From the NCBI RefSeq assembly GCF_022436675.1, contig NZ_JAKUJZ010000007.1:248001-312000 (forward strand): 64,000 nt of DNA, given 5' to 3'. This document shows, in pieces, positions 1 to 64,000 of this stretch (position 1 is the stretch's first letter; each line of letters opens with the position of its first letter). Position numbers and translations under genes: made by a program. This DNA comes from Rheinheimera hassiensis (GTDB lineage: Bacteria; Pseudomonadota; Gammaproteobacteria; Enterobacterales; Alteromonadaceae). The notes beneath the pieces are model-generated. The model searched no databases. It was not told where the DNA came from and saw only the letters and a program-made list of their open reading frames with translations.

Positions 1-1161
1 GAAGAACTGTATGTTAAATACGAAGCCGATACGTCTATCCGCAAAAAGCGCTTAAAGGCACTGGAGCTGTTTACGCTATTTATGCAGGAACGCGCCAGTA
101 CCGGTCGTATTTACCTGCAAAACGTTGACCACTGCAATACCCACAGCCCGTTTAACCCGAAGTTAGCGCCGGTACGTCAGAGCAATCTGTGTCTGGAAAT
201 TGCCCTGCCAACCAAACCAATGAACGATGTAAACGATCCGGAAGGCGAAATTGCACTTTGTACGCTGTCAGCGTTTAACTTAGGCGCTATTGAAAACCTG
301 AACGAGCTGGAAGAGCTGGCAGAACTGGCGGTGCGCTCACTGGACAGCCTGCTGGACTATCAGGACTACCCTATTCCGGCTGCTTTTCATGCTTCTATCA
401 GCCGCCGTACCTTAGGTGTGGGTGTGATTAACTACGCCTATTATCTGGCGAAAAACGGCGTGAAATACTCTGACGGTTCAGCTAATGGTTTAACACACCG
501 CACTTTTGAAGCCATTCAGTATTATTTACTCAAAGCGTCGAACAAGCTGGCACAGGAATTTGGCGCCTGCCCTAAATTTAATGAAACAACCTATGCTCAG
601 GGCATACTGCCAATTGACAGCTACAAGAAAGATCTCGACAAAGTGTGTAGCGAGCCGCTGCTGCTGGACTGGGAGCAACTGCGCAAAGACATCCTTAATC
701 ATGGCTTGCGTAACTCAACATTGTCAGCATTAATGCCGTCTGAAACGTCGTCGCAAATCTCCAATGCCACTAACGGCATTGAACCACCGCGCGGCCATAT
801 CAGCGTTAAAGCCAGTAAAGACGGTATTTTAAAGCAGGTGGTGCCAGAGTATGAGCGGCTGAAAAACCAGTATGAGTTGTTGTGGGATATCCCGAACAAC
901 ACCGGTTATATCTCTCTGGTGGCCATTATGCAGAAATTTATCGACCAGACCATTTCTGCTAACACCAACTATGACCCCAATAAGTTTGATGGTGGCAAAG
1001 TACCCATGAAGCTGTTGCTGCAAGACTTACTGTCGGCGTATAAGCTGGGGGTAAAAACCATGTACTACCACAATACCCGTGACGGCGCTTCAGACATACA
1101 GGAAGACATTAAACCTGAAGTGGAAGATGACGGCTGCGCAGGCGGTGCCTGTAAAATTTAA
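1..1161 (+). CDS. nrdA: Ribonucleoside-diphosphate reductase class Ia, alpha subunit (3' part)
   Basis: Large catalytic subunit of aerobic ribonucleotide reductase, which makes dNDPs from NDPs in the cytoplasm together with NrdB. The window opens inside the gene: the reading frame is open from base 1 and supplies about the C-terminal half (386 residues; the E. coli protein has 761). Visible landmarks are SNLCLEI, which carries the active-site Asn, Cys and Glu; EIALCTLS, with the second redox cysteine; MYYHNTRDG, holding the tyrosine pair of the radical pathway; and the C-terminal tail CAGGACKI with its mobile CX4C thiol pair. nrdB follows after 70 bp on the same strand, as in other gammaproteobacteria. 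Nothing looks broken. The promoter and any NrdR boxes lie outside the window. Confidence 0.97.
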   Translation, partial: EELYVKYEADTSIRKKRLKALELFTLFMQERASTGRIYLQNVDHCNTHSPFNPKLAPVRQSNLCLEIALPTKPMNDVNDPEGEIALCTLSAFNLGAIENLNELEELAELAVRSLDSLLDYQDYPIPAAFHASISRRTLGVGVINYAYYLAKNGVKYSDGSANGLTHRTFEAIQYYLLKASNKLAQEFGACPKFNETTYAQGILPIDSYKKDLDKVCSEPLLLDWEQLRKDILNHGLRNSTLSALMPSETSSQISNATNGIEPPRGHISVKASKDGILKQVVPEYERLKNQYELLWDIPNNTGYISLVAIMQKFIDQTISANTNYDPNKFDGGKVPMKLLLQDLLSAYKLGVKTMYYHNTRDGASDIQEDIKPEVEDDGCAGGACKI

Positions 1162-1172
1162 TTCCGGACTAA

Positions 1173-1194
1173 ACGGGCTACTTCGGTAGCCCGT
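1173..1194 (+). terminator. UUCG-capped hairpin between nrdA and nrdB
   Basis: A perfect 9-bp stem (1173-1181 with 1186-1194) closed by a TTCG tetraloop lies 11 bp after the nrdA stop. The following bases are only weakly T-rich (actttg), so it is more likely a partial terminator or mRNA-stabilising hairpin setting the nrdA:nrdB ratio than a full stop. Confidence 0.5.
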
Positions 1195-1231
1195 ACTTTG
1201 TAATGACACCCTATTAGGACGATAAGCGGCA

Positions 1232-2362
1232 ATGGCGTACACAACCTTTAACCGACAAATTAACGATCAAATGAAAGAGCCAATGTTCTTCGGTAATCCG
1301 GTGAATGTTTCGCGCTATGATCAGCAAAAATACGGCATTTTCGAAAAACTAATCGAAAAACAGCTGAGCTTTTTCTGGCGGCCGGAAGAAGTTGATGTCA
1401 GTAAAGACAGGATTGATTACCAAAACCTGCCGGATCATGAAAAGCATATTTTTATCAGCAACCTGAAATACCAGACACTGCTGGATTCCGTACAGGGCCG
1501 TTCGCCCAATGTTGCTTTTCTGCCTATTGTTTCTTTGCCTGAGCTGGAAACCTGGATTGAAACCTGGGCCTTTAGTGAAACTATTCACAGCCGCAGCTAT
1601 ACCCACATAGTACGTAACATTAGTGCCGAGCCGCACAAAGTGTTTGACGATATTATGCTGAACGAAAAAATTCTTGAACGCGCCGACGATGTTACCCGCT
1701 ACTACGACGACCTGATAGACGGCATTAACCTGTATCAGCGCTGTGGTGAAGGCACGCACACTATTAATGGTGAAACACTCAGCATCAGCCTGTACGAGCT
1801 TAAACGCCGGTTGTACTTGTGTGTCATGTCGGTAAACGTGCTCGAAGCGATCCGTTTTTATGTTAGCTTTGCCTGCAGCTTTGCTTTTGCTGAGCGCGAG
1901 TTAATGGAGGGTAATGCTAAAATTATCCGTCTGATAGCCCGCGACGAAGCGCTGCATTTAACCGGCACCCAGCATATGCTGAATATTATGGCCGCCGGTG
2001 AAGACGATGCCGATATGGCCAAAATAGCTAAAGAATGTGAAGAAGAAGCTTATGCTATTTTCCGTAAAGCCGCCGAGCAGGAAAAAGACTGGGCTCAATA
2101 TTTGTTTAAAGACGGTTCAATGATTGGCCTGAATAAAGATATTTTATGCCAGTATGTCGAATACATTACCAACAGCCGGATGCAGGCTATTGGCATGAAA
2201 GCCATTTTTTCGACCACGCAAAACCCTATTCCGTGGATCAACACCTGGCTGGTATCTGACAATGTGCAGGTCGCGCCACAGGAAGCTGAAATCAGCTCTT
2301 ATCTGGTTGGCCAGATTGATAACGAAGTTGATGGTGGCGACTTCGGCGATTTCGACCTCTAA
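1232..2362 (+). CDS. nrdB: Ribonucleoside-diphosphate reductase class Ia, beta subunit
   Basis: Radical-generating diiron subunit of class Ia ribonucleotide reductase, 376 residues, the same length as E. coli NrdB. The radical tyrosine is Y123 in HSRSYTHI (E. coli Y122). Iron ligands are recognisable in [11 protein letters not shown] and in the helix containing [10 protein letters not shown] and [13 protein letters not shown]. The C-terminus ends in an acidic tail (GGDFGDFDL), which in this family docks into NrdA. The gene follows nrdA and is followed 8 bp later by the yfaE-type ferredoxin, giving the usual nrdA-nrdB-yfaE operon. The ATG start is conserved in sequence (MAYTTFN), although the upstream Shine-Dalgarno is weak. 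Confidence 0.97.
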
Positions 2363-2370
2363 GCCTGTTT

Positions 2371-2625
2371 ATGCCTAGCGTTAAGCTTAGCAATGGCGTT
2401 GTGATCAATTTTGATGGCAGCGCCCAAACCTTGCTTGAGGCACTGGAGCGCAAAAAACTAGAGGTAAACTTTCATTGCCGTGAAGGTTATTGTGGTGCCT
2501 GCCGCTGTAAATTAGTCAGCGGCGAAGTAAATTATATAAATGAGCCGCTGGCTTTTGTGCGTAAAGGTGAGTTTCTGCCGTGCTGTAGCGTTCCGGTTAC
2601 AGATATAGAAATTGAAATCCCCTGA
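2371..2625 (+). CDS. yfaE: 2Fe-2S ferredoxin, NrdB cofactor maintenance (YfaE family)
   Basis: Small plant-type 2Fe-2S ferredoxin of 84 residues. The cluster ligands are C36, C41 and C44 in the pattern CX4CX2C, plus a fourth cysteine at C71 or C72 in LPCCSVP. In E. coli, YfaE delivers electrons for assembling and repairing the diferric-tyrosyl cofactor of NrdB; the position 8 bp after nrdB fits the same role. An extra cysteine (C46) lies between the ligands. No signal peptide is visible, so the protein should be cytoplasmic. Function is inferred from the ligand pattern and operon position. Confidence 0.93.
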   Translation: MPSVKLSNGVVINFDGSAQTLLEALERKKLEVNFHCREGYCGACRCKLVSGEVNYINEPLAFVRKGEFLPCCSVPVTDIEIEIP

Positions 2626-2695
2626 ACTGATGGTAATTTCCAGCGTATTCCCGCAGACTATTGATAATACTCGTTGATCTTTAAGGAGATCGATA

Positions 2696-3763
2696 ATGAA
2701 AGCCTTATTGTTTTTGCTCGCAGGTGCCCTACCCAGCAGCAATGTAGCCCAGTACGAAACATTGCTGGCTAAATCTCAGTTTAGCGAACTTGAACACCAA
2801 ATTTTACAACAAAGCGACTACAAGCAGCATGGTGATGTACTGGTGGTGTATGCCCGGGCATTGATTGCACAGCAGCGGCTGGAGGATGCGAACACCCTGC
2901 TTAACTTCGCCGTAGAGCAGTTTCCGGGTAACAGCGAGCTGAACTATCTGGCAGGCTTGGGCAAAATCCGTTTAGCAAGTGATGGTAACGTATTTTCGGC
3001 TAAAGAACGGGCGGCACGTGGGGTAGAACTACTGCAAAAAGCCGTGATTATAAAGCCCGATCACTACGCTGCGCGCCAGGCTCTGATTGATTTTTACAGC
3101 GTTGCACCTGCCAATGCCGGTGGCGACAAAGAATTAGCCCTCGCCATGACAGAGCAACTGGCTAAAGAAAACCCAGCTCAGGCATTACTGGCACAAAGCC
3201 GTATTTTACTCAATGAGAATAAACCAACAGAAGCTCTGGCATTGCTGGAAACCATGATGCCTGATCCACCTAATGCCCGTTTACTGGCACGTAAAGCACA
3301 AATTCTCGCTGAGCTGGAAGAATACGATGCCGCCTTTGTAAACTATAAACTGGCAGCAGAGCAAGCTACTGATCTAACTGATAAATATAATGCGCTGTAT
3401 CATATTGGCCGTCTGGCAGTAGTAGCGGATCAGGACGCCATGATGGGCATTACCGCATTACAGCAATATCTGGAGTTTTATCAGGATAGTGAAAACAAAA
3501 TATTGCCCTGGGCAACTTTACGTCTGGCGCAGTTAATGTATCGTACCGGTGATAATTTTGAAGCCACATTGCTGGTAGGCAGCCTGACGCATGCCCGGGT
3601 TGCAGATGAAGAATTTAACCTGATTTTGCTAAGCTTACTCAGTGCGTTAAAAGCCAAAACCGCGCCTGCCGTTATTGAGCAACCAGAGGCGGCCACAGAG
3701 CAACCCAGCGAAGAGTCGAAAAATAACCAACAAAACCAAACCGAAACAAAACAGGAGATCTGA
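2696..3763 (+). CDS. Helical repeat (TPR-like) protein, probable secreted or periplasmic
   Basis: Protein of 355 residues with no named family recognised. A short hydrophobic N-terminus (MKALLFLLAGALPSS) could be a signal or anchor sequence. The body is alpha-helical with tetratricopeptide-like spacing (for example DVLVVYARALIAQQRLEDA, then LNYLAGLGKIRL, then LARKAQILAELEEYDAAF), suggesting a protein-interaction scaffold. The C-terminus is a low-complexity Gln/Glu/Lys tail that reads into the terminator. Start: the ATG has AAGGAG 7 bp upstream. Part of that Shine-Dalgarno lies in the loop of a small GATCT/AGATC hairpin. The gene is 70 bp downstream of yfaE and could be co-transcribed with nrdAB, but no functional link to ribonucleotide reduction is known to me. 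Confidence 0.7.
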   Translation: MKALLFLLAGALPSSNVAQYETLLAKSQFSELEHQILQQSDYKQHGDVLVVYARALIAQQRLEDANTLLNFAVEQFPGNSELNYLAGLGKIRLASDGNVFSAKERAARGVELLQKAVIIKPDHYAARQALIDFYSVAPANAGGDKELALAMTEQLAKENPAQALLAQSRILLNENKPTEALALLETMMPDPPNARLLARKAQILAELEEYDAAFVNYKLAAEQATDLTDKYNALYHIGRLAVVADQDAMMGITALQQYLEFYQDSENKILPWATLRLAQLMYRTGDNFEATLLVGSLTHARVADEEFNLILLSLLSALKAKTAPAVIEQPEAATEQPSEESKNNQQNQTETKQEI

Positions 3764-3777
3764 TGATCTCCTGTTTT
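3748..3777 (+). terminator. Perfect bidirectional terminator containing a stop codon
   Basis: Perfect 13-bp inverted repeat (3748-3760 with 3765-3777) around the 4-base loop TGAT. It has A-runs on the left arm and T-runs on the right, so it can act in both directions. The TGA stop codon of the upstream gene (3761-3763) sits in the loop, and the convergent yceI gene ends at 3783. Confidence 0.85.
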
Positions 3778-3782
3778 ATGCC

Positions 3783-4352
3783 TTACTTCCGAACACCTTC
3801 TACCGTTAAATCCAGCTGCACTGTGGCAGATGCCGGACCTAAATCAGTATTAATAGCAAAGTCTTTTAATGTCAGGGTTGTAGTACCGGCAAAACCTGCA
3901 CGGTAACCACCCCAAGGATCTTTACCCTCTCCCAGTTTTTCAGCAGCGATAACAACCTCTTTGGTAACACCGTTTAATGTAAGGTTGCCGTGTAAATCGA
4001 AGCTTTCACCAGCTTTTGGTACAATTTTAGTGCTGACGAAAGTGGCTTTAGGGTGCTTACTAACATTTAAAAAATCACCGCTGCGTAAGTGCTTATCACG
4101 CTCAGCATGGTTAGAGTCCACACTGTTAGTGTCAATAGTCAGCTGAATTTTAGAGGCTTCCAGTTTGTTAGCATCGTAGCTGAAATCACCGGAAAACGTA
4201 TTAAAGCGGCCATACAGCCAGCTGTAACCCAGGTGGCTTATTTTAAACTGTACGAAGGCATGAGCGCCTTCTGTATCAATTACATAATCAGCTGCTTGAG
4301 CCGGTATTGTCATCATTGCGGCCATTGAGGCAGCCAGTAATAGTTTTTTCAT
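3783..4352 (-). CDS. yceI: YceI family periplasmic lipid-binding protein
   Basis: Periplasmic beta-barrel lipocalin-like protein of the YceI family (isoprenoid-quinone or lipid binding), 189 residues from the chosen start. A clear Sec signal peptide ([20 protein letters not shown], cleavage after AQA) precedes the family start [28 protein letters not shown], cited here as segments [13 protein letters not shown] and [10 protein letters not shown]. The end ([13 protein letters not shown]) is also typical. The ATG at 4352 is preferred because GGAG lies 6 bp upstream; a TTG 12 bp further up is possible but would destroy the signal peptide's normal shape. It follows the cytochrome b561 gene by 14 bp, a pairing common in proteobacteria. 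Confidence 0.92.
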
Positions 4353-4366
4353 AGTGATCTCCAAAG

Positions 4367-4915
4367 TTAAGGTTTACGCCCAAACATGCGTTTTAGCGTA
4401 TTGTCTTTATCAATAAAATGATGCTTTAACGCCGCCAGGCCATGCAGTACAGCCAAGGTTATTAAACTGTAGGCGACATATTCATGCACCAAGCCTGCTA
4501 TATCCGCCTGGTTGGCAAACAACGCCCCCAGCGCAGGGACATCGAACCAGGTAAATACCGCTATTGGCCGGCCATCTTCAGTCGAGATCAGATAGCCACT
4601 TAACACCAATATAAAAATACCTAAATACAAACAAAACTGTACTACGGCCGATGTACGTTTCTCCCAACCTTTATGCGAAACCAACGCTCGTGGCGGCGGG
4701 CTGAAATAACGCCATAAAACGCGCAGTAACATTGCTATGGCCAGCAAGATACCAACACTTTTATGCCAGTATGGCGCCGTTCGATACCATTCGCTATAGT
4801 AGCTCAGATCTACCATCCAAAAACCTACACCAAACAAGCCAAATACTGTTAATGCTACCAGCCAGTGCAGTACTACACTGATTAAACCATAATGGGATGA
4901 ACTATTTTTCAGCAT
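4367..4915 (-). CDS. cybB: Cytochrome b561 family membrane protein
   Basis: Integral-membrane dihaem b-type cytochrome of the YodB/CybB (cytochrome b561) family, 182 residues with four predicted transmembrane helices. Candidate haem-ligand histidines are visible in [10 protein letters not shown] (helix 1), [10 protein letters not shown] (helix 2) and LVHEYVAYS plus [12 protein letters not shown] (helices 3-4). These proteins pass electrons between membrane quinones and other carriers. The gene has a good Shine-Dalgarno (AGGAG, 7 bp from the ATG) and forms a two-gene operon with the downstream periplasmic yceI. The divergent intergenic space to trhO contains no further gene. Confidence 0.92.
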
Positions 4916-5038
4916 ACTGAGCTCCTATAATTTCTTGATAATATAGCAATTTCATTAAAGTAAAATTGCAATATTCATCAAAGATAATTCTATTTATTAG
5001 AAAGGTTGGCCGGTGTCATTTTTATAACGGCGCAAAAA

Positions 5039-5057
5039 AGCCAGCATTAAGCTGGCT
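5039..5057 (-). terminator. Rho-independent terminator of trhO
   Basis: A 7-bp stem AGCCAGC/GCTGGCT with loop ATTAA. Read on the minus strand it is followed by a T-run (plus-strand A-run at 5034-5039), 25 bp past the trhO stop. Confidence 0.8.
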
Positions 5058-5081
5058 TCAGATCATAGCTAACAGCGATAT

Positions 5082-5996
5082 TTACTCAAATTTACCATCA
5101 CGAATATGTTTATCACCGCGCTGCTTGGCCAGCTCTACCTGGCGCTGGCGTTCGGCAAAAGCGGCCTTTTGCTCGTCTGTGGTTTTATCATGACAATGCG
5201 GACAGCTTAAGCCTTTAACATAGTGCTCAGATGCCATTTCAGCTTGGGACAGCGGCATGCGACAAGCATAGCACTGATCATAACTGCCCTGCTCCAGGCC
5301 ATGTTTAACCGCAACACGCTGATCAAACACAAAGCACTCGCCCTGCCATAAGCTGCCTTCCTGTGGCATTTCCTCTAAATACTTTAAAATACCGCCGTCG
5401 AGGTGATACACCTCATCAAAGCCCTGCTCTTTTAAAAAGGCAGTGGATTTTTCACAGCGGATACCGCCGGTACAAAACATCGCGACTTTTTTATGTTTGG
5501 TTTTATCCAGGTTTTCTGCGGCCCACTGCGGAAATTCACGAAAGGTGGTGGTGTTAGGATTGACCGCATGTTTAAAGGTGCCGATAGCCACTTCGTAATC
5601 ATTGCGGGTATCGATCAGGATGGTATCAGGATCGCTGATGAGTGTGTTCCAGTCATCACCTTTAACATAGCTGCCGACAATGTGCGCCGGGTTGATACCC
5701 TCAACGCCCATAGTGACAATTTCTTTTTTCAGTTTTACTTTAGTGCGGTAAAACGCCAACTCATCAGACAGCGATTCTTTATAGCTCATGCCAGCAAAGC
5801 GACCATCGGCATCCAGCCAGGCTTTAACCGCGTCCACGCCTTCGCGTTCACCACAGATGGTGCCGTTAATGCCTTCTTCGGCCAGTAACAATGTGCCTTT
5901 AACTTTGTTGGCCACCATGCAATCGTACAAGGTATCGCGCAGCGTAACGTAATCAGGTAAACGGACAAACTTATATAAAGCAGCAACTACATACAT
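5082..5996 (-). CDS. trhO: tRNA uridine(34) hydroxylase, rhodanese family (UPF0176)
   Basis: Cytoplasmic rhodanese-fold enzyme of the TrhO/YceA family, which hydroxylates the wobble uridine of certain tRNAs in an oxygen-dependent way on the route to cmo5U/mo5U. It has 304 residues. The N-terminal acylphosphatase-like domain begins [14 protein letters not shown]. The rhodanese domain carries [13 protein letters not shown] and the catalytic loop [10 protein letters not shown], whose first cysteine is the active-site residue. Towards the C-terminus CYACRMPLS and CPHCH form a paired-cysteine, zinc-ribbon-like element seen in longer members. Start supported by GAGGTG 4 bp before the ATG. Monocistronic with its own terminator. 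Confidence 0.94.
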
Positions 5997-6091
5997 ATTT
6001 CACCTCTTGCAACGTCGGATCGTAAATCCGCAGCAATATTAAAAATCGCGCGTATTATAGCGTCCGCTGTAATTAAGGCAAGGCCACAACA

Positions 6092-6622
6092 TTAATGTGG
6101 TTTTTCCAACAGGGCCGTAAGATTAAGTTGTAATAAATGCTCACCGTCGGTGATGGATAACAGCGGCTCTTCACGCCAAACACTGAGTTTCATATGGCTT
6201 TTCAACATCAGGCAGAACTCTGCCAACTGCGCAGAGCTAAGGGTGAAAATGCGTTGATTAGCCGGGCAATCGTTATGCTGTGCTTTTGTAGTTTCCTGCT
6301 CGTCTAATACCAGTAACAGTTGATCCGCCAGGTGCGAGGCGCGCAGCAGACGTTTTTCGGCTACTAACTCCAGTTGGCACCAGAGCTGAAAATGCTGTTG
6401 TTGATCCTGAATAAACAGGTCAGGCGCTTTACCGCCTGAGTCGTCTTTAGCAAAGCTGGGATGTTGCTCATACAAGCTAAGATAAGCCAATAAACGTTTG
6501 GCAAAATGTTCGGCGCTCTCGCCCTGCCAGGGCGAGACATAATGCCGTTGTTGCTGATAAGCATGGCTGGCTTCGCAACTGTATTGCAGATCCAGCGTTA
6601 TTACCTTGCTGGCCATTTGCAT
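6092..6622 (-). CDS. yaeQ: YaeQ family protein
   Basis: Protein of 176 residues matching the YaeQ family. Those proteins have a PD-(D/E)XK nuclease-like fold and an unclear role; in enterobacteria YaeQ was reported as a suppressor of rfaH loss. Family features visible are FAKRLLAYLSLYEQ near residue 40, LWCQLELVAEKRLLRAS, SVWREEPLLS and the terminal pattern LLQLNLTAL. No signal peptide or membrane segment. An internal ATG at 6616 (MASK) is an alternative start and neither has a strong Shine-Dalgarno. It sits between trhO and a LysE exporter, all on the minus strand with spaces between them, so it is probably transcribed alone. Confidence 0.85.
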   Translation of the reverse strand: MQMASKVITLDLQYSCEASHAYQQQRHYVSPWQGESAEHFAKRLLAYLSLYEQHPSFAKDDSGGKAPDLFIQDQQQHFQLWCQLELVAEKRLLRASHLADQLLLVLDEQETTKAQHNDCPANQRIFTLSSAQLAEFCLMLKSHMKLSVWREEPLLSITDGEHLLQLNLTALLEKPH

Positions 6623-6667
6623 GATAGCAACCCCACTAAACCAGACTCTGCCTGGCGTAAGCAGAGT

Positions 6668-7312
6668 TTAGCTGTTAATACTGGTCACTACCAAATGCAT
6701 AGCCAGTGCCAACAATAACAAACCCATTAAGCGGTCAAACCAGTAGCCCTTTAACAATAAAAAACCTCTTACTTTAGTATGGGTTAACACCACAGAGAGC
6801 ATACAGAACCAGGCTGCAGTAGCGATGGACATATAAACGCCGTAGATAATTTTGTAAGAAAGTGGCGTAAGCGGCGAAATAATGACCGCAAACAACGATA
6901 AAAAGAACAACGTTGCTTTCGGGTTTAAACCATTGGTAATAAAACCGGCAATGAAGGCTTTACGCGCCGACGGCACTTTATCCGCGCTGCTGCCGGCTAT
7001 CGCCTGTTCAGGATGCGCCGGCGCCTGGCTTCTTAGTGCCATTACACCGATATAAAACAAATAACCCGCTGCGGCAAAGCTCAGCACTTTAAACAGCCAG
7101 GGCGTAGTTTGAATAAGTACGGCGATGCCCACCAGTGACCAGGTAACATGCAGTAGTATTGCAGCACCAATGCCAATGCTGGCAGCAATCGCTTGTTGGC
7201 GACCAAACCGCACGGCATAACGCAGCACTATGGCAAAATCAGGCCCCGGGCTTGCTACGGCCATCAGGTGCACTAGCGCAATTAATAAAAATTCTGGCCA
7301 AAAACCTGTCAC
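6668..7312 (-). CDS. LysE/RhtB family amino-acid exporter
   Basis: Inner-membrane efflux protein of the LysE/RhtB superfamily, 214 residues with about six hydrophobic segments. The N-terminal signature HLMAVASPGPDFAIVLRYAVRFGR, cited by its core ASPGPDFA, and the internal NGLNPKATLFFLSLF are characteristic of homoserine/threonine-type exporters. The substrate cannot be told from sequence. The start is GTG at 7312 with GAGG 6 bp upstream. It is divergent from the His-rich TonB receptor, with 171 bp between the two chosen starts. Confidence 0.9.
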   Translation of the reverse strand: MTGFWPEFLLIALVHLMAVASPGPDFAIVLRYAVRFGRQQAIAASIGIGAAILLHVTWSLVGIAVLIQTTPWLFKVLSFAAAGYLFYIGVMALRSQAPAHPEQAIAGSSADKVPSARKAFIAGFITNGLNPKATLFFLSLFAVIISPLTPLSYKIIYGVYMSIATAAWFCMLSVVLTHTKVRGFLLLKGYWFDRLMGLLLLALAMHLVVTSINS

Positions 7313-7441
7313 ATAAACCTCAGCTGCAAAAAGCCATTATTCTAATAACTTCTGCCGCTGTTGTACCAGCGTTTAATCGCTCAGCGTTGCAACTTAGTCG
7401 TTTCAGAGGGTACAACCCTTGCTGGCATATAATAAACCTGT

Positions 7442-7464
7442 AAAATGTTACAATATCACGCTAA
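7442..7464 (+). promoter_or_regulatory. Zur-like operator upstream of the His-rich TonB receptor
   Basis: The 23 bases at 7442-7464 contain AAATGTTACAATATCAC. I recall the gammaproteobacterial Zur box as roughly GAAATGTTATA-N-TATAACATTTC, and the match is about 16 of 23, with the left half and core nearly intact and the right half degenerate. It lies 20 bp before the chosen start (7484) of a receptor with histidine-rich loops. The match is by eye against a remembered consensus. Confidence 0.5.
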
Positions 7465-7483
7465 TTTATTGAGAGAATACAAG

Positions 7484-9850
7484 ATGCGCCGTTCCTCTGC
7501 TTTGCAACGTTACAGCCTGTTAGCGGTATTTGTCAGCCTGGCATTTAATGTTGCAGCACAAGAGCCATCACAGCGCTATACCGGCGTTGTAACCGATACC
7601 CAGGGCAAGCCGTTAAAAAACGCCCGGGTGCACATTCATGGCCGCCAGCAGTATGTGTATGCCGATGAACAAGGCCGGTTTAGTATTCAGGCGCCGGCCA
7701 AAGCTGAGCTGCATATCTCTGCCGCCGGTTATGGTGACAGCTTTGTTACTGTAACGCCGGCGCAACAACAACTGAATATCAACTTAGCGCCGGGCGGTAT
7801 AGAGCGTATTGTCGTAGCCGCTTCTGGTATTCATAAATACAACCTGGAAATGGCTACACCGGTATCGGTATTAACCGGTGAAGAGCTAAGCCGTCGCACC
7901 GAGCCTACCATTGGCGAAACACTGAAATATGAACCCGGTGTGCACGCAAATTACTATGGCCCTGTGGCATCAAGCCCGGTGATCCGCGGTTTGGACGGCC
8001 CGCGTGTACGTATTTTAAATAATGGTTTAGACACAGCTGACGTGTCCCGTGTCGGGCCAGACCATGCTATTACCGCCGATGCAATTACCGCACAACAATT
8101 AGAAGTGCTGCGAGGCCCCGCTACGTTGTTGTATGGCAGTGGTGCAATTGGCGGTGTTATTAATGTGGTAGATAACCGTATTCCGCGCCAGTTACGCGCC
8201 AGCAGCGAAACCAAACTGGAAACCCGCTACGTTGATGTATCCGATGAAAAAACCGTTGCGCTGAACCATGAAGGCAGTAGCGATAATATTGCCTGGCATT
8301 TTGATGGCTTTAACCGTGATGGTTCAGACTATGATGTACCACTTTTTAGCAACGACGAAGGCGAAAGCAGTCACACTCTGGAAAACTCCTGGATCCAAAG
8401 CAAAGCCGTTAATGGCGGTGTCAGCTACATTGGCGATCGGAGCTTATTTGGCATCAGCATTGGCCGGTTAGAGTCTGACTATGGCATCCCAGGCCATCAT
8501 CACCACGCAGATGAGCACGAAGAAGAACATGATGATGAGCACATGCATGATGAGGAAAGTGTTTTTGCTAAATTAAAGCAAAACCGTGTCAGCCTGGCTG
8601 GCGAATGGTATACCCCATTTAGCGGTATTGAAACGCTGGCGTTTAATACCGCCTACACCGATTATCAGCATCAGGAAATTGAAGCCGGCAGCATTGGCAC
8701 CACCTTTAAAAATAAAGCACTGGAAAGCCGTATTACGCTGGAACATGAGGCAATTGGCGGCTGGCACGGGCTGGTGGGTTATCATTTACAGCACTCTGAT
8801 TACCAAGCCTTTGGCGAAGAAGCTTTTACGCCAGACAGCAAGACATTAACGCACGCCTTATTTCTGTTGGAAGAAAAACAGTTCGGTAATTTGTCCGCTC
8901 AGTTGGGGGGCCGTATCGAACGGACCAAGCATGGCGCCGGCACACTGGCGCTGGGCCATGATGGTGCCTTAATCAATGGTATTTCTGACAGGTTCGCCGC
9001 TGTCAGTGCATCGGCCGGTGTGGTTTGGGAATTTGTACCGGGTTTCTCCTGGGCACTGGCGGTTAGCCGCTCAGAGCGCGCGCCAAGCGCAGCCGAGCTG
9101 TATTCTAACGGAGCCCACATCGCTACCAGTAGCTATGAGCTCGGCCTGATGTACCAGCTACAAGATGGCGAGCTGGAATTATCGGAACATAAAGCAAAAA
9201 GAGAGACGGCAAATAATATCGATATCACCTTTCGCAGTTTTAAAGGTGATCTGAGTTTTACCTATAACTTTTTCTATAACAAGGTACATAACTATCTGTA
9301 TCTGGCAGATACCGGCCTGACAATGGAAGATCTGGAAGCGGGCCATGAGCACGACACGGGTGAAGAAGATGCTGCAGAGGAAGAGCACCACCACGACAGC
9401 TTTGGCCTGTATCAGTATCAACAACAGGACGCCACGCTATATGGTGCCGAATTTGAGGCCCGTTATCAGTTAGATCATGCCCAATCACTAAATGTGTTTT
9501 TTGATGCAGTGCGCGCCAAACTGGACGGCGGCGATTACCTGCCACGTATTCCACCGTATAAAACCGGTTTGGGCTATCAGTATAAAGGTATAAGCTGGAG
9601 TGCTGATTTGGGTGTGACGCGTTACGCAAAACAAAACAAAGTGGCCACAAACGAAACCGTTACCAAAGCCTACACTCTGCTTGATGCCAGTGTAAATTAC
9701 GATTTCAGCTTGTCGCAGTTAGATATGAGCGTATTTTTACGCGGTACTAATTTAACCAACGAGCTGGGATTTGTGCACAGCTCTTTTATCAAAGCAGACG
9801 CGCCATTACCGGGCCGGGCAATAACGCTGGGCCTGCGGGCAACCTTTTAA
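7484..9850 (+). CDS. TonB-dependent receptor with His-rich loops, probable zinc receptor (ZnuD-like)
   Basis: Outer-membrane TonB-dependent receptor of 788 residues. Order: signal peptide (LLAVFVSLAFNVAAQ); a carboxypeptidase-regulatory-like beta domain (YTGVVTDTQGKPLKNARVHI); a plug domain (TPVSVLTGEELSRR, RGLDGPRVRILNNG, EVLRGPATLLYGSGAIGGVINVVD, cited as segments); and a 22-strand barrel ending in an aromatic C-terminus (LRATF). Two extracellular-loop candidates are rich in His and acidic residues (coding bases about 8490-8560 and 9340-9400), as in the zinc receptor ZnuD. The ATG at 7484 gives a proper signal peptide; an ATG at 7445 falls inside the Zur-like box and would add 13 residues before it. 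The zinc role is inferred from the loops plus the operator. Confidence 0.88.
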   Translation: MRRSSALQRYSLLAVFVSLAFNVAAQEPSQRYTGVVTDTQGKPLKNARVHIHGRQQYVYADEQGRFSIQAPAKAELHISAAGYGDSFVTVTPAQQQLNINLAPGGIERIVVAASGIHKYNLEMATPVSVLTGEELSRRTEPTIGETLKYEPGVHANYYGPVASSPVIRGLDGPRVRILNNGLDTADVSRVGPDHAITADAITAQQLEVLRGPATLLYGSGAIGGVINVVDNRIPRQLRASSETKLETRYVDVSDEKTVALNHEGSSDNIAWHFDGFNRDGSDYDVPLFSNDEGESSHTLENSWIQSKAVNGGVSYIGDRSLFGISIGRLESDYGIPGHHHHADEHEEEHDDEHMHDEESVFAKLKQNRVSLAGEWYTPFSGIETLAFNTAYTDYQHQEIEAGSIGTTFKNKALESRITLEHEAIGGWHGLVGYHLQHSDYQAFGEEAFTPDSKTLTHALFLLEEKQFGNLSAQLGGRIERTKHGAGTLALGHDGALINGISDRFAAVSASAGVVWEFVPGFSWALAVSRSERAPSAAELYSNGAHIATSSYELGLMYQLQDGELELSEHKAKRETANNIDITFRSFKGDLSFTYNFFYNKVHNYLYLADTGLTMEDLEAGHEHDTGEEDAAEEEHHHDSFGLYQYQQQDATLYGAEFEARYQLDHAQSLNVFFDAVRAKLDGGDYLPRIPPYKTGLGYQYKGISWSADLGVTRYAKQNKVATNETVTKAYTLLDASVNYDFSLSQLDMSVFLRGTNLTNELGFVHSSFIKADAPLPGRAITLGLRATF

Positions 9851-9857
9851 TATTTAC

Positions 9858-9879
9858 GCCCGGTTTAGCCGGGCTTTTT
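9858..9879 (+). terminator. Rho-independent terminator of the His-rich TonB receptor
   Basis: GCCCGG/CCGGGC stem (9858-9863 with 9869-9874), loop TTTAG, followed by TTTTT. It lies 7 bp after the receptor stop and 11 bp before the end of the convergent oxidoreductase gene. Confidence 0.88.
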
Positions 9880-9890
9880 ATTGCGGATTA

Positions 9891-11228
9891 TTACAGAAAA
9901 CGATCTTTAAAACGGCCCCACTGATAGTAACCCTGCTGGCCAAGCCGCCTGAACGCCGGTAACGGAAATGGCGCCAACCGGCTTTGATAGATCGGCAACG
10001 GCGGTACAGCAACACCTGAGGCCTGTTCTGCCAGCCGGACACCGGCCAGGGTGCTGAACGACACTCCACTACCGCAATAACCGGCAGCGTAAAACAGCCC
10101 GGGTTCAGCTTCACATACCCGCGGTAAGTCGTCATAGGACACTGCCACCCACCCGCTCCAGTGGTAGTCACAACGTAAATCGGCCAACATCGGAAAACAG
10201 GTTTTTAATGCCGCCAACAGACGAGCCGGGTACACGGCTTTTTCGGCATCTTTGCCGTACACCGCACTGCGCCCGCCAAATAAAATGCGGTTATCCGGTA
10301 ATTTACGGTAGTAGTATTTCAACGCCCGTGTATCCATCACCAGCTGCGTATGCTGTAAACCGCTTTGCTCAAGTTGTGCCTGCGTGAGCGCTTGAGTAAC
10401 AATAATACTGCTGAGCACAGGCAAACAGGCGCGGTTTAACGCCGGATACAGGCCTTTGGGTGTATAGCCATTAGTGGCCAGCACCAGGTGTTTACAGCGC
10501 ACTCTGGCGCCCGGAGTTTGCAGTAAAAAACCGCCATCCGCTGTTCGCTGCCAATTTTGCAACGGTGAGCCGGTGTAAAGCTTAACCCCGCTTTGTTGCA
10601 CCATGGCCGCATAGCCCTGCGCCAAAGCCAACGGGTTTACACCAAAACAATCAGGGAATTTAATCGCACCATAGGCTTGCGTATTGTGCATGTAGTCGCG
10701 CTTTAGCTGCTGTGCCGACAGATACGCGGCCTGATAACCAAACTGACGTTGTAAAAAAGCTGCCTGGTCTGGCAGATCTGCCGCCATGGCGGCGTTATGC
10801 GCTACTTTTAAATACCCTTCCGGCTGGCTGTCACAGCGGATATTACCAGCCGATATCATCCGCTTAACCTGTGTAATAGCCTCGCCATATTCCTGATGAA
10901 ATAAGCCAGCGCACTCTGCGCCAAAACGCTGTGTCAGTTGCGCCAGCCCCAGCCGCCCGGTGCCACGCAGCACAAAACCGGCATTGCGCCCGCTACAGCC
11001 CCAGCCGGTCTGATGCGCTTCTAATACTATAACTTCGCGGTTAAAACGCTTTGCCAACTGATAGGCGCAGCTTAGGCCGGTATAACCGGCGCCAACTACC
11101 ACAACGTCAGTACTTTGATCCGCTGTAATTGCTTTAGTACTACCGCTGTTTTGTACTTGTGCAGCCCAGTAAGAAGACGGATAAACCGCCCCCTGCCCAA
11201 TATCATGCTCAACCAGCGGATCATACAT
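9891..11228 (-). CDS. FAD-dependent amine/amino-acid oxidoreductase (PuuB/OrdL-like, DAO family)
   Basis: Cytoplasmic flavoprotein of the D-amino-acid oxidase (DAO) superfamily, 445 residues. The dinucleotide-binding motif VVVVGAGYTGLSCAYQLAK is followed by VIVLEAHQTGWGCSGRNAGFV, the N-terminal pattern of gamma-glutamylputrescine oxidase PuuB and OrdL-like enzymes. Near the C-terminus GLFYAAGYCGSGVSFSTLAG is the second flavin-binding segment. Such enzymes oxidise an amine or secondary amino group to an imine, releasing hydrogen peroxide. No other putrescine-pathway genes lie nearby, so the substrate is open. Start: AGGAG 6 bp before the ATG. It ends an apparent two-gene unit with the acetyltransferase 14 bp upstream. 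Confidence 0.85.
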   Translation of the reverse strand: MYDPLVEHDIGQGAVYPSSYWAAQVQNSGSTKAITADQSTDVVVVGAGYTGLSCAYQLAKRFNREVIVLEAHQTGWGCSGRNAGFVLRGTGRLGLAQLTQRFGAECAGLFHQEYGEAITQVKRMISAGNIRCDSQPEGYLKVAHNAAMAADLPDQAAFLQRQFGYQAAYLSAQQLKRDYMHNTQAYGAIKFPDCFGVNPLALAQGYAAMVQQSGVKLYTGSPLQNWQRTADGGFLLQTPGARVRCKHLVLATNGYTPKGLYPALNRACLPVLSSIIVTQALTQAQLEQSGLQHTQLVMDTRALKYYYRKLPDNRILFGGRSAVYGKDAEKAVYPARLLAALKTCFPMLADLRCDYHWSGWVAVSYDDLPRVCEAEPGLFYAAGYCGSGVSFSTLAGVRLAEQASGVAVPPLPIYQSRLAPFPLPAFRRLGQQGYYQWGRFKDRFL

Positions 11229-11242
11229 AGCGCACTCCTGAG

Positions 11243-11809
11243 CTAGCCGGCACTAAAGGTTAATACCATTTCTGCTGCACTACAGTTACACAATGCACCG
11301 CATATTGGGCAATAGTAACCTGCCGTTTCAGACAAATGCCGCCAGCGCTGTGGGTGAACTTTTACTAAAACGGCCCCGGCATAGCTAAAATAACGCTGTG
11401 CAGCATTACCCGGGCTTTCACGCCAGATATGCGCCAGTCCGGCTGTTGCCCCCTGGCGGCGAAGTGCGGCAACAGAGGTGTTCAGCAAAGCTGACGCAAC
11501 GCCTTTGCCTCGCTGTTCCTCGCTTACGCCCACCGATTTAAAATATGCCATCTTTGCCGCTTTAACCGGCCACAGCGCTTCGCTGCACCACTTATCCGGC
11601 TGCCACTGCCCGGCAGCAAAACTCAAACGGTAGCCCACAACCTGCTGTTGTGCATTCAGCGCAACAAAACTGGCATTAACGTCTTTTACTATCCCTTGCT
11701 GATGCATTGCAGTCAGACTGGCGTGGTTAAGGTAATTATCGCCATGAATAGTATTGGCCAGGCTGACGACTGCGGGGAAAAAAGCCGGGGTAAGTTCGCT
11801 GATCTGCAC
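11243..11809 (-). CDS. GNAT acetyltransferase with C-terminal cysteine motif
   Basis: GNAT-fold N-acyltransferase of 188 residues from the chosen start. The acetyl-CoA-binding loop appears as SEEQRGKGVASALLNTSV, cited as the motif RGKGVA, with preceding strand AKMAYFKSVGV. The far C-terminus carries YYCPICGALCNC, a compact CPxCG plus CxC cluster that looks like a one-knuckle zinc site and is not standard for GNATs. Start: GTG at 11809 with GGACAG upstream begins VQISELTPAFF, a normal GNAT N-terminus. A TTG at 11869 would add 20 odd residues. It precedes the DAO oxidoreductase by 14 bp, so the two may act on the same amine. Substrate unknown. Confidence 0.72.
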   Translation of the reverse strand: MQISELTPAFFPAVVSLANTIHGDNYLNHASLTAMHQQGIVKDVNASFVALNAQQQVVGYRLSFAAGQWQPDKWCSEALWPVKAAKMAYFKSVGVSEEQRGKGVASALLNTSVAALRRQGATAGLAHIWRESPGNAAQRYFSYAGAVLVKVHPQRWRHLSETAGYYCPICGALCNCSAAEMVLTFSAG

Positions 11810-12028
11810 GTTGCTGTCCAAACAAAAAAGGTAGTGCAGTTTATAAATCAGGCAACCGGTTAGCTGCAATCTATTTTTATTCCTGCAAACGAATGCAATT
11901 ACCGATTAGAGCGACGAAATAACATAAATATGCGATAGACAACCAGCAAATTATCCAATAAGGTTAATAGGACGCAACAAAAACAACATAAGCGTCTGGT
12001 AGATAGAAAAATAATCCAGGAAAAGACT

Positions 12029-14605
12029 ATGAAAACCCATAACGACTATCATCCGGTTGCCCGCGCAGTTAAATTTGCACTGGCAGCATCACTTTCTTTT
12101 GGTATCACCTCAACCGCAGCGCTGGCACAGGACACGCCATCCACTGGCGCCGCAGAAAAGTCGATTGAGAAAATTGCCGTTGTCGGCAGCCGTTCTGCAC
12201 CGCGTTCTATAGGCGACTCGCCGGTGCCGGTAGATATTATTGGCGGTGAAGAACTGAATAAAAACGGCAATTCAGACATGCTGAATCTGATCAGCACAAC
12301 AGTGCCGTCTTTAAACGTACATGCCCAGCCTATCAGCGATGCGGCTTCGCTGATCCGACCTATCAACCTGCGGGGGTTATCGTCCGACAGTACGCTGGTG
12401 CTGCTAAATGGTAAACGCCGGCATCGCTCTTCGGTTATTTCATTTCTGGGCGGCGGTATAAACGATGGCGCTCAGGGGCCTGATTTATCTGTTATCCCAG
12501 GCATTGCCATGAAACAGGTAGAAGTATTACGTGATGGTGCAGCAGCCCAGTACGGCTCTGACGCCATTGCAGGTGTTATTAACTTCGTACTGAAAGACGC
12601 AGCTGAGGGTGGCACTATTGAGGTTAAGCGCGGCGAGTATTATGCCGGTGATGGCGCCTCAACTGAAGTGGCTGCCAACGTGGGCATGCCGCTAACCAAA
12701 GACGGCTTTGTTAACGTTAGTATGCAGTACAAAAATGTTGATGCCACCAGCCGCAGCGTGCAACGGGGTGATGCTCAGGGCCTGATAGACGCAGGCAATA
12801 CCTTTGTAGCTAACCCGGTGCAGGTATGGGGAGCGCCTGAAATTAACGACGATATTACGTTGTTTGCCAATGCTGGCCTTGATTTAGGCAACGGTGGCGA
12901 AGCCTATATGTTTGGTAACTACTCTGAACGTGATGTGCGCGGTGGCTTTTATTACCGTAACCCTACCAATCGGCCGCAGGTATTTTCTAATGACGACGGC
13001 GAATCTTTATTAGTAGTTGATTTAACCGACGTGGGTAACGGTGGTGTTGGCGGTTGTCAAAACATTGCGTTAAGTGGGTTGGACTATCAGCAAATTGATG
13101 CTGCTGTACAGGCATTGCCGGATAACTGTTTTACTTTTTTCTCGATGTTCCCCGGCGGTTTTACCCCTAACTTTGGTGGCAATATTACTGATACTTCACT
13201 TGCTATAGGCACTAAAGGTGAGTTTAAAAACGGTTTTGCCAGTGGCATCATGTACGATTTCAGCGGTGTTGTTGGCCGCAGTGAATCCACATTTCAGTTA
13301 TTTAACTCGGTCAACGCGTCTTTAGGCCCGGAAACCCCTACTGATTTTGAAGCTGGCCGGTATATCCAACTGGAAAAAACCTTCAGCGCTGACTTTGTAA
13401 AGTTTGTCCCTGCTGGTTTATATGAAGACTTAACAGTAGCTTTTGGTACTCAGTGGACTGAAGAAAGCTTTGAAATTGTCGCCGGTGAACAGGCATCCTG
13501 GGAAATTGGCCCTTATGTCGATCAGGGGCTGAGTAACGGCTCTAACGGTTTCCCCGGCTTTCAGCCACAAACGGCCGGTATCTCCACCAGACGTAACTAT
13601 GCGGCGTACGTTGATGTTGAAGCCGAGTTTACCGAAAAACTGTTAGGTGCGGTGGCACTGCGGTTTGAAGACTATGACTCTTTTGGCACCACCACTAACT
13701 ATAAATTGACCGGCCAATACCGCATTAGTGACGATTGGGCACTGCGGGCCTCAACCAGTACCGGCTTTCGTGCCCCTACTGTTGGTCAGGCTAACGTAAG
13801 CAATGTACGTACTGAAGCTAATCAGGGCGTATTGGTAGATATCGGCGTTTTACCCCCCACTAACCCGGTTGCACAGTTAAAAGGTGCCACCGAGTTAGAA
13901 CCGGAAGAATCAACCAGTTATGCGTTTGGTTTGGTTTACACCGGGTATGACTTCTTTGTTACTGCCGATTATTACCGTATCGAGGTAGAAGATCGTATCA
14001 GCCAGTCTGCTGCTATTCCGGTTACGCCTGAGGATATCGCCGAGCTAAAAGCCGCCGGTGTGCGTGGTATTGATTCATTAACCAGCATTACTTACCTGAC
14101 AAACGATTTCGACACTCGTACCCAAGGTATTGATATTGTGGCTAACTACGCTACGGATCTGTACGGTGGCCGTAGCAGTTTTGCCCTGGCCTATAACTGG
14201 AATGATACCGAAGTTACCCGCTTTACCGATATTACCGGCGAGTTTCGCGTATCACGGCTGGAAGATGACTTACCCAAGCATCGTGCAACCTTTACCTGGA
14301 CGCAAAGCTGGGATGACTGGTCAGCTTTCCTGCGTACTAACTATTACGGTACTTACCAGGGCGTACATGCGGATGATCCAAGCCGTACCACTAACGCGAG
14401 CTGGAAAGTAACCTTGGATGCTGAAGTCAGTTACTACATCAACGATAGTTTTATTGTCTCTGCCGGTGCGCAAAACTTACTGGATAATGATCCGGAAGAA
14501 TTGCCAGATGCCTGGAAAGCTGAGCTGGGCGGCAAGTACTATGAAACCTCGCCGATGGGCATTAACGGCGGCTACTGGTACTTAAAAGGTACTTATAAGT
14601 TCTGA
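12029..14605 (+). CDS. TonB-dependent receptor
   Basis: Large outer-membrane TonB-dependent receptor of 858 residues. It has a signal peptide (FALAASLSFGITSTAALAQ), a TonB-box-like segment with IEKIAVVGSR, and a plug domain with INLRGLSSDSTLVLLNGKRRH and VEVLRDGAAAQYGSDAIAGVINF, cited by their cores LRGLSSD and AAQYGSDAIAG. The long beta-barrel ends in the canonical aromatic residue (GTYKF). The shape matches the large receptors of aquatic gammaproteobacteria that import organic ligands such as carbohydrates, peptides or siderophores. The ligand cannot be told and no transport partner is adjacent. Shine-Dalgarno AGGAAAAGACT precedes the ATG. The 160 bp upstream hold no gene and no operator I can name. 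Confidence 0.92.
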   Translation: MKTHNDYHPVARAVKFALAASLSFGITSTAALAQDTPSTGAAEKSIEKIAVVGSRSAPRSIGDSPVPVDIIGGEELNKNGNSDMLNLISTTVPSLNVHAQPISDAASLIRPINLRGLSSDSTLVLLNGKRRHRSSVISFLGGGINDGAQGPDLSVIPGIAMKQVEVLRDGAAAQYGSDAIAGVINFVLKDAAEGGTIEVKRGEYYAGDGASTEVAANVGMPLTKDGFVNVSMQYKNVDATSRSVQRGDAQGLIDAGNTFVANPVQVWGAPEINDDITLFANAGLDLGNGGEAYMFGNYSERDVRGGFYYRNPTNRPQVFSNDDGESLLVVDLTDVGNGGVGGCQNIALSGLDYQQIDAAVQALPDNCFTFFSMFPGGFTPNFGGNITDTSLAIGTKGEFKNGFASGIMYDFSGVVGRSESTFQLFNSVNASLGPETPTDFEAGRYIQLEKTFSADFVKFVPAGLYEDLTVAFGTQWTEESFEIVAGEQASWEIGPYVDQGLSNGSNGFPGFQPQTAGISTRRNYAAYVDVEAEFTEKLLGAVALRFEDYDSFGTTTNYKLTGQYRISDDWALRASTSTGFRAPTVGQANVSNVRTEANQGVLVDIGVLPPTNPVAQLKGATELEPEESTSYAFGLVYTGYDFFVTADYYRIEVEDRISQSAAIPVTPEDIAELKAAGVRGIDSLTSITYLTNDFDTRTQGIDIVANYATDLYGGRSSFALAYNWNDTEVTRFTDITGEFRVSRLEDDLPKHRATFTWTQSWDDWSAFLRTNYYGTYQGVHADDPSRTTNASWKVTLDAEVSYYINDSFIVSAGAQNLLDNDPEELPDAWKAELGGKYYETSPMGINGGYWYLKGTYKF

Positions 14606-14629
14606 TAATCAGCGCTTAACAGCTGCAAA

Positions 14630-14659
14630 ATAAAAAATCCGCTTCGGCGGATTTTTTAT
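14630..14659 (+). terminator. Bidirectional terminator with UUCG loop
   Basis: Perfect 13-bp stem (14630-14642 with 14647-14659) with TTCG loop and A/T-rich outer arms. It serves the TonB receptor on the plus strand and ydiJ (ending at 14685) on the minus strand. Confidence 0.9.
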
Positions 14660-14684
14660 TTTAAGTTTCGCGGATTAAAAACGG

Positions 14685-17600
14685 TTATAACGCTGCCAAC
14701 AATGCCTGTAGCGGATGTTTGGGCTTATCGCCAACCAGCCGTTTTACCTGGCTGCGACAGGAAAAGCCGGTAACCAAAATTTGATCTGTACCAAATTGCT
14801 CAACCGGTGCGCGCCAGCTCATATCAAACAAAGCTTTGCTGTTATCCAGATTTTGCGCTTCATGGCCATAAGTACCGGCCATGCCGCAGCAGCCCACGCT
14901 CACCGGCTTTAAGCTTAGTCCTGCGCTGCTAAATATTTGCTGCCAGGCTTTTTCTGTCGCTGGTAAGGCGGTTTTCTCCGTGCAATGCGCCAGTAAAGCA
15001 AACTCAGCAGTTTTACTTACTTTTGGTAAGCTTTGCTGTACCAGCCATTCATGCAGTAATTGCACGTTAAAATCACCGCGCTTATCACCCAGGGCTTTGT
15101 TGTACTCGTCGCGATACACCAGTACTAATGACGCATCCAGCCCCAGCATCGGTAAGCCCAGTTGTTGCAGCTGGTTTAAAAACTGTGCCGCAGTGGCCGC
15201 AGTTTTGGCAAATTCGCGTAAAAAGCCTTTTACATGCTGCGGCTTACCATTGGGTAAAAACGGCAGTAATACCGGGTTAAAACCAAGCTTTTGCAGTAAA
15301 TTTAACGCATCAGCTACCAGCTCTGCTTCATAAAAGCTGGTAAAAGGGTCTTGCACCAGCAATACCGTGCGCGCGAGCACCTCGGCAGGTAATTGCTGTA
15401 ATGCCACTAAATCGAAACGATACTGCTCACCAATCTGCTGCGCCAACGTGGGCACCGATAGCAACGGCGTATCGACATAGCCGACGGTCTTTTCAAGCAG
15501 CGTGGCAGTAATGCTGCGTTTTAGTACAAAGTTAACCAGTGTCGGCGCTTTGGCTAATAACGGCGCTGTACGCTCTATATTGCCGACGATATAATCTTTC
15601 GCCGGGCGTAAATAACGGCTGTGGTACAGCTGTAAAAACCGCGCGCGAAACGACGGTACATCGACTTTTATCGGGCACTGGCCGGCGCAGGCTTTACAGG
15701 CCAGACAACCTTCCATAGCGTCCATCACCTCGTGCGAAAAATCTCCTTCGCCCTGACGCTTTGCCAGCGTATTTTTTATACGCTGCCATAAACCATTGAT
15801 ACCGGATGATTTATTTAGTAACTGCTGCTCTTTTGCCAGTACATCCAGACCTTGCAATTCGGTTAGGCGTAACCATTCACGCATTAAACCGGCCCGGCCC
15901 TTAGGGCTGTGGCGCCTGTCTTTGGTGACTTTGCTCGACGGGCACATCGGCGAGTTTTCTTCGTAATTAAAACACAGGCCATTGCCATTACAGTTTAAGC
16001 TGCTGTCAAAGCTGTCTTTCACCGCTACCGGAATTTGCCGGTCAAAGTAAGCCCGCTTTACACCATCTACCGACACTAAGCTGTCGGCACTGTTAAACGG
16101 CGTGCAAATTTTACCGGGGTTTACTCTGTTGCGTGGGTCAAAAGCCGCTTTAATTTTACGCAGTTCATTAAACAGCTCGTCACCAAAAAACGCCGGGCCA
16201 TACTCACTGCGATAACCTTTACCATGCTCGCCCCACATCAGGCCGCCGTACTTGGCTGTTAGCGTCACTACCTGATCGGAAATGGTGCGCAGTAATTGCT
16301 CCTGCTGTGGGTCGCATAAATCCAGCGCAGGGCGCACATGCAATACACCGGCATCAACATGGCCAAACATGCCATATTGCAGGCCGTGGCTGTCGAGCAG
16401 TGCGCGAAATTCCATAATAAAATCGGCCAGATTCTCCGGTGGCACGGCAGTGTCTTCAGTAAAAGGAATGGGCTTTTGCCGGCCTTTAGCATTACCCAGC
16501 AGCCCGACGGCCTTTTTGCGCATGGCGTAAATATTGCCAATAGCGGCGTTATCATAGGTAAGCTGGTAGCCAATAATGCCATCGGTTTTATCTGCTATTG
16601 CGCCGTCCAGCCGTGCCGTTAGTGCAGCAATTTTTTGCTCTATCTCTGTTTGGTTTTCACTGTTGTATTCCACCATATTCAGCCCTTGCATCTCAATGCC
16701 GGGCACATCGGTGATTAAGTCTTTTACCTGGTGCCAGATAATATCGGCGCGGGCTAAATTCAGTACTTTGCTGTCAACGGTTTCAACTGATGTCGCTTCA
16801 GCCGCAACCAGAAACGGAGCGTTACGCAGCGCGCTTGCAAAACTGTCGTATTTAACATTAACCAGACATTTGTATTTGGCAATCGGCGTAATATTCAGTT
16901 TAGCTTCTGTTACAAAACCAAGTGAGCCTTCAGAGCCGGTGATAATGCGCGATAAATCAAACTCGGTTAAATCGTCATTAAACACATGCTCTAAATCATA
17001 ACCGGTTAAAAAGCGGTTTAACCGTGGGAATTTGGCTAAAATTTGTGGCCGGAAAGTACGGCAGCTATCCAGCACCTGCTGGTAAATACGGCCAATGCTG
17101 TTTGGCATCTGGGCACGATGCTCGGCTTCAAAGGTCGCCATTTTGTGGGTATTTAATATATTGCCATCTATCAGCACCGTTTTTAACGCTAACACGTGAT
17201 CGCTGGTTTTACCGTACACTAATGAGCCTTGCCCTGAGGCATCGGTATTTACCATGCCGCCGATAGTGGCGCGATTTGAGGTGGATAAATCCGGTGCAAA
17301 GAAAAAGCCGTAAGGTTTTAAAAACACGTTCAGCTGATCTTTAATTACTCCGGCCTGCACCCGCACCCAGCGCTGCTCGACGTTAATCTCCAGAATGTTG
17401 CGCATATGGCGCGATAAATCGACCACCACATGCTCAGTAAGTGCCTGGCCATTAGTGCCGGTACCACCGCCGCGCGGGCTAAATTTAATATGCGAGAAAC
17501 TGGACGTTTGCGCCAATGACGTAAGAATAACCAGATCGTCGGTGCTTTTGGGTAGCAACACGGCCTGTGGTAACGCCTGATACACGCTGTTATCAGTAGC

Positions 17601-17723
17601 AACGGCTAAACGGCTGCCATAACTGGTTTCGATATCGCCGTTATAGCCAGCGGCAACTAAGGCTTTGCTGAAAGCAACAATGCTGGCATCCAGCGCGAGT
17701 TCGGGATTAAGCTTTGGGATCAT
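14685..17723 (-). CDS. ydiJ: D-2-hydroxyglutarate dehydrogenase-type FAD/Fe-S oxidase (YdiJ)
   Basis: Very large flavo-iron-sulfur oxidoreductase, 1012 residues (E. coli YdiJ 1018). N-terminal FAD-linked oxidase domain: FSPRGGGTGTNGQALTEH and TIGGMVNTDASGQGSL, cited as GGGTGTNGQ and NTDASGQGS. C-terminal flavin-domain features: HVDAGVLHVRPALD and WGEHGKGYRSEYGP. Then CNGNGLCF and the 4Fe-4S motif CLACKACAGQCP, and a CCG-type domain (VGCCGMAGTYGHE). The family oxidises D-2-hydroxyglutarate or related 2-hydroxyacids. The ATG at 17723 matches the remembered E. coli N-terminus (MIP); a GTG 12 bp upstream lies inside a strong hairpin and is less likely. Convergent with the TonB receptor; yehS lies upstream on the same strand. 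Confidence 0.93.
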   Translation of the reverse strand: MIPKLNPELALDASIVAFSKALVAAGYNGDIETSYGSRLAVATDNSVYQALPQAVLLPKSTDDLVILTSLAQTSSFSHIKFSPRGGGTGTNGQALTEHVVVDLSRHMRNILEINVEQRWVRVQAGVIKDQLNVFLKPYGFFFAPDLSTSNRATIGGMVNTDASGQGSLVYGKTSDHVLALKTVLIDGNILNTHKMATFEAEHRAQMPNSIGRIYQQVLDSCRTFRPQILAKFPRLNRFLTGYDLEHVFNDDLTEFDLSRIITGSEGSLGFVTEAKLNITPIAKYKCLVNVKYDSFASALRNAPFLVAAEATSVETVDSKVLNLARADIIWHQVKDLITDVPGIEMQGLNMVEYNSENQTEIEQKIAALTARLDGAIADKTDGIIGYQLTYDNAAIGNIYAMRKKAVGLLGNAKGRQKPIPFTEDTAVPPENLADFIMEFRALLDSHGLQYGMFGHVDAGVLHVRPALDLCDPQQEQLLRTISDQVVTLTAKYGGLMWGEHGKGYRSEYGPAFFGDELFNELRKIKAAFDPRNRVNPGKICTPFNSADSLVSVDGVKRAYFDRQIPVAVKDSFDSSLNCNGNGLCFNYEENSPMCPSSKVTKDRRHSPKGRAGLMREWLRLTELQGLDVLAKEQQLLNKSSGINGLWQRIKNTLAKRQGEGDFSHEVMDAMEGCLACKACAGQCPIKVDVPSFRARFLQLYHSRYLRPAKDYIVGNIERTAPLLAKAPTLVNFVLKRSITATLLEKTVGYVDTPLLSVPTLAQQIGEQYRFDLVALQQLPAEVLARTVLLVQDPFTSFYEAELVADALNLLQKLGFNPVLLPFLPNGKPQHVKGFLREFAKTAATAAQFLNQLQQLGLPMLGLDASLVLVYRDEYNKALGDKRGDFNVQLLHEWLVQQSLPKVSKTAEFALLAHCTEKTALPATEKAWQQIFSSAGLSLKPVSVGCCGMAGTYGHEAQNLDNSKALFDMSWRAPVEQFGTDQILVTGFSCRSQVKRLVGDKPKHPLQALLAAL

Positions 17724-17725
17724 AA

Positions 17726-17755
17726 CTGCAGACACTCGGCAATAAGTGCCTGCAG
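17726..17755 (-). promoter_or_regulatory. Hairpin/operator palindrome abutting the ydiJ start codon
   Basis: Inverted repeat of 11-bp arms (17726-17736 with 17745-17755), paired throughout in the minus-strand RNA with one G-U wobble, and an 8-base loop. It ends two bases before the ATG at 17723, so it covers the ribosome-binding position. It may be a repressor operator or a translational control hairpin. Confidence 0.5.
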
Positions 17756-17803
17756 TATAACATTAACTTGATGGCAGATTTAACTGCAATTGCGCGGTAA
17801 AAA

Positions 17804-18271
17804 CTAACTGACTGCCGGACGTATTTTCTGCTGCAAGCCGCGTAAGAAATAACGCAGAACCTGCTCCTGGCAGGCACGGTAGTGTTTATGATCCGGGCGG
17901 CGGAAAAACGCACTGAGTTCATGCTTGCTTAAACGGAACTCTGCACCCTCTAATAAGGCTAAAATGTCATCGTCTTTTAAATCAAAGGCAATTTTGAGTT
18001 TACGCAAAATAATATTGTAATTCAGCTTAGTTTCCGGCTCTGGAATAACGTCGTCTTTGGCACCGCGACGCTGAATAATCACGCCATTAAGAAACCCGGC
18101 CAGCAATACGTCGCTAATTAAGGCAAAATCTTCACTTTCGTCAGACTCCAGCCAGGCCATCACCTGCTCTTTCGTCACTGTGACATTGGTTAAGGCAAAA
18201 ATGGCAATCATGCCGTGGTTAGGTGCATTTAGCGTGTAACGCAGGCTGCGCAGTACGTCGTTGTTGGTCAA
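17804..18271 (-). CDS. yehS: YehS family protein (DUF1456)
   Basis: Conserved cytoplasmic protein of 155 residues that contains the two tandem DUF1456 repeats of YehS. The repeats are TNNDVLRSLRYTLN with ALTNVTVTKEQVMAWLE, then NYNIILRKLKIAFDLKDDDILALL with DHKHYRACQEQVLRYFLRGL; only their cores are quoted here. Biochemical role unknown to me. The start is taken as TTG at 18271 because CAGGA lies 7 bp upstream and the protein then begins like E. coli YehS (MLSNDILRS). The longer TTG at 18289 has no ribosome-binding site. Located between ydiJ and ribA on the same strand, separately spaced. Confidence 0.87.
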   Translation of the reverse strand: MTNNDVLRSLRYTLNAPNHGMIAIFALTNVTVTKEQVMAWLESDESEDFALISDVLLAGFLNGVIIQRRGAKDDVIPEPETKLNYNIILRKLKIAFDLKDDDILALLEGAEFRLSKHELSAFFRRPDHKHYRACQEQVLRYFLRGLQQKIRPAVS

Positions 18272-18364
18272 GATAATATCCTGTAGCAAAAGTCTGATGA
18301 AAAACGGCGGCTATAATACCACAGCCGCCGTTAAATCCGTATTTTGCTGCAATAGCACTACAGC

Positions 18365-18949
18365 TTAAGGTAAATGCCCCAACTTGCTGGCTTTGGTGGC
18401 CAGATAGCGGTGGCTGTGCGCCGAGGTTTTTACCCGGTGCTGTACTCTTTCTAATATGTTAACACCGGCATCGGTTAACGCTTTAAGCTTACGTGGATTA
18501 TTGGTAAGCAGGCGTATTTGCCCAATACCCAGCTGTTCAAACATTTGCGCCGCTATATCGTACTCACGCATATCGGGTAAAAAACCCAGAATTTCATTGG
18601 CTTCTACCGTGTCTAGCCCTTTGTCCTGCTCAGCATAAGCGCGAATTTTATTGATAAGGCCAATGCCCCGGCCTTCCTGGCGTAAATACAAAATGCAGCC
18701 GCGGCCCAGATCAGCAATTTTACGCATCGCAGCTTCTAACTGCGGGCCACAATCGCAGCGCAGGCTAAACAGCGCATCTCCGGTTAAACACTCCGAATGC
18801 ACCCGCGCCAGTACAGGCTCGTCTGTTGTGACATCGCCCAGCGTTAATGCGACATGCTCTTTACCATTAGGTGCTTCAAAACCATGCAGGCGAAATTCAG
18901 CAAAAGGGGTGGGTAACAGTGTTGAGGTTACAAGTTTTAGTTTCATCAT
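18365..18949 (-). CDS. ribA: GTP cyclohydrolase II
   Basis: First committed enzyme of riboflavin synthesis: GTP to 2,5-diamino-6-ribosylamino-4(3H)-pyrimidinone 5'-phosphate plus formate and pyrophosphate, zinc-dependent and cytoplasmic. 194 residues, a stand-alone RibA without a fused RibB domain. The zinc ligands are C54, C65 and C67 in [18 protein letters not shown], at the same positions as in E. coli. The catalytic region [10 protein letters not shown] and the later LTNNPRKL are also present. Two adjacent ATGs (18949, 18946) can start it. No FMN riboswitch is visible upstream, consistent with a monocistronic housekeeping copy. Confidence 0.96.
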
Positions 18950-19103
18950 GACTTCTCAGATAACGGCCGCACTTAATACAGCACAAGCTTTATTGGCTAA
19001 AGCGCAAGCTTTCATTGGGCCTTAATTGGGCCATAGTGCCGTTAATTCAAGTAGACCCAAAGCCGGTATTATAGCAGCGTTCGCTGTCACATAAGCAGAT
19101 AAA

Positions 19104-19120
19104 TTGTGATAATATCACAA
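19104..19120. promoter_or_regulatory. Perfect 17-bp palindrome, operator candidate
   Basis: TTGTGAT-AAT-ATCACAA, a perfect palindrome in the 293-bp space between divergent ribA and the ABC exporter. It resembles a CRP half-site pair but has a 5-base spacer between TGTGA and TCACA rather than 6, so the regulator is not assigned. The rest of that space shows no gene. Confidence 0.4.
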
Positions 19121-19242
19121 AGCAATACGGCGAAATGTGTCCACGACTAACACCGTTAAAAACCGGTGAATTGCCGCAGCAGCCATGCAATTTTTATTAA
19201 ACAGGTTACAATAGCCGCTGTTTTTACTACTGGTTATTCTTC

Positions 19243-21090
19243 ATGCTACGCTTTTTTGAACGCCTTACCAAACCCTTTCCAGCAGCCGAGCCAGGCCAAC
19301 CGCCACGTGGCTTACTGGCTTTTTGTCGTCACTATACCAAGGGCATGGAAACATCGTTGTTATTTATGTCTTTATCTTCAGCCATTTTAGCCGTACTGGA
19401 AGTGTCGCTGTTTAGCTTTATGGGCCAGTTAGTTGACTGGCTGGTAGCTAATGATCCGGAAAACTTTTTTACTGACGAGCGCGCTACGCTGATTTGGATG
19501 GCGCTGGTAACCCTGGTGTTACTGCCGTTAATGACTTTTATTCACTCAGCAATAGTGCATCAAACTTTATTGGGTAATTACCCGATGTCGATCCGCTGGC
19601 TGGCCCACCGTTATTTATTGCGCCAGAGTGTCAGTTTTTATCAGAATGACTTTGCCGGCCGTATTGCAACCAAGGTTATGCAAACGGCGCTGTCGGTGCG
19701 GGAGACAGTAATGAAGTTGTTGGATGTGATGGTATATGTGCTGGTGTATTTCAGCGCGATGCTGTTTTTTGTTGCTGATGCCGATGTACGCTTAATAGCC
19801 CCAATGCTGATTTGGTTAGTGTTTTACATCGCGCTGCAGTTTTATTTTGTACCACGCTTGAAACGCGTCTCCACTGCGCAGGCGGACGCCCGTTCAGAAA
19901 TGACCGGCCGTATTGTTGACAGCTATACCAATATTGCCACCATTAAGTTGTTTTCTCATACTAACCGCGAAGAAAGCTATGCCAAAAACAGCATGGATGT
20001 CTTCCTACAGCCGGTATACCAGCAAATGCGCCTTGCCACCGGGTTAAGTGTGTCGGTGCAAACCCTTAACTACTTGTTGGTATTTAGTGTGGCGGCATTG
20101 TCGCTATATTTGTGGGCGGGCAGTGCTATTACAGTGGGCGCTATTGCGATAGCGATCAGCCTGGCGCTGCGTTTAAACGGTATGGCACAGTGGATTATGT
20201 GGGAAGTTAGCGCCCTGTTTGAAAATATCGGAACTGTTGCCGATGGTATCGCCACCTTATCGCGGCCGATTGAAGTAAAAGATGCCGAAAATGCCGCTAA
20301 GCTAACCGTGCCGCAGGGCCAGATTGAATTTCAGCAGGTTAGTTTTAATTATGGCAAAGCCCCAACCGAAGACGGTAAAGCCGCGATACTACAACAACTG
20401 AACCTGAGCATAAAACCGGGCGAAAAGGTCGGTTTAGTTGGCCGCTCCGGCGCCGGTAAATCCACGCTGGTAAACCTGTTGCTGCGTTTTTATGATATCG
20501 AGAGCGGTAAAATCCTCATAGATGGCCAGGACATCAGCCAGGTAAGCCAGGAAAGCCTGCGTCAGCATATCGCCATGGTAACGCAGGATACTTCCCTGCT
20601 GCACCGCTCAGTACGTGAAAATATTGCTTATGGCAAACCAGATGCCAGCGAAGCTGAATTACAGTTAGCCGCAGAACAAGCCGAAGCCAGTGATTTTATC
20701 CGTGATCTAACTGATCCTAAAGGTAACAGTGGTTTTGATGCCCAGGTCGGTGAGCGTGGCGTTAAATTGTCCGGCGGTCAGCGCCAGCGTATCGCTATCG
20801 CTCGTGTACTGTTGAAAAACGCGCCAATTTTAATTCTGGATGAAGCTACCTCTGCACTGGATTCAGAAGTGGAAGCCGCGATTCAGGCCAGTTTAAATAC
20901 ACTGATGGATGGTAAAACTGTTATTGCTATAGCTCACCGTTTATCTACCATCGCGCAGATGGACCGGCTTATTGTGCTGGATCAGGGCAATATCGTCGAG
21001 CAAGGCAGCCACAGTGAGCTGATTGCCAGCGGCGGTATATACGCTCAGCTGTGGGCGCATCAAACCGGTGGTTTTATTGGTGTGGAATAA
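19243..21090 (+). CDS. ABC transporter, fused permease-ATPase (exporter type)
   Basis: Half-size ABC exporter of 615 residues. An N-terminal transmembrane domain of about six helices spans roughly residues 35-330. The nucleotide-binding domain follows, with Walker A GLVGRSGAGKST, signature LSGGQRQR, Walker B ILILDEATSALDSE and the switch histidine in AIAHRLST. It would act as a homodimer in the inner membrane. The long N-terminal cytoplasmic stretch (FERLTKPFPAAEPGQPPRG) before helix 1 recalls the multidrug/lipid exporter subfamily. Substrate unknown. The Shine-Dalgarno is weak. Divergent from ribA and followed by a strong terminator, so transcribed alone. Confidence 0.92.
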   Translation: MLRFFERLTKPFPAAEPGQPPRGLLAFCRHYTKGMETSLLFMSLSSAILAVLEVSLFSFMGQLVDWLVANDPENFFTDERATLIWMALVTLVLLPLMTFIHSAIVHQTLLGNYPMSIRWLAHRYLLRQSVSFYQNDFAGRIATKVMQTALSVRETVMKLLDVMVYVLVYFSAMLFFVADADVRLIAPMLIWLVFYIALQFYFVPRLKRVSTAQADARSEMTGRIVDSYTNIATIKLFSHTNREESYAKNSMDVFLQPVYQQMRLATGLSVSVQTLNYLLVFSVAALSLYLWAGSAITVGAIAIAISLALRLNGMAQWIMWEVSALFENIGTVADGIATLSRPIEVKDAENAAKLTVPQGQIEFQQVSFNYGKAPTEDGKAAILQQLNLSIKPGEKVGLVGRSGAGKSTLVNLLLRFYDIESGKILIDGQDISQVSQESLRQHIAMVTQDTSLLHRSVRENIAYGKPDASEAELQLAAEQAEASDFIRDLTDPKGNSGFDAQVGERGVKLSGGQRQRIAIARVLLKNAPILILDEATSALDSEVEAAIQASLNTLMDGKTVIAIAHRLSTIAQMDRLIVLDQGNIVEQGSHSELIASGGIYAQLWAHQTGGFIGVE

Positions 21091-21130
21091 AGCAAGGCGT
21101 TAAGCCATTCTTCCCCCCCCCAATGTAGAA

Positions 21131-21155
21131 AAACGCCGACAATTAGTCGGCGTTT
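21131..21155 (+). terminator. Bidirectional terminator between ABC exporter and carbonic anhydrase
   Basis: 10-bp perfect stem AAACGCCGAC/GTCGGCGTTT with loop AATTA, placed 40 bp after the exporter stop and 38 bp from the convergent carbonic anhydrase stop. Confidence 0.85.
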
Positions 21156-21193
21156 ATATTTGATAGATGCGGGACAGCATTTTTACCACAATG

Positions 21194-21922
21194 TTACTGC
21201 AACACTACCCTGTCATTAACAGGCTGCACCGGCCGATTATTGTGATGATGCATCACATGCAAAAACTGCGTGATCTGCTCTGGTGCAGCAAACACCGGTT
21301 GTTTCATTACCAGCCAGCGCACCCCTTCCGAACAAGGAGGTGTGGTAAGCGAGCCCTCAAAACGGTAGTAAGCATGATTCTCCGGCAAAATATCCAGCGC
21401 CGAAATATCTGCCGTCATTGGCAGCGTTTCACCCAGTTGCGGCATCTGCGCCCAGGCTTTGCCCAGCACATTGTTAGTGGCGCCTTGGGTAAACATAACG
21501 GCAACAACGGCTAAATGCCCTGCTTTGTCAGCATGCACTAAATGGCCTTCCATCGGAAAAGATTCGCCATTAATCAGGTTTTCACTGGGTACATGAAAAT
21601 GAAATTGCTTTAATTCAAACTCAATACCATCAACAGTAATAGTGTTACCCGGTAGCATGTTTACCTGTACGGTATGGCCGTTATTAATAATGCTTGCACT
21701 TCCACTGGTATAGCTAAATTTAATCGGCTCCAACTTGCCATCAACGAAGCTGCTAAGGTTGATTGGCGATTGATGACTACCCGAGCAGCTACTGTATTCC
21801 GGGCTAAGTTTTACCCATTGCTCAGGTCCGGTGTCGCCGCTATAGTCCCAGGCGGCGCCCTCACCTGCGCATGCAATGCCTGACGTCAAAAAGATACCCA
21901 TTGCAAGTAAAGTACGTTTCAT
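21194..21922 (-). CDS. Alpha-type carbonic anhydrase, periplasmic
   Basis: Zinc enzyme interconverting carbon dioxide and bicarbonate, 242 residues. A Sec signal peptide (MKRTLLAMGIFLTSGIACAG) places it in the periplasm. Zinc ligands are H108 and H110 in QFHFHVPSEN and H127 in EGHLVHAD. The substrate-pocket motif SLTTPPCSEGVRW is present, with C46 and the cysteine of TPPCSEG as the likely conserved disulfide. Length and order are normal for bacterial alpha-CAs. Start: AGAGGAAA ahead of the ATG. A two-component system lies directly upstream on the same strand, with 66 bp between. Confidence 0.95.
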   Translation of the reverse strand: MKRTLLAMGIFLTSGIACAGEGAAWDYSGDTGPEQWVKLSPEYSSCSGSHQSPINLSSFVDGKLEPIKFSYTSGSASIINNGHTVQVNMLPGNTITVDGIEFELKQFHFHVPSENLINGESFPMEGHLVHADKAGHLAVVAVMFTQGATNNVLGKAWAQMPQLGETLPMTADISALDILPENHAYYRFEGSLTTPPCSEGVRWLVMKQPVFAAPEQITQFLHVMHHHNNRPVQPVNDRVVLQ

Positions 21923-21987
21923 GTGTTTCCTCTTAACAAGCTGATAAACCAGAGCAACAACATAAACCAGCCAGCGTTAAGATTGCG

Positions 21988-23031
21988 TTAAGACGATAAG
22001 ATTACAGCCTGCGGCGGAAAATTCAGCACAAAGCGGGTACCACCTGTGGCCGGAGTTTCAAGTTGTATGTCCCAACCGATATGTTCAACCACGCGTTTAA
22101 CAATAGATAAACCCAGCCCCATACCTTCATGCGCCGGGTTATCGTCACCATGCACAAAGCGTTCAAACAGCCGCGCGCGAACTACAGCAGAAATGCCTAC
22201 ACCGCTATCCTCTACTATCAATTGTCCGGCGCGAAGCTGAACCAGAATATAACCCTGCTCAGTATGGCGACACGCATTACGCAGCAGGTTGCCGATAACA
22301 ATTGCCGCCAGTTCGGGGTGTACTTTGGCCAATACCGGCGCCTGCCATTGTAGTTTGCATTGCACGGTTTTGCCGTACAGCAACGGCTGACACTGCTCCA
22401 GCTCAGACTCAACAACAGCATTTAGCGCTGTATCGGGGGCCTCGCTGCCTTCAGCCCTCGCCAGCAACAGTAAAGCACTGATGCGCTTTGCAGTTTCAGC
22501 GGCCACCCGCCGGATACGCTCTGCGCTGGTGTATTGTGCCGACTGTGCAGGTAATTGCACGGTAAGCACCTCTGCCGCACCTAATATTACCGTTAGTGGT
22601 GTACGTAATTCATGGCTGACATCGGCAGTAAACATTTGTTCGCGCTGTAAAAATTGTTGCAACTCGTTGGTTCTTTTGGCAAAAGCCCGTGCCAGTACAC
22701 CTATTTCATCTTGGGCAAAACGTGATGGCAACTCAGTTACCGCTGCATTGCGGTTAACCGCGTCGGCCAGCGCCGCAACCGGCGCAATAACACGACGCAC
22801 GCTCCAAACTCCCAGCCCTGCAGCTAATATCACACTGACGACAAATCCCACAGCCAAAGAGAGTAAAATCACCAGTTCAGTTTCTTCCAGCCCCCCCGGA
22901 GCGTCGACAATCTGATCTTCAATAATTTTTATCGAAATATAGCTAACCAGGCTAAAAGCCCCGGCAACCACAACAGCCAGCAGAATATAGGTCAAAGTGA
23001 GATGGTGTTTGAGCGAGAGTCTGGGTTTCAT
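21988..23031 (-). CDS. Sensor histidine kinase with short periplasmic loop
   Basis: Inner-membrane histidine kinase of 347 residues. Two transmembrane helices (about residues 12-33 and 54-76) enclose a periplasmic loop of only about 20 residues, rich in Asp/Glu. Then come a HAMP linker, the dimerisation/phosphoacceptor helix with VSHELRTPLTV, and an ATPase domain with N box NLLRNACRHT, G1 DSGVGIS and G2 GMGLGLSIV. The tiny sensor loop suggests sensing in the membrane or of a small ligand such as an ion. Its start overlaps the stop of the upstream response-regulator gene by ATGA, so the two are translationally coupled. Confidence 0.92.
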   Translation of the reverse strand: MKPRLSLKHHLTLTYILLAVVVAGAFSLVSYISIKIIEDQIVDAPGGLEETELVILLSLAVGFVVSVILAAGLGVWSVRRVIAPVAALADAVNRNAAVTELPSRFAQDEIGVLARAFAKRTNELQQFLQREQMFTADVSHELRTPLTVILGAAEVLTVQLPAQSAQYTSAERIRRVAAETAKRISALLLLARAEGSEAPDTALNAVVESELEQCQPLLYGKTVQCKLQWQAPVLAKVHPELAAIVIGNLLRNACRHTEQGYILVQLRAGQLIVEDSGVGISAVVRARLFERFVHGDDNPAHEGMGLGLSIVKRVVEHIGWDIQLETPATGGTRFVLNFPPQAVILSS

Positions 23032-23729
23032 TGCGGCCCTTCATTACGCTCTTCATTGCAAAGCATCAGGCGGTAGCCGATGCCAGGCAGCGTTAATAAC
23101 ACCGGGTAAGAAAATGGTTTGTCCAGTACCCGCCGTAGCGTATGAATGTGGGTACGCAGCGCATCGCTATCGGGCGGTTCATCACCCCACACCTGACGCT
23201 CTAATGCCTCACGTGTTATAAGCTTTGGCGCTACACGCATCAGCGCGCTGAGGATACAGTATCCTGTGGGTGTCAGATCCAACGTTTGCCCGGCGCGGCT
23301 AATACGGCCAATACCGGCATCAAGTTGCAGCTCACCGAACACCAGCACCGATTGCACATGCTCATTGCGTGCGCGGCGCACCAGAGCTTTTAGCCGTGCG
23401 TCCAGCTCGGCCAGAGAGTATGGCTTTACCAGGTAGTCATCAGCGCCCGCCGCAAAGCCTGTTACTTTGTCTTGCTCGGTGTCACGCGCAGTTAGCATCA
23501 GGATTGGCATTGTCAGTTGATATTGTTGGCGTAACTGGCGGCATACTTCGATACCATCCATAGCCGGTAGCGACAGATCCAGCACTATAGCGTCGTGCGC
23601 AGATGTCGTCGCAGCTAATACACCCGCCTTACCACTTCGCGCTACATCCAGCTTATAGCCCAAGGGTTCCAGGTAGCTGTACAAATTAGCGATAATATCG
23701 GCATTATCTTCAATAATTAATAAATGCAT
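23028..23729 (-). CDS. OmpR/PhoB-family response regulator
   Basis: DNA-binding response regulator of 233 residues. The receiver domain has the acidic pocket EDN, phosphoacceptor D51 in IVLDLSLPAMDG, the Thr of LMLTARD and the Lys of LVKPYS. The C-terminal winged helix (about residues 130-225) includes LTPTGYCILSALM and RTHIHTLRRVLDKP. The ATG at 23729 is preferred to a TTG one codon upstream. It is co-transcribed with the histidine kinase (ATGA overlap). Target genes are unknown; the carbonic anhydrase immediately downstream of the pair is one candidate. Confidence 0.92.
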   Translation of the reverse strand: MHLLIIEDNADIIANLYSYLEPLGYKLDVARSGKAGVLAATTSAHDAIVLDLSLPAMDGIEVCRQLRQQYQLTMPILMLTARDTEQDKVTGFAAGADDYLVKPYSLAELDARLKALVRRARNEHVQSVLVFGELQLDAGIGRISRAGQTLDLTPTGYCILSALMRVAPKLITREALERQVWGDEPPDSDALRTHIHTLRRVLDKPFSYPVLLTLPGIGYRLMLCNEERNEGPQ

Positions 23730-23820
23730 CAAATCTGTCCACCGGGCCGCGATGGCCGCTTATAGGTAACAGAAAGTGTATCCTAAGGCAGCTTTTTAAC
23801 AAAGCGGCTAAGGTGAGCCG

Positions 23821-23852
23821 CCGGTTTTAGCTCTAAGGCGGGCTAAAACCGG
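23821..23852. terminator. Inverted repeat downstream of the BON lipoprotein gene
   Basis: 11-bp arms CCGGTTTTAGC/GCTAAAACCGG with a 10-base loop, 15 bp beyond the BON gene stop. No clear T-run follows in either direction, so it may be a weak terminator or RNA-stabilising hairpin. A second smaller hairpin (CGGCT/AGCCG) lies just to its left. Confidence 0.45.
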
Positions 23853-23866
23853 TTTGATGCAGGTTA

Positions 23867-24214
23867 TTATTTCACTTCCAGCTGATTATTAACCGAATGC
23901 ACACCTGAGGTTGCTGCGGCAATTATCTCAGCTTGTTCGCGCTGTGCCTGAGTTTCAACCTGGCCCCAAAGCTTGACATCACCTTTGCGGGTTTCTATCT
24001 GGATATCTAAATGCTGCAACTGTGGATCTGCCATCAGGGCAGTATTAACCGCAGTGCTGATATTAACATCGTCACCACTGCCGTCTTCGGTTGTTACGCT
24101 AATATCCGGCGCACCGGTTTGAGCATTAACATTGCCGCGCTCACAGCTACTAAGCAGCAAACTGCCGGCCAGCACTACACCAGCGGTAACAAAGGTACGT
24201 TTTATTACTTGCAT
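23867..24214 (-). CDS. BON-domain lipoprotein
   Basis: Small secreted lipoprotein of 115 residues. The signal peptide ends in a lipobox LLLSSC, so the mature protein would be acylated at that cysteine. A single BON domain follows (VNTALMADPQLQHLDIQIETRKGDVKLWGQV, cited as ALMADPQLQHLDIQ and GDVKLWGQV), the phospholipid-binding fold of OsmY-type envelope-stress proteins. It ends VHSVNNQLEVK. Start: of two adjacent ATGs, 24214 has GGAG at 6 bp. The longer upstream reading frame would bury the signal peptide. Probably monocistronic. Confidence 0.87.
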   Translation of the reverse strand: MQVIKRTFVTAGVVLAGSLLLSSCERGNVNAQTGAPDISVTTEDGSGDDVNISTAVNTALMADPQLQHLDIQIETRKGDVKLWGQVETQAQREQAEIIAAATSGVHSVNNQLEVK

Positions 24215-24334
24215 CATTAGCTCCTTCACGCTGCGAAAGTGCAGAGTCAAAACCATCATGGCGTAACAACAGTCCGGTATCTGTGCGCTAGCAGACATAG
24301 CGTGTGTGCCGCTTGTTAATCCGGCAGATAAAAA

Positions 24335-24356
24335 AGCCCGGCACTTAGGCCGGGCT
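24335..24356 (-). terminator. Rho-independent terminator of the AGCS symporter gene
   Basis: 8-bp stem AGCCCGGC/GCCGGGCT, loop ACTTAG, with a T-run on the minus strand (plus-strand A-run 24331-24335). It lies 29 bp past the symporter stop. Confidence 0.88.
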
Positions 24357-24384
24357 GCTATTAGGTTTTACCGATTCGGTTAAC

Positions 24385-25902
24385 TTATTTCTGCTCTTGC
24401 TGCTGTTTAGCCAGCCGCTTTTCCCAGAACGTCGCGTTTTTGATACCCAGTTTTACCGGGTCAAAGCTAATGGGGCCACAAGCCTTTTTCTGCTCTTCAA
24501 AATCGCGCAGGCAACGCATAGTAGGCTTATACATTAAGAATATTACCAGAATACCAACCACATTAACCCAAGCCATTAAGCCGACGCCTATATCACCGAT
24601 ATTCCAGATATAGCCTGCACTGTTTACCGTGCCATAAGCCACCATAAACATCAGCAACAGCTTAAACACGATATTGGGTAGCTTGTTATTAAACACCCGG
24701 TTTAAATAAGCCACGTTAGTTTCAGTAATGTAGTAGTACGCCAAAATGGTGGTAAAAGCGAAGAAGAAAATAGCTAAGCCGGCAAACACCTGGCCGAACT
24801 GACCAAACACACTTAACAACGCCATTTGCGTAAAGGCCGGTGAAGCTACTTCGGTGGCAGCATCAACGTTCTGCAGGATCATGGTGCCAACACCAGTGGC
24901 GGCATTAAAGTTCTCGGTTTGAATATTGTACTGCTGCGTAATTAAAATCATTAATGCTGTAGCGGTGCAAACAAACAGGGTATCAATATACACAGAAAAC
25001 GCCTGCACTAAACCTTGCTGTGATGGATGGTCTACTTCAGCCGCAGCTGCTGCGTGCGGGCCGGTGCCCTGGCCTGCTTCATTCGAGTAAATACCCCGTT
25101 TTACGCCCCAGCCAATGGCAGCACCAAAACCAGCCTGCGCACTAAAGGCATCGGTGAATATCATGCCAAACACGCCTGGCACTTTGTCCAGGTTAAGAAA
25201 TACTACGATCAGTGCCAGCACAATGTAGCCAAGCGCCATAAAGGGCACAACAATCTGGGTAAAGTGGGCAATACGCTTAATACCGCCGAAAATAATAAAC
25301 GCCAGCACGATAAGGATCACTGCCAGCGCAATCAGCTTATGGGTACCCACTTCTCCAAAACTGGTAACCACCATATTACCGTCGCCAAAAACCTGTGTTA
25401 CAGCATTGCCCACAGCATTGGCCTGCACCCCCGGTAAGAAGATACCGCAGCCAATAATGGCCGAAATAGCAAACAAAATACCCAACCAGCGCCAACCAAG
25501 GCAACGCTCAAAATAGTAAGCCGGGCCACCGCGATACTGGCCGTTTTCTTCAACTTTATAAATTTGTCCCAGCGTAGATTCAACATAGGCCGTGCTGGCG
25601 CCTAAAAATGCGACAACCCACATCCAGAACACCGCACCAGGGCCACCAAAGCCAATAGCGGCGGCCACACCGGCAATATTACCTACACCAACCCGGCCAG
25701 ATAACGACACGGCCAGAGCCTGAAATGACGAGATACCTTTGTCTGATTCAGTATTGTTCAGCAGCAGTTTGCACATTTCTTTAAAATGGCGAACCTGAGC
25801 AAACCGGGTCAGTATTGAGTAAAATAAGCCAGCGCCAAGACACAAATAAATCAGCGCCGGGCTCCAGATAATGCCGTTTAGCGCACTAATAAAGCCTTCC
25901 AT
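24385..25902 (-). CDS. alsT: Alanine/glycine:cation symporter (AGCS family)
   Basis: Inner-membrane sodium- or proton-coupled amino-acid symporter of the AGCS family, 505 residues with about ten to eleven hydrophobic helices. Family signatures visible: ALAVSLSGRVGVGNIAGVAAAIGFGGPGA, cited as GRVGVGNIAGVA; GVKRGIYSNEAGQGTGPHAAAAA, cited as SNEAGQGTGP; and YYITETNVAYL. The substrate is most likely alanine or glycine. Shine-Dalgarno AAGGAAGGG precedes the ATG. Transcribed alone, with its own terminator. Confidence 0.93.
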   Translation of the reverse strand: MEGFISALNGIIWSPALIYLCLGAGLFYSILTRFAQVRHFKEMCKLLLNNTESDKGISSFQALAVSLSGRVGVGNIAGVAAAIGFGGPGAVFWMWVVAFLGASTAYVESTLGQIYKVEENGQYRGGPAYYFERCLGWRWLGILFAISAIIGCGIFLPGVQANAVGNAVTQVFGDGNMVVTSFGEVGTHKLIALAVILIVLAFIIFGGIKRIAHFTQIVVPFMALGYIVLALIVVFLNLDKVPGVFGMIFTDAFSAQAGFGAAIGWGVKRGIYSNEAGQGTGPHAAAAAEVDHPSQQGLVQAFSVYIDTLFVCTATALMILITQQYNIQTENFNAATGVGTMILQNVDAATEVASPAFTQMALLSVFGQFGQVFAGLAIFFFAFTTILAYYYITETNVAYLNRVFNNKLPNIVFKLLLMFMVAYGTVNSAGYIWNIGDIGVGLMAWVNVVGILVIFLMYKPTMRCLRDFEEQKKACGPISFDPVKLGIKNATFWEKRLAKQQQEQK

Positions 25903-25984
25903 TTCCCTTCCTTATAATTATTTTTAAGCACATTTTGTTATACGCCGCTTAATTTGCCACAGCAAAACCAGAATTGCTACGCCG

Positions 25985-26674
25985 TTAGCTGGTTTGCCGC
26001 TGATCTGCGATAATTTGCCCGGCAGCGGCGATTTCATCATCATGCGCCTGATCAACCCAAGGCTCTGCTAACGCCTGCTTGTACCAATCCTGCATTGCCG
26101 GTAACGCTAACAAGTGTTGCAGATAGCTGGTGGCGACTTTACTAAACGGCAAACCATAGCTTTGCATACGAAATGCCACCGGCGCAAAAAACGCATCTGC
26201 AGCACAAAACGCTTTACCGGCTAAAAATGGCCCGCCAAAATGCCGGATCCCCTGCTCAAATAATTCGCTTAAGCGGTCAATGTCCAGCAAAAGAGCCGGC
26301 GTTACCTGATGCAACTTTACCCGGTGACCACAGCTCATGCCGCAAGTATTGCGCAGTGTACTAAAGCCAGAGTGCATTTCTGCCGCAGCGCAGCGGGCGA
26401 ATGCCCGGGCTTTTACATCTTTTGGCCATACGGTCGGGTATGTTTCATACAGATATTCAGCAATGGCCAGCGAATCCCATACCACGATGTCTTTTTGCAC
26501 TAAACATGGCACTTTGCCAGAAGGTGAAAAAGTGCGGAATTTTTCAAAGTTGCCCTGCTGACTAAAAGGCACCAATTGTTCAATAAACGGAATATTCAGC
26601 TGGTGCATTAACACCCAGGGCCGCAATGACCAGGAAGAATAATTTTTATTGGCAATATAGAGTTCACGCATCAT
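25985..26674 (-). CDS. Glutathione S-transferase family protein
   Basis: Cytoplasmic GST-fold protein of 229 residues. The N-terminal thioredoxin-like domain starts ELYIANKNYSSWSLRPWVLM, whose SSWSLRPW holds the likely catalytic Ser. It continues with SPSGKVPCL, containing the cis-proline, and WDSLAIAEYL, containing the glutathione-binding Ser. The helical C-terminal domain ends about residue 220. It resembles the YfcF/maleylacetoacetate-isomerase-like bacterial GSTs. Two adjacent ATGs (26674, 26671) share AAGGATCC. A CRP-like site lies 40 bp upstream. Confidence 0.9.
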   Translation of the reverse strand: MMRELYIANKNYSSWSLRPWVLMHQLNIPFIEQLVPFSQQGNFEKFRTFSPSGKVPCLVQKDIVVWDSLAIAEYLYETYPTVWPKDVKARAFARCAAAEMHSGFSTLRNTCGMSCGHRVKLHQVTPALLLDIDRLSELFEQGIRHFGGPFLAGKAFCAADAFFAPVAFRMQSYGLPFSKVATSYLQHLLALPAMQDWYKQALAEPWVDQAHDDEIAAAGQIIADQRQTS

Positions 26675-26713
26675 TGGATCCTTCGTGGGGTTAAGCTATT
26701 TACTATGTGCTGA

Positions 26714-26729
26714 AGTGATACAAATCACA
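26714..26729. promoter_or_regulatory. CRP-like site upstream of the GST gene
   Basis: AGTGA-TACAAA-TCACA matches the CRP consensus TGTGA-N6-TCACA with one mismatch. It lies 40 bp upstream of the GST start in a 141-bp space that otherwise holds only the ppsA terminator. Confidence 0.45.
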
Positions 26730-26778
26730 ATCAGCTTTTGTATCAAAGTGATGCCATACCGTGCAGCAGGCATAAAAA

Positions 26779-26796
26779 AGCCCCTGTTTAGGGGCT
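26779..26796 (-). terminator. Rho-independent terminator of ppsA
   Basis: Stem AGCCCCT/AGGGGCT with loop GTTT, preceded on the plus strand by AAAAAA (a T-run on the minus transcript), 20 bp after the ppsA stop. Confidence 0.87.
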
Positions 26797-26815
26797 TCGT
26801 CTGCGAAAAAACAGA

Positions 26816-29206
26816 TTATTGTTTACCGTGTTGTGAGCCATACTTCTCGGCCAGATATAGCCAGGTTTCCAGCACGGTATCCGGGTTCAGCGATACACTG
26901 TCGATGCCCTGCTGCATTAACCAGGCAGCAAAGTCTTCATGATCAGACGGGCCCTGGCCACAAATACCAATGTATTTCCCTTTGGCTTTACAGGTTTTAA
27001 TGGCCATTTCCAGCAATTTGTAAATCGCCGGGTTACGCTCGTCAAACAAGTGAGCTATCAGGCCGCTGTCTCTGTCCAGCCCCAGAGTTAACTGGGTTAG
27101 GTCGTTCGAACCAATTGAGAAACCATCGAAGTATTCTAAAAACTCCTCTGCCAGCAAGGCGTTAGAGGGAAGCTCGCACATCATAATCACGCGTAGACCG
27201 TTGTCGCCACGTTTTAAACCGTGCTCTGCCAATAAATCAATTACGCTGCTGGCTTCGCCCAGGGTGCGTACAAACGGGATCATCACCTCTACATTGGTAA
27301 AGCCCATCACATTGCGTACCCGTTTTAATGCCTCTACTTCTAAGGCAAAGCAATCGCGGAAATCTTTAGAGATATAGCGCGAGGCGCCACGAAAGCCGAT
27401 CATCGGGTTTTCTTCGTGCGGTTCATACTGGCGTCCACCAACTAAGTTAGCGTATTCGTTTGATTTAAAATCAGACATCCGCACTATCACTTTTTGCGGC
27501 GCAAAAGCACAGGCTAAAGTGGCAATGCCTTCAGTCAGCTTGGCAATGTAAAATTCGACCGGGTCGGCATAACCGGCAATCATCTCACTGATGGTTGCTT
27601 TAAGCTCGGGGGTCTGCGCATCAAAATTCAGCAATGCCTTAGGGTGCACGCCAATCATACGGTTAATAATAAACTCCAGCCGTGCCAGACCAATACCGGC
27701 GTGCGGCAACTTGGCAAACGAGAATGCCCGCTCAGGATTGCCGACGTTCATCATTATTTTCAAATCCAGCTTTGGCATTTGATCAACGCGGCTGCTGACG
27801 ACTTTATATTCCAGTTTACCGTCATAGATAAAGCCGGTATCGCCTTCGGCACAAGATACGGTAACCTGCTGACCGGTTTTAATTTTTGCCGTAGCATCGC
27901 CACACCCCACTACTGCCGGAATACCCAGCTCGCGGGCAATAATGGCCGCATGGCAGGTACGGCCACCGCGATTGGTAACAATAGCCGACGCCCGCTTCAT
28001 GATCGGCTCCCAGTCCGGATCGGTCATGTCAGTTACTAACACATCGCCCGGCTGAATTTGGTCCATCTGCTCTATGCCTTTAAGCACCTTAGCAGTACCG
28101 GCGCCAATACGCTGACCGATAGCACGGCCCTCGACCAACACCGGCGCTTTCGCCAATAGTTGGAAGCGTTCCATGCTGTTGCTGTCTTCGCGGCTTTTTA
28201 CCGTTTCCGGCCGCGCCTGCACGATATACAACTTGCCGTCGTTACCATCTTTGGCCCACTCAATATCCATCGCGCGGCCATAGTGCTTAGCAATAATAAC
28301 GGCTTGTTTGGCCAGCTCTTCTACTTCGGCATCAGTTAACGAGAACTGCCGGCTGCGCTGTGGTTCAATATCCACCACCTTAACCTGCTTGCCATGGCCT
28401 TGCTCGCCGGAGTAAATCATCTCGACTTTCTTACTGCCTAAATTGCGTTTTACCACCGCCGGCCGGCCGGCCGCCAGTGTCGGTTTGTGCACATAGAATT
28501 CGTCCGGGTTAACGGCGCCTTGCACTACCATTTCACCTAAGCCGTAAGAAGAAGTAATAAACACCACTTCTTTAAAGCCCGACTCAGTATCAATGCTGAA
28601 CATGACGCCTGATGAGGCTAAATCAGAGCGCACCATTTTCTGTACGCCAGCTGATAACGCCACACCACGGTGGTCATAGCCCTGATGCACACGATAAGAA
28701 ATGGCGCGGTCGTTAAATAACGAGGCAAACACATGTTTAATAGCAATGATCACGGCATCATAGCCGCGCACGTTTAAGAAGGTTTCCTGCTGGCCGGCAA
28801 AAGACGCATCAGGCATATCTTCGGCGGTTGCTGATGAACGTACGGCAAAAGACACATCCTGCGCTGCGTCCGGGTGCAGTTGTTGGTAAGCCTGGCGAAT
28901 GGCCTGCTCTAACTCCGGTTGAAACGGTGTATCGATAACCCATTGGCGTATTTGGGCACCAGCTTTAGCCAGTGCAGTTACATCGTCGACATCCAGGCCG
29001 TCGAGCAGTTGATAAATGCGCTCATTAACGCCGCTTTGTTCAAGAAATTGGTTAAAAGCGTAGGCTGTGGTAGCAAAGCCACCCGGTACCTGTACCCCGG
29101 CATTAGCCAGATTACTGATCATTTCACCCAGTGAGGCATTTTTGCCCCCCACCCGGTTTACATCGTGCATTCCCAGGTTTTCATACCAAATCACAAATTC
29201 TTGCAC
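26816..29206 (-). CDS. ppsA: Phosphoenolpyruvate synthase
   Basis: Gluconeogenic enzyme: pyruvate + ATP + water to PEP + AMP + phosphate, cytoplasmic. 796 residues (E. coli 792). The N-terminal ATP-grasp domain ([31 protein letters not shown]) is followed by the swivelling phosphohistidine domain with [21 protein letters not shown], where His is the phosphoacceptor. The C-terminal TIM-barrel PEP/pyruvate domain has [18 protein letters not shown] and [10 protein letters not shown]. The start is GTG with GGAG 7 bp upstream. Divergent from ppsR, its regulator. Confidence 0.97.
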
Positions 29207-29343
29207 AGTTCGTCTCCAATTTTTGTCGTATGGCGTGTAAGCTTACATCCAGCATTACAGGGCCAGACGATTTTACACTGGCGTCAGGGCTAATTAAAAC
29301 CTTAATTTCAATGTAATTTTATAACAACAAAACGGAGTTTTCG

Positions 29344-30153
29344 GTGCGTACAGCCTTTTATATTTCAGATGGAACCGCCATTACCGCAGAAGTGTTTGGC
29401 CACGCCTTACTTACTCTTTTTCCTGCACAATTTGAGCATGTTACCATCCCGTTTGTTGAAACTGCCGATATGGCGGAGCAGGTAAAACAGCGTATTAACG
29501 ATCGTTATAAAACAACGGGGCAACGGCCATTAATCTTTCAAACCTTTGTTGATGACCGGTTACGGCAGATTATTAACAGCAGTAATGGCGTCTGTTATGA
29601 CTTCCTCAATACCTTTGTCGAGCCAATCCAGCGCGAGCTTGGCGTGGCACCGGTGCCAAAAACCCACCGAACTCACAGTATCCATGAACAAAGTTATGAT
29701 TTCCGTATTGATGCGGTTAATTTTGCCCTGGCCAATGATGATGGTTCTAACCTGAAAAATTTTGATCAGGCCGACATTATTCTGGTGGGCGTAAGCCGCT
29801 CAGGCAAAACCCCGACCAGCCTGTACCTGGCACTGCAATACGGTATTAAAGCGGCAAACTACCCGTTTGTGGAGGAGGATATGCAGCAACTACATTTGCC
29901 CGAGGTGTTAAAGCGTAACAAGAGTAAGCTGTTTGGCTTAACCATTACCGCAGAGCGCTTAAGCCAAATTCGCGAGCAGCGCCGTGCCAATAGCCGCTAT
30001 GCGTCACTGCGTCAGTGCCAGCTGGAGCTGGCCGAGGTAGAAAACTTATATCAGCGCGAACAAATCCCGTTCTTAAACTCCACACACCTGTCGATTGAAG
30101 AAATATCAGCGAAAATTATCGCCAAGACCGGGCTTAAACGGCATAAATATTAA
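29344..30153 (+). CDS. ppsR: PEP synthase regulatory protein (kinase/pyrophosphorylase)
   Basis: Bifunctional serine/threonine kinase and pyrophosphorylase (DUF299) that inactivates and reactivates PpsA by ADP-dependent phosphorylation and phosphate-dependent dephosphorylation. 269 residues. The N-terminus [19 protein letters not shown] and the P-loop [15 protein letters not shown] are diagnostic. The start is GTG at 29344 with GGAG 6 bp upstream. The 137-bp space to the divergent ppsA holds the two promoters. The stop shares the palindromic tetranucleotide TTAA with the stop of the convergent reductase gene. Confidence 0.96.
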
Positions 30154-31217
30154 CTGTGCCGCCCAACCTGCTGCAGCATTTCATGGATCGAAAGCGGCTC
30201 AGCTTCGCCGCTTTCCAGCCGTTTTATTTGCTCAACCAGTAAGGTATTCACCGGCGTGGGTAGCTGAAAAAGCTGGCCCATCCGCACCACTGCACCATTT
30301 AAAAACATGATTTCTGTGCGCTTTTTCGCCTGAATATCGTCCCACATTGACGAGCGCGCTTGTTCATCCATCGCCAGCATCTTAGCGGCAATGCGGCGGA
30401 ACAATATGGTCGGCAAACGTAATAACCAGGGCAGCATAGCGTTAGGCAATCTGGTGTACGGCACCGGCCGGATTTTTGCTTTACTGCATATCGCCAACCA
30501 TTCCTGCATGGCCATTGCAAGTAGCAAACGGCAGTCTGTGTCCAACAGCTGCTGTTTCAGCGGGACATTACTGATCGCATTTAGTGCGTTGTTAAGGTTA
30601 AGCAACAGTTTACCGTATTCGGCAGCCGTAATATCTGTGGTCAGTTGCACCGGTAACTGCAAATGATTAAACACGCTAATGACGTAATTTACCGCTGTAT
30701 GCTGGCTTTGCTGCCAGACAATGTTACCCGCGGTGGCGCGATGAAACTGACCAGCGCGGTTTTTTACTACGTTAAACGGCACTATGGCGCGCAATACCGG
30801 ATTAGCCAAATCCTGAGTTAACATTTCACCAATGCCAATACCGTTTTGCATTGCGACCACCGGTACTTCAGGGCGTAAAAAACGTTTTAGCTGGGTCAGC
30901 ATCGGCACTAATGCGGGGGCTTTTACTGTCAGTAGCACCACATCGCACTCAATAAGGCTGTTAAGTGAGCTATAAAATGCGACGGGCTGGGCAAAATAGG
31001 CCTGATGATCACAGGAGGTGGCGCTTAAACCATTAGCGGCCAGTTCCAGTGCCATGGTTTCGCGACCGAAAAATTTAACATCCAGCGCACTGTCCTGGCA
31101 TAAGTAAGCACCAAGATAGCAGCCCACACTGCCTGCCCCCACTATGCCGATACAATAACGCTGGCCAGCAGTAGAATACTGGCCAGCGTCATCCTGAGCT
31201 TGTTGTCCTGATAACAC
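30150..31217 (-). CDS. Ketopantoate reductase-like protein (PanE/ApbA family)
   Basis: NADPH-dependent 2-dehydropantoate 2-reductase family protein, 355 residues, longer than E. coli PanE (303). The Rossmann motif [16 protein letters not shown] begins near residue 23, after a polar N-terminal extension. The segment [11 protein letters not shown] and the catalytic-domain region [15 protein letters not shown], holding the conserved Lys and Asn, are present, as is [14 protein letters not shown] near residue 310. If it is PanE it would reduce ketopantoate to pantoate for coenzyme A. The extra length leaves a paralogous 2-oxoacid reductase possible. GTG start with AAAGGAG. 3' end overlaps ppsR by 4 bp. 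Confidence 0.82.
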
Positions 31218-31239
31218 TTACGCTCCTTTGAGCGCGTGA

Positions 31240-32589
31240 TTATTTACGCGCAGTGCGTAGAGTATCGGCAATCAGGAAGGCTAATTCCAGTACCTGATCA
31301 GCATTTAACCGCGGATCGCACTGGGTGAAGTAGCGTTTACCCAAATCGTGCTCACTCAAGCCATAAGCACCGCCGGTACATTCGGTTACATGCTCACCGG
31401 TCATTTCCAGGTGGATACCGCCGGCATGGCTGCCTTCTGCTTTGTGCACCGCAAAGAAATTACGGATTTCGCGTAAGATGGCTTCAAAATCACGGGTTTT
31501 GTAGTCGTTGCTCGCTTTTACCGTATTGCCGTGCATCGGATCTGAACTCCACACCACTTTACGGCCTTCCTGCTGCACTTTACGTACTAAAGCAGGTAAT
31601 TTATCAGCCAGTTTGTCGGCGCCCATACGGGTGATCAGGGTTAGGCGCCCTGCGACATTGTTCGGGTTAAGTGCATCAATTAAGCGGATCAGATCGTCCG
31701 GTTGCATACCCGGGCCCACTTTTACGCCAACCGGGTTGTGAATGCCACGGAAAAATTCAATATGCGCATGATCCAACTGACGCGTACGCTCGCCAATCCA
31801 CACCATGTGGGCCGAGCAGTCATACCAGTCACCGGTTAATGAATCACGCCTTGTCAGCGCTTCTTCGTAGTTTAGCAACAAGGCTTCATGCGATGTATAC
31901 AACTGGGTTTCACGGATAGATGGCGAATTTTGTCCGGTAATTCCGCAGATTTCCATAAAGCGCAGCGCTTCCTGAATACGCTGGGCGACATCCTGATAGC
32001 GATCTTTTAGCGGGTTAGACTCAACAAAGCCCATATTCCACTTACTAACCTGATGTAAATCGGCCAGACCGCCCTGAGCAAAAGCGCGTAGTAAATTCAG
32101 CGTAGCAGCTGAGTGATGATAAGCCGTGGTTAACCGGTTTGGGTCTGGCAACCTCGCAGCTTCAGTAAACTCAAAGCTGTTAACGATGTCTCCGCGGTAG
32201 CTTGGCAAAGACACACCATTAATCGTTTCCAGATCACTTGAACGCGGCTTGGCATATTGCCCTGCCATACGGGCGACCTTTACTACCGGCAAACCACCGG
32301 CAAACGTCAGTACCACCGCCATTTGCAGCAGTACTTTAAAGGTGTCGCGAATTTTAGGTGCGTTAAAATCGTTAAAGCTTTCGGCGCAGTCGCCACCTTG
32401 TAATAAAAAACCCTGACCTTCAGCAACCTGACCGAGCTGGCTAAACAGATCCCGCGTTTCCTGGGCAAACACCAGCGGCGGATATTTATGTAATTGCTGT
32501 TCAACACGGTGTAGCAAATCCTGATCCTTATAGCTTGGTTGCTGTTGGATGGGTAAGCTGCGCCAGCTTTGAGGCGTCCAGGTGGTCAC
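31240..32589 (-). CDS. Class II 3-deoxy-7-phosphoheptulonate (DAHP) synthase
   Basis: First enzyme of the shikimate pathway: PEP + erythrose 4-phosphate to DAHP. It is the plant-like class II type, 449 residues, unrelated in sequence to E. coli AroFGH. Motifs include [58 protein letters not shown] and [15 protein letters not shown], which hold the metal and PEP ligands (Cys of GGDCAES, His, Glu, Asp). GTG start with AGGAAA upstream. It lies 22 bp before the ketopantoate reductase-like gene and could be co-transcribed with it. Regulation is not evident. Confidence 0.94.
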
Positions 32590-32735
32590 GATGATTTTCC
32601 TATGTCTGATGAATTGCCATGCAAGTTATAGACTTCTGGACGTAAATTCAATGCTGAACATGGCATAATTTATGACAATTTTATCTGCGGGTGAAAAACT
32701 GCTGTTGTTTTGCTCAGTTACATCAAGCCAAAGCG

Positions 32736-33200
32736 TTAATCTGCCAGAAAGTCCACCAAGCCATCACAACCTTGTTCAATCAGCTGCAATACCAGCTCAA
32801 AGCCCCGGCTGCCGCCATAATAGGGATCAGGTACTTCAGTTATGGCCGGAAACTCTGGGTGGTATTGCAAAAATAACTGCAGCTTATGCTGCTGCTCTGG
32901 CGGGCAACGACGGCTTAACTCCTGTAAATTGTCCTTATCCATTGCCAGGATCAGGTCGTAATAGGCAAAATCCTGTTCTTTTACCGGCCTGGATGTTATG
33001 CCGTTAAATTTATAACCTTTCGCCTGCCCCTCCCGCACACTGCGCGGGTCTGCAGCTTCACCACGATGGGAGGCGCTGGTGCCCGCCGATTCTATTTCAA
33101 CCGCCATGGCATATTGAGCCGCTTTATAACGCATAACCGCATGAGCTGTGGGCGAACGGCAGATATTCCCTAGACAAACAAATAAGATTTTCCTTGGCAT
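32736..33200 (-). CDS. Low-molecular-weight protein-tyrosine phosphatase
   Basis: Cytoplasmic LMW-PTP of 154 residues. The catalytic P-loop is CLGNICRS, with nucleophile C9 and R15. The general acid is the Asp in VPDPYYGG near residue 125. The tyrosine pair that often regulates the enzyme is YYGG. The stand-alone gene has no adjacent exopolysaccharide kinase (Wzc-like), so it resembles housekeeping YfkJ/eukaryotic-type LMW-PTPs rather than Wzb. ATG preceded by AGGGAG. Divergent from csgD, with 135 bp between. Confidence 0.94.
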   Translation of the reverse strand: MPRKILFVCLGNICRSPTAHAVMRYKAAQYAMAVEIESAGTSASHRGEAADPRSVREGQAKGYKFNGITSRPVKEQDFAYYDLILAMDKDNLQELSRRCPPEQQHKLQLFLQYHPEFPAITEVPDPYYGGSRGFELVLQLIEQGCDGLVDFLAD

Positions 33201-33335
33201 AACAACTCCCTGTAAGTCAATTTTGCTATGCTAGCACGCTTTGAGCTGAACGTTAAATGGTTGCATAATGCTAAACACAGGTTCAGTATGACGTTTGCTG
33301 ACGGGAGAATTTGATTGTTTTTCGGAGAGAAGTAA

Positions 33336-34013
33336 ATGGATAAGTTTGTCAAACTTATCGTGCTGACGGAGCAGGAAACTGTACACAATATTTCACTGCT
33401 GGCACAGTCTGTCGGCATTAAAGTGCAACAACAAAGTCGTTCAGATGTATTACAAATGCCGCAACTTAAAGGCGGCACCTTACTGGCCTGCCCTTACCAT
33501 GGTATAGATTTAAATAAAAAAGGCATGTCAGTAGAACTGCAATGTTTGCTGCAAAAAGCGCCTTTATTCTTTTTTCAGGCTGAACGTGCCTTGCTTAACC
33601 CCACCCAGGCATTAGTTAACGGTATTCGTGGTGCCATATACCGCGACGAGCAGTTAGACCGGGTACTAACCGCCTTGAAAACCATGATGGACGGCCAGTT
33701 ATATTATGCCCGGCCGGTGATGTCCGAATTGCTGGATGAACTCTTGTTGCAAAAGCTGAACACCAATGCCGGGCAACGCCATGTAACAGACAGTAGCCTG
33801 TTAACCAGGCAAGAAAAACGTATTATTCAACTGGTGGCTGAAGGCTCGCGTAATAAAGAAATTGCCGACAACCTTAATATCAGTGCTCACACTGTAAAAG
33901 CCCATATGTCATCTATTTTCCGTAAAACGCAGGCCAGAAACCGTGTAGAGCTGCTGCGCTGGCTGCAGCAGCCCGGTAGGAATGATCACCCTTCGCTGGT
34001 AAGGCCAGCCTGA
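33336..34013 (+). CDS. csgD: CsgD-like LuxR-family transcriptional regulator of curli
   Basis: Regulator of 225 residues. The C-terminal LuxR-type helix-turn-helix (about residues 150-215) reads LTRQEKRIIQLVAEGSRNKEIADNLNISAHTVKAHM, cited by the cores EGSRNKEIADNL and SAHTVKAHMSSIF. The N-terminal receiver-like domain lacks the acidic phosphorylation pocket, as in CsgD/VpsT regulators. In enterobacteria CsgD activates the curli structural genes and cellulose. Here it faces the csgBAEFG operon and its 3' end overlaps csgG by 28 bp. Shine-Dalgarno GGAGAGAAG precedes the ATG. Assignment as CsgD rests on architecture plus position. Confidence 0.85.
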   Translation: MDKFVKLIVLTEQETVHNISLLAQSVGIKVQQQSRSDVLQMPQLKGGTLLACPYHGIDLNKKGMSVELQCLLQKAPLFFFQAERALLNPTQALVNGIRGAIYRDEQLDRVLTALKTMMDGQLYYARPVMSELLDELLLQKLNTNAGQRHVTDSSLLTRQEKRIIQLVAEGSRNKEIADNLNISAHTVKAHMSSIFRKTQARNRVELLRWLQQPGRNDHPSLVRPA

Positions 34014-34762
34014 GTATCTGCCCGCCAAAACCCACGTTGCTGGCCCTGGCTTATCAGTTCAGCAACGGCGGTTTCAATAGCCTGCTTCACACAGTACTGC
34101 ACCGGCTCGTTGGTTGAGTAACCGCCTTCAGCTTCCAATAAACGATTTAATGAGACATAACGAAATAGCCCAGCCCGCAGCTCCTGCGAAAATACCTTCT
34201 TATTACTGGCAACAGACAACAGCACCTGGCCGGTATGCACATCTACTGCACGCAGATAAATGGTGACCTGATCTTCCCGGTATAGCTCAGACGCGCCAAC
34301 ACCAAAGTATTCCGCGCCAATACCGCCGGTAGTCAGGTTGGTTTCATAACTGATAATACCGCCTTCAAACAGTAAACGGGCTTCTTTTAGCGGTGGCAGT
34401 TCAGCCGCTTTTTTATTCGAGCCATGAATTTTGCGCTCTGTCAGCAGGTTTTGCAGCCCTTCACGCTCAAGCGGTGCAAACCAGCCACTGTCCAGTAAGG
34501 TTTGAGTCAGTATCGAGGTTGCGCCCTGAGTGACGGCAGTTGAGAAACTGGAAACATTTGCCTGAGGCTTATATTGCCCGGTTTGATCACGAAAGGTGTA
34601 TACCGACACCGGAATAGCCAGCCTGGGTCTGTTACCTTGCTGTAACTCCTGCATCAAGGCACTTGGTGCGTCAATGCTGGCAGCAGAGATATTAATTGCC
34701 GGTTTGGGTAATAACGAACAGCCGCTAAGCAAGGCAACGGTAAGGAAAAATACTGCTTTCAT
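33986..34762 (-). CDS. csgG: Curli secretion channel lipoprotein CsgG
   Basis: Outer-membrane nonameric pore that exports curlin subunits, 258 residues (E. coli 277). Lipoprotein signal VALLSGCSLLP (cysteine about residue 15). Family segments include IPVSVYTFRDQTGQYKP, SSFSTAVTQGATSILTQTL, WFAPLEREGLQNLLTERKI and YLRAVDVHTGQVLLSV, cited here as FRDQTGQYKP, VTQGATSIL, FAPLEREGLQNLL and VDVHTGQVL. Last gene of the csgBAEFG order. GGAGGA 3 bp before the ATG. Start one base after the csgF stop, and 3' end overlapping csgD on the opposite strand. Confidence 0.95.
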   Translation of the reverse strand: MKAVFFLTVALLSGCSLLPKPAINISAASIDAPSALMQELQQGNRPRLAIPVSVYTFRDQTGQYKPQANVSSFSTAVTQGATSILTQTLLDSGWFAPLEREGLQNLLTERKIHGSNKKAAELPPLKEARLLFEGGIISYETNLTTGGIGAEYFGVGASELYREDQVTIYLRAVDVHTGQVLLSVASNKKVFSQELRAGLFRYVSLNRLLEAEGGYSTNEPVQYCVKQAIETAVAELISQGQQRGFWRADTQAGLTSEG

Positions 34763-35146
34763 TTATCCTCCAATTACCGGAATAGTAATAATGGTCACTT
34801 CACCGCTATCAAGGTTGGTAATATTAACTATTACACTGCCGTCGGTGTCGGTAACAACTTCAACCAGAAACTCGCCAGTATTATATACCCCTTCGACCAG
34901 CTCGCCGTCGGCTATGCGCCGGGTAAGCGAGTTAATAATATTACGCTCTAAAGCGTCACGAAACTTATCAACAAAAGACTGGCCCGGATTAGCTGCAGTA
35001 TGGGCATTTTGGCTTTGGGCTTTTTGCAGTAAAAAATTACCATTTAATGCATTACCGCCAAAACTCGGGTTTATCGGTGTATATACCAGTTCAGTTGCCT
35101 GAATACCGGCGCTTAGCATGAATAACAGCAGAAATATCCACTTCAT
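34763..35146 (-). CDS. csgF: Curli assembly factor CsgF
   Basis: Secreted curli nucleation factor that binds the CsgG pore and couples CsgB to the cell surface, 127 residues from the chosen start. Signal peptide MKWIFLLLFMLSAGIQA. The mature N-terminus TELVYTPINPSFGGNALNG, containing the CsgG-binding stretch of the family, is conserved. The ATG at 35146 has AAAGGA 6 bp upstream. A GTG at 35161 would overlap csgE by 4 bp but lengthens the signal sequence unnaturally. It follows csgE by 11 bp and abuts csgG. Confidence 0.94.
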   Translation of the reverse strand: MKWIFLLLFMLSAGIQATELVYTPINPSFGGNALNGNFLLQKAQSQNAHTAANPGQSFVDKFRDALERNIINSLTRRIADGELVEGVYNTGEFLVEVVTDTDGSVIVNITNLDSGEVTIITIPVIGG

Positions 35147-35157
35147 TTTTAATCCTT

Positions 35158-35538
35158 TCACAGCTCATTGCTCTGTGGGTCACCCAGCATACGCGCAGTT
35201 TGTATATTGGCTAACTCGTTAATACTTAAAAGAATGGCTTGTTCAGCCATTTGTTTGACGTCGTTATAGCGCCGGCCGAAATAGGTCTGATATACCCGGC
35301 TCTGGTTCATTTCTACCCACAAGAACGTGCCGGCTTGCGGGTATACCTGTTCATAAACCACCACCGTAATACCATCAGTTCCCGGCATATCGCGCCAGTA
35401 ACCGGCATAGTAATAGGTAAAGTCTTTACCAAAACGCGAAATGGTGCGATCAAGCACCAGTCCTTCCAGCTCAATATCGGCAGCGGCCAGCGGCAAGCTC
35501 AGGCCGCAGGCCAGCAACAGAATAAAAAGTAATTTCAT
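35158..35538 (-). CDS. csgE: Curli transport specificity factor CsgE
   Basis: Periplasmic adaptor that caps CsgG and gives substrate specificity for curlin secretion, 126 residues. Signal peptide MKLLFILLLACGLSLPLAAA. The mature part contains the family segments ELEGLVLDRTISRFGKDFTYYY and VYEQVYPQAGTFLWVEMNQSRVYQTYFGRR, cited by DRTISRFGKDF and SRVYQTYFGRR. Located 51 bp after the csgA-like gene and upstream of csgF. The Shine-Dalgarno is poor, so translation may depend on the preceding gene. Confidence 0.94.
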   Translation of the reverse strand: MKLLFILLLACGLSLPLAAADIELEGLVLDRTISRFGKDFTYYYAGYWRDMPGTDGITVVVYEQVYPQAGTFLWVEMNQSRVYQTYFGRRYNDVKQMAEQAILLSINELANIQTARMLGDPQSNEL

Positions 35539-35589
35539 AGCAGGCTTAATAAAGCGGGCTCAGACAGCCAGGCCGCCTGAGCCAAGGCC

Positions 35590-37068
35590 TTAGTTTTGTA
35601 CTACGATGGCGGTATTGAAATCGCCATTTTGCGTGACGCTCATCAGGTTGCCCTGGCCTGACTGGCTGCCCAGCACCAGGTTGTCATTGCCGTTCTGGGT
35701 AATAGACACCAGGCCGTCGTTACCACCTAAGGCAAAATAACCGTTATCACCGGCTACCCAGTTGCCACTGCCTGATTGTAATATATCCAGTGTGTTGGCA
35801 TTACCGGCAATTAACACGTCAACCAGGTTAATATCGCCGCTTTGCTCTACGTTTGCGCTGTTACCATTAACAGCTACATCGCTGGTTATCAGCAACTCAT
35901 TGGCAGAACCTGACTGATCAATGTAAAAATCGTTGTCATCACCCAGCACGTCAACCACAGCAAAGTTGGTATCACCTAATTGCTGTATATCTGCACTATT
36001 GCCAGCACCACCTAAGCCTGCAGCGGCAATATTATCGTCGCCCCGGCTGTAAATTGTAGCGCTGTTATCACTACCTACCAGCGCCAGTTCAGCGGTGTTA
36101 CCGTCGCCGCGCTGAATAACTTCTACGTTATGGCCATCGCCATCAGTAGCAAATAAAGCGGTGTTAAGATTACCGTCTTGCCAGATATCAATTTGGTTGT
36201 CGTTACCTACTAAGCCAAGCGGTGCTTCAATAAGGTTGCCATCACCACGCTGATCAATTAGCACCAGATTTTGCTCGCCCTGTAACGGGTCAAGCAGAAA
36301 CTGGTTAGCGTTACCATCCTGATACACGTCAATCAGATTATCATCGCCCGTCAGATTAGACAGGATAAAAACGTTTCCGTCGCCTTGCTGCTGCACGAAA
36401 GTGCTATTGTTGTCGCCGCTTACACCCACAATACCGCCAACGTTAGCATTACCGGTTTGTTCGGCTTCAAAAGTATTGCGGTTACCGGCCAGATTAAACA
36501 TACCGGCTTCGTTGTTATCGCCAACCTGTACACTGAACAAGCTGTTGTCATCACCACTGAAACCGGCATTGGCCCAGTTAGCATTACCTTCCTGGCTTGT
36601 TTCGACCAGGTTGCTGTTACCGGTAATGTTGATAAAGGTTTCATTTAACTCGCCAAGTTGTAACACGGCGGCATCATTGATATTGCCGGTAATAACCGCT
36701 TCAGCAACATTGTAAAAGCCATCTTGCGTCATGCTTACGGTATTTTCATCGCCAACAATATCTATATAAGCGATATGCCAGTCAGTTAACTGTTCGGTGC
36801 GGGTTTGGTTATCATTGCCGCTAACAAAGTGATAAGCCTCCAGCCAGACACCATCCTGGGTAGCACTGGCCGTATTGATGCTACCGTTTTGGTCAATAAC
36901 AGCAAGGCTGACTTCGCCGCTTTGTGTCACTTCAGCCAGGTTGCCTTCAACCGCTGCTGCCGATGTCTGGTTAATAATAACTTCATTGCTGACAGCCATT
37001 GCCGGTGCTGACATTGCCAGCGCAACCGTAAGGCCAAGTATATGTTTACGTGAAATTAGACCTTTCAT
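35590..37068 (-). CDS. csgA: Major curlin subunit, CsgA-like, with about 20 curlin repeats
   Basis: Secreted amyloid fibre subunit, 492 residues, about three times E. coli CsgA (151 residues, 5 repeats). After the signal peptide (ISRKHILGLTVALAMSAPAMA) nearly the whole protein is a series of about 19-20 units of 20-26 residues with a GxxN...Q.G..N pattern. Examples: GDENTVSMTQDGFYN, GNSNLVETSQEGNAN, GDNNSTFVQQQGDGN, GQGNLMSVTQNGDFN. These form the stacked beta-strand rungs of curli, with Asn/Gln ladders. Many repeats carry Asp beside the Asn, giving a very acidic protein. AGGGAG precedes the ATG. Second gene of csgBAEFG. Could also be read as a CsgA-related large curlin paralogue; no shorter CsgA is present. 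Confidence 0.9.
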   Translation of the reverse strand: MKGLISRKHILGLTVALAMSAPAMAVSNEVIINQTSAAAVEGNLAEVTQSGEVSLAVIDQNGSINTASATQDGVWLEAYHFVSGNDNQTRTEQLTDWHIAYIDIVGDENTVSMTQDGFYNVAEAVITGNINDAAVLQLGELNETFINITGNSNLVETSQEGNANWANAGFSGDDNSLFSVQVGDNNEAGMFNLAGNRNTFEAEQTGNANVGGIVGVSGDNNSTFVQQQGDGNVFILSNLTGDDNLIDVYQDGNANQFLLDPLQGEQNLVLIDQRGDGNLIEAPLGLVGNDNQIDIWQDGNLNTALFATDGDGHNVEVIQRGDGNTAELALVGSDNSATIYSRGDDNIAAAGLGGAGNSADIQQLGDTNFAVVDVLGDDNDFYIDQSGSANELLITSDVAVNGNSANVEQSGDINLVDVLIAGNANTLDILQSGSGNWVAGDNGYFALGGNDGLVSITQNGNDNLVLGSQSGQGNLMSVTQNGDFNTAIVVQN

Positions 37069-37151
37069 CTGATTCTCCCTAACTCATTGTTGTTTATTAA
37101 TTTATTTTTTCATTTTTAATTGGGTAGTGTTACTGCAACAGTGCAGCGTTG

Positions 37152-37553
37152 TCAGTACTGGACGATAGAAATACGCTCTCCCACACCGCTTTGCTCAATG
37201 GACAACTCTCTGTTGCCCCACTGCTCTACCCGGATCAGATTGCTTTCACCACTTTGAATGATGTTGGCAATGTTATTGTTGCCGGTTTGCATCAGCTCAG
37301 CCTGATGGCCATAACCGGTTTGCTGCAACAAAATTTGATTCAGCACACCTTGTTGCAACAGCACGGCATAATGAGCCTGGCCTGACTGAGTAACATCGGC
37401 CACATTCAAATCCCCCAATTGCGTGATATCAACACCGCTTGCCAGTGCCCGTCGCTCAAGCAGAGACGTCATTTGCAACGAGATATCTGCATGCACGCTG
37501 CCGCTTATCAGCAACAAACTCACTAACGCCAGCTTTTTGTTAACACTATGCAA
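37152..37553 (-). CDS. csgB: Minor curlin / nucleator CsgB
   Basis: Curli nucleator subunit of about 133 residues with a signal peptide (LALVSLLLISGSVHA) and about four to five curlin repeats: LGDLNVADVTQSGQAHYAV, QQGVLNQILLQQTGYGHQAE, QTGNNNIANIIQSGESNLI, cited as short cores. It ends in a basic, less regular last repeat (GERISIVQY), as CsgB does. Start: GAGGTGG lies 5 bp before a TTG at 37553; the alternative GTG at 37562 overlaps that ribosome-binding site. First gene of csgBAEFG, 83 bp upstream of csgA. Confidence 0.88.
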   Translation of the reverse strand: MHSVNKKLALVSLLLISGSVHADISLQMTSLLERRALASGVDITQLGDLNVADVTQSGQAHYAVLLQQGVLNQILLQQTGYGHQAELMQTGNNNIANIIQSGESNLIRVEQWGNRELSIEQSGVGERISIVQY

Positions 37554-37562
37554 AATATCCAC

Positions 37563-37840
37563 CTCAAATCGTTACGACGAAAGTTAGGCTAAAGCACCAC
37601 GAAAAAGGCGCAATAGGAATAAAGAGCTATTTTTACAAACATTTAAAACACAACTAAAAACAAAATAAATATTAATAAACAAACATATATGAAATATCAT
37701 TTACAACTACCCCACCTATTAACCTAGTTAATTTGGCTTATTTTTGTATAAATTGTTTAATAGTTGTTGCATTGCGTGCTATTCCTAGTTGGTGCTAAAA
37801 ATAAGCATATTTTTCACAATTAATTAATCTGGGGACAGTT
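37563..37840. promoter_or_regulatory. AT-rich divergent control region between csgB and the subtilase
   Basis: 278 bp without a gene, strikingly A/T-rich (long runs such as AACAAAATAAATATTAATAA at 37660s). It should hold the csgBAEFG promoter (minus) and the protease promoter (plus), and the composition is suitable for H-NS/IHF-type or CsgD control. I see no unambiguous -35/-10 pair. Confidence 0.55.
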
Positions 37841-40330
37841 ATGACTAATAAAAAAATGATCACATTGGCTGTAGCGGCAGCCTTGTTATCAGCAAATGCA
37901 CTGGCTGACACAACGGTAAACTCAGCAGACAATGCTGTATTGGTGATGTTTAAACATGGCGTATCCAAACAAGAGCGTGAAACTGTAATTCAACAACATG
38001 GCGCCAGCCTGCGTCAGTTGGATGCACAGGGCCGCGATATGAAAATGCGCTATGTTGCAGATGGTCGTATTGTTAAAGTTCAGGTGCCCAAAGGAGTGAA
38101 CCGCGATCATTTGATCAAAAAACTGGCATCAAACCCGGCCATTGAAGTAGCTGAACCGGATTATCCGTTACATGCCTTGGCAGTGCCAAATGACCCCAGC
38201 TTCGGTGATTTATGGGGCCTGCAAAACACAGGTCAAAACGGCGGCACTGCAGGTGCCGATATTAAAGCGGTTGATGCCTGGGATATCTCTACCGGCAGCC
38301 ATGACATTATTATTGGTGTAATCGACAGCGGTATGGACTATACCCACCCGGATCTTTTAGACAACCGCTGGGTAAACCCGGGTAATCTGCCAGGCAGCAC
38401 CTATGGTTATTCAACGTTAAATGCTGAGCAAGATCCTATGGACAGCGACAGCCATGGTACTCATGTAGCGGGTACTATAGGTGCATCAGGAAATAATGGC
38501 GTTGGCATTACCGGCGTAAACTGGAGTGTAACCTTATTACCTTGTCAGTTTTTGGGGCCTTTGGGCGGTAGCACTGCAGGTGCCATCGAATGTATTGACT
38601 ATTTTACTGATTTAAAACTAAACCACGGTGTTGATATTAAAGCAACCAACAACTCCTGGGGTGGCGGTGCTTTTTCTGAAACCTTAAGGGCTGCAATTCA
38701 GTCGGGTGGCGATGCAGGTATTCTGTTTATTGCCGCAGCAGGCAATGACGGCGCAGATGCAGACAGCACGCCAATGTACCCGGCGGCTTATGATCTTGAT
38801 GTTATCGTATCTGTTGCATCTACCGACAGAAATGACGATCTATCTATTTTTACCAATGGCGCCTCTAACTATGGTGCCACTTCGGTGGATCTTGGCGCTC
38901 CTGGTTCGGCCATATTATCTACCGTGCCCGGTGGCGGCTACGCCAGCTACTCAGGTACTTCTATGGCATCGCCTCATGTGGCAGGTGTGGCAGCATTATT
39001 GTGGTCAGTTAACCCTGAAATCACACCGCTGGAAATGAAAGCTATTTTGATGGACTCAGGCGACAGCCTGCCAGCGTTAGACGGTAAAACCGTATCCGGC
39101 AAACGACTGAATGTATCCAGTGCGATGGTTGAAGCCGATCCTACTCCGTCATTTAAGCTGTCTATCAGCCCGCGTACTCAGCAAATTACCGCCGGTGATG
39201 CCGCACAATACACGCTGGACGTTGGCAATATCGCGGAATGGACAGGCGAAGTAGCCCTGACTGTAGATGTAGAACCTGCATTAGATGGTGTCAGTTTATC
39301 TGCCAGTACGGCACAGCCAGGTGATACTGTGACGCTGGACGTTGCAACCTCAGCTGATACCGACTGGGGTAGCTATCAGTTTACCGTGACTGGCGTCGAC
39401 AGCGCGACCGGTGAGCTGGTGAAATCGGTCAATGCCAGCCTGAATATATTGCCGCAAGGCTTGCAGGATTATTCATTCAGCAACAACGCTGCTGTGGCTA
39501 TTCCGGATAATGATGCTAACGGTATAGAAAGTGTTATCAATGTGCCACAAACCGGCGTTGTATTCGGTGCTGATGTAGGTGTAAACATTACCCATACCTG
39601 GCGTGGTGATTTACTGGTTAAACTGCGCTCACCTGAGGGTTCAGAACATACTCTGCATAACCGTACCGGTGGCAGTGAAGATGATTTGGTACAAAGCTGG
39701 CAAGTGGACAGCTTTAACGGCGAAAGCATGCAGGGCGACTGGACACTGGTTGTGTCTGATAACGCAGGCCTGGATACCGGCACCCTCAATAGCTGGACAC
39801 TGACACTGAGCGCCTTGTCTGACGATGATACCCCACCCGGCCCTGTGGCACCGGTAGCTGATTTCAGCTTTGTTGCTTCAGGTTTAACGGTTAACTTTAC
39901 CGATCTTTCCACCGATGCAGATAACGATATCAGCAGCTGGAGCTGGGATTTTGGCGACGGCAATCAGGCCGATACTGCCAGCCCAAGCCATACCTATGCC
40001 AGCAGCGGCAGTTACAGTGTCAGCTTAACCACCACTGACAGCACCGGCCTGAGCAACACCGCAGAGAAAACAGTCACCGTAACCGACAGCACCATTGCAC
40101 TTACCCTGCAACGCTCTGTGCGCACCCGCACCGGTTCAACCATTGTTGATCTGCGCTGGACAGGTGCATCCGGTGAGGTAGATCTGTTCCGCGATGGTCA
40201 GTTGGTAGAGACTATTGATAATAGCGGCAGCTACCGTGATCGTTTTAACTCACAGGCCGCCACGGTAACGTACAAGATTTGTCTGGCAGGCACAGACGCT
40301 TGTTCGGCAGATTTAACTGTTAACTTCTGA
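37841..40330 (+). CDS. Secreted subtilisin-like serine protease (S8) with P and PKD domains
   Basis: Exported peptidase of 829 residues. Signal peptide (ITLAVAAALLSANALA), then an I9-type propeptide (about 30-110). The S8 catalytic domain has D162 in GVIDSGMDY, H205 in SHGTHVAGT, oxyanion N302 in AAGNDG and nucleophile S374 in GTSMASPHVAG. A beta-sandwich of unknown type, a proprotein-convertase P domain (about 545-660: HTWRGDLLVKLRSPEGSEHTL, cited as THTWRGDLLVKL) and a PKD domain (SSWSWDFGDGNQ...HTYASSGSYSVSL) follow. A fibronectin-like C-terminal module contains two cysteines (KICLAGTDAC). GGGGAC precedes the ATG. Divergent from curli; own terminator. Confidence 0.93.
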   Translation: MTNKKMITLAVAAALLSANALADTTVNSADNAVLVMFKHGVSKQERETVIQQHGASLRQLDAQGRDMKMRYVADGRIVKVQVPKGVNRDHLIKKLASNPAIEVAEPDYPLHALAVPNDPSFGDLWGLQNTGQNGGTAGADIKAVDAWDISTGSHDIIIGVIDSGMDYTHPDLLDNRWVNPGNLPGSTYGYSTLNAEQDPMDSDSHGTHVAGTIGASGNNGVGITGVNWSVTLLPCQFLGPLGGSTAGAIECIDYFTDLKLNHGVDIKATNNSWGGGAFSETLRAAIQSGGDAGILFIAAAGNDGADADSTPMYPAAYDLDVIVSVASTDRNDDLSIFTNGASNYGATSVDLGAPGSAILSTVPGGGYASYSGTSMASPHVAGVAALLWSVNPEITPLEMKAILMDSGDSLPALDGKTVSGKRLNVSSAMVEADPTPSFKLSISPRTQQITAGDAAQYTLDVGNIAEWTGEVALTVDVEPALDGVSLSASTAQPGDTVTLDVATSADTDWGSYQFTVTGVDSATGELVKSVNASLNILPQGLQDYSFSNNAAVAIPDNDANGIESVINVPQTGVVFGADVGVNITHTWRGDLLVKLRSPEGSEHTLHNRTGGSEDDLVQSWQVDSFNGESMQGDWTLVVSDNAGLDTGTLNSWTLTLSALSDDDTPPGPVAPVADFSFVASGLTVNFTDLSTDADNDISSWSWDFGDGNQADTASPSHTYASSGSYSVSLTTTDSTGLSNTAEKTVTVTDSTIALTLQRSVRTRTGSTIVDLRWTGASGEVDLFRDGQLVETIDNSGSYRDRFNSQAATVTYKICLAGTDACSADLTVNF

Positions 40331-40352
40331 TAGTAAGCTCAGAGTGTTCTGC

Positions 40353-40376
40353 AGGCGGCTTCGGCCGCCTTTTTTA
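40353..40376 (+). terminator. Rho-independent terminator of the subtilase gene
   Basis: AGGCGGC/GCCGCCT stem with TTCG loop (40353-40370) running into TTTTTT, 22 bp after the stop. Confidence 0.9.
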
Positions 40377-40453
40377 TTTGCAGTTCTGCACCGCAGAGGT
40401 AGTATGAACCAACGGCATAATGTTATTTCCGCTCACAGCAGTAAGGAGCCACG

Positions 40454-41362
40454 GTGTTAACTCAGTTGCATAACGTAGAGCAAAGCCTTAATCAGGTGAT
40501 TCTGGGAAAAAGCAGCCAGATCCGGCTGGCACTATGTTGCCTGCTGGCAGAAGGCCACTTGTTGCTGGAAGATTTGCCCGGTATGGGAAAAACCACGCTG
40601 GCGCATGCCCTGGCAAACAGCCTTGGCTTGAGTTACCGCCGGGTACAATTTACCAGCGATTTACTGCCTGGTGATTTGGTTGGTATGAACATTTACGATG
40701 CCCGGTCACAACAATTTCGCTTTCAGGCCGGCCCTGTATTCAGCCAGGTATTACTGGCAGACGAGATAAACCGCGCCAGCCCGAAAACACAAAGCGCGCT
40801 GCTCGAAGCGATGGAAGAGAAACAAGTATCAGTAGATGGTGAAACCCGCGCCCTGCCCACGCCGTTTTTTGTTATTGCCACACAAAACCCGTTATTTCAT
40901 GCCGGCACTTCAGCACTGCCAGAGTCGCAGCTGGACCGCTTTATGTTTCGCCTGTCGCTGGGCTTTCCTGATCATCAGGCTGAACATCAGCTACTGCAAC
41001 GCGACAGCAGTACGTCTCGGCTGGAGCTCCTCACCGAGCAACTCAATACCGGGCAACTGCGTGTCTTACAGCAGCAAGTGCCCAAAGTAGCGGCATCAGA
41101 CGCCCTGATAGATTATTTATTGGCGCTGGTTAACAGTAGCCGCCATCGCAGCGATATGTTGCCACTTTCCCCCCGTGCATCAAAAGCTATTTTGCGGGCA
41201 GCCAAAGCGTTCGCCCTTATTAACCAGCGCGATTATGTTACCGCTGCAGATGTACAGCAGGTGTTTCCTTATGTGGCTGAACACCGGCTGGCGCCATCTT
41301 CGGATGCCCAGGAAAGCCGGTTAAGCCAGTTGTTGTTATTACAGACGCCATGCCCAATCTGA
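40454..41362 (+). CDS. MoxR-family AAA+ ATPase
   Basis: Cytoplasmic MoxR-type AAA+ ATPase of 302 residues. Walker A is LPGMGKTTLA, Walker B LLADEINRA with the sensor region IATQNPLFH, and the helical lid contains SPRASKAILRAAKAFA. MoxR ATPases act as chaperones for metal-centre or complex maturation and are typically followed by a DUF58 protein and a transglutaminase, as here. GTG start with AAGGAG 5 bp upstream. The downstream DUF58 gene overlaps its end by 13 bp, so the three genes form one operon. Confidence 0.93.
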   Translation: MLTQLHNVEQSLNQVILGKSSQIRLALCCLLAEGHLLLEDLPGMGKTTLAHALANSLGLSYRRVQFTSDLLPGDLVGMNIYDARSQQFRFQAGPVFSQVLLADEINRASPKTQSALLEAMEEKQVSVDGETRALPTPFFVIATQNPLFHAGTSALPESQLDRFMFRLSLGFPDHQAEHQLLQRDSSTSRLELLTEQLNTGQLRVLQQQVPKVAASDALIDYLLALVNSSRHRSDMLPLSPRASKAILRAAKAFALINQRDYVTAADVQQVFPYVAEHRLAPSSDAQESRLSQLLLLQTPCPI

Positions 41363-42330
41363 CGTTAAAACAGCGGCTATATCAGCGATACTGGCAACTG
41401 CTCAGCCGTTATCTGGATAAGCGCCAACCGGCAGCTGACAAGGTTAGGCTGGTACAAAAGCTGATTTTTATTCTGCCAACCCGCTATGGCTGGTGGTTTG
41501 TGCTGTTGATTACGCTGTTATATTTATTGGGCACTAACTATCAAAACAACCTGATCTTATTGTTGTGCTATTTATTGCTGAGTGTGTTTTTGGTCAATAT
41601 TGTGCTGGCTTACCAGAATATCAGTGGCTTAACACTGCAATGTAAACAAGCGGCAGAGGGCTTTGCCGGTGAAGCAACAACTGCAGCAGTGAACCTTAGC
41701 GACGATAAAAAACACCTGATGCTGAACATGCATTTTGTGCAGCCCGATAACACAAATGACAGTGACACAAGGCAAAACGAAACAGTATTACTAAGCCAGC
41801 CCGCGACAACCGCAACACTAAACCTTAACGGCACAAAGCGCGGTAAATACGCCCTGCCACGTATAAAGATAACCAGCCAGTATCCGTTTGGTTTATGGCG
41901 CGCCTGGAGCTATATCGCACTGGCGCAGCACTATTGGGTTTATCCCAATCCTGATGCAGATAAATCTGCGGTTAACATCTCATCCGTTGATGCCAGCCAG
42001 CAAGCGAAAACTGATGCCGGTGAAACACTATCCCCCTACCGTGCCGGCGATAGCGTGCGGCATATGGTATGGAAACGCCTGGCCCGCGACCCGGCGAATC
42101 CGGTTGTCCGGCAACAATATTTTTCTGCTCAGGCAGAGCCCAGCTGGGTAGTTGTGCCGCCGTTATCGGGTGATGCCTTAGAGCGGGCATTGCGGTATGC
42201 CTGCCGGCAATTATTGCAACTGGAGCAATCAGGCAGCAGTTACGGGCTTAAACTGCCGGCACTGACACTGCCTCAGGCAAAGGGCCCGCAGCATTTACAA
42301 CGTTGCCTGCAGGAGCTGGCACTGTGCTGA
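41350..42330 (+). CDS. DUF58 family membrane protein
   Basis: Protein of 326 residues with two N-terminal transmembrane helices (WWFVLLITLLYLLGTNY, ILLLCYLLLSVFLVNIVLA) and a cytoplasmic DUF58 domain of the MoxR partner type. The diagnostic segment is SPYRAGDSVRHMVWKRLARDP (core YRAGDSVRHMVWKR) near residue 225. The family is found in MoxR-DUF58-transglutaminase operons; its molecular role is unsettled. It overlaps the MoxR gene by 13 bp upstream and the transglutaminase gene by 7 bp downstream, strongly suggesting translational coupling. Confidence 0.9.
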   Translation: MPNLTLKQRLYQRYWQLLSRYLDKRQPAADKVRLVQKLIFILPTRYGWWFVLLITLLYLLGTNYQNNLILLLCYLLLSVFLVNIVLAYQNISGLTLQCKQAAEGFAGEATTAAVNLSDDKKHLMLNMHFVQPDNTNDSDTRQNETVLLSQPATTATLNLNGTKRGKYALPRIKITSQYPFGLWRAWSYIALAQHYWVYPNPDADKSAVNISSVDASQQAKTDAGETLSPYRAGDSVRHMVWKRLARDPANPVVRQQYFSAQAEPSWVVVPPLSGDALERALRYACRQLLQLEQSGSSYGLKLPALTLPQAKGPQHLQRCLQELALC

Positions 42331-44279
42331 CACAACAGATGCTGCAACAAAAAAATTTACTGCTGAGCTGGGCTGCCATTCAGTTTTCATTGTTGCTGCT
42401 ACTGCAGCAAGCCTTTGCCGGCTGGGTTATTGCCATATTTGCTTTGCTGCTACTGTACCGGTTGCTCAGTGTATTTAGAGCCAAAGCGGCGATTAGCCTC
42501 AAACTGGTCAATGTACTGGCGGGCATTATCGCGATAACATTCTTTTTGCAGCTTCAACAAGCCGGTGTATTGCACTTTATGCTGCAAATTTTGCTGTTGG
42601 CGGCCACCGCGCGCCTGCTGGCGTTGCAGCATTTGTACGAAGCCCGTCAACTGGTGTGGGTGCATTATTTCCTGATTGCCTGCTGCTTTATTTTGCATCA
42701 GGACATGTTGATAGCCGTATTTATTTTGCTGGTGTTTGCCGTTAACCTGTACAGCCATTACCGGCTGTTTTCGCCCTCTGTCAGCCAGGTAAACTGGTCG
42801 CAGACAGGCCGCAGCCTGCTTATTATTCTGCCACTGTGGCTGGCAATGTTTTTACTATTCCCGCGCCTGCCACCATTCTGGCAGATCCCCAATGCTAACA
42901 TCGCCAGTACCGGCCTTAGCGATACCCTGGATCCGGGCAGCATAGAACAATTGGTACAAGATGACAGCCTGGCATTTCGGGTAGAATTTGACGGTGCCCT
43001 GCCACCACGGCAGCAGCTGTACTGGCGCGCCAGGCTATACGAAGATTTTGATGGCAGGCGCTGGCAGGTAAATGCACTGCGGCAAAATGCCAGCCGCCAG
43101 CGCGCGGCAGATACAGCTACAGATAGCAGCCTGAGTTACCGCATTATTGCTGAGGCCAGCCAGCAAACCGGCTTATTTGCCCTAGCGACACCAGTTAGTA
43201 GCAGCAGTAATGTTTTTATCAGCCCCAGTGGGCTGTTAAGCAGCAATAAGCCGGTGAGCCAACGGTTAAGTTATCAGGTAAGCAGTAGCCTTGCGCCTGT
43301 CACACTGGTAGCTGAACAGGAGCAACTGCTTAACCTGCGCACCGCGCCGGGTAACCCGCAGACACAGCAATTTGCCTATCAGCTCAAGCAGCAATATCCA
43401 CAAAGCCATGATCTGGTGCAAGCTCTGGCAGAGCATTTTCGCCAGCAGCCATTTTATTACAGCCTTACCCCGCCGCCGCTTGGCAGCAATAGTATTGATG
43501 CCTTTTTGTTTGACAGCCGTACCGGCTTTTGCAGCCATTATGCGTCGGCCAGCGCCGTTATTTTACGCCACGCTGGTATTGCTGCGCGGGTGGTTGGTGG
43601 CTATCAAGGCGGTAACTGGCACCCGCAGCAAGGTTATCTGGCGGTACGGCAACGTGAAGCACACGCCTGGGTAGAATATTTACATAACGGCGTTTGGCAG
43701 CCATTTGATCCAACCGCAGCGGTAGCACCAGAGCGTATTCTGGATAGCCTGGATTCAGCCTTGCCGGAAGCTCAGCGTGCTTTACTGGATCCGGGCTGGC
43801 GCCAGCTGGCTATACTGCAAAATGTGCGACAGCAGCTGATGCACCTCGACTATTACTGGTCGGTATGGGTACTGGGATTTGACGATACCAGTCAGCGCCA
43901 GCTGTGGCGTAACCTTTACCGCCACCTGCCTGCTATTGCTTATTCAGTGGCTGCGTTGTTTAGCATTATCATTGTATTGCTGTTGTATTACCGCTTAACA
44001 CAAAGCGGCACTGACAACACACCACAAGCAACAAAACAGCTGTATCGCTATATGGGCAAGGCATTGGCGACAAAACCGCCATCGCTACCTGTTTCGGCAT
44101 TTTTACTGCAATGCGCTAAGCGCTACCCGGCACACGATGTGTGCCTTAAGCAGTTAACTGCACTATACGAGCAAGCATTATATAAAGAGGATGCAGAGGC
44201 ACTTAATCAGCTGAAACAACTACTTAAGTGCCATAAAGCAGAGTTAGGCCGGTTGCGGCGTGCCATTAAGAATGCGTAA
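42324..44279 (+). CDS. tgpA: TgpA-type membrane transglutaminase
   Basis: Inner-membrane protein of 651 residues. About five to six N-terminal transmembrane helices are followed by a periplasmic transglutaminase-like domain with a papain-type triad: Cys in SRTGFCSHYASASAV, His in REAHAWVEYL and Asp in WQPFDPTAAV. A further helix (IAYSVAALFSIIIVLLLYY) and a cytoplasmic C-terminal domain follow. This is the TgpA architecture of pseudomonads. Start GTG at 42324: CAGGAG lies 8 bp upstream and GTGCTGA overlaps the DUF58 stop. An upstream TTG is less likely. Its 3' end overlaps the convergent TIGR02647 gene by 36 bp. Confidence 0.9.
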   Translation: MLTQQMLQQKNLLLSWAAIQFSLLLLLQQAFAGWVIAIFALLLLYRLLSVFRAKAAISLKLVNVLAGIIAITFFLQLQQAGVLHFMLQILLLAATARLLALQHLYEARQLVWVHYFLIACCFILHQDMLIAVFILLVFAVNLYSHYRLFSPSVSQVNWSQTGRSLLIILPLWLAMFLLFPRLPPFWQIPNANIASTGLSDTLDPGSIEQLVQDDSLAFRVEFDGALPPRQQLYWRARLYEDFDGRRWQVNALRQNASRQRAADTATDSSLSYRIIAEASQQTGLFALATPVSSSSNVFISPSGLLSSNKPVSQRLSYQVSSSLAPVTLVAEQEQLLNLRTAPGNPQTQQFAYQLKQQYPQSHDLVQALAEHFRQQPFYYSLTPPPLGSNSIDAFLFDSRTGFCSHYASASAVILRHAGIAARVVGGYQGGNWHPQQGYLAVRQREAHAWVEYLHNGVWQPFDPTAAVAPERILDSLDSALPEAQRALLDPGWRQLAILQNVRQQLMHLDYYWSVWVLGFDDTSQRQLWRNLYRHLPAIAYSVAALFSIIIVLLLYYRLTQSGTDNTPQATKQLYRYMGKALATKPPSLPVSAFLLQCAKRYPAHDVCLKQLTALYEQALYKEDAEALNQLKQLLKCHKAELGRLRRAIKNA

Positions 44280-44492
44280 AGCCGTTTGCAGATGTTCGGC
44301 ACAATGAATGCCAAGATCGGTCAGGTAACCGCCATCTTCCTGTGTGACCAGCCCTTTGTCGTACAGGCGTCTGATTGCCGCCAGCGTATCCGTATCGGCC
44401 GATTTGTGAACTTTAATTCCCTCCATGGCACTGTCCAGATTAAACAAGGTTAACACGCGAATTTCAGCATTAAGTTGTGGTGATATTGGCAT
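44244..44492 (-). CDS. TIGR02647 family small protein
   Basis: Protein of 82 residues resembling the TIGR02647 family of small conserved gammaproteobacterial proteins (LFNLDSAMEGIKVH, IRRLYDKGLVTQEDGGYLTDLG). The C-terminal half looks like a winged-helix half (short beta hairpin GGYLTDLG), so nucleic-acid binding has been suggested by annotation; no function is demonstrated to my knowledge. The 3' end overlaps tgpA by 36 bp on the opposite strand. Confidence 0.8.
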   Translation of the reverse strand: MPISPQLNAEIRVLTLFNLDSAMEGIKVHKSADTDTLAAIRRLYDKGLVTQEDGGYLTDLGIHCAEHLQTALRILNGTPQPA

Positions 44493-44579
44493 AGGTGGGT
44501 TCCTGCTCTGTTGTTTTACTCACCATAGCTGCCCTTGGCCTAAAAGCAAAGCGCTGATGTGAAATACCGCAGTAAAAAA

Positions 44580-44601
44580 AGCCCGGCAATCTCACCGGGC
44601 T
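44580..44601 (-). terminator. Rho-independent terminator of the tricorn-like protease gene
   Basis: AGCCCGG/CCGGGCT stem with 8-base loop, and a T-run on the minus strand (plus-strand A-run 44574-44580), 30 bp past the protease stop. Confidence 0.85.
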
Positions 44602-44630
44602 AATACAGGGCGGAGTTGTCGCCAAATGTG

Positions 44631-47600
44631 CTAAGGCAGAACATCAGCCGCCAGCGGCGTTGCCATAGGTTGTGCTCTTAGCGGCGCAACCGGCTGGCTC
44701 TGCAATTTTTGCTGCAGGTAAGCTATAGCCTGCTCTAATTGCGCATCTTTGCCGTTAAAGCGGGCATAAGGTAAGTTATCCACTTCCTGATCCGGTGTTA
44801 CGCCATAGCCTTCAATGATCCAGCGTCCGTCCATGGCAAACTGAGCGGTTTCCGCCACCCGTGCCATGCCGTTATCGGCCAGCCGGTTACGGCCGGATAA
44901 CCAGACACCGGCGCCGGCAGTACGCTTACCAATTAATGGTCCAAGCCCCAGCGCTTTAACCCCGGCAGAGAAGGTTTCGCCATCTGAGTAGGTCAGTTGG
45001 TCGGTTAATACCACCAGGTGGCCACGAAACGCCTGTTGCATATTGCTATAGGCATCACCCTGGGTCGGCTGCCAGAATGCCCAGGCCCGGCGCAACAGTT
45101 TTTCAATGATCCAGCTGTCAATATTACCGCCACGGTTGCGCCTTACATCAATAATTAAACCGGGTTTATCATAGTGGGCATAAAACTCGCGGGCAAAGTT
45201 GGCAATATCATTGGCGCCCATCGCATACAGGTGCAAATAACCCAATTGGCTATTTGTAGCATCAGCAACCTGCTGCTGATTGGCTGATACCCAATCCTGA
45301 TACCGCAGCATGCTATCACTGGCGCTGCTCACCGGTTCGACAACTGTTTGCCATTGCTGTTTGCCCCGCTGCAAAGTTAACAACACCTGCTTACCGGCCT
45401 GGTTACGCAGTGCCTGAGTCAGGCCCGGTAAATCTGTTATCGCCAAGCCGTTAATAGCCATTAGGGTATCACCTACCCTGGCATTAACACCGGGTTTAGC
45501 CAGTGGCGCGGCGTATGCCGGTAATTCGCTATCGCTGCGGTAGATATGGCTAATCACCAGCCCCTCTTTAGCAGCGTTAAATTCTGCCCCCAGGCTGGCT
45601 GCTTTCGCTGCTGTTTCATCAGCACGATATTCGCCACCGCGCACCTGCGAGTGCAACGCATTAAGCTCGCCCATCATCTGGGCAAAAATATCATCCAGTT
45701 CATGCCGGTCTGTCACTCTGGCCAGCAGCGGCTGGTATTTCGCTTTACTGGCGTTCCAATCCAGGCCGCGCATGCCTTTATCGAATAAAAAGTCACGATG
45801 CATGCGCCAGCCGTCGGCAAACATTTGCTGCCATTCATCTGCCGGGTTAATACTCAGCTGCCAACTGTCAATATTAAGCCGGCTTTTGGCCAGATCAGCA
45901 GGCGCTTTATCGCCGGCATCTACTACATACATGGCGCCAGCGCCCTCGCTACTGTGCTTGCGCATAAACAGTTTTTTGCCATTGGCAGCTAACTGATAAT
46001 CAGCGATATCGCTGGCAAATACCTCAGCTTTGGCTTCTGTTTGGCTAAATTTAATTTGCTTTAATACCGGTTTGCTACCCGGGCCACTGCTGCTATCCAG
46101 CAGGTACAGCCGTTTATCTGCTACTGCCAGTTGCTGATAATTACCGGCCGCTACCGGCACCTGCCACAAGCGGGCGCTAAGGCCATCCCAATCCACTAAT
46201 GTCGCTTTTTTTCCGCTCAGGCTGGCTTTAGCTGCTTTGTCGTCACAGTTTTCCAGCTCTTGCACCGGCCGAAACGCAAAGCAGGCTTGCTGCTTCAGGC
46301 TAACAGCAAACAGCTGGCTGCGCCGGTCAAACATCGGCCCCAGGTTTCTGTCGCCCCAGGGGTGACCCGGAGTAGCACTAAACTGCCGATCCGAGACAAA
46401 ATACAGCCAGAGACCATCGGGGCTGAAAGCCGGTGCAAAGGAGGTATATTTATCGGAGGTCAGCACCGCACTTTTTTGTTCAGCCAGGCTGTACAACACA
46501 ACCTGCGGGCGGCTTTGTCTGGAGGAATTAAGCGTAAATGCCAGTAACTTGCTATCGGCCGACCAATTAATGTCGTCATAACCGGCCAGGCCTACACCGC
46601 CACTGTATACCTTGCTGTTACGGCCAGTGCTTAGCTGCAACAGCCACAGATCGCCGTTTTTATCATCGTGCGCCAGATAGTCGCCATCGGGCGATAACTT
46701 TAACTGCCAGCGATGCCCGCTGCCATCTTTGGTTAATTGCTGCGCGTTAGCTGAGCCATCGGCAGCAAAGCGCCAAATTTCATTTTCACCACTGTGATCG
46801 TTAATGGCATAGACCCATTTACCATCTTTAGACAGCACCGCCGCGCGTGAACGGCTGCCAGCCGGCGTACTAATTTGCACCAGCCGTTGTTTGCCAGGCA
46901 TAGCCAGCGCTATCTGGCTGCGGGCAGTTACCACCACTTTATCGCTGTTATCCTGCTGCGCCTGATAAATAGCCGAATTAAAATACTGCAGTGGTTTGCT
47001 GATAATACGTTCGCGCTGTTGCACTAAATCAGACTGTATCTCAAGTGCTAAAGTACGGCTTTGGCCATCGGCCAGTTGTAGCAGCTGTAAATCGGCACCC
47101 AGCTGATACACAATACGCCCATCTGACACACTGATGCGGCCAATGCGCCAGTCCTGATGAAAACTGTGCTGCTTAAAATCACCGCCTGAAGCGGCAACCG
47201 ACCAGATATTGCTGTTACCGTCGGCATCACTGACAAAGTACACCCGGCCCTGATAAAACAGCGGCTGGCTGATGCTGCCTTTGTGGCCTTTGCTTAGCAG
47301 TACGGCTTCATCTTTGCTGCCCAAGGTCCAGCGCCATAGCTCACCCATGGCACCGCCGCGGTATACCTTGCTATTGTCGCCGGTAAGCTGCAAACCAAAA
47401 CGGCTGAAAAAGACATGACCACCTTGCTCGTCTATGCTGCCGCCGGAGGCATCAGCCAGCGGTAAGGTTTCAGTGGCTAAACTTAGCGGATCAACCGTCT
47501 TCAGCAGCCAGTAATTGGCCGGGCCGGCCGCGCTGTCGGTGGCATATAAAATACGGCCATCGGCTAGCCACTGTTGAATACGCACCCGGCTGTTTTCATA

Positions 47601-47909
47601 GCTGATACGTTTGGCTACGCCACCGGCTAACGGCATCAGGTAAATCTCTGTCGCGCCATCATAATCGGCAACAAAGGCCAGTTGGCTACCATCTGGCGAT
47701 AACAGCGGCTGGGTTTCTTCTGCAGCATGGCTGGTAATACGCCGGGCTTTTTCGCTATTTAGCGAGCCCTGCCATAAGTCGCCTTCAGCGGTAAACACCA
47801 GTTGCTCCTGCTGCAAAACCGGTGAGCGGTAATAACCCTGTACTGCCAATGCAGGCAAAGACAATAAACCCGGCAAAGCCAGGCTTAATAAGGTGTAACG
47901 TAGTTTCAT
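44631..47909 (-). CDS. Tricorn-like S41 peptidase with beta-propellers and PDZ domain
   Basis: Exported protease of 1092 residues. Signal peptide (MKLRYTLLSLALPGLLSLPALA) precedes WD40/PD40-type beta-propeller repeats through about residue 680 (LLSPDGSQLAFVADYDGATEIYL, SPDGLWLYFVSDR and similar). Next come a C1 helical domain, a PDZ domain (KPGVNARVGDTLMAINGLAI) and the S41 core with DVRRNRGGNIDSW and TYSDGETFSAG, where the Ser of YSDGE is the expected nucleophile. Tricorn homologues degrade peptides. The longest frame would start at 48041, inside the upstream aminotransferase gene; the ATG at 47909 gives the signal peptide and is chosen. Confidence 0.92.
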   Translation of the reverse strand: MKLRYTLLSLALPGLLSLPALAVQGYYRSPVLQQEQLVFTAEGDLWQGSLNSEKARRITSHAAEETQPLLSPDGSQLAFVADYDGATEIYLMPLAGGVAKRISYENSRVRIQQWLADGRILYATDSAAGPANYWLLKTVDPLSLATETLPLADASGGSIDEQGGHVFFSRFGLQLTGDNSKVYRGGAMGELWRWTLGSKDEAVLLSKGHKGSISQPLFYQGRVYFVSDADGNSNIWSVAASGGDFKQHSFHQDWRIGRISVSDGRIVYQLGADLQLLQLADGQSRTLALEIQSDLVQQRERIISKPLQYFNSAIYQAQQDNSDKVVVTARSQIALAMPGKQRLVQISTPAGSRSRAAVLSKDGKWVYAINDHSGENEIWRFAADGSANAQQLTKDGSGHRWQLKLSPDGDYLAHDDKNGDLWLLQLSTGRNSKVYSGGVGLAGYDDINWSADSKLLAFTLNSSRQSRPQVVLYSLAEQKSAVLTSDKYTSFAPAFSPDGLWLYFVSDRQFSATPGHPWGDRNLGPMFDRRSQLFAVSLKQQACFAFRPVQELENCDDKAAKASLSGKKATLVDWDGLSARLWQVPVAAGNYQQLAVADKRLYLLDSSSGPGSKPVLKQIKFSQTEAKAEVFASDIADYQLAANGKKLFMRKHSSEGAGAMYVVDAGDKAPADLAKSRLNIDSWQLSINPADEWQQMFADGWRMHRDFLFDKGMRGLDWNASKAKYQPLLARVTDRHELDDIFAQMMGELNALHSQVRGGEYRADETAAKAASLGAEFNAAKEGLVISHIYRSDSELPAYAAPLAKPGVNARVGDTLMAINGLAITDLPGLTQALRNQAGKQVLLTLQRGKQQWQTVVEPVSSASDSMLRYQDWVSANQQQVADATNSQLGYLHLYAMGANDIANFAREFYAHYDKPGLIIDVRRNRGGNIDSWIIEKLLRRAWAFWQPTQGDAYSNMQQAFRGHLVVLTDQLTYSDGETFSAGVKALGLGPLIGKRTAGAGVWLSGRNRLADNGMARVAETAQFAMDGRWIIEGYGVTPDQEVDNLPYARFNGKDAQLEQAIAYLQQKLQSQPVAPLRAQPMATPLAADVLP

Positions 47910-48027
47910 TATGGCCCCGTAGCTATTTGGTGTAGTTATGTTGCTGTTGTGCTTCAACTTAGCAGAAGTGGCACAACGCGCCAAACAAAAACGACCAAAT
48001 AACCACAAGGCATGATTAGCCATTAAA

Positions 48028-49170
48028 CTACCGCAAAACATCCTCTAACGCCTTGATACACAGCGCGATATTTTCGCGCCGGGCAGCATAACCCATCAGG
48101 CCGATGCGCCATGCTTTACCGGCTAAATCGCCAAGGCCGGCGCCTATTTCCAGATTGTATTGCGTTAGCAACTGTTTGCGCACGGCGGCATCATCCACGC
48201 CCTGCGGAATATACACACTGTTAAGTTGCGGCAAGCGGTACGGCTCGGCTACGACAAACTTCAGCCCCAAATTGGTTAAACCTTGTTTTAGCAGCTCATG
48301 CATATCAGCATGGCGCTGCCAGCTTTGCTCCAGCCCTTCAGCGGCCAGCAAACGCAGCGATTCATGTAGGGCATACAGCGCATTAACCGGTGCCGTGTGG
48401 TGATAACTGCGTTTAGCACCGCCGCTCCAGTAACTCATTACCAGGCTTTGATCTAAAAACCAGCTTTGTACCGGCCGCGTACGCGCTTTTATACGCTCAA
48501 CCGCTTTTGCAGAAAATGACACCGGCGATAAACCGGGCACACAGGATAAACACTTCTGACTGCCGGAATAAATGGCATCTATGCCCCAGTCATCTACCCG
48601 CAGCTCAACGCCGCCTAACGAGGTAACCGCATCTACGATGGATAAGCAATCATATTGCTGCGCCAGCGCACACAGGGTTTTCGCATCAGACAAGGCACCG
48701 GTGGAGGTTTCAGCATGCACAAAGGCCAGATACTTCGCCTGCGGGTTAGCTTTTAAAGCCGCCTCCACTGCTGCCGGGTCTACCGGCTCGCCCCAGGCAT
48801 TATCAACAGTAATGGCCGTGGCACCACAACGCTCAACGTTTTGGCGCATCCGCTCGCCAAATACGCCGTTGCGGCAAACAATCACCGTATCACCGGGCTC
48901 CAGTAAATTAACAAAGCAGGTTTCCATACCGGCACTACCCGGTGCTGACACCGCCAGCGTCATCTCATTTTGGGTTTGAAAGGCATACTGCAGCAGCTGT
49001 TTTAGCTCATCCATCATGCCGATAAACAGCGGATCTAAATGCCCTACTGTCGGCCTGGCCTGTGCAGCCAGCACCTGTGGGTGTACATCGGAAGGCCCCG
49101 GGCCCATTAAAATGCGTCGAGGTGGTAAAAAAGCGTCTATTATCGGTGGCGGTAACATAGCCTGTTGCAT
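48028..49170 (-). CDS. Class V aminotransferase, alanine-glyoxylate / serine-pyruvate type
   Basis: PLP enzyme of 380 residues. The N-terminus PPRRILMGPGPSDVHPQVL and PGSAGMETCFVNLLEPGD are typical of alanine:glyoxylate and serine:pyruvate aminotransferases. SIVDAVTSLGGVELRVDDWGIDAIYSGSQKCLSCVPGLS (core SGSQKCLS) supplies the Schiff-base lysine. Likely reaction: glyoxylate or pyruvate transamination with alanine or serine. CGGAG before the ATG. It lies upstream of the tricorn-like protease by 118 bp. A 16-bp tandem repeat sits in its upstream region. Confidence 0.93.
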   Translation of the reverse strand: MQQAMLPPPIIDAFLPPRRILMGPGPSDVHPQVLAAQARPTVGHLDPLFIGMMDELKQLLQYAFQTQNEMTLAVSAPGSAGMETCFVNLLEPGDTVIVCRNGVFGERMRQNVERCGATAITVDNAWGEPVDPAAVEAALKANPQAKYLAFVHAETSTGALSDAKTLCALAQQYDCLSIVDAVTSLGGVELRVDDWGIDAIYSGSQKCLSCVPGLSPVSFSAKAVERIKARTRPVQSWFLDQSLVMSYWSGGAKRSYHHTAPVNALYALHESLRLLAAEGLEQSWQRHADMHELLKQGLTNLGLKFVVAEPYRLPQLNSVYIPQGVDDAAVRKQLLTQYNLEIGAGLGDLAGKAWRIGLMGYAARRENIALCIKALEDVLR

Positions 49171-49255
49171 AGTAACTCCGTACAGTTATTTTTGCTTTAC
49201 CATAGCAAAATCGCGCTTTGATAGCAGTATTGTTCGGCTATTGCCGCTATTCAAG

Positions 49256-49299
49256 GGATCAATAGTTCAAAGGATTAATAGCTCAAAGGATCAATAGTG
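49256..49299. repeat. 16-bp tandem repeat, 2.75 copies
   Basis: Three head-to-tail units beginning GGATCAATAGTTCAAA (49256), GGATTAATAGCTCAAA (49272) and a partial GGATCAATAGTG (49288). They lie in the 197-bp divergent space between the aminotransferase and yjdM. Direct repeats of this size can be operator arrays or slippage products; the regulator is unknown. Confidence 0.7.
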
Positions 49300-49321
49300 C
49301 CACTGCAGGGCCAGCCTGAGG

Positions 49322-49327
49322 TATAAT
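49322..49327 (+). promoter_or_regulatory. Candidate -10 box of yjdM
   Basis: TATAAT, a perfect -10 hexamer, 40 bp before the yjdM ATG. The -35 position at 17-18 bp spacing is poor. A perfect 14-bp palindrome TGCGCTTAAGCGCA (49337-49350) lies downstream in the leader. Confidence 0.45.
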
Positions 49328-49367
49328 GCGCGTTTTTGCGCTTAAGCGCAGTTTCAGGAACCCTGCT

Positions 49368-49709
49368 ATGAGTACATTACCCGCCTGCCCTAAATGCCAG
49401 TCTGCTTACACCTATGAAGATGGCGCCTTACTAATTTGTCCGGAGTGCGGCCATGAATGGTCGGCCAATGCGGTGGACACCGCAGACAGCAAGCAAATTC
49501 GTGATAGCGCCGGTAATGTGCTGCAAGATGGCGATACCGTTACCGTGATCAAAGATTTAAAAGTGAAGGGCTCATCCTCAGTGGTAAAAATTGGCACTAA
49601 GGTGAAAAACATCCGTTTGGTGGATGGCGATCATGATATCGACTGCAAAATTGATGGTTTTGGTGCTATGAGCTTAAAATCGGAATTTGTGCGAAAAGTA
49701 CAAGAGTAA
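49368..49709 (+). CDS. yjdM: Zinc-ribbon protein YjdM (PhnA family)
   Basis: Small cytoplasmic protein of 113 residues, almost collinear with E. coli YjdM. The N-terminal zinc ribbon has CPKC and CPECGHEW. A compact beta domain follows, with the conserved [26 protein letters not shown] (core [10 protein letters not shown]) and [18 protein letters not shown]. Its historical PhnA name does not mean phosphonate metabolism. The ATG at 49368 has AGGA 8 bp upstream; a frame extending to 49326 is only leader. Followed by a strong terminator shared with htpX. Confidence 0.93.
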
Positions 49710-49716
49710 AATAAAC

Positions 49717-49741
49717 AAAACGGGGCCTAAAGCCCCGTTTT
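49717..49741 (+). terminator. Bidirectional terminator between yjdM and htpX
   Basis: 10-bp stem AAAACGGGGC/GCCCCGTTTT, loop CTAAA, 7 bp after the yjdM stop and 19 bp from the convergent htpX stop. Confidence 0.9.
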
Positions 49742-49760
49742 AGTCTGTTAACTGATGTAG

Positions 49761-50624
49761 TTAAAAACGTCCGCGCAGTGCTGCAATACGTTTTTCCAGC
49801 GGCGGGTGGCTTAGAAACAGCTCAGATTTAGCCGCACCACCAGCAATACCAAAGGCCATCATGCTGCCTTCCAGCCGGCTTTCGTGGTTATGCTTTAACC
49901 GCTCAAGCGCAGCGATCATTTTATTCGGTCCGCCTTCCAGCTTGGCCGCACCGGCATCGGCACGGTATTCACGCTGACGCGAAAACCACATCACGATAAT
50001 ACTGGCCAGCACGCCAAACACCATTTCCAGCACTATTACCGTGGCAAAATAAGCTAAGCCACCGCCCTGATTATTATTGCCGTTATTGTTCAGCATGCCG
50101 GCAATTAAGCGTGCGAGGAAAATAACAAAGGTGTTTACCACACCCTGGATCAGCGTCAGCGTAACCATATCACCGTTAGCAATGTGCGACACTTCGTGTG
50201 CCAGCACAGCCTCTACTTCGTCTTCGCGCATATTGCGCAGCAAACCGGTGCTTACCGCAACTAAGGCGTTGTTACGGTTCATACCGGTGGCGAAAGCATT
50301 CATTTCCGGTGAATCGTACACTGCCACTTCCGGCATACCAATACCGGCAGCTTTCGCCTGACGCGCTACGGTGGTCATTAACCATTGCTCTGTGGCGTTA
50401 CGTGGTTGCTCAATTACCACTGCGCCGGTAGAGCGTTTTGCCATCCATTTTGAAATAGCCAGGGAGATAAAAGAGCCGCCAAAACCAAATACAGCAGCAA
50501 ATACTAATAAGCCGCCAATACTGCTGCGATCAACACCAAGGAAACTGAATACGATATTGAGCACTATGCTCAGCACCAGAATAACCGCCAGGTTAGTGGC
50601 TAAAAATAAAACGATACGCTTCAT
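49761..50624 (-). CDS. htpX: Membrane zinc metalloprotease HtpX
   Basis: Inner-membrane M48 peptidase involved in quality control of membrane proteins, 287 residues. Two N-terminal helices (about 5-28, 35-58) precede the cytoplasmic zinc-binding motif H143-EVS-H147 in [12 protein letters not shown]. Two further hydrophobic segments follow ([36 protein letters not shown]). The third ligand, Glu, is in [19 protein letters not shown] before the ATG. In enterobacteria this gene is under CpxR or heat-shock control; I see no clear box here. Confidence 0.96.
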
Positions 50625-50766
50625 ACTGCTTTCCTCAATTGGTTTACTGCACGTAATATATGGCTTTGGAAGGCATTTTCAATTTAATCTGCGCGGATTA
50701 TTTGTAAGAAAAGGTGTCTGGCGTAGTGCTTTTGGCTACAATGGCAGCAACATGAAGGAGTTAGCG

Positions 50767-51465
50767 ATGCAATTATTACTACTGAGCAGTTCACGCGCCA
50801 ACAACAGTGCTTATCTGGCCCCTTATATGGCGTGGATCACGCAGCATTTACAAGGGGTGGACGAGTTGCTGTTTATCCCTTATGCCGGCATCAGTATTAA
50901 CTATGACGACTACCAGGCCACAGTGCAGCAAGCACTGGCTCCTTTGGGTATTACAGTGCGCAGTATTCATCAGTTTGACGATGCCCGCCAGGCTGTAGCA
51001 CAAGCGCAGGCCATTGCGGTAGGTGGCGGCAATACCTTTCACTTACTTTATCAGTTATATCAACAGGATATAGTGCAGCTCATTAAGAAACGCGTAACCG
51101 AAGGTCTGCCCTATATTGGCTGGAGTGCCGGCTCAAATATTGCCGGCGCCACTATCCGCACCACCAACGATATGCCGATTATCGAACCGGCTTCGTTTAA
51201 TGCACTAAACCTGCTGCCGCTGCAGTTAAACCCGCACTACACCGACTATAAACCGGAGGGTTTTCACGGCGAAACCCGCGATATGCGCTTAGCAGAGTTT
51301 ATGCAGTTGCATCCGGCCACACCCATTATTGCCCTGCCCGAAGGTACAGCACTAAAACGCAGTGGCAACAGCCTGACCTTGCTCGGTACAGGCGGTTATC
51401 TGTTTGTCGGCGGTAATAAAACGCCACTGGCAGCAGACAGCGATTTAGCTGATTTTTTGCTGTAA
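50767..51465 (+). CDS. pepE: Peptidase E, alpha-aspartyl dipeptidase
   Basis: Cytoplasmic S51 serine dipeptidase that hydrolyses dipeptides with N-terminal aspartate, 232 residues (E. coli 229). It starts MQLLLLSSSRANNSAYL, has FIPYAGIS and AIAVGGGNTFHLLY, with the nucleophile Ser in IGWSAGSNIAGATI, followed by NDMPIIEP and the His of LNPHYTDY. The ATG at 50767 has AAGGAG 6 bp upstream. A much longer frame from 50371 runs antisense through htpX and is not real. A structured repeat follows the gene. Confidence 0.95.
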   Translation: MQLLLLSSSRANNSAYLAPYMAWITQHLQGVDELLFIPYAGISINYDDYQATVQQALAPLGITVRSIHQFDDARQAVAQAQAIAVGGGNTFHLLYQLYQQDIVQLIKKRVTEGLPYIGWSAGSNIAGATIRTTNDMPIIEPASFNALNLLPLQLNPHYTDYKPEGFHGETRDMRLAEFMQLHPATPIIALPEGTALKRSGNSLTLLGTGGYLFVGGNKTPLAADSDLADFLL

Positions 51466-51506
51466 CAGAATTTTCTGCGGAGCTCAGAGTCTGTTTACGA
51501 AGGTTG

Positions 51507-51633
51507 GAATACACAGCCTGTATGAACGGGAGCAATCGGTTTGCTCTAAACCAACCGTTGAAGGCATGGATGCCTGAATCGAGCCTACAGGGATGTATTC
51601 ACGGCGTGTTGGTGTGGGCAAACCGGTTGCTCC
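51507..51633. repeat. MITE-like intergenic element with two interleaved inverted-repeat pairs
   Basis: Between pepE and bioD and running into the bioD 3' end. Pair 1: 51507-51522 with 51586-51600 (imperfect). Pair 2: 51529-51555 with 51608-51633, about 26 bp with a core GCAA(T/C)CGGTTTGC. A perfect palindrome AGGCAT-GG-ATGCCT (51562-51575) lies at the centre. No ORF inside, so a non-autonomous dispersed repeat is likely, although other copies cannot be checked here. Confidence 0.65.
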
Positions 51634-52315
51634 TGACACCTTGCATAAGCTGTGTCGCTAAATCCCGCGCCAACTGCTGATACTGTGTCGGGTCCGGCGC
51701 AAAAGGTACAACCCCCAAACAAGGTGCAGTGATACGCTGGCGCAGATCAGCAATATTTTGCTCCAGCAGCGCCATATCAGGGTCAATACAATTGGCTACC
51801 CAGCCCAACAGCTTGCAGCCGCTGCGCTCAATCTCGCGCACCGTTAGCATGGCGTGGTTTAAACAGCCCAGCTTCATGCCTACTATCAGGATCACCGGTA
51901 ACTGCTTATCGGCCACCCAATCCGCCAGATAACGCTGATTGCTTATCGGCAATAACCAACCGCCGGCACCTTCAATTAATAATTGCTGCACCGGTAATTG
52001 CTGCCACTGCGCCAGAGCAGCATCTAACTGCGCTTCGTCAATCGGCCGTTGCTCGTTGGCAGCCGCTAAATGCGGGGCTACCGGCGCCTGATAACAGATT
52101 GGATTGATCACTTTATAAGGTAACGCGATACCGGAATGTTGCTGCAACAGTAACGCGTCACCATTGCAGCCTTGGCCGTCAGCCCCCGCCGCTATTGGCT
52201 TTACGCCAACGGCTGCGCTGCCCAGCGCTTTAAAGCCTTGCAACAGCAAACTGCTGACATAGGTCTTGCCGGCGTCGGTATCGGTAGCAGTAATAAAGCA
52301 GCTGTTAATTAGCAT
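51599..52315 (-). CDS. bioD: Dethiobiotin synthetase with repeat-derived C-terminal tail
   Basis: ATP-dependent carboxylation of 7,8-diaminononanoate to dethiobiotin, penultimate step of biotin synthesis. 238 residues (E. coli 225). P-loop TATDTDAGKTYVSSLLL, cited as TDTDAGKTYVS; the substrate region IEGAGGWLLPIS is present. The normal family end corresponds to ARDLATQLM; the last 11 or so residues (RSNRFAHTNTP) are encoded by the inverted repeat at 51602-51633. Its start overlaps bioC by 11 bp. Last gene of bioBFCD. Confidence 0.94.
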   Translation of the reverse strand: MLINSCFITATDTDAGKTYVSSLLLQGFKALGSAAVGVKPIAAGADGQGCNGDALLLQQHSGIALPYKVINPICYQAPVAPHLAAANEQRPIDEAQLDAALAQWQQLPVQQLLIEGAGGWLLPISNQRYLADWVADKQLPVILIVGMKLGCLNHAMLTVREIERSGCKLLGWVANCIDPDMALLEQNIADLRQRITAPCLGVVPFAPDPTQYQQLARDLATQLMQGVRSNRFAHTNTP

Positions 52316-53114
52316 CTCTATACCCGCTGATAATCAGCACCTGATAACTGGCCGGTAGCCCCAGCGTGCTGCGGTGGATGTCATAAGCGCCGGCCAGATT
52401 ATGCCAGTAGCCTTTGCCGGTTAAACCACGGCTTTGCCGCCCGGCCACCTGATTGGCGCCCAGCGCTTTTAACTCGCGCGCCAGGCTGATAACGTCCGGG
52501 TAAAACAGCGGGTAGCAACGTTGTTCAAACTGCCAGCGAATGCTGCTGACCGGTTTTGCAGCGGCGATTACCTCAGCAGCATGCAAAAAGCGGTTTACAT
52601 GCTGCTGTTGATCCAGGCTGGCAAATGCCTGCTTCAGCTCTGCCAGGGTGCCATCGACCAAAGTGGTCAGTACTACCCGGCCACCGGGTGCTAATATGCG
52701 GTCTATTTCAGCAAATACTGCCGCCGGTTTGGCGCACCACTGCAGCATTAAACTGGAAAACAGCTTATCGACACTGTGCGCCGGCAGCGGTAATTGCTGC
52801 GCATCGGCCTGCACGTAGTTTGTCGCCAAGTGTGTGGCTAACGGTTGGCTTGCTGCTTTGGCAAGCATACCGGCGCTTAAATCTGCAGCGGTAAACTGGC
52901 TGCAATAGCTGGCAAAGCGCGGATGGATCCAGCCCGGGCCGCAGCCTAAATCAAGCAAATGGCCTTGTTTGTCCGCCGGCAACAGTGCCAGCGCATCTAA
53001 TGCCACCTGTTGCTGCAACCGCGCCGCCGGTAAATAGCTGTCACAGGCTTTACCAAAACTGTGTGCCACCTGGCGGATAAAGCCCTCTGCGGTTTCAGCG
53101 CTAACTGCTGTCAT
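52305..53114 (-). CDS. bioC: Malonyl-ACP O-methyltransferase
   Basis: SAM-dependent methyltransferase that methylates the free carboxyl of malonyl-ACP so fatty-acid enzymes can build pimeloyl-ACP methyl ester. 269 residues. SAM-binding motif LLDLGCGPGW, acidic strand AADLSAGMLAKA and post-motif SSLMLQWC. Overlaps the bioF stop by 4 bp (ATGA) and bioD by 11 bp, so translation of the operon is coupled. No bioH or other methyl-ester esterase gene is visible in the cluster. Confidence 0.95.
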   Translation of the reverse strand: MTAVSAETAEGFIRQVAHSFGKACDSYLPAARLQQQVALDALALLPADKQGHLLDLGCGPGWIHPRFASYCSQFTAADLSAGMLAKAASQPLATHLATNYVQADAQQLPLPAHSVDKLFSSLMLQWCAKPAAVFAEIDRILAPGGRVVLTTLVDGTLAELKQAFASLDQQQHVNRFLHAAEVIAAAKPVSSIRWQFEQRCYPLFYPDVISLARELKALGANQVAGRQSRGLTGKGYWHNLAGAYDIHRSTLGLPASYQVLIISGYRDAN

Positions 53115-54262
53115 AGCACCTGCCTTAATTGTTGCGCCAACAATGTAATATCTTCTGCCGTATGCGCCGCACTTAGCGTAATGCGTAAACGGGCACTGCC
53201 CTGCGGTACTGTTGGCGGGCGAATGGCACTAAGCCAAATACCCTGTTGTTTTAATTGCTGACTAACTGCCAAAGCGCGCTCGCTGCTACCCAGCACCACC
53301 CCTTGAATAGCGCTATGCGAATTAAGCAGCGGCAGATCGGCGCCAAGGCGGCGAAACAAAGCGATATTGCTGTGTAGCTTATCGCGGCGCCAGCTGTCGG
53401 CACGGCACAGCTCAATGCTTTTTAGTACGGCTGCACACAGTGGCGGTGGCAAAGCCGTGCTGTAAATATAATGCCTGCCAAACTGCTCGATATAATCGAT
53501 CACGGTTTTACTGCCACCAATAAAAGCACCGCCTGTGCCCAGTGCTTTACCAAAGTTAGCCATGGTGCAAAACAGCTCGCGTTGCTCAATGCCCTGCGCC
53601 GCAGCAGTTCCTTTACCCTCCGGCCCCAGCACGCCCAAGCCATGGGCATCATCCAGCAGCAGCGGTGCGTCATAATTGCGGCACAGCGCCAACATAGCCG
53701 GCAAGTCCGGGCTGTCGCCGTCCATGCTGAATACACCTTCGGTTACCACCATAGGCTGTTCATATTGCTGCAGTAACAACTGCAAGGCAGATATATCATT
53801 ATGGGCAAAACGCTTTAAGCTGGCTTCACTGTGCAGCGCTGCATCAATTAATGATGCATGGCTGAGTTTATCCAGCAGCAGAGTGTCAGTTTTATCGCTT
53901 AAGGTCAGCAGCATCGCCTGGTTGGCGGCAAAACCGGAAGAAAACAGCAGTACCCGCTCAACGCCCAGCCAGTCGGCCAGGCTGTCGCTAAGCTGCTGAT
54001 GCACTGCATGCTGGCCGGTAACCAGCGGCGAGCCGCTACTGCCGCCGCCAAACTGTGCTGCGCCATCAGCAAAGGCTTGCAACACCTGCGGTGCGGTGGC
54101 CAGGCCCAGATAGTCGTTAGCGGAAAAATTAACATAACTTTTGCCGGCGACAACCAGCAGGCGGCCGCTGTAGCGCTCAAGTGTAACCGGTGCGCGCAGC
54201 AGTTGTTGTGCTGCACGTTGCTCAAGCGCCTGGCTTAACTGCGCCAGCTTTGCCTGTGGCAT
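53111..54262 (-). CDS. bioF: 8-amino-7-oxononanoate synthase
   Basis: PLP-dependent decarboxylative condensation of pimeloyl-ACP or -CoA with L-alanine. 383 residues, normal length. Features: YVNFSANDYLGLA, GSGGSP-like glycine loop GGSSGSPLVTGQ, DDAHGLGVLGPEG with the PLP-contacting Asp and His, and Schiff-base lysine in NFGKALGTGG. Two bases separate it from bioB and it overlaps bioC by 4. Confidence 0.96.
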   Translation of the reverse strand: MPQAKLAQLSQALEQRAAQQLLRAPVTLERYSGRLLVVAGKSYVNFSANDYLGLATAPQVLQAFADGAAQFGGGSSGSPLVTGQHAVHQQLSDSLADWLGVERVLLFSSGFAANQAMLLTLSDKTDTLLLDKLSHASLIDAALHSEASLKRFAHNDISALQLLLQQYEQPMVVTEGVFSMDGDSPDLPAMLALCRNYDAPLLLDDAHGLGVLGPEGKGTAAAQGIEQRELFCTMANFGKALGTGGAFIGGSKTVIDYIEQFGRHYIYSTALPPPLCAAVLKSIELCRADSWRRDKLHSNIALFRRLGADLPLLNSHSAIQGVVLGSSERALAVSQQLKQQGIWLSAIRPPTVPQGSARLRITLSAAHTAEDITLLAQQLRQVL

Positions 54263-54264
54263 GC

Positions 54265-55305
54265 TTACTGCGCCGCGTGAAACAGCGGTGGGTTAACCTG
54301 ATCTTTTATCGCATCGGCCAGCGCCAACTCGTGCGCTTCATCAGATACATCATGGCGCTGCTCCGGCTGAATACCCAGCTTGGCAAACAACAGCATGTCG
54401 GCATCGGCTTCCGGGTTATCGGTAGTCAGCAGTTTATCGCCGTAAAAAATAGAGTTAGCCCCGGCGAAGAAACACAGTGCCTGCATTTGCTCGTTCATGC
54501 GTGAGCGCCCGGCAGATAAGCGCACATGGCTTTGCGGCAACATAATGCGTGCCACCGCAATGGTACGGATAAATTCAAAGGCGTCTAAATCATCAACGTT
54601 CTCAAGCGGTGTACCGGCTACCTTTACCAACATGTTAATGGGTACACTTTGCGGGTGCTCCGGCAAATTAGCCAGCTGCATTAACAGCGCTGATCGGTCG
54701 TTAGCGCTCTCACCCATGCCCAAAATACCGCCGCAGCATACTTTCATACCGGCATCACGCACATGGCTTAAGGTGTCTAACCGGTCCTGATAAGTACGGG
54801 TGGTAATAATCTCACCGTAAAACTCCGGTGAGGTATCCAGGTTGTGGTTGTAGTAATCCAGCCCGGCACCGGCGAGGGTTTGTGCCTGTTCACCGGTTAA
54901 CATGCCCAGTGTCATGCAGGTTTCCAGCCCCATGGCTTTTACACCCTGCACCATTTCAATAATGTACGGCATATCGCGCTGTTTCGGGTTAGTCCAGGCG
55001 GCGCCCATACAAAACCGGCTGGCGCCTTTATCTTTAGCGGCTTTGGCCTGGGTTAACACCTTTTCCACTTCCAGCAGGCGCTCGCGCTCCAGCCCGGTAT
55101 TGTAGTGGCCGCTTTGCGGGCAGTATTTACAGTCTTCCGCACAGGCACCGGTCTTAATCGACAATAAGGTGCTTACCTGCACTTCATTGGGTTTAAAGTG
55201 CTGGCGGTGCATGGTTTGCGCCTGAAACAATAAATCGTTAAACGGCAGCGCATAAAGTGCATTGACCTGCGCGAGGGTCCAGTCGTGGCGGACAGCAGCC
55301 TGCAT
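54265..55305 (-). CDS. bioB: Biotin synthase
   Basis: Radical-SAM enzyme that inserts sulfur into dethiobiotin. 346 residues. The radical-SAM cysteines are C55, C59 and C62 in [13 protein letters not shown]. The 2Fe-2S cluster ligands lie in [20 protein letters not shown] and the conserved Arg in [16 protein letters not shown]. First gene of bioBFCD, AGGGA before the ATG, divergent from bioA with 106 bp between. Confidence 0.97.
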
Positions 55306-55411
55306 AAAAATCCCTGTTTAAATTGAGGTTAAAGGTGTTTTCGGCTAGTCTAACCGCCACCTTGGCGTTGTCAACGCTGACCAGAATTAAAACTTTACTA
55401 CAGGTTAAATA
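55306..55411. promoter_or_regulatory. bioA / bioBFCD divergent promoter region
   Basis: 106 bp between divergent biotin genes, the place where BirA usually represses both directions. Half-site-like pieces (GTTGTCAAC, AGGTTAAA, CAGGTTAAA) occur, but I cannot pair them at the normal BirA spacing, so no operator is claimed. Confidence 0.5.
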
Positions 55412-56683
55412 ATGAGCATCGATTTGGCTTTTGATCGCACCCATATCTGGCACCCCTACACCTCCATGCAAAACCCGTTGCCGGTGTATCCGGTGGTGGC
55501 CGCACAAGGCTGTGAGCTGGTGCTGGAAAATGGTCAGCGCTTAATTGACGGCACTGCATCCTGGTGGTCGGCGGTGCATGGTTACAACCACCCTGCTCTT
55601 AACGCTGCAGTTACAGAACAATTGGGTAAAATGGCGCATGTAATGTTTGGTGGCATTACTCATCAGCCGGCAGTTGAGCTGTGTAAACAGTTGCTGAGTA
55701 TGGTGCCGCAAAATTTAACCAAAGTATTTCTGGCCGACAGCGGCTCTATTGCGGTAGAAGTGGCGATAAAAATGGCGCTGCAGTACTGGCTGTCCAGTGA
55801 GACACCGCAAAAGCAAAAGTTAATCAGCCTGCGTAAGGGCTATCACGGCGATACGTTTGCCGCTATGGCGGTATGCGATCCGGTCGATGGTATGCACGAT
55901 ATGTTCGCGGCTTTGCTGCCACAGCATTATTTTTTACCGGCGCCGCAAAGCCGGTTTGATGGCGAGTTTTTACCAACTGATATTACGCCGCTGGAGCAAT
56001 TGCTGGCAGAAAACCACAGCGAAATAGCTGCGCTGATTTTAGAGCCGATAGTACAAGGCTATGGCGGCATGCGCTTTTATCACCCGGAGTTTTTGCGCCG
56101 CGCCCGCGCCTTATGTGACAAATATAAGGTGCTAATGATTGCCGATGAGATTGCCACCGGCTTTGGCCGCAGCGGTAAGCTGTTTGCCTGTGAACACGCT
56201 GGCATAGAGCCGGATATTATGTGCGTGGGTAAGGCTCTCAGCGGTGGTTATATCACGCTGGCGGCCACACTGTGCACTGATGAAGTGGCGCGCGGCATTA
56301 GCTTAAGCCAGGCCGGCGGTTTAATGCACGGCCCTACTTTTATGGCCAACCCACTGGCGTGCGCCGTTGCCAATGCCAGTTTAGCGCTGATTACACAAGG
56401 CGATTGGCAACAGCAGGTAGCCGCGATTGAAGCACAATTACAGCAGGAGCTGGCCGCCTGCCGCAACTCCCCGTTAGTAAAAGATGTGCGGGTGCTGGGG
56501 GCTATAGGTGTGCTGGAGATGCATAAAAAGGTAGATGTCGGCGCCCTGCAGCAGCAATTTGTTGAGCTTGGGGTATGGATCCGGCCGTTTAATAACCTGA
56601 TTTACGTGATGCCGCCGTTTATTATCCAAAGTGGTCAGCTAAGCCAACTTACCTCAGCCATGCGAACGGTAGCCGGGGTTTAA
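55412..56683 (+). CDS. bioA: Adenosylmethionine-8-amino-7-oxononanoate aminotransferase
   Basis: PLP enzyme using SAM as amino donor to convert KAPA to 7,8-diaminononanoate. 423 residues. Family start [12 protein letters not shown], the [14 protein letters not shown] segment, [24 protein letters not shown] (core [10 protein letters not shown]) with the PLP Asp nearby, and Schiff-base lysine in [22 protein letters not shown] is also diagnostic. Divergent from bioBFCD. Together these five genes cover pimeloyl start (bioC) to biotin (bioB). Confidence 0.97.
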
Positions 56684-56720
56684 TGCTAATGCTTATACCT
56701 CAAAACTCATACCTTAAAAA

Positions 56721-57095
56721 TCAAACCTGCCTGTATAGGTACAGCAGTAAGCCAATGCTGCTAAGCAGCAATATAACAATATTAAAATGCAGATGATCGC
56801 CCCTGCGGCGCAAACGCAACTGGTTGAGTATTAAACTCAAGCCGCTGACACAGGCTGCCGCCCACAGCAGATACTGCAAATAAACCGTTAACTGCGGATG
56901 CCAGTCGCTGCGAATTTCAATGCCCCAGTAACGCACCAGCCCGGTATCCAGCTCTGGCCTGGCGTAATGCGCCAGCACCATGCCGGCAATAAATAATAAC
57001 CAGCCGAATACCGCCAGCCAGCTAAAGGCCCGGCATAACAGATCCGGTCCGTGGCGACGCTCGTATTTTTCTGGCTTTTCATGCTCGGTAATCAA
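56721..57095 (-). CDS. Hypothetical three-helix membrane protein
   Basis: Small protein of 124 residues not recognised. It has a polar, charged N-terminus (EHEKPEKYERRHGPD) and three hydrophobic segments ([57 protein letters not shown]; first and third about 20 residues). Between helices 2 and 3 lies a basic loop RLRRRGDHLHFN. Probably an inner-membrane protein with cytoplasmic N-terminus. Lies between bioA (convergent) and asnS (divergent, 101 bp). Confidence 0.7.
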   Translation of the reverse strand: MITEHEKPEKYERRHGPDLLCRAFSWLAVFGWLLFIAGMVLAHYARPELDTGLVRYWGIEIRSDWHPQLTVYLQYLLWAAACVSGLSLILNQLRLRRRGDHLHFNIVILLLSSIGLLLYLYRQV

Positions 57096-57196
57096 TTTTA
57101 AAGTCCTGATAACTTTTACTTGTGTTGTGCGTTTGGCTCAGTATCATTACAGGCTTTACGCAGTTTGCTAAGTTTACACCCTCTGGAGTTTGTTGC

Positions 57197-58597
57197 ATGA
57201 CGCACGCCGTTATTAAAGATGTTTTAGCTGGTCGCTATGCCGTTGGTGAGTCTATCACCGTTAAAGGCTGGATCCGCACCCGCCGCGATTCGAAAGCCGG
57301 TATTTCCTTTTTAGCTATTCATGATGGCAGCTGTTTTGATGCGGTACAGGCCGTAGCCCCTGCAGACTTAGCCAATTATGAAGCTGAAGTAAAACGCCTG
57401 ACAACGTCATGCTCTGTAGCCGTTACCGGCACTGTGGCACGTTCTGAAGGCCAGGGCCAGGCATTTGAACTGCAAGCCACTGCGGTTGAGGTATTAGGCT
57501 GGGTAGAAAACCCGGACACTTATCCAATGGCCCCCAAGCGCCACAGCATGGAATACCTGCGTGAACACGCCCACCTGCGCGCCCGCACCAACATTATGGG
57601 TGCCGTTACCCGTGTGCGGCACTGTTTAGCCCAGGCGGTACACCGCTTTTTCCATGAGCAGGGTTATTACTGGATCAGCACGCCAATTATTACCGGCTCC
57701 GACGCTGAAGGCGCTGGTGAAATGTTCCGCATCAGTACGCTGGATCTGGAAAACCTGCCACGTACTGACAAAGGCAATATTGATTACAGCAAAGATTTCT
57801 TCGGTAAAGAAACCTTCTTAACCGTATCCGGCCAGTTAAACGGCGAAACCTATGCCTGCGCCATGTCAAAAATTTACACCTTTGGCCCTACCTTCCGTGC
57901 CGAAAACTCCAACACCAGCCGCCATTTAGCGGAATTCTGGATGATTGAGCCAGAGGTAGCCTTTGCTGAGCTTAAAGACATCGCCCAATTGGCAGAAGAT
58001 ATGCTGAAGTACGTATGTAAAGCAGTACTGACCGAGCGCGCCGACGATATGGCATTTTTTGCCGAGCGTATCGACCCAACCGCCGTAACCCGCTTACAAC
58101 AGTTAGTTAATTCGTCTTTTGTGCGGATGGATTACACCGACGCTATCGAAATCTTAAAAACCTGCGGTAAGAAATTTGAATACCCTGTGGAATGGGGTGT
58201 CGATTTGCAATCTGAGCACGAGCGCTACCTGGCTGAAGAGCACATCGGCGCACCGATCATTATGCAAAACTACCCCAAAGACATTAAAGCCTTTTATATG
58301 CGCTTAAATGCCGACGGCAAAACGGTAGCGGCAATGGACGTATTGGCCCCCGGTATTGGTGAAATTATCGGTGGCAGCCAGCGTGAAGAACGCCTGGAAG
58401 AGTTTGATAAGCGTTTAGCTGAAATGGGTCTGGATAAAGAAGACTACAGCTGGTACCGCGACCTGCGCCGCTATGGCACAGTGCCACACGCCGGTTTTGG
58501 TTTAGGCTTTGAGCGTTTAGTGTCATACGTTACCGGTGTAGGTAACGTGCGCGACGTTATCGCCTTCCCGCGTACACCAGGCAACGCTGAGTTTTAA
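57197..58597 (+). CDS. asnS: Asparaginyl-tRNA synthetase
   Basis: Class II aminoacyl-tRNA synthetase charging tRNA-Asn, 466 residues as in E. coli. N-terminal OB anticodon-binding domain ([20 protein letters not shown], core [10 protein letters not shown]), then the catalytic core. Motif 2 is in [19 protein letters not shown] and motif 3 in [15 protein letters not shown]. The ATG at 57197 has CTGGAG 8 bp upstream; an in-frame TTG extension from 57122 is leader. Monocistronic, with a strong terminator. Confidence 0.97.
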
Positions 58598-58621
58598 TAA
58601 CTCCCGCAATACACAAAATGC

Positions 58622-58651
58622 AAAAAAGGCGCTTTAAACAGCGCCTTTTTT
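58622..58651 (+). terminator. Rho-independent terminator of asnS
   Basis: 12-bp stem AAAAAAGGCGCT/AGCGCCTTTTTT, loop TTAAAC, 24 bp after the stop; can also work on the minus strand. Confidence 0.9.
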
Positions 58652-58690
58652 AATGCCCAAAACCAAGATTACTCAGTTAGCTACTTTTGT

Positions 58691-58987
58691 TTAACCATAC
58701 AAAACAGCAACTACCTTTTCTTGCGGGTTAAATTCTATATCGCAGCTAAGCAAGTGAAAATGCAGTGCGCTACTGTGAATAACGCGTTTGCCCTGCGGCA
58801 GGTTCTCTACTTTATATTCCGACAAATTAACCGTGTTTAATTGCCGGATTACGCTTGAGTAAGCAGTCCCTTTACCAAAACTGCCGCAAAGATAATAAAT
58901 TTCCGTTCGTGCTTCGTTTGCGTAGAAGCCGAAAACCGCTAAGCCTAAGATGCTCATTGATAGCACAATAAATTTTAGTTTAAGCAT
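58691..58987 (-). CDS. Hypothetical small exported or membrane-anchored protein
   Basis: Protein of 98 residues with an N-terminal hydrophobic helix (FIVLSMSILGLAVFGFYA) that could be a signal or anchor, then a short soluble part with two cysteines (YYLCGSFG, LLSCDIEFN) suited to a periplasmic disulfide. No family recognised. It is the first gene of the accessory patch after asnS and shares the asnS terminator region downstream. Confidence 0.6.
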   Translation of the reverse strand: MLKLKFIVLSMSILGLAVFGFYANEARTEIYYLCGSFGKGTAYSSVIRQLNTVNLSEYKVENLPQGKRVIHSSALHFHLLSCDIEFNPQEKVVAVLYG

Positions 58988-59028
58988 AATCCTGCTGTTT
59001 ATTCGATGATATTTCTATAGCGCTACGC

Positions 59029-59298
59029 TTACAGTGTGCCGCTGGCCGTGTCACTTTCCAGCGGTTTGTTAGCCGCTTCAGCACGCAAACGCTCGACTAG
59101 CCAAACCTTAATAATGGATTGGCGAGTGACCCCTATTCGAGCAGCTTCACGGTCGAGCGACTCAACTACCCAAGCAGGAAAATCAACGTTAATGCGCTTT
59201 GCCTCCTGATTTACACGGCGTGCCGTCGTGATATCAAGGTCATCAATGATGTCTTCTGCACCCTCATCGAATTTTGTGTCAAACTCTTTAGCTTTCAT
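59029..59298 (-). CDS. brnA: BrnA-type antitoxin, ribbon-helix-helix
   Basis: Antitoxin of a BrnT/BrnA type II system, 89 residues. An N-terminal toxin-binding stretch KAKEFDTKFDEGAEDI is followed by a ribbon-helix-helix DNA-binding region (KRINVDFPAWVVESLDREAARIGVTRQSIIKVWL, cores NVDFPAWVVESLD and GVTRQSIIKVWL). BrnA neutralises BrnT and represses the operon. It overlaps brnT by 11 bp. The C-terminal tail (PLESDTASGTL) is unusual but harmless-looking. Confidence 0.9.
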   Translation of the reverse strand: MKAKEFDTKFDEGAEDIIDDLDITTARRVNQEAKRINVDFPAWVVESLDREAARIGVTRQSIIKVWLVERLRAEAANKPLESDTASGTL

Positions 59299-59551
59299 AC
59301 AACTCTACCTCACTCTTACGCGAACGTCTTACCGAAATAATCCGTATTTTCTCACCTCGGTAAGTGATCACAGCAGACCAATGCTTATAACCTATAAGAC
59401 CAATGACAAGGTAACGGGGTTCATCATCTGATTTAGCTCGAACCTCCACTAAATCTTGGTCTTCCCACAAGATTTGAGCATCATGAAAGTCAATTCCGTG
59501 CTTTTGGAGATTTACCTGGCTTTTTTCAGCATCAAATTCAAATGCGTTCAT
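59288..59551 (-). CDS. brnT: BrnT-type ribonuclease toxin
   Basis: BrnT toxin, a RelE-like small ribonuclease that blocks translation, 87 residues. Typical start FEFDAEKSQVNLQKHGIDFHDA, cited as FEFDAEKSQ and QKHGIDF, then RYLVIGLIGYKHWSAVITYRGEKIRIISVRRSRKSE (core IRIISVRRS), which carries the basic catalytic residues. First gene of the pair, overlapping brnA. The start codon sits inside a 7-bp inverted repeat that may be the BrnA operator. Confidence 0.92.
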   Translation of the reverse strand: MNAFEFDAEKSQVNLQKHGIDFHDAQILWEDQDLVEVRAKSDDEPRYLVIGLIGYKHWSAVITYRGEKIRIISVRRSRKSEVELYES

Positions 59552-59579
59552 GAGTATAAATTATTCCCTTTTTACTCAT
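59550..59579. promoter_or_regulatory. Inverted repeat over the brnT start, BrnA operator candidate
   Basis: ATGAGTA (59550-59556) and TACTCAT (59573-59579), a perfect 7-bp pair with 16 bases between, spanning the brnT leader and start codon. Autoregulated type II systems bind such repeats. Confidence 0.5.
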
Positions 59580-59871
59580 TTAGCAAGAAAGCGGATACAA
59601 ATGGTTGTTAACACCTAACTTTAGCGCACAAAGCCGCACTGCGGGTTGACGTAGCAGCCAGCGTTTTTTGCTGGCGATAAAATTTGTTTGAGATCAGCAG
59701 GCACTCATTGAGAATGAGATAAGAGAGCCCCGATATGTGTTTGTTGCAGGCTATCGCCTGGTAACCATGATGACAGATGAAGCAGTCTATCTTGCTAATA
59801 GGCAACAGACTGGCCGCTTACGCGGCCAGAAGAGCGGCTTTACCTATTGATTCCGAGAAGGCTCATATGTG
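59580..59871. other. Gene-free stretch with two hairpins
   Basis: About 290 bp between brnT and the DUF262 gene. It contains hairpins GCCAGC/GCTGGC (59657-59675) and CTGGCCGC/GCGGCCAG with loop TTAC (59810-59829). The second may end the DUF262 transcript on the minus strand, although no T-run follows. A short open frame here (59608-59805) has no family features and is not called. Confidence 0.4.
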
Positions 59872-60933
59872 TTATAACCCGACATATTCCTTGATGATCT
59901 CGAATCTCCTTTGACGATTAGCCTTTTTCTGAACCCCTTCCTGGCTTAAAACCCTATATTCAGTTAAAAGACCATCTCGTGTTAGGTCATCGAACTTTTC
60001 ATCGTTCTCATATTTTTCGTACCACTCATTGAGCTTCTTCGCCGCGCCATCCAGCACAGTGCTTGCAACCTTTTTTTGTAGAAGGTAGTACCCATAAACG
60101 AATAAAGTATAGAAATGCGTCTTCTTGCGAACTATTTGACAAACATACTCCTCGTCTCCAATCAGCTGATTGACTACGGCAAGTGTGTTTACTAGAACAT
60201 CACGATCACTATCAGCCTCCGGATAGGATTCATTGTATTGATCGTAGATACGATTCAAAGCCGCTTGAGTTGTTTCCTCTTCGATCCCTGAACGGATAAA
60301 CAAAAGAAGAGTACTAACGAACTGAACATCTAACATTCGACGAATATCAGACTTACTAAATATCTTTTTGGACTCCCAAAAGCTAATTTCTGAGATTTCG
60401 GCAGACAATTCTATAAACTTCCCGTGGAACTCTGCATTTCGGAGTTCCTGAGGATTGAGAGTTGTATTGGTTCGATTTAATCGAAGAAACAAATCTACTA
60501 TGCTCGAGTATTGAACAGAGTCCTTAATGAACCGTATCGAAAATGGATATTTCCAAATCGTGCTCTTTTGTTCCGGAGACAATCCAGAGAATGCCAGCCC
60601 CGCATAGTCGGCACGTTTATCATCAAGAGCAGAACGGACTAGCTTGAACTCGTCATTGATAAAGCTTTGCACACTTGCCAATCTTTGTTGGCCGTCAACA
60701 ACTGAATAAGCCGTATCTCCCGTATCCGGGTCCGTTGCATTCTGCCAAAGGTATATCTCCGGTATGGGATAACCAAGCAGTATGGTTTCAATCAAAGAGA
60801 CGCGATCTTTCTGAACCCAGACATATCGACGCTGAAAACTATTGTCAACAACAATGGTTTGATTTCTAAGGCCATCAACAAGCCATTTCACGGGTCTAGA
60901 TTCAACGTCGATATAGTTTATTGGGTTAGTCAT
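59872..60933 (-). CDS. DUF262 (GmrS-type) protein without DUF1524
   Basis: Protein of 353 residues with an N-terminal DUF262 domain, the ParB/Srx-like nucleotide-hydrolysing fold of GmrS and SspE: FQRRYVW (34-39), IPEIYLW, and the diagnostic VVDGQQRL (78-85), then FLRLNRTNTTLNPQELRNAE (core LRLNRTNTTLNPQELR). The remaining C-terminal half is helical with no HNH/DUF1524 nuclease motif. In GmrSD, DUF262 senses or hydrolyses NTP to license the nuclease; here the partner is instead the upstream nucleotidyltransferase, overlapping by 8 bp. The ATG at 60933 is chosen (GAGG 9 bp upstream). Lower GC than neighbours suggests transfer. Confidence 0.88.
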   Translation of the reverse strand: MTNPINYIDVESRPVKWLVDGLRNQTIVVDNSFQRRYVWVQKDRVSLIETILLGYPIPEIYLWQNATDPDTGDTAYSVVDGQQRLASVQSFINDEFKLVRSALDDKRADYAGLAFSGLSPEQKSTIWKYPFSIRFIKDSVQYSSIVDLFLRLNRTNTTLNPQELRNAEFHGKFIELSAEISEISFWESKKIFSKSDIRRMLDVQFVSTLLLFIRSGIEEETTQAALNRIYDQYNESYPEADSDRDVLVNTLAVVNQLIGDEEYVCQIVRKKTHFYTLFVYGYYLLQKKVASTVLDGAAKKLNEWYEKYENDEKFDDLTRDGLLTEYRVLSQEGVQKKANRQRRFEIIKEYVGL

Positions 60934-61522
60934 TTTCCCCATCCTCAATCATTTTTTTCAATTTTTGAATTCCTTGGCAATGATAGTATTCAACAGCCTC
61001 CCATGATTCATAAATTCTGTAATTTATATCGTGAGTGATTGAGAACAAAACCTGAAGATCTTTCTTGCAAGGTTCAACTAATCCATTCCACTCGCGGAAA
61101 AACTCACTACGATGATCTGGTTTCTTCAGCGAAACAAACCTTCTGAATATATTGCTCGTAACACTTTTATAACTCGGCAAATATCCTTTTTCTGCAAGTT
61201 CAAGAAACGCAGTCCAACTACTACGGAAGATCTCTGAGGACACGATTGCTATATCCAGGTCCGATTTATCGGCAAACGGTGAAAAACATTTGTCATCTTT
61301 TGGAGTTATGCTAAATCCGAGCTTGGCACTTCCAACAATTGCGATGTTATTTGGGTGAATATTTAGGCGCTCAGACATCAAGTTCTTCATGCGATCGTAC
61401 TGGAACGCGTGATCAGTGCATTTTAGATGTTCTCGAAAGTACCAGATATCATGCCCGAGCAAATAGGACCGATATAGGCTTTGAGGAGTGCCATTCATTA
61501 GCGCTTTTCGGAACTCTTCCAT
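60926..61522 (-). CDS. Nucleotidyltransferase-fold protein, partner of DUF262
   Basis: Protein of 198 residues with nucleotidyltransferase signatures: G64-S65 in AIVGSAKLGFSI and D88/D90 in KSDLDIAIV, the G-S...DxD pattern of Pol-beta-type transferases. D155 in KKDLQVLFSI is a possible third carboxylate. About 60 helical residues precede the catalytic motif. It is too short for a full CD-NTase and has no HEPN partner. The stop overlaps the DUF262 start, so the pair is co-translated. A nested inverted-repeat region lies upstream. Function unknown; a defence role is inference. Confidence 0.75.
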   Translation of the reverse strand: MEEFRKALMNGTPQSLYRSYLLGHDIWYFREHLKCTDHAFQYDRMKNLMSERLNIHPNNIAIVGSAKLGFSITPKDDKCFSPFADKSDLDIAIVSSEIFRSSWTAFLELAEKGYLPSYKSVTSNIFRRFVSLKKPDHRSEFFREWNGLVEPCKKDLQVLFSITHDINYRIYESWEAVEYYHCQGIQKLKKMIEDGEND

Positions 61523-61565
61523 CTATGCCTCATATTCTCCGTGGGTTATAACATTTTATTTTTGA

Positions 61566-61672
61566 GCATGCTCGTTTTCTCAATCCCTACAGCAGAAACG
61601 AAATTGACAATTTATTGGCAAAAAACCACAAATCGTCAATCTCGATCTTCATGTTTTAAAAAACGAACATGC
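61566..61672. repeat. Nested inverted repeats upstream of the nucleotidyltransferase gene
   Basis: Outer arms GCATGCTCGTTTT (61566-61578) and AAAACGAACATGC (61660-61672), complementary at 12 of 13 bases. Inner arms ATTGAC (61603-61608) and GTCAAT (61635-61640). They lie 44-150 bp before the gene start, in a 406-bp AT-rich space that otherwise holds no gene. May be an operator, a structured leader or a mobile remnant. Confidence 0.55.
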
Positions 61673-61850
61673 ATTATATTTCTGTGAGCGTACGTTGTAT
61701 TTCAGCGTCCCGCTGCCGTAAGTAGTTAACTTATCGAAAGTATTTTTCATCCGCAACATATTTATAAGTAGTGTAAACAAAATATATCGGCTGTTTGAAA
61801 GATAACTGAGCAGTCTTGCGCAATGACTTACTATATCGCAGGCAATAAAA

Positions 61851-61879
61851 AGCCGGGGGCAGTGTTTAACTGCCCGGCT
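61851..61879 (-). terminator. Terminator of aaaT
   Basis: Hairpin AGCCGGGGGCAG / CTGCCCGGCT with a two-base bulge; minus-strand T-run from plus-strand A-run 61847-61851. It lies 53 bp past the aaaT stop and marks the right edge of the accessory patch. Confidence 0.7.
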
Positions 61880-61931
61880 GTTTGTTTGGTTTAAGTCTGC
61901 TTAAAGGTAGTTTAATTCTGCTTTTTTATAT

Positions 61932-62429
61932 TCAAACAGAACCGGTATTGATACGCGCCATACATAACGCGTTGACATAATTGCCGTATTGAAAGGCAAA
62001 ATCGGTTAGCTCTGCTTCTACTTCAAAACCAAAGCGCTCATACAACGCTATTGCTGCTTCGTTGCTGGTGTAAACAGTAAGCTCCATACGGCGGATATTT
62101 AGCCAGTTGTCGGCCATTTCTAACGCGGAGCGCAACAGCGCCGAGCCAATACCCTGGCCCTGATAGTCTTCCGACACGCCCATGCCAAGCTCGGCCACAT
62201 GGCGGCGGCGTGGGCTTTGGCATACCTGTAACCCGAGCTGACCTATTACTTTACCTTCTACCTCAGCCACCAGGTTATAAAAACCGGCGCCGGCGGTATA
62301 TAGCCTTTGCCAGTTTGCCACCGGCTGATAAGGCAACTGCAGCGTATTGGCATACACAGTAGGTTGATCATAAATAGCTTTAATAGCGTCAATGTCAGCG
62401 GGTTCAGCATGACGGATCACAGCAGGCAT
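61932..62429 (-). CDS. aaaT: GNAT acetyltransferase, L-amino-acid N-acetyltransferase type (YhhY/AaaT)
   Basis: GNAT enzyme of 165 residues resembling E. coli YhhY/AaaT, which acetylates some free amino acids and dipeptides. Visible: VIRHAEPADIDAI, TVYANTLQLPYQ, PRRRHVAELGMGVSEDYQGQGIGSALL (acetyl-CoA loop QGQGIGSA), DNWLNIRRMELTVYTSNEAAIALYERFGF. The ATG at 62429 has AAGGA upstream; a GTG five codons earlier is less likely. Own terminators on both sides. Confidence 0.88.
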   Translation of the reverse strand: MPAVIRHAEPADIDAIKAIYDQPTVYANTLQLPYQPVANWQRLYTAGAGFYNLVAEVEGKVIGQLGLQVCQSPRRRHVAELGMGVSEDYQGQGIGSALLRSALEMADNWLNIRRMELTVYTSNEAAIALYERFGFEVEAELTDFAFQYGNYVNALCMARINTGSV

Positions 62430-62503
62430 AATGGCGTCCTTCACAATATACAGGCAATTATCTTAAGGGGGTTTAGTTGTAATCAACAAGGGCTAAAATG
62501 CAA

Positions 62504-62526
62504 AAAGCCAGCAAGATGCTGGCTTT
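62504..62526 (-). terminator. Terminator of etfBA
   Basis: 9-bp stem AAAGCCAGC/GCTGGCTTT with loop AAGAT; minus-strand T-run. It lies 18 bp after the etfA stop. Confidence 0.87.
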
Positions 62527-62544
62527 ATCGCACACTTGCTAGCT

Positions 62545-63471
62545 TCAGAGTTGCTGTTCGAGCTCTGGCAGCACGGTAAATAAGTCGGCTACCAGGCCGT
62601 AATCGGCGATTTGGAAAATCGGCGCTTCGGCATCTTTGTTAATGGCTACGATAACTTTAGAGTCTTTCATACCGGCAAGGTGCTGGATAGCACCGGAAAT
62701 ACCTACTGCGATATACAGCTCTGGCGCTACAATTTTACCGGTTTGGCCAACCTGCATATCGTTTGGTACAAAGCCCGCATCTACCGCTGCGCGCGAGGCA
62801 CCAATGGCAGCACCTAACTTATCGGCAATGCCATTTAGTAGCGCAAAGTTTTCGCCATTTTGCATACCACGGCCACCAGAGATCACCACCCGCGCTGCCG
62901 TTAACTCAGGCCGTTCAGATTTTGTCAGCTCTTGGGTTACAAAGCGTGAGATACCGGCATCATGCACAGCCGTTAAGGTTTCAACCGGGGCATTGTTGCC
63001 GGTTTGCGCTTCGCGAAATGCTGCCGGGCGCACCGTAAGCACTTTAATGGCATCAGCAGATTTTACTGTTGCAATAGCATTGCCGGCATAAATTGGCCTG
63101 ACAAAGGTATCAGCGCTTTCAATGGCGATGACATCAGAAATTTGCGCCACATCTAACATGGCCGCTACCCGTGGCAGGAAGTTTTTGCCGGTGGTGGTGG
63201 CTGCCGCCAGAATATGGCTGTAGCCTTTACCCAGCTCGGTTACCAAAGCGGCAATATTTTCTGCCAGCTGATGCTCGTAAGCAGCGTTGTCAGCATGCAG
63301 CACCTTTGTTACGCCAGCTATCGCCGCCGCTTCAGTTGCCGCTGCTGCGCTGTTAAAACCGGCTACCAGCACGGTAATGTCACCACCAATAGTAGTGGCA
63401 GCCTCTACCACTTTAAGTGTTTCGCTCTTCAGGCTTTGGTTGTTATGCTCTGCAATAATTAAAATAGCCAT
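62545..63471 (-). CDS. etfA: Electron transfer flavoprotein, alpha subunit
   Basis: FAD-binding subunit of the ETF heterodimer, which carries electrons from acyl-CoA and other dehydrogenases to ETF-ubiquinone oxidoreductase. 308 residues. The N-terminal domain starts [13 protein letters not shown]. The C-terminal FAD-binding region has [33 protein letters not shown] (core [11 protein letters not shown]) and [17 protein letters not shown]. The ATG overlaps the etfB stop by one base (TGATG), so the genes are coupled. Confidence 0.96.
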
Positions 63472-64000
63472 CAGATCACCTTCGCTTCATGCTTTAACTT
63501 ATCTACCAGCTCTGCCACTGATTCCACCTTAATACCACCCTGACGGGTTGCCGGAGGCACCACTTTTAGCACCGTAACGTTAGAGCTTAAACTGACACCA
63601 AAGCTGTCGGCTGCTTTAACATCGAGCGGCTTTTTCTTTGCCTTCATAATATTAGGCAGCGAAGCATAACGTGGCTCGTTTAAGCGTAGGTCAGTTGATA
63701 CTACCGCTGGCAGTGGCAGCTCTACCGTTTGTAAGCCACCGTCAATTTCACGGGTAACCTGCACTTTGCCATCAGCCAGTTGTACTTTAGAAGCAAAAGT
63801 ACCTTGCCCCATACCGGTTAATGCTGCCAGCATCTGGCCGGTTTGGTTGTTGTCTGAGTCAATCGCCTGCTTGCCTAAAATAACCAGGCCGGGCTGTTCA
63901 TCTGCTACCACTTTAGCCAACAGCTTTGCCACCTGTAATGAATCCAGGTTTTGATCTGTTTCTATATGCAATGCGCGATCTGCGCCTAATGCCAACGCCG
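63471..64000 (-). CDS. etfB: Electron transfer flavoprotein, beta subunit (3' part)
   Basis: C-terminal roughly 175 residues of the ETF beta subunit (usual length about 250); the start lies beyond the window. Visible: the AMP/adenine-binding pattern [27 protein letters not shown] (core [15 protein letters not shown]), [30 protein letters not shown] (core [18 protein letters not shown]) with the methyl-lysine loop seen in the family. Partner of etfA downstream. Confidence 0.96.

Follow-up and report, generated by a model that had tools for sequence, protein, structure and literature searches.

How does a biosynthetic enzyme come by its last residues and its stop codon when both lie inside a repeat that is scattered over the genome? 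The question is raised by a gene at 51599-52315 (minus strand, read from 52315 to 51599) of the window, the whole stretch of 64,000 nucleotides analysed here, taken from a 78-contig, 4.70-Mb genome (G000) whose nearest named relative is R. pacifica DSM 17616 (G015). From the first-pass annotation and by its general likeness we take this gene to be bioD, encoding dethiobiotin synthetase. Its product has 238 residues, as first reported, and ends ...QGVRSNRFAHTNTP, followed by TGA; the gene end reads ...QLMQGVRSNRFAHTNTP-TGA. A convergent gene lies at 50767-51465 (plus strand) and is presumably peptidase E-like, and the 3' gap between the two genes is occupied by a repeat, here called A, at 51529-51633, which was recognised by BLAST, by a covariance model and by a repeat finder. 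A is placed on the plus strand, on which its hairpin tips read GGA (the GGA strand), and is one of about 54 copies. The first-pass annotation had named a dispersed palindromic repeat as the source of the BioD tail and stop, with a right arm covering the final 11 codons, RSNRFAHTNTP, before the TGA. Both points were borne out: the last 11 codons (51602-51634) lie within the right arm of A to within 2 nt, and the TGA (51599-51601, minus strand) is likewise inside A.

The element consists of an outer stem enclosing two inner hairpins with GGA at both tips, a three-way arrangement. On the plus strand, the left arm of the outer stem (51529-51559) is supported by covarying helices 1-3 and by an inverted-repeat match; hairpin 1, AGGCATGGATGCCT, follows at 51562-51575 with its GGA tip at 51568-51570; hairpin 2, TACAGGGATGTA, has a covarying stem at 51586-51597 and its GGA tip at 51591-51593; and the right arm (51602-51633), read on the minus strand, gives nearly all of RSNRFAHTNTP. 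The central palindrome that had been described is hairpin 1, and the outer inverted-repeat pair was recovered by the repeat finder as a 16-nt match (51529-51544 / 51618-51633, 94% complementary); an earlier run with longer seeds gave no inverted repeat at all. A second, interleaved pair (51507-51521 / 51586-51599) did not hold up: it needs a gap, was missed by the repeat finder and is weak. Its left arm falls outside A, in that no matched piece other than the query copy extends left of query position 47 (window position 51526), and in the conserved structure its right segment, 51586-51597, pairs within itself. An extent of 51507-51633 therefore does contain the core element, but the repeat proper begins only at about 51529. 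The earlier observation was confirmed in the main, though partly: the effect was correctly named, while the extent and the second inverted repeat were off. The region 51480-51650 folded better than 200 of 200 dinucleotide shuffles, both as plus-strand DNA (z -4.4) and as bioD-strand RNA (z -3.1).

A lack of other copies would contradict a dispersed origin; genome-wide BLASTN instead returned 52 pieces of A in its own genome, where long variants yield two pieces each. A covariance model built from 46 copies gave 54 matches there at E 0.01, two of which (C22:165035 and C22:165101) are one copy, and within the window it matched only the bioD copy at that threshold. DNA matches to A were found in all 31 genomes of the genus, the own genome included. 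In evenly sampled genomes searched under stricter filters, and with the own genome counted, the model matched 43 of 197 genomes and 15 of 80 genera across the order, and 27 of 143 genomes across the class at E 1e-6. The copies have a common core and variable outer arms, some carry extra hairpin modules, and subfamilies exist in which the outer arms are entirely different and still pair. Long variants (L016, L020, L025-L030 and others) contain the additional GGA hairpins CAAATTCGxxxGGAxCGAATTTG and AACTTCAxGGATGAAGTT, the former of which also occurs at the bioD end, within another repeat (B, below) in G009 and reversed in G030. One stretch of the own genome (L155, C33:353500-373000) holds six model matches in less than 16 kb, with a pair of copies back to back in opposite orientation at two places. 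The flanks of the copies at C11:424675 and C11:435729 (L157, L161) bear more short hairpins with TCC/GGA tips beside A and outside the model, and in G009 a locus (L188, C22:3130-3760) has one stretch duplicated on either side of an N, apparently an assembly fault.

The stems of A covary strongly. In an alignment (A1) of 46 of the 55 distinct cores, from which eight long-variant rows (L016, L020, L025-L030) and L087 were omitted, 94.5% of the cells at 24 pairs were paired, compared with 83.4% in shuffled and at most 40.8% in slid alignments, and two-sided change was seen at 17 of the 24 pairs. With 88 distinct copies, in an alignment fitted to the structure, the figures were 94.7%, 68.4% and at most 46.2%; two-sided change reached 22 of 24 pairs, a value also attained by 5 of 500 shuffles, and the other four measures were attained by none of the 500. 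GGA is invariant at both tips in all 46 aligned copies. Of 53 copies, 49 carry two or more GGA-tip hairpins on a single strand, as against 2 of 2000 random 86-mers from the window, and such hairpins in copies of A numbered 111 on the GGA strand and 8 on the other. Read on the GGA strand, the 88 copies gave 87 G-U and 43 A-C cells over all pairs, and 75 and 10 when the two outermost pairs and a misaligned pair (column 24) were excluded, a choice made after seeing the data; the 46-copy alignment gave 34 and 33, and 31 and 6 after the same exclusion. If the excess of G-U is real, the GGA strand would be the one that folds, a reading that rests on this post hoc exclusion.

Where these structures lie relative to genes was scored for 53 of the 54 model matches, C22:165035 being omitted as the same copy as C22:165101. 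Genes were called with a hexamer scorer of our own making, for which the window and one locus served as training data; one of its starts differs from the likely one, and its stops near bioD agree. Convergent gaps hold 18 of these copies, tandem gaps 33 and divergent gaps 2. Counted by gap, with one BLAST-only copy on C78 added and the BLAST-only piece C42:360029 left out, 19 of the 50 gaps holding A are convergent, 29 tandem and 2 divergent. The A-free gaps of these stretches that measure 100 nt or more (n = 277) comprise 20 convergent, 163 tandem and 94 divergent ones, and both the deficit of divergent gaps (2/50 vs 94/277, p 2.6e-6) and the convergent-to-divergent contrast (p 1.6e-10) are pronounced. 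This control exaggerates the contrast, since the convergent gaps that lack A are short. Against all gaps without A (n = 620; 93 convergent, 422 tandem, 105 divergent) the deficit remains (2/50 vs 105/620, p 0.014), as does the contrast of 19:2 with 93:105 (p 1.2e-4). Divergent gaps, which make up 17-34% of the controls, are avoided by A, and the effect is much weaker once short gaps are included. The finding that 51 of the 53 copies have a gene 3' end next to them is no more informative than the two copies in divergent gaps, because a tandem gap always has one facing gene end. Distances to the stop were taken at the 37 copies where the gene on the 3' side (on the GGA strand) points at A: 31 have this stop 15-50 nt away from the model core, and 34 have it 11-56 nt away.

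The same position is where an intrinsic terminator would be expected. By our own, uncalibrated terminator scorer, a canonical terminator is present at 9 of 65 gene ends with A and at 101 of 281 without (p 3.7e-4); the difference is seen in convergent gaps (5/36 vs 35/66, p 1e-4) and is not significant in tandem gaps alone (4/29 vs 66/215, p 0.08). A resembles intrinsic terminators in being a stem-loop shortly 3' of the stop codon, within the 15-50 nt just given, and differs from them in its three-way, dispersed and covarying structure and in the rarity of a T-run. Inspection by eye found a T-run right after the stem in few copies (for example C33:95720 and C4:48689); most copies are accordingly not canonical terminators, and A was rejected as a Rho-independent terminator on the combination of hairpin and T-run. 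We infer that A replaces terminators in function. Alternatively, A could have landed in terminators and broken them.

Sites at which sister species lack the element were compared. Twenty-three copies were queried in four genomes, and among the matches listed 18 stretches, for 10 copies, seemed empty or altered; six (k0, k2, k5, k12, k13 and k16) were informative, and k6, k14, k18 and k20 aligned too poorly. In three sister species the site of the C51:86560 copy holds a simple hairpin with a T-run and no A; at C69:100716 A is likewise absent from three sisters, where a simple hairpin stands at its site. At C51:456963, the clearest empty site, two sisters lack the element together with about 37 flanking bases, and no target duplication is visible; several of the other empty sites differ beyond the element itself, and too much for a duplication to be judged. 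The label MITE-like given by the first-pass annotation fits the terminal inverted repeats and the many short copies, but it is a loose one, no target duplication having been seen.

Repeat A is not the only dispersed sequence to have reached the end of bioD. A second palindromic repeat, B, of about 92 bp (GGTTxxAAxACCCGAT...), was defined from the bioD 3' ends of loci L033-L053; it has 23 matches in the own genome, and BLAST at E 10 did not match it to A. The bioD stop lies inside A in 2 of 30 species and inside B in 11, so that 13 of the 30 species, all of one genus, have the stop of a biosynthetic gene inside one of two repeats. At three more loci A or B starts 8-22 nt after the stop, and 14 have neither; two further genomes (G022, G023) show a B-like bioD end by eye, gave no BLAST match and were not counted. 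In eight species the left end of B constitutes five codons and the TAA of bioD. Takeover of the bioD end by dispersed repeats is recurrent in the genus, and some of the 11 stops held by B may go back to one old insertion.

The BioD tails of 30 of the 31 genus genomes were compared (G028 matched and provided no locus; the BioD sequences of G001 and G007 are identical), and the tail seen here was found only in the own genome and R. pacifica DSM 17616, both of which have A at this place, the element being identical in the two. In G026 the same element, at 96% identity, stands 8 nt downstream of a TAA stop, and the position of this TAA is occupied in the own genome (51641-51643, minus strand) and in R. 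pacifica DSM 17616 by CAA, a Gln codon. A fourth genome, G013, has a 94% copy 21 nt after a bioD TAG, flanked by pairing GGTGT/ACACC and then eight T. The first-pass annotation had pictured an insertion of A at the end of the gene that did away with the old stop and added the tail in one step. That the tail and stop are derived from the element stands, and presence or absence of A does differ between sister species; repeat B, given what its left end adds to bioD in eight species, may fairly be read as having inserted at the stop, and RU-1 apparently eliminated the stop of an Erwinia carotovora amidase (Delihas 2007, PMC2759123, excerpt). For A, insertion as the cause nevertheless appears unlikely to us: in G026 the element, with its left flank AAGGTGTCAGGAGC unchanged, follows a TAA that is intact, this stop lies at the usual distance (about 16 nt from the model core, inside the 11-56 nt range of 34 of 37 comparable copies), and the bioD copy alone, of 53, overlaps a predicted gene.

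Loss of the stop beside an element already in place is the likelier and simpler history, judged from these aligned gene ends, because G026 has the same element after a TAA where the own genome and R. pacifica DSM 17616 read CAA. According to this history, A would have come to stand 8 nt after the bioD stop; in the line of the own genome and R. pacifica DSM 17616 the stop would then have been lost by TAA -> CAA; and translation would since have read the CAA, two codons of flank and 11 codons in A, up to the TGA that A supplies. TAA -> CAA is the likelier polarity, and against it G021 and G018, with repeat B downstream, have CAAGGT near the place of the CAA. BioD of the own genome is 77% alike to that of G026, compared with 96% for A, a discrepancy suggesting that the block was transferred or recombined. 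In the tree of BioD, G000 and G015 do not group with G026 and G013, nor, at weak inner support, are G000 and G015 shown as sisters; given this tree and the CAAGGT, the bioD-end block may have moved by recombination. Loci L033 and L041 (G021 and G018), which are not sisters on the tree either, have near-identical bioD tails, suggesting exchange of gene ends between species.

What A does at gene ends is a separate matter. A role at 3' ends is rated the most likely function: A would spread into the space downstream of genes, take the position normally held by an intrinsic terminator, and probably serve as a 3'-end stem for transcripts arriving from either side. A strong rival, which we hold to be possible if somewhat doubtful, is a purely selfish repeat for which 3' ends are harmless landing places and whose fold is maintained by the mobilising machinery, with no gain to the host. 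The variation in presence and absence among close species fits such a repeat, as do the subfamilies with wholly different yet pairing outer arms and the preference for G-U over A-C on the GGA strand in the counts above, with and without the post hoc exclusion. A mover acting on single strands at the replication fork might, however, leave a strand bias, and this expectation was rejected, the 54 matches dividing 27 and 27 between the replication strands by local GC skew; the depletion of canonical terminators beside A, moreover, hints that a role was taken over.

The GGA tips suggest another possibility, that the hairpins are candidate CsrA/RsmA sites and the 50-odd copies scattered decoys or regulatory sites in 3' untranslated regions. 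GGA in a hairpin tip is a feature of such sites and is found at least twice in 49 of 53 copies, a density almost never reached by random 86-mers, with the triplet invariant at both tips; the own genome also has one CsrA match. Hairpin 2 contains UACAGGGAUGU, which fits UACARGGAUGU of what we take to be the high-affinity CsrA sequence, RUACARGGAUGU, with C here at the leading R. The CsrA motif is given as ANGGA in the portion of PMC9788540 consulted. Against this proposal, a sense bias of the GGA strand was looked for in tandem gaps and rejected (14 sense vs 19 antisense, p 0.49), and the Ysr224 RNA that matches the core of A comes from the strand opposite to the GGA strand. No report linking CsrA to dispersed repeats was found in the literature search, which is absence of evidence only. 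CsrA binding by A is speculative, and we regard this reading as quite improbable. A broader version, in which mobile GGA-hairpin repeats would form a replaceable gammaproteobacterial 3'-end module that displaces intrinsic terminators, adds predicted CsrA sites with each insertion and supplies new C-termini as a by-product, with bioD as a hotspot for two repeats, seems similarly far-fetched at present.

Taking the lines together, we consider it reasonably probable that A is a gene-end repeat of the YPAL/RU-2 class that stands in for terminators, that the tail of BioD arose by loss of the bioD stop beside it, and that takeover of the bioD end has recurred. A structured dispersed repeat found where terminators are expected, and in numbers that allow a test, opens a direct approach to the question of whether repeats of this kind are parasitic on gene ends or serve as functional 3'-end parts; the bioD ends of this genus let one ask how freely enzymes tolerate new tails. 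Donation of codons by such repeats is already published (PMC2759123, excerpt), and the kind of event is known because of that precedent. In the limited literature examined we found no mention of this branch of the family, of its gene-end habit or of repeated capture of the bioD end.

Judged by its core sequence, A is a relative of Yersinia YPAL/RU-2 and not itself a YPAL. Both have the core TCGAGCCTACA-N-GGATGTATTYACGGCGTnTT, preceded by a second GGA-containing hairpin, and both are dispersed and intergenic; the core of A is identical to published RU-2 at 29 of 32 positions (letters from the excerpt of PMC2759123), and none of 2000 shuffles was as good. They differ in length, about 168 bp in Yersinia and about 105 bp for A, and in the outer arms, short of which the local alignment stops. 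Filled and empty YPAL sites are known, and the targets span or adjoin dyad symmetry (review PMC2229807, excerpt); a possible counterpart at A sites would be the plain hairpins at two of the sites in sister species and the GGTGT/ACACC pairing that flanks the bioD copy in G013, and the target duplications of 3-26 bp of YPAL/RU-2 have no visible counterpart at the clearest empty site. Rfam Ysr224 (RF02770) contains the YPAL/RU-2 core as well. At the gathering threshold no Rfam family, Ysr224 included, matched anywhere in the window; in a scan of 10 loci the best Ysr224 score, 35.2 where the cut-off is 70 (E 1.3e-4), fell to a related copy in L025 and the window copy was left unmatched, so that A was rejected as Ysr224. 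The TwoAYGGAY motif (RF01731) has, as its name indicates, two hairpins with GGA-containing tips, a likeness to A. It is listed among the motifs in PMC2864571 (excerpt) and was rejected as the family of A on the lack of a match in the own genome, a weak negative, as 14 control genomes were silent too.

Closest in effect are the MITE-like repeats of the RU-1 and ERIC type in enterobacteria, in which a repeat at a 3' end likewise lengthens a protein and replaces its stop. The normal stop of the E. carotovora amidase mentioned above, ECA3499, was apparently eliminated by RU-1, and in ECA4072 16 nt of RU-2 provide four amino acids at the gene end (PMC2759123, excerpt). The repeat here is a different one, and here one gene end has been taken by two repeats in many species. 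We place A itself as a Rheinheimera member in a widespread class of structured, dispersed gammaproteobacterial repeats that have their core in common with Yersinia YPAL/RU-2.
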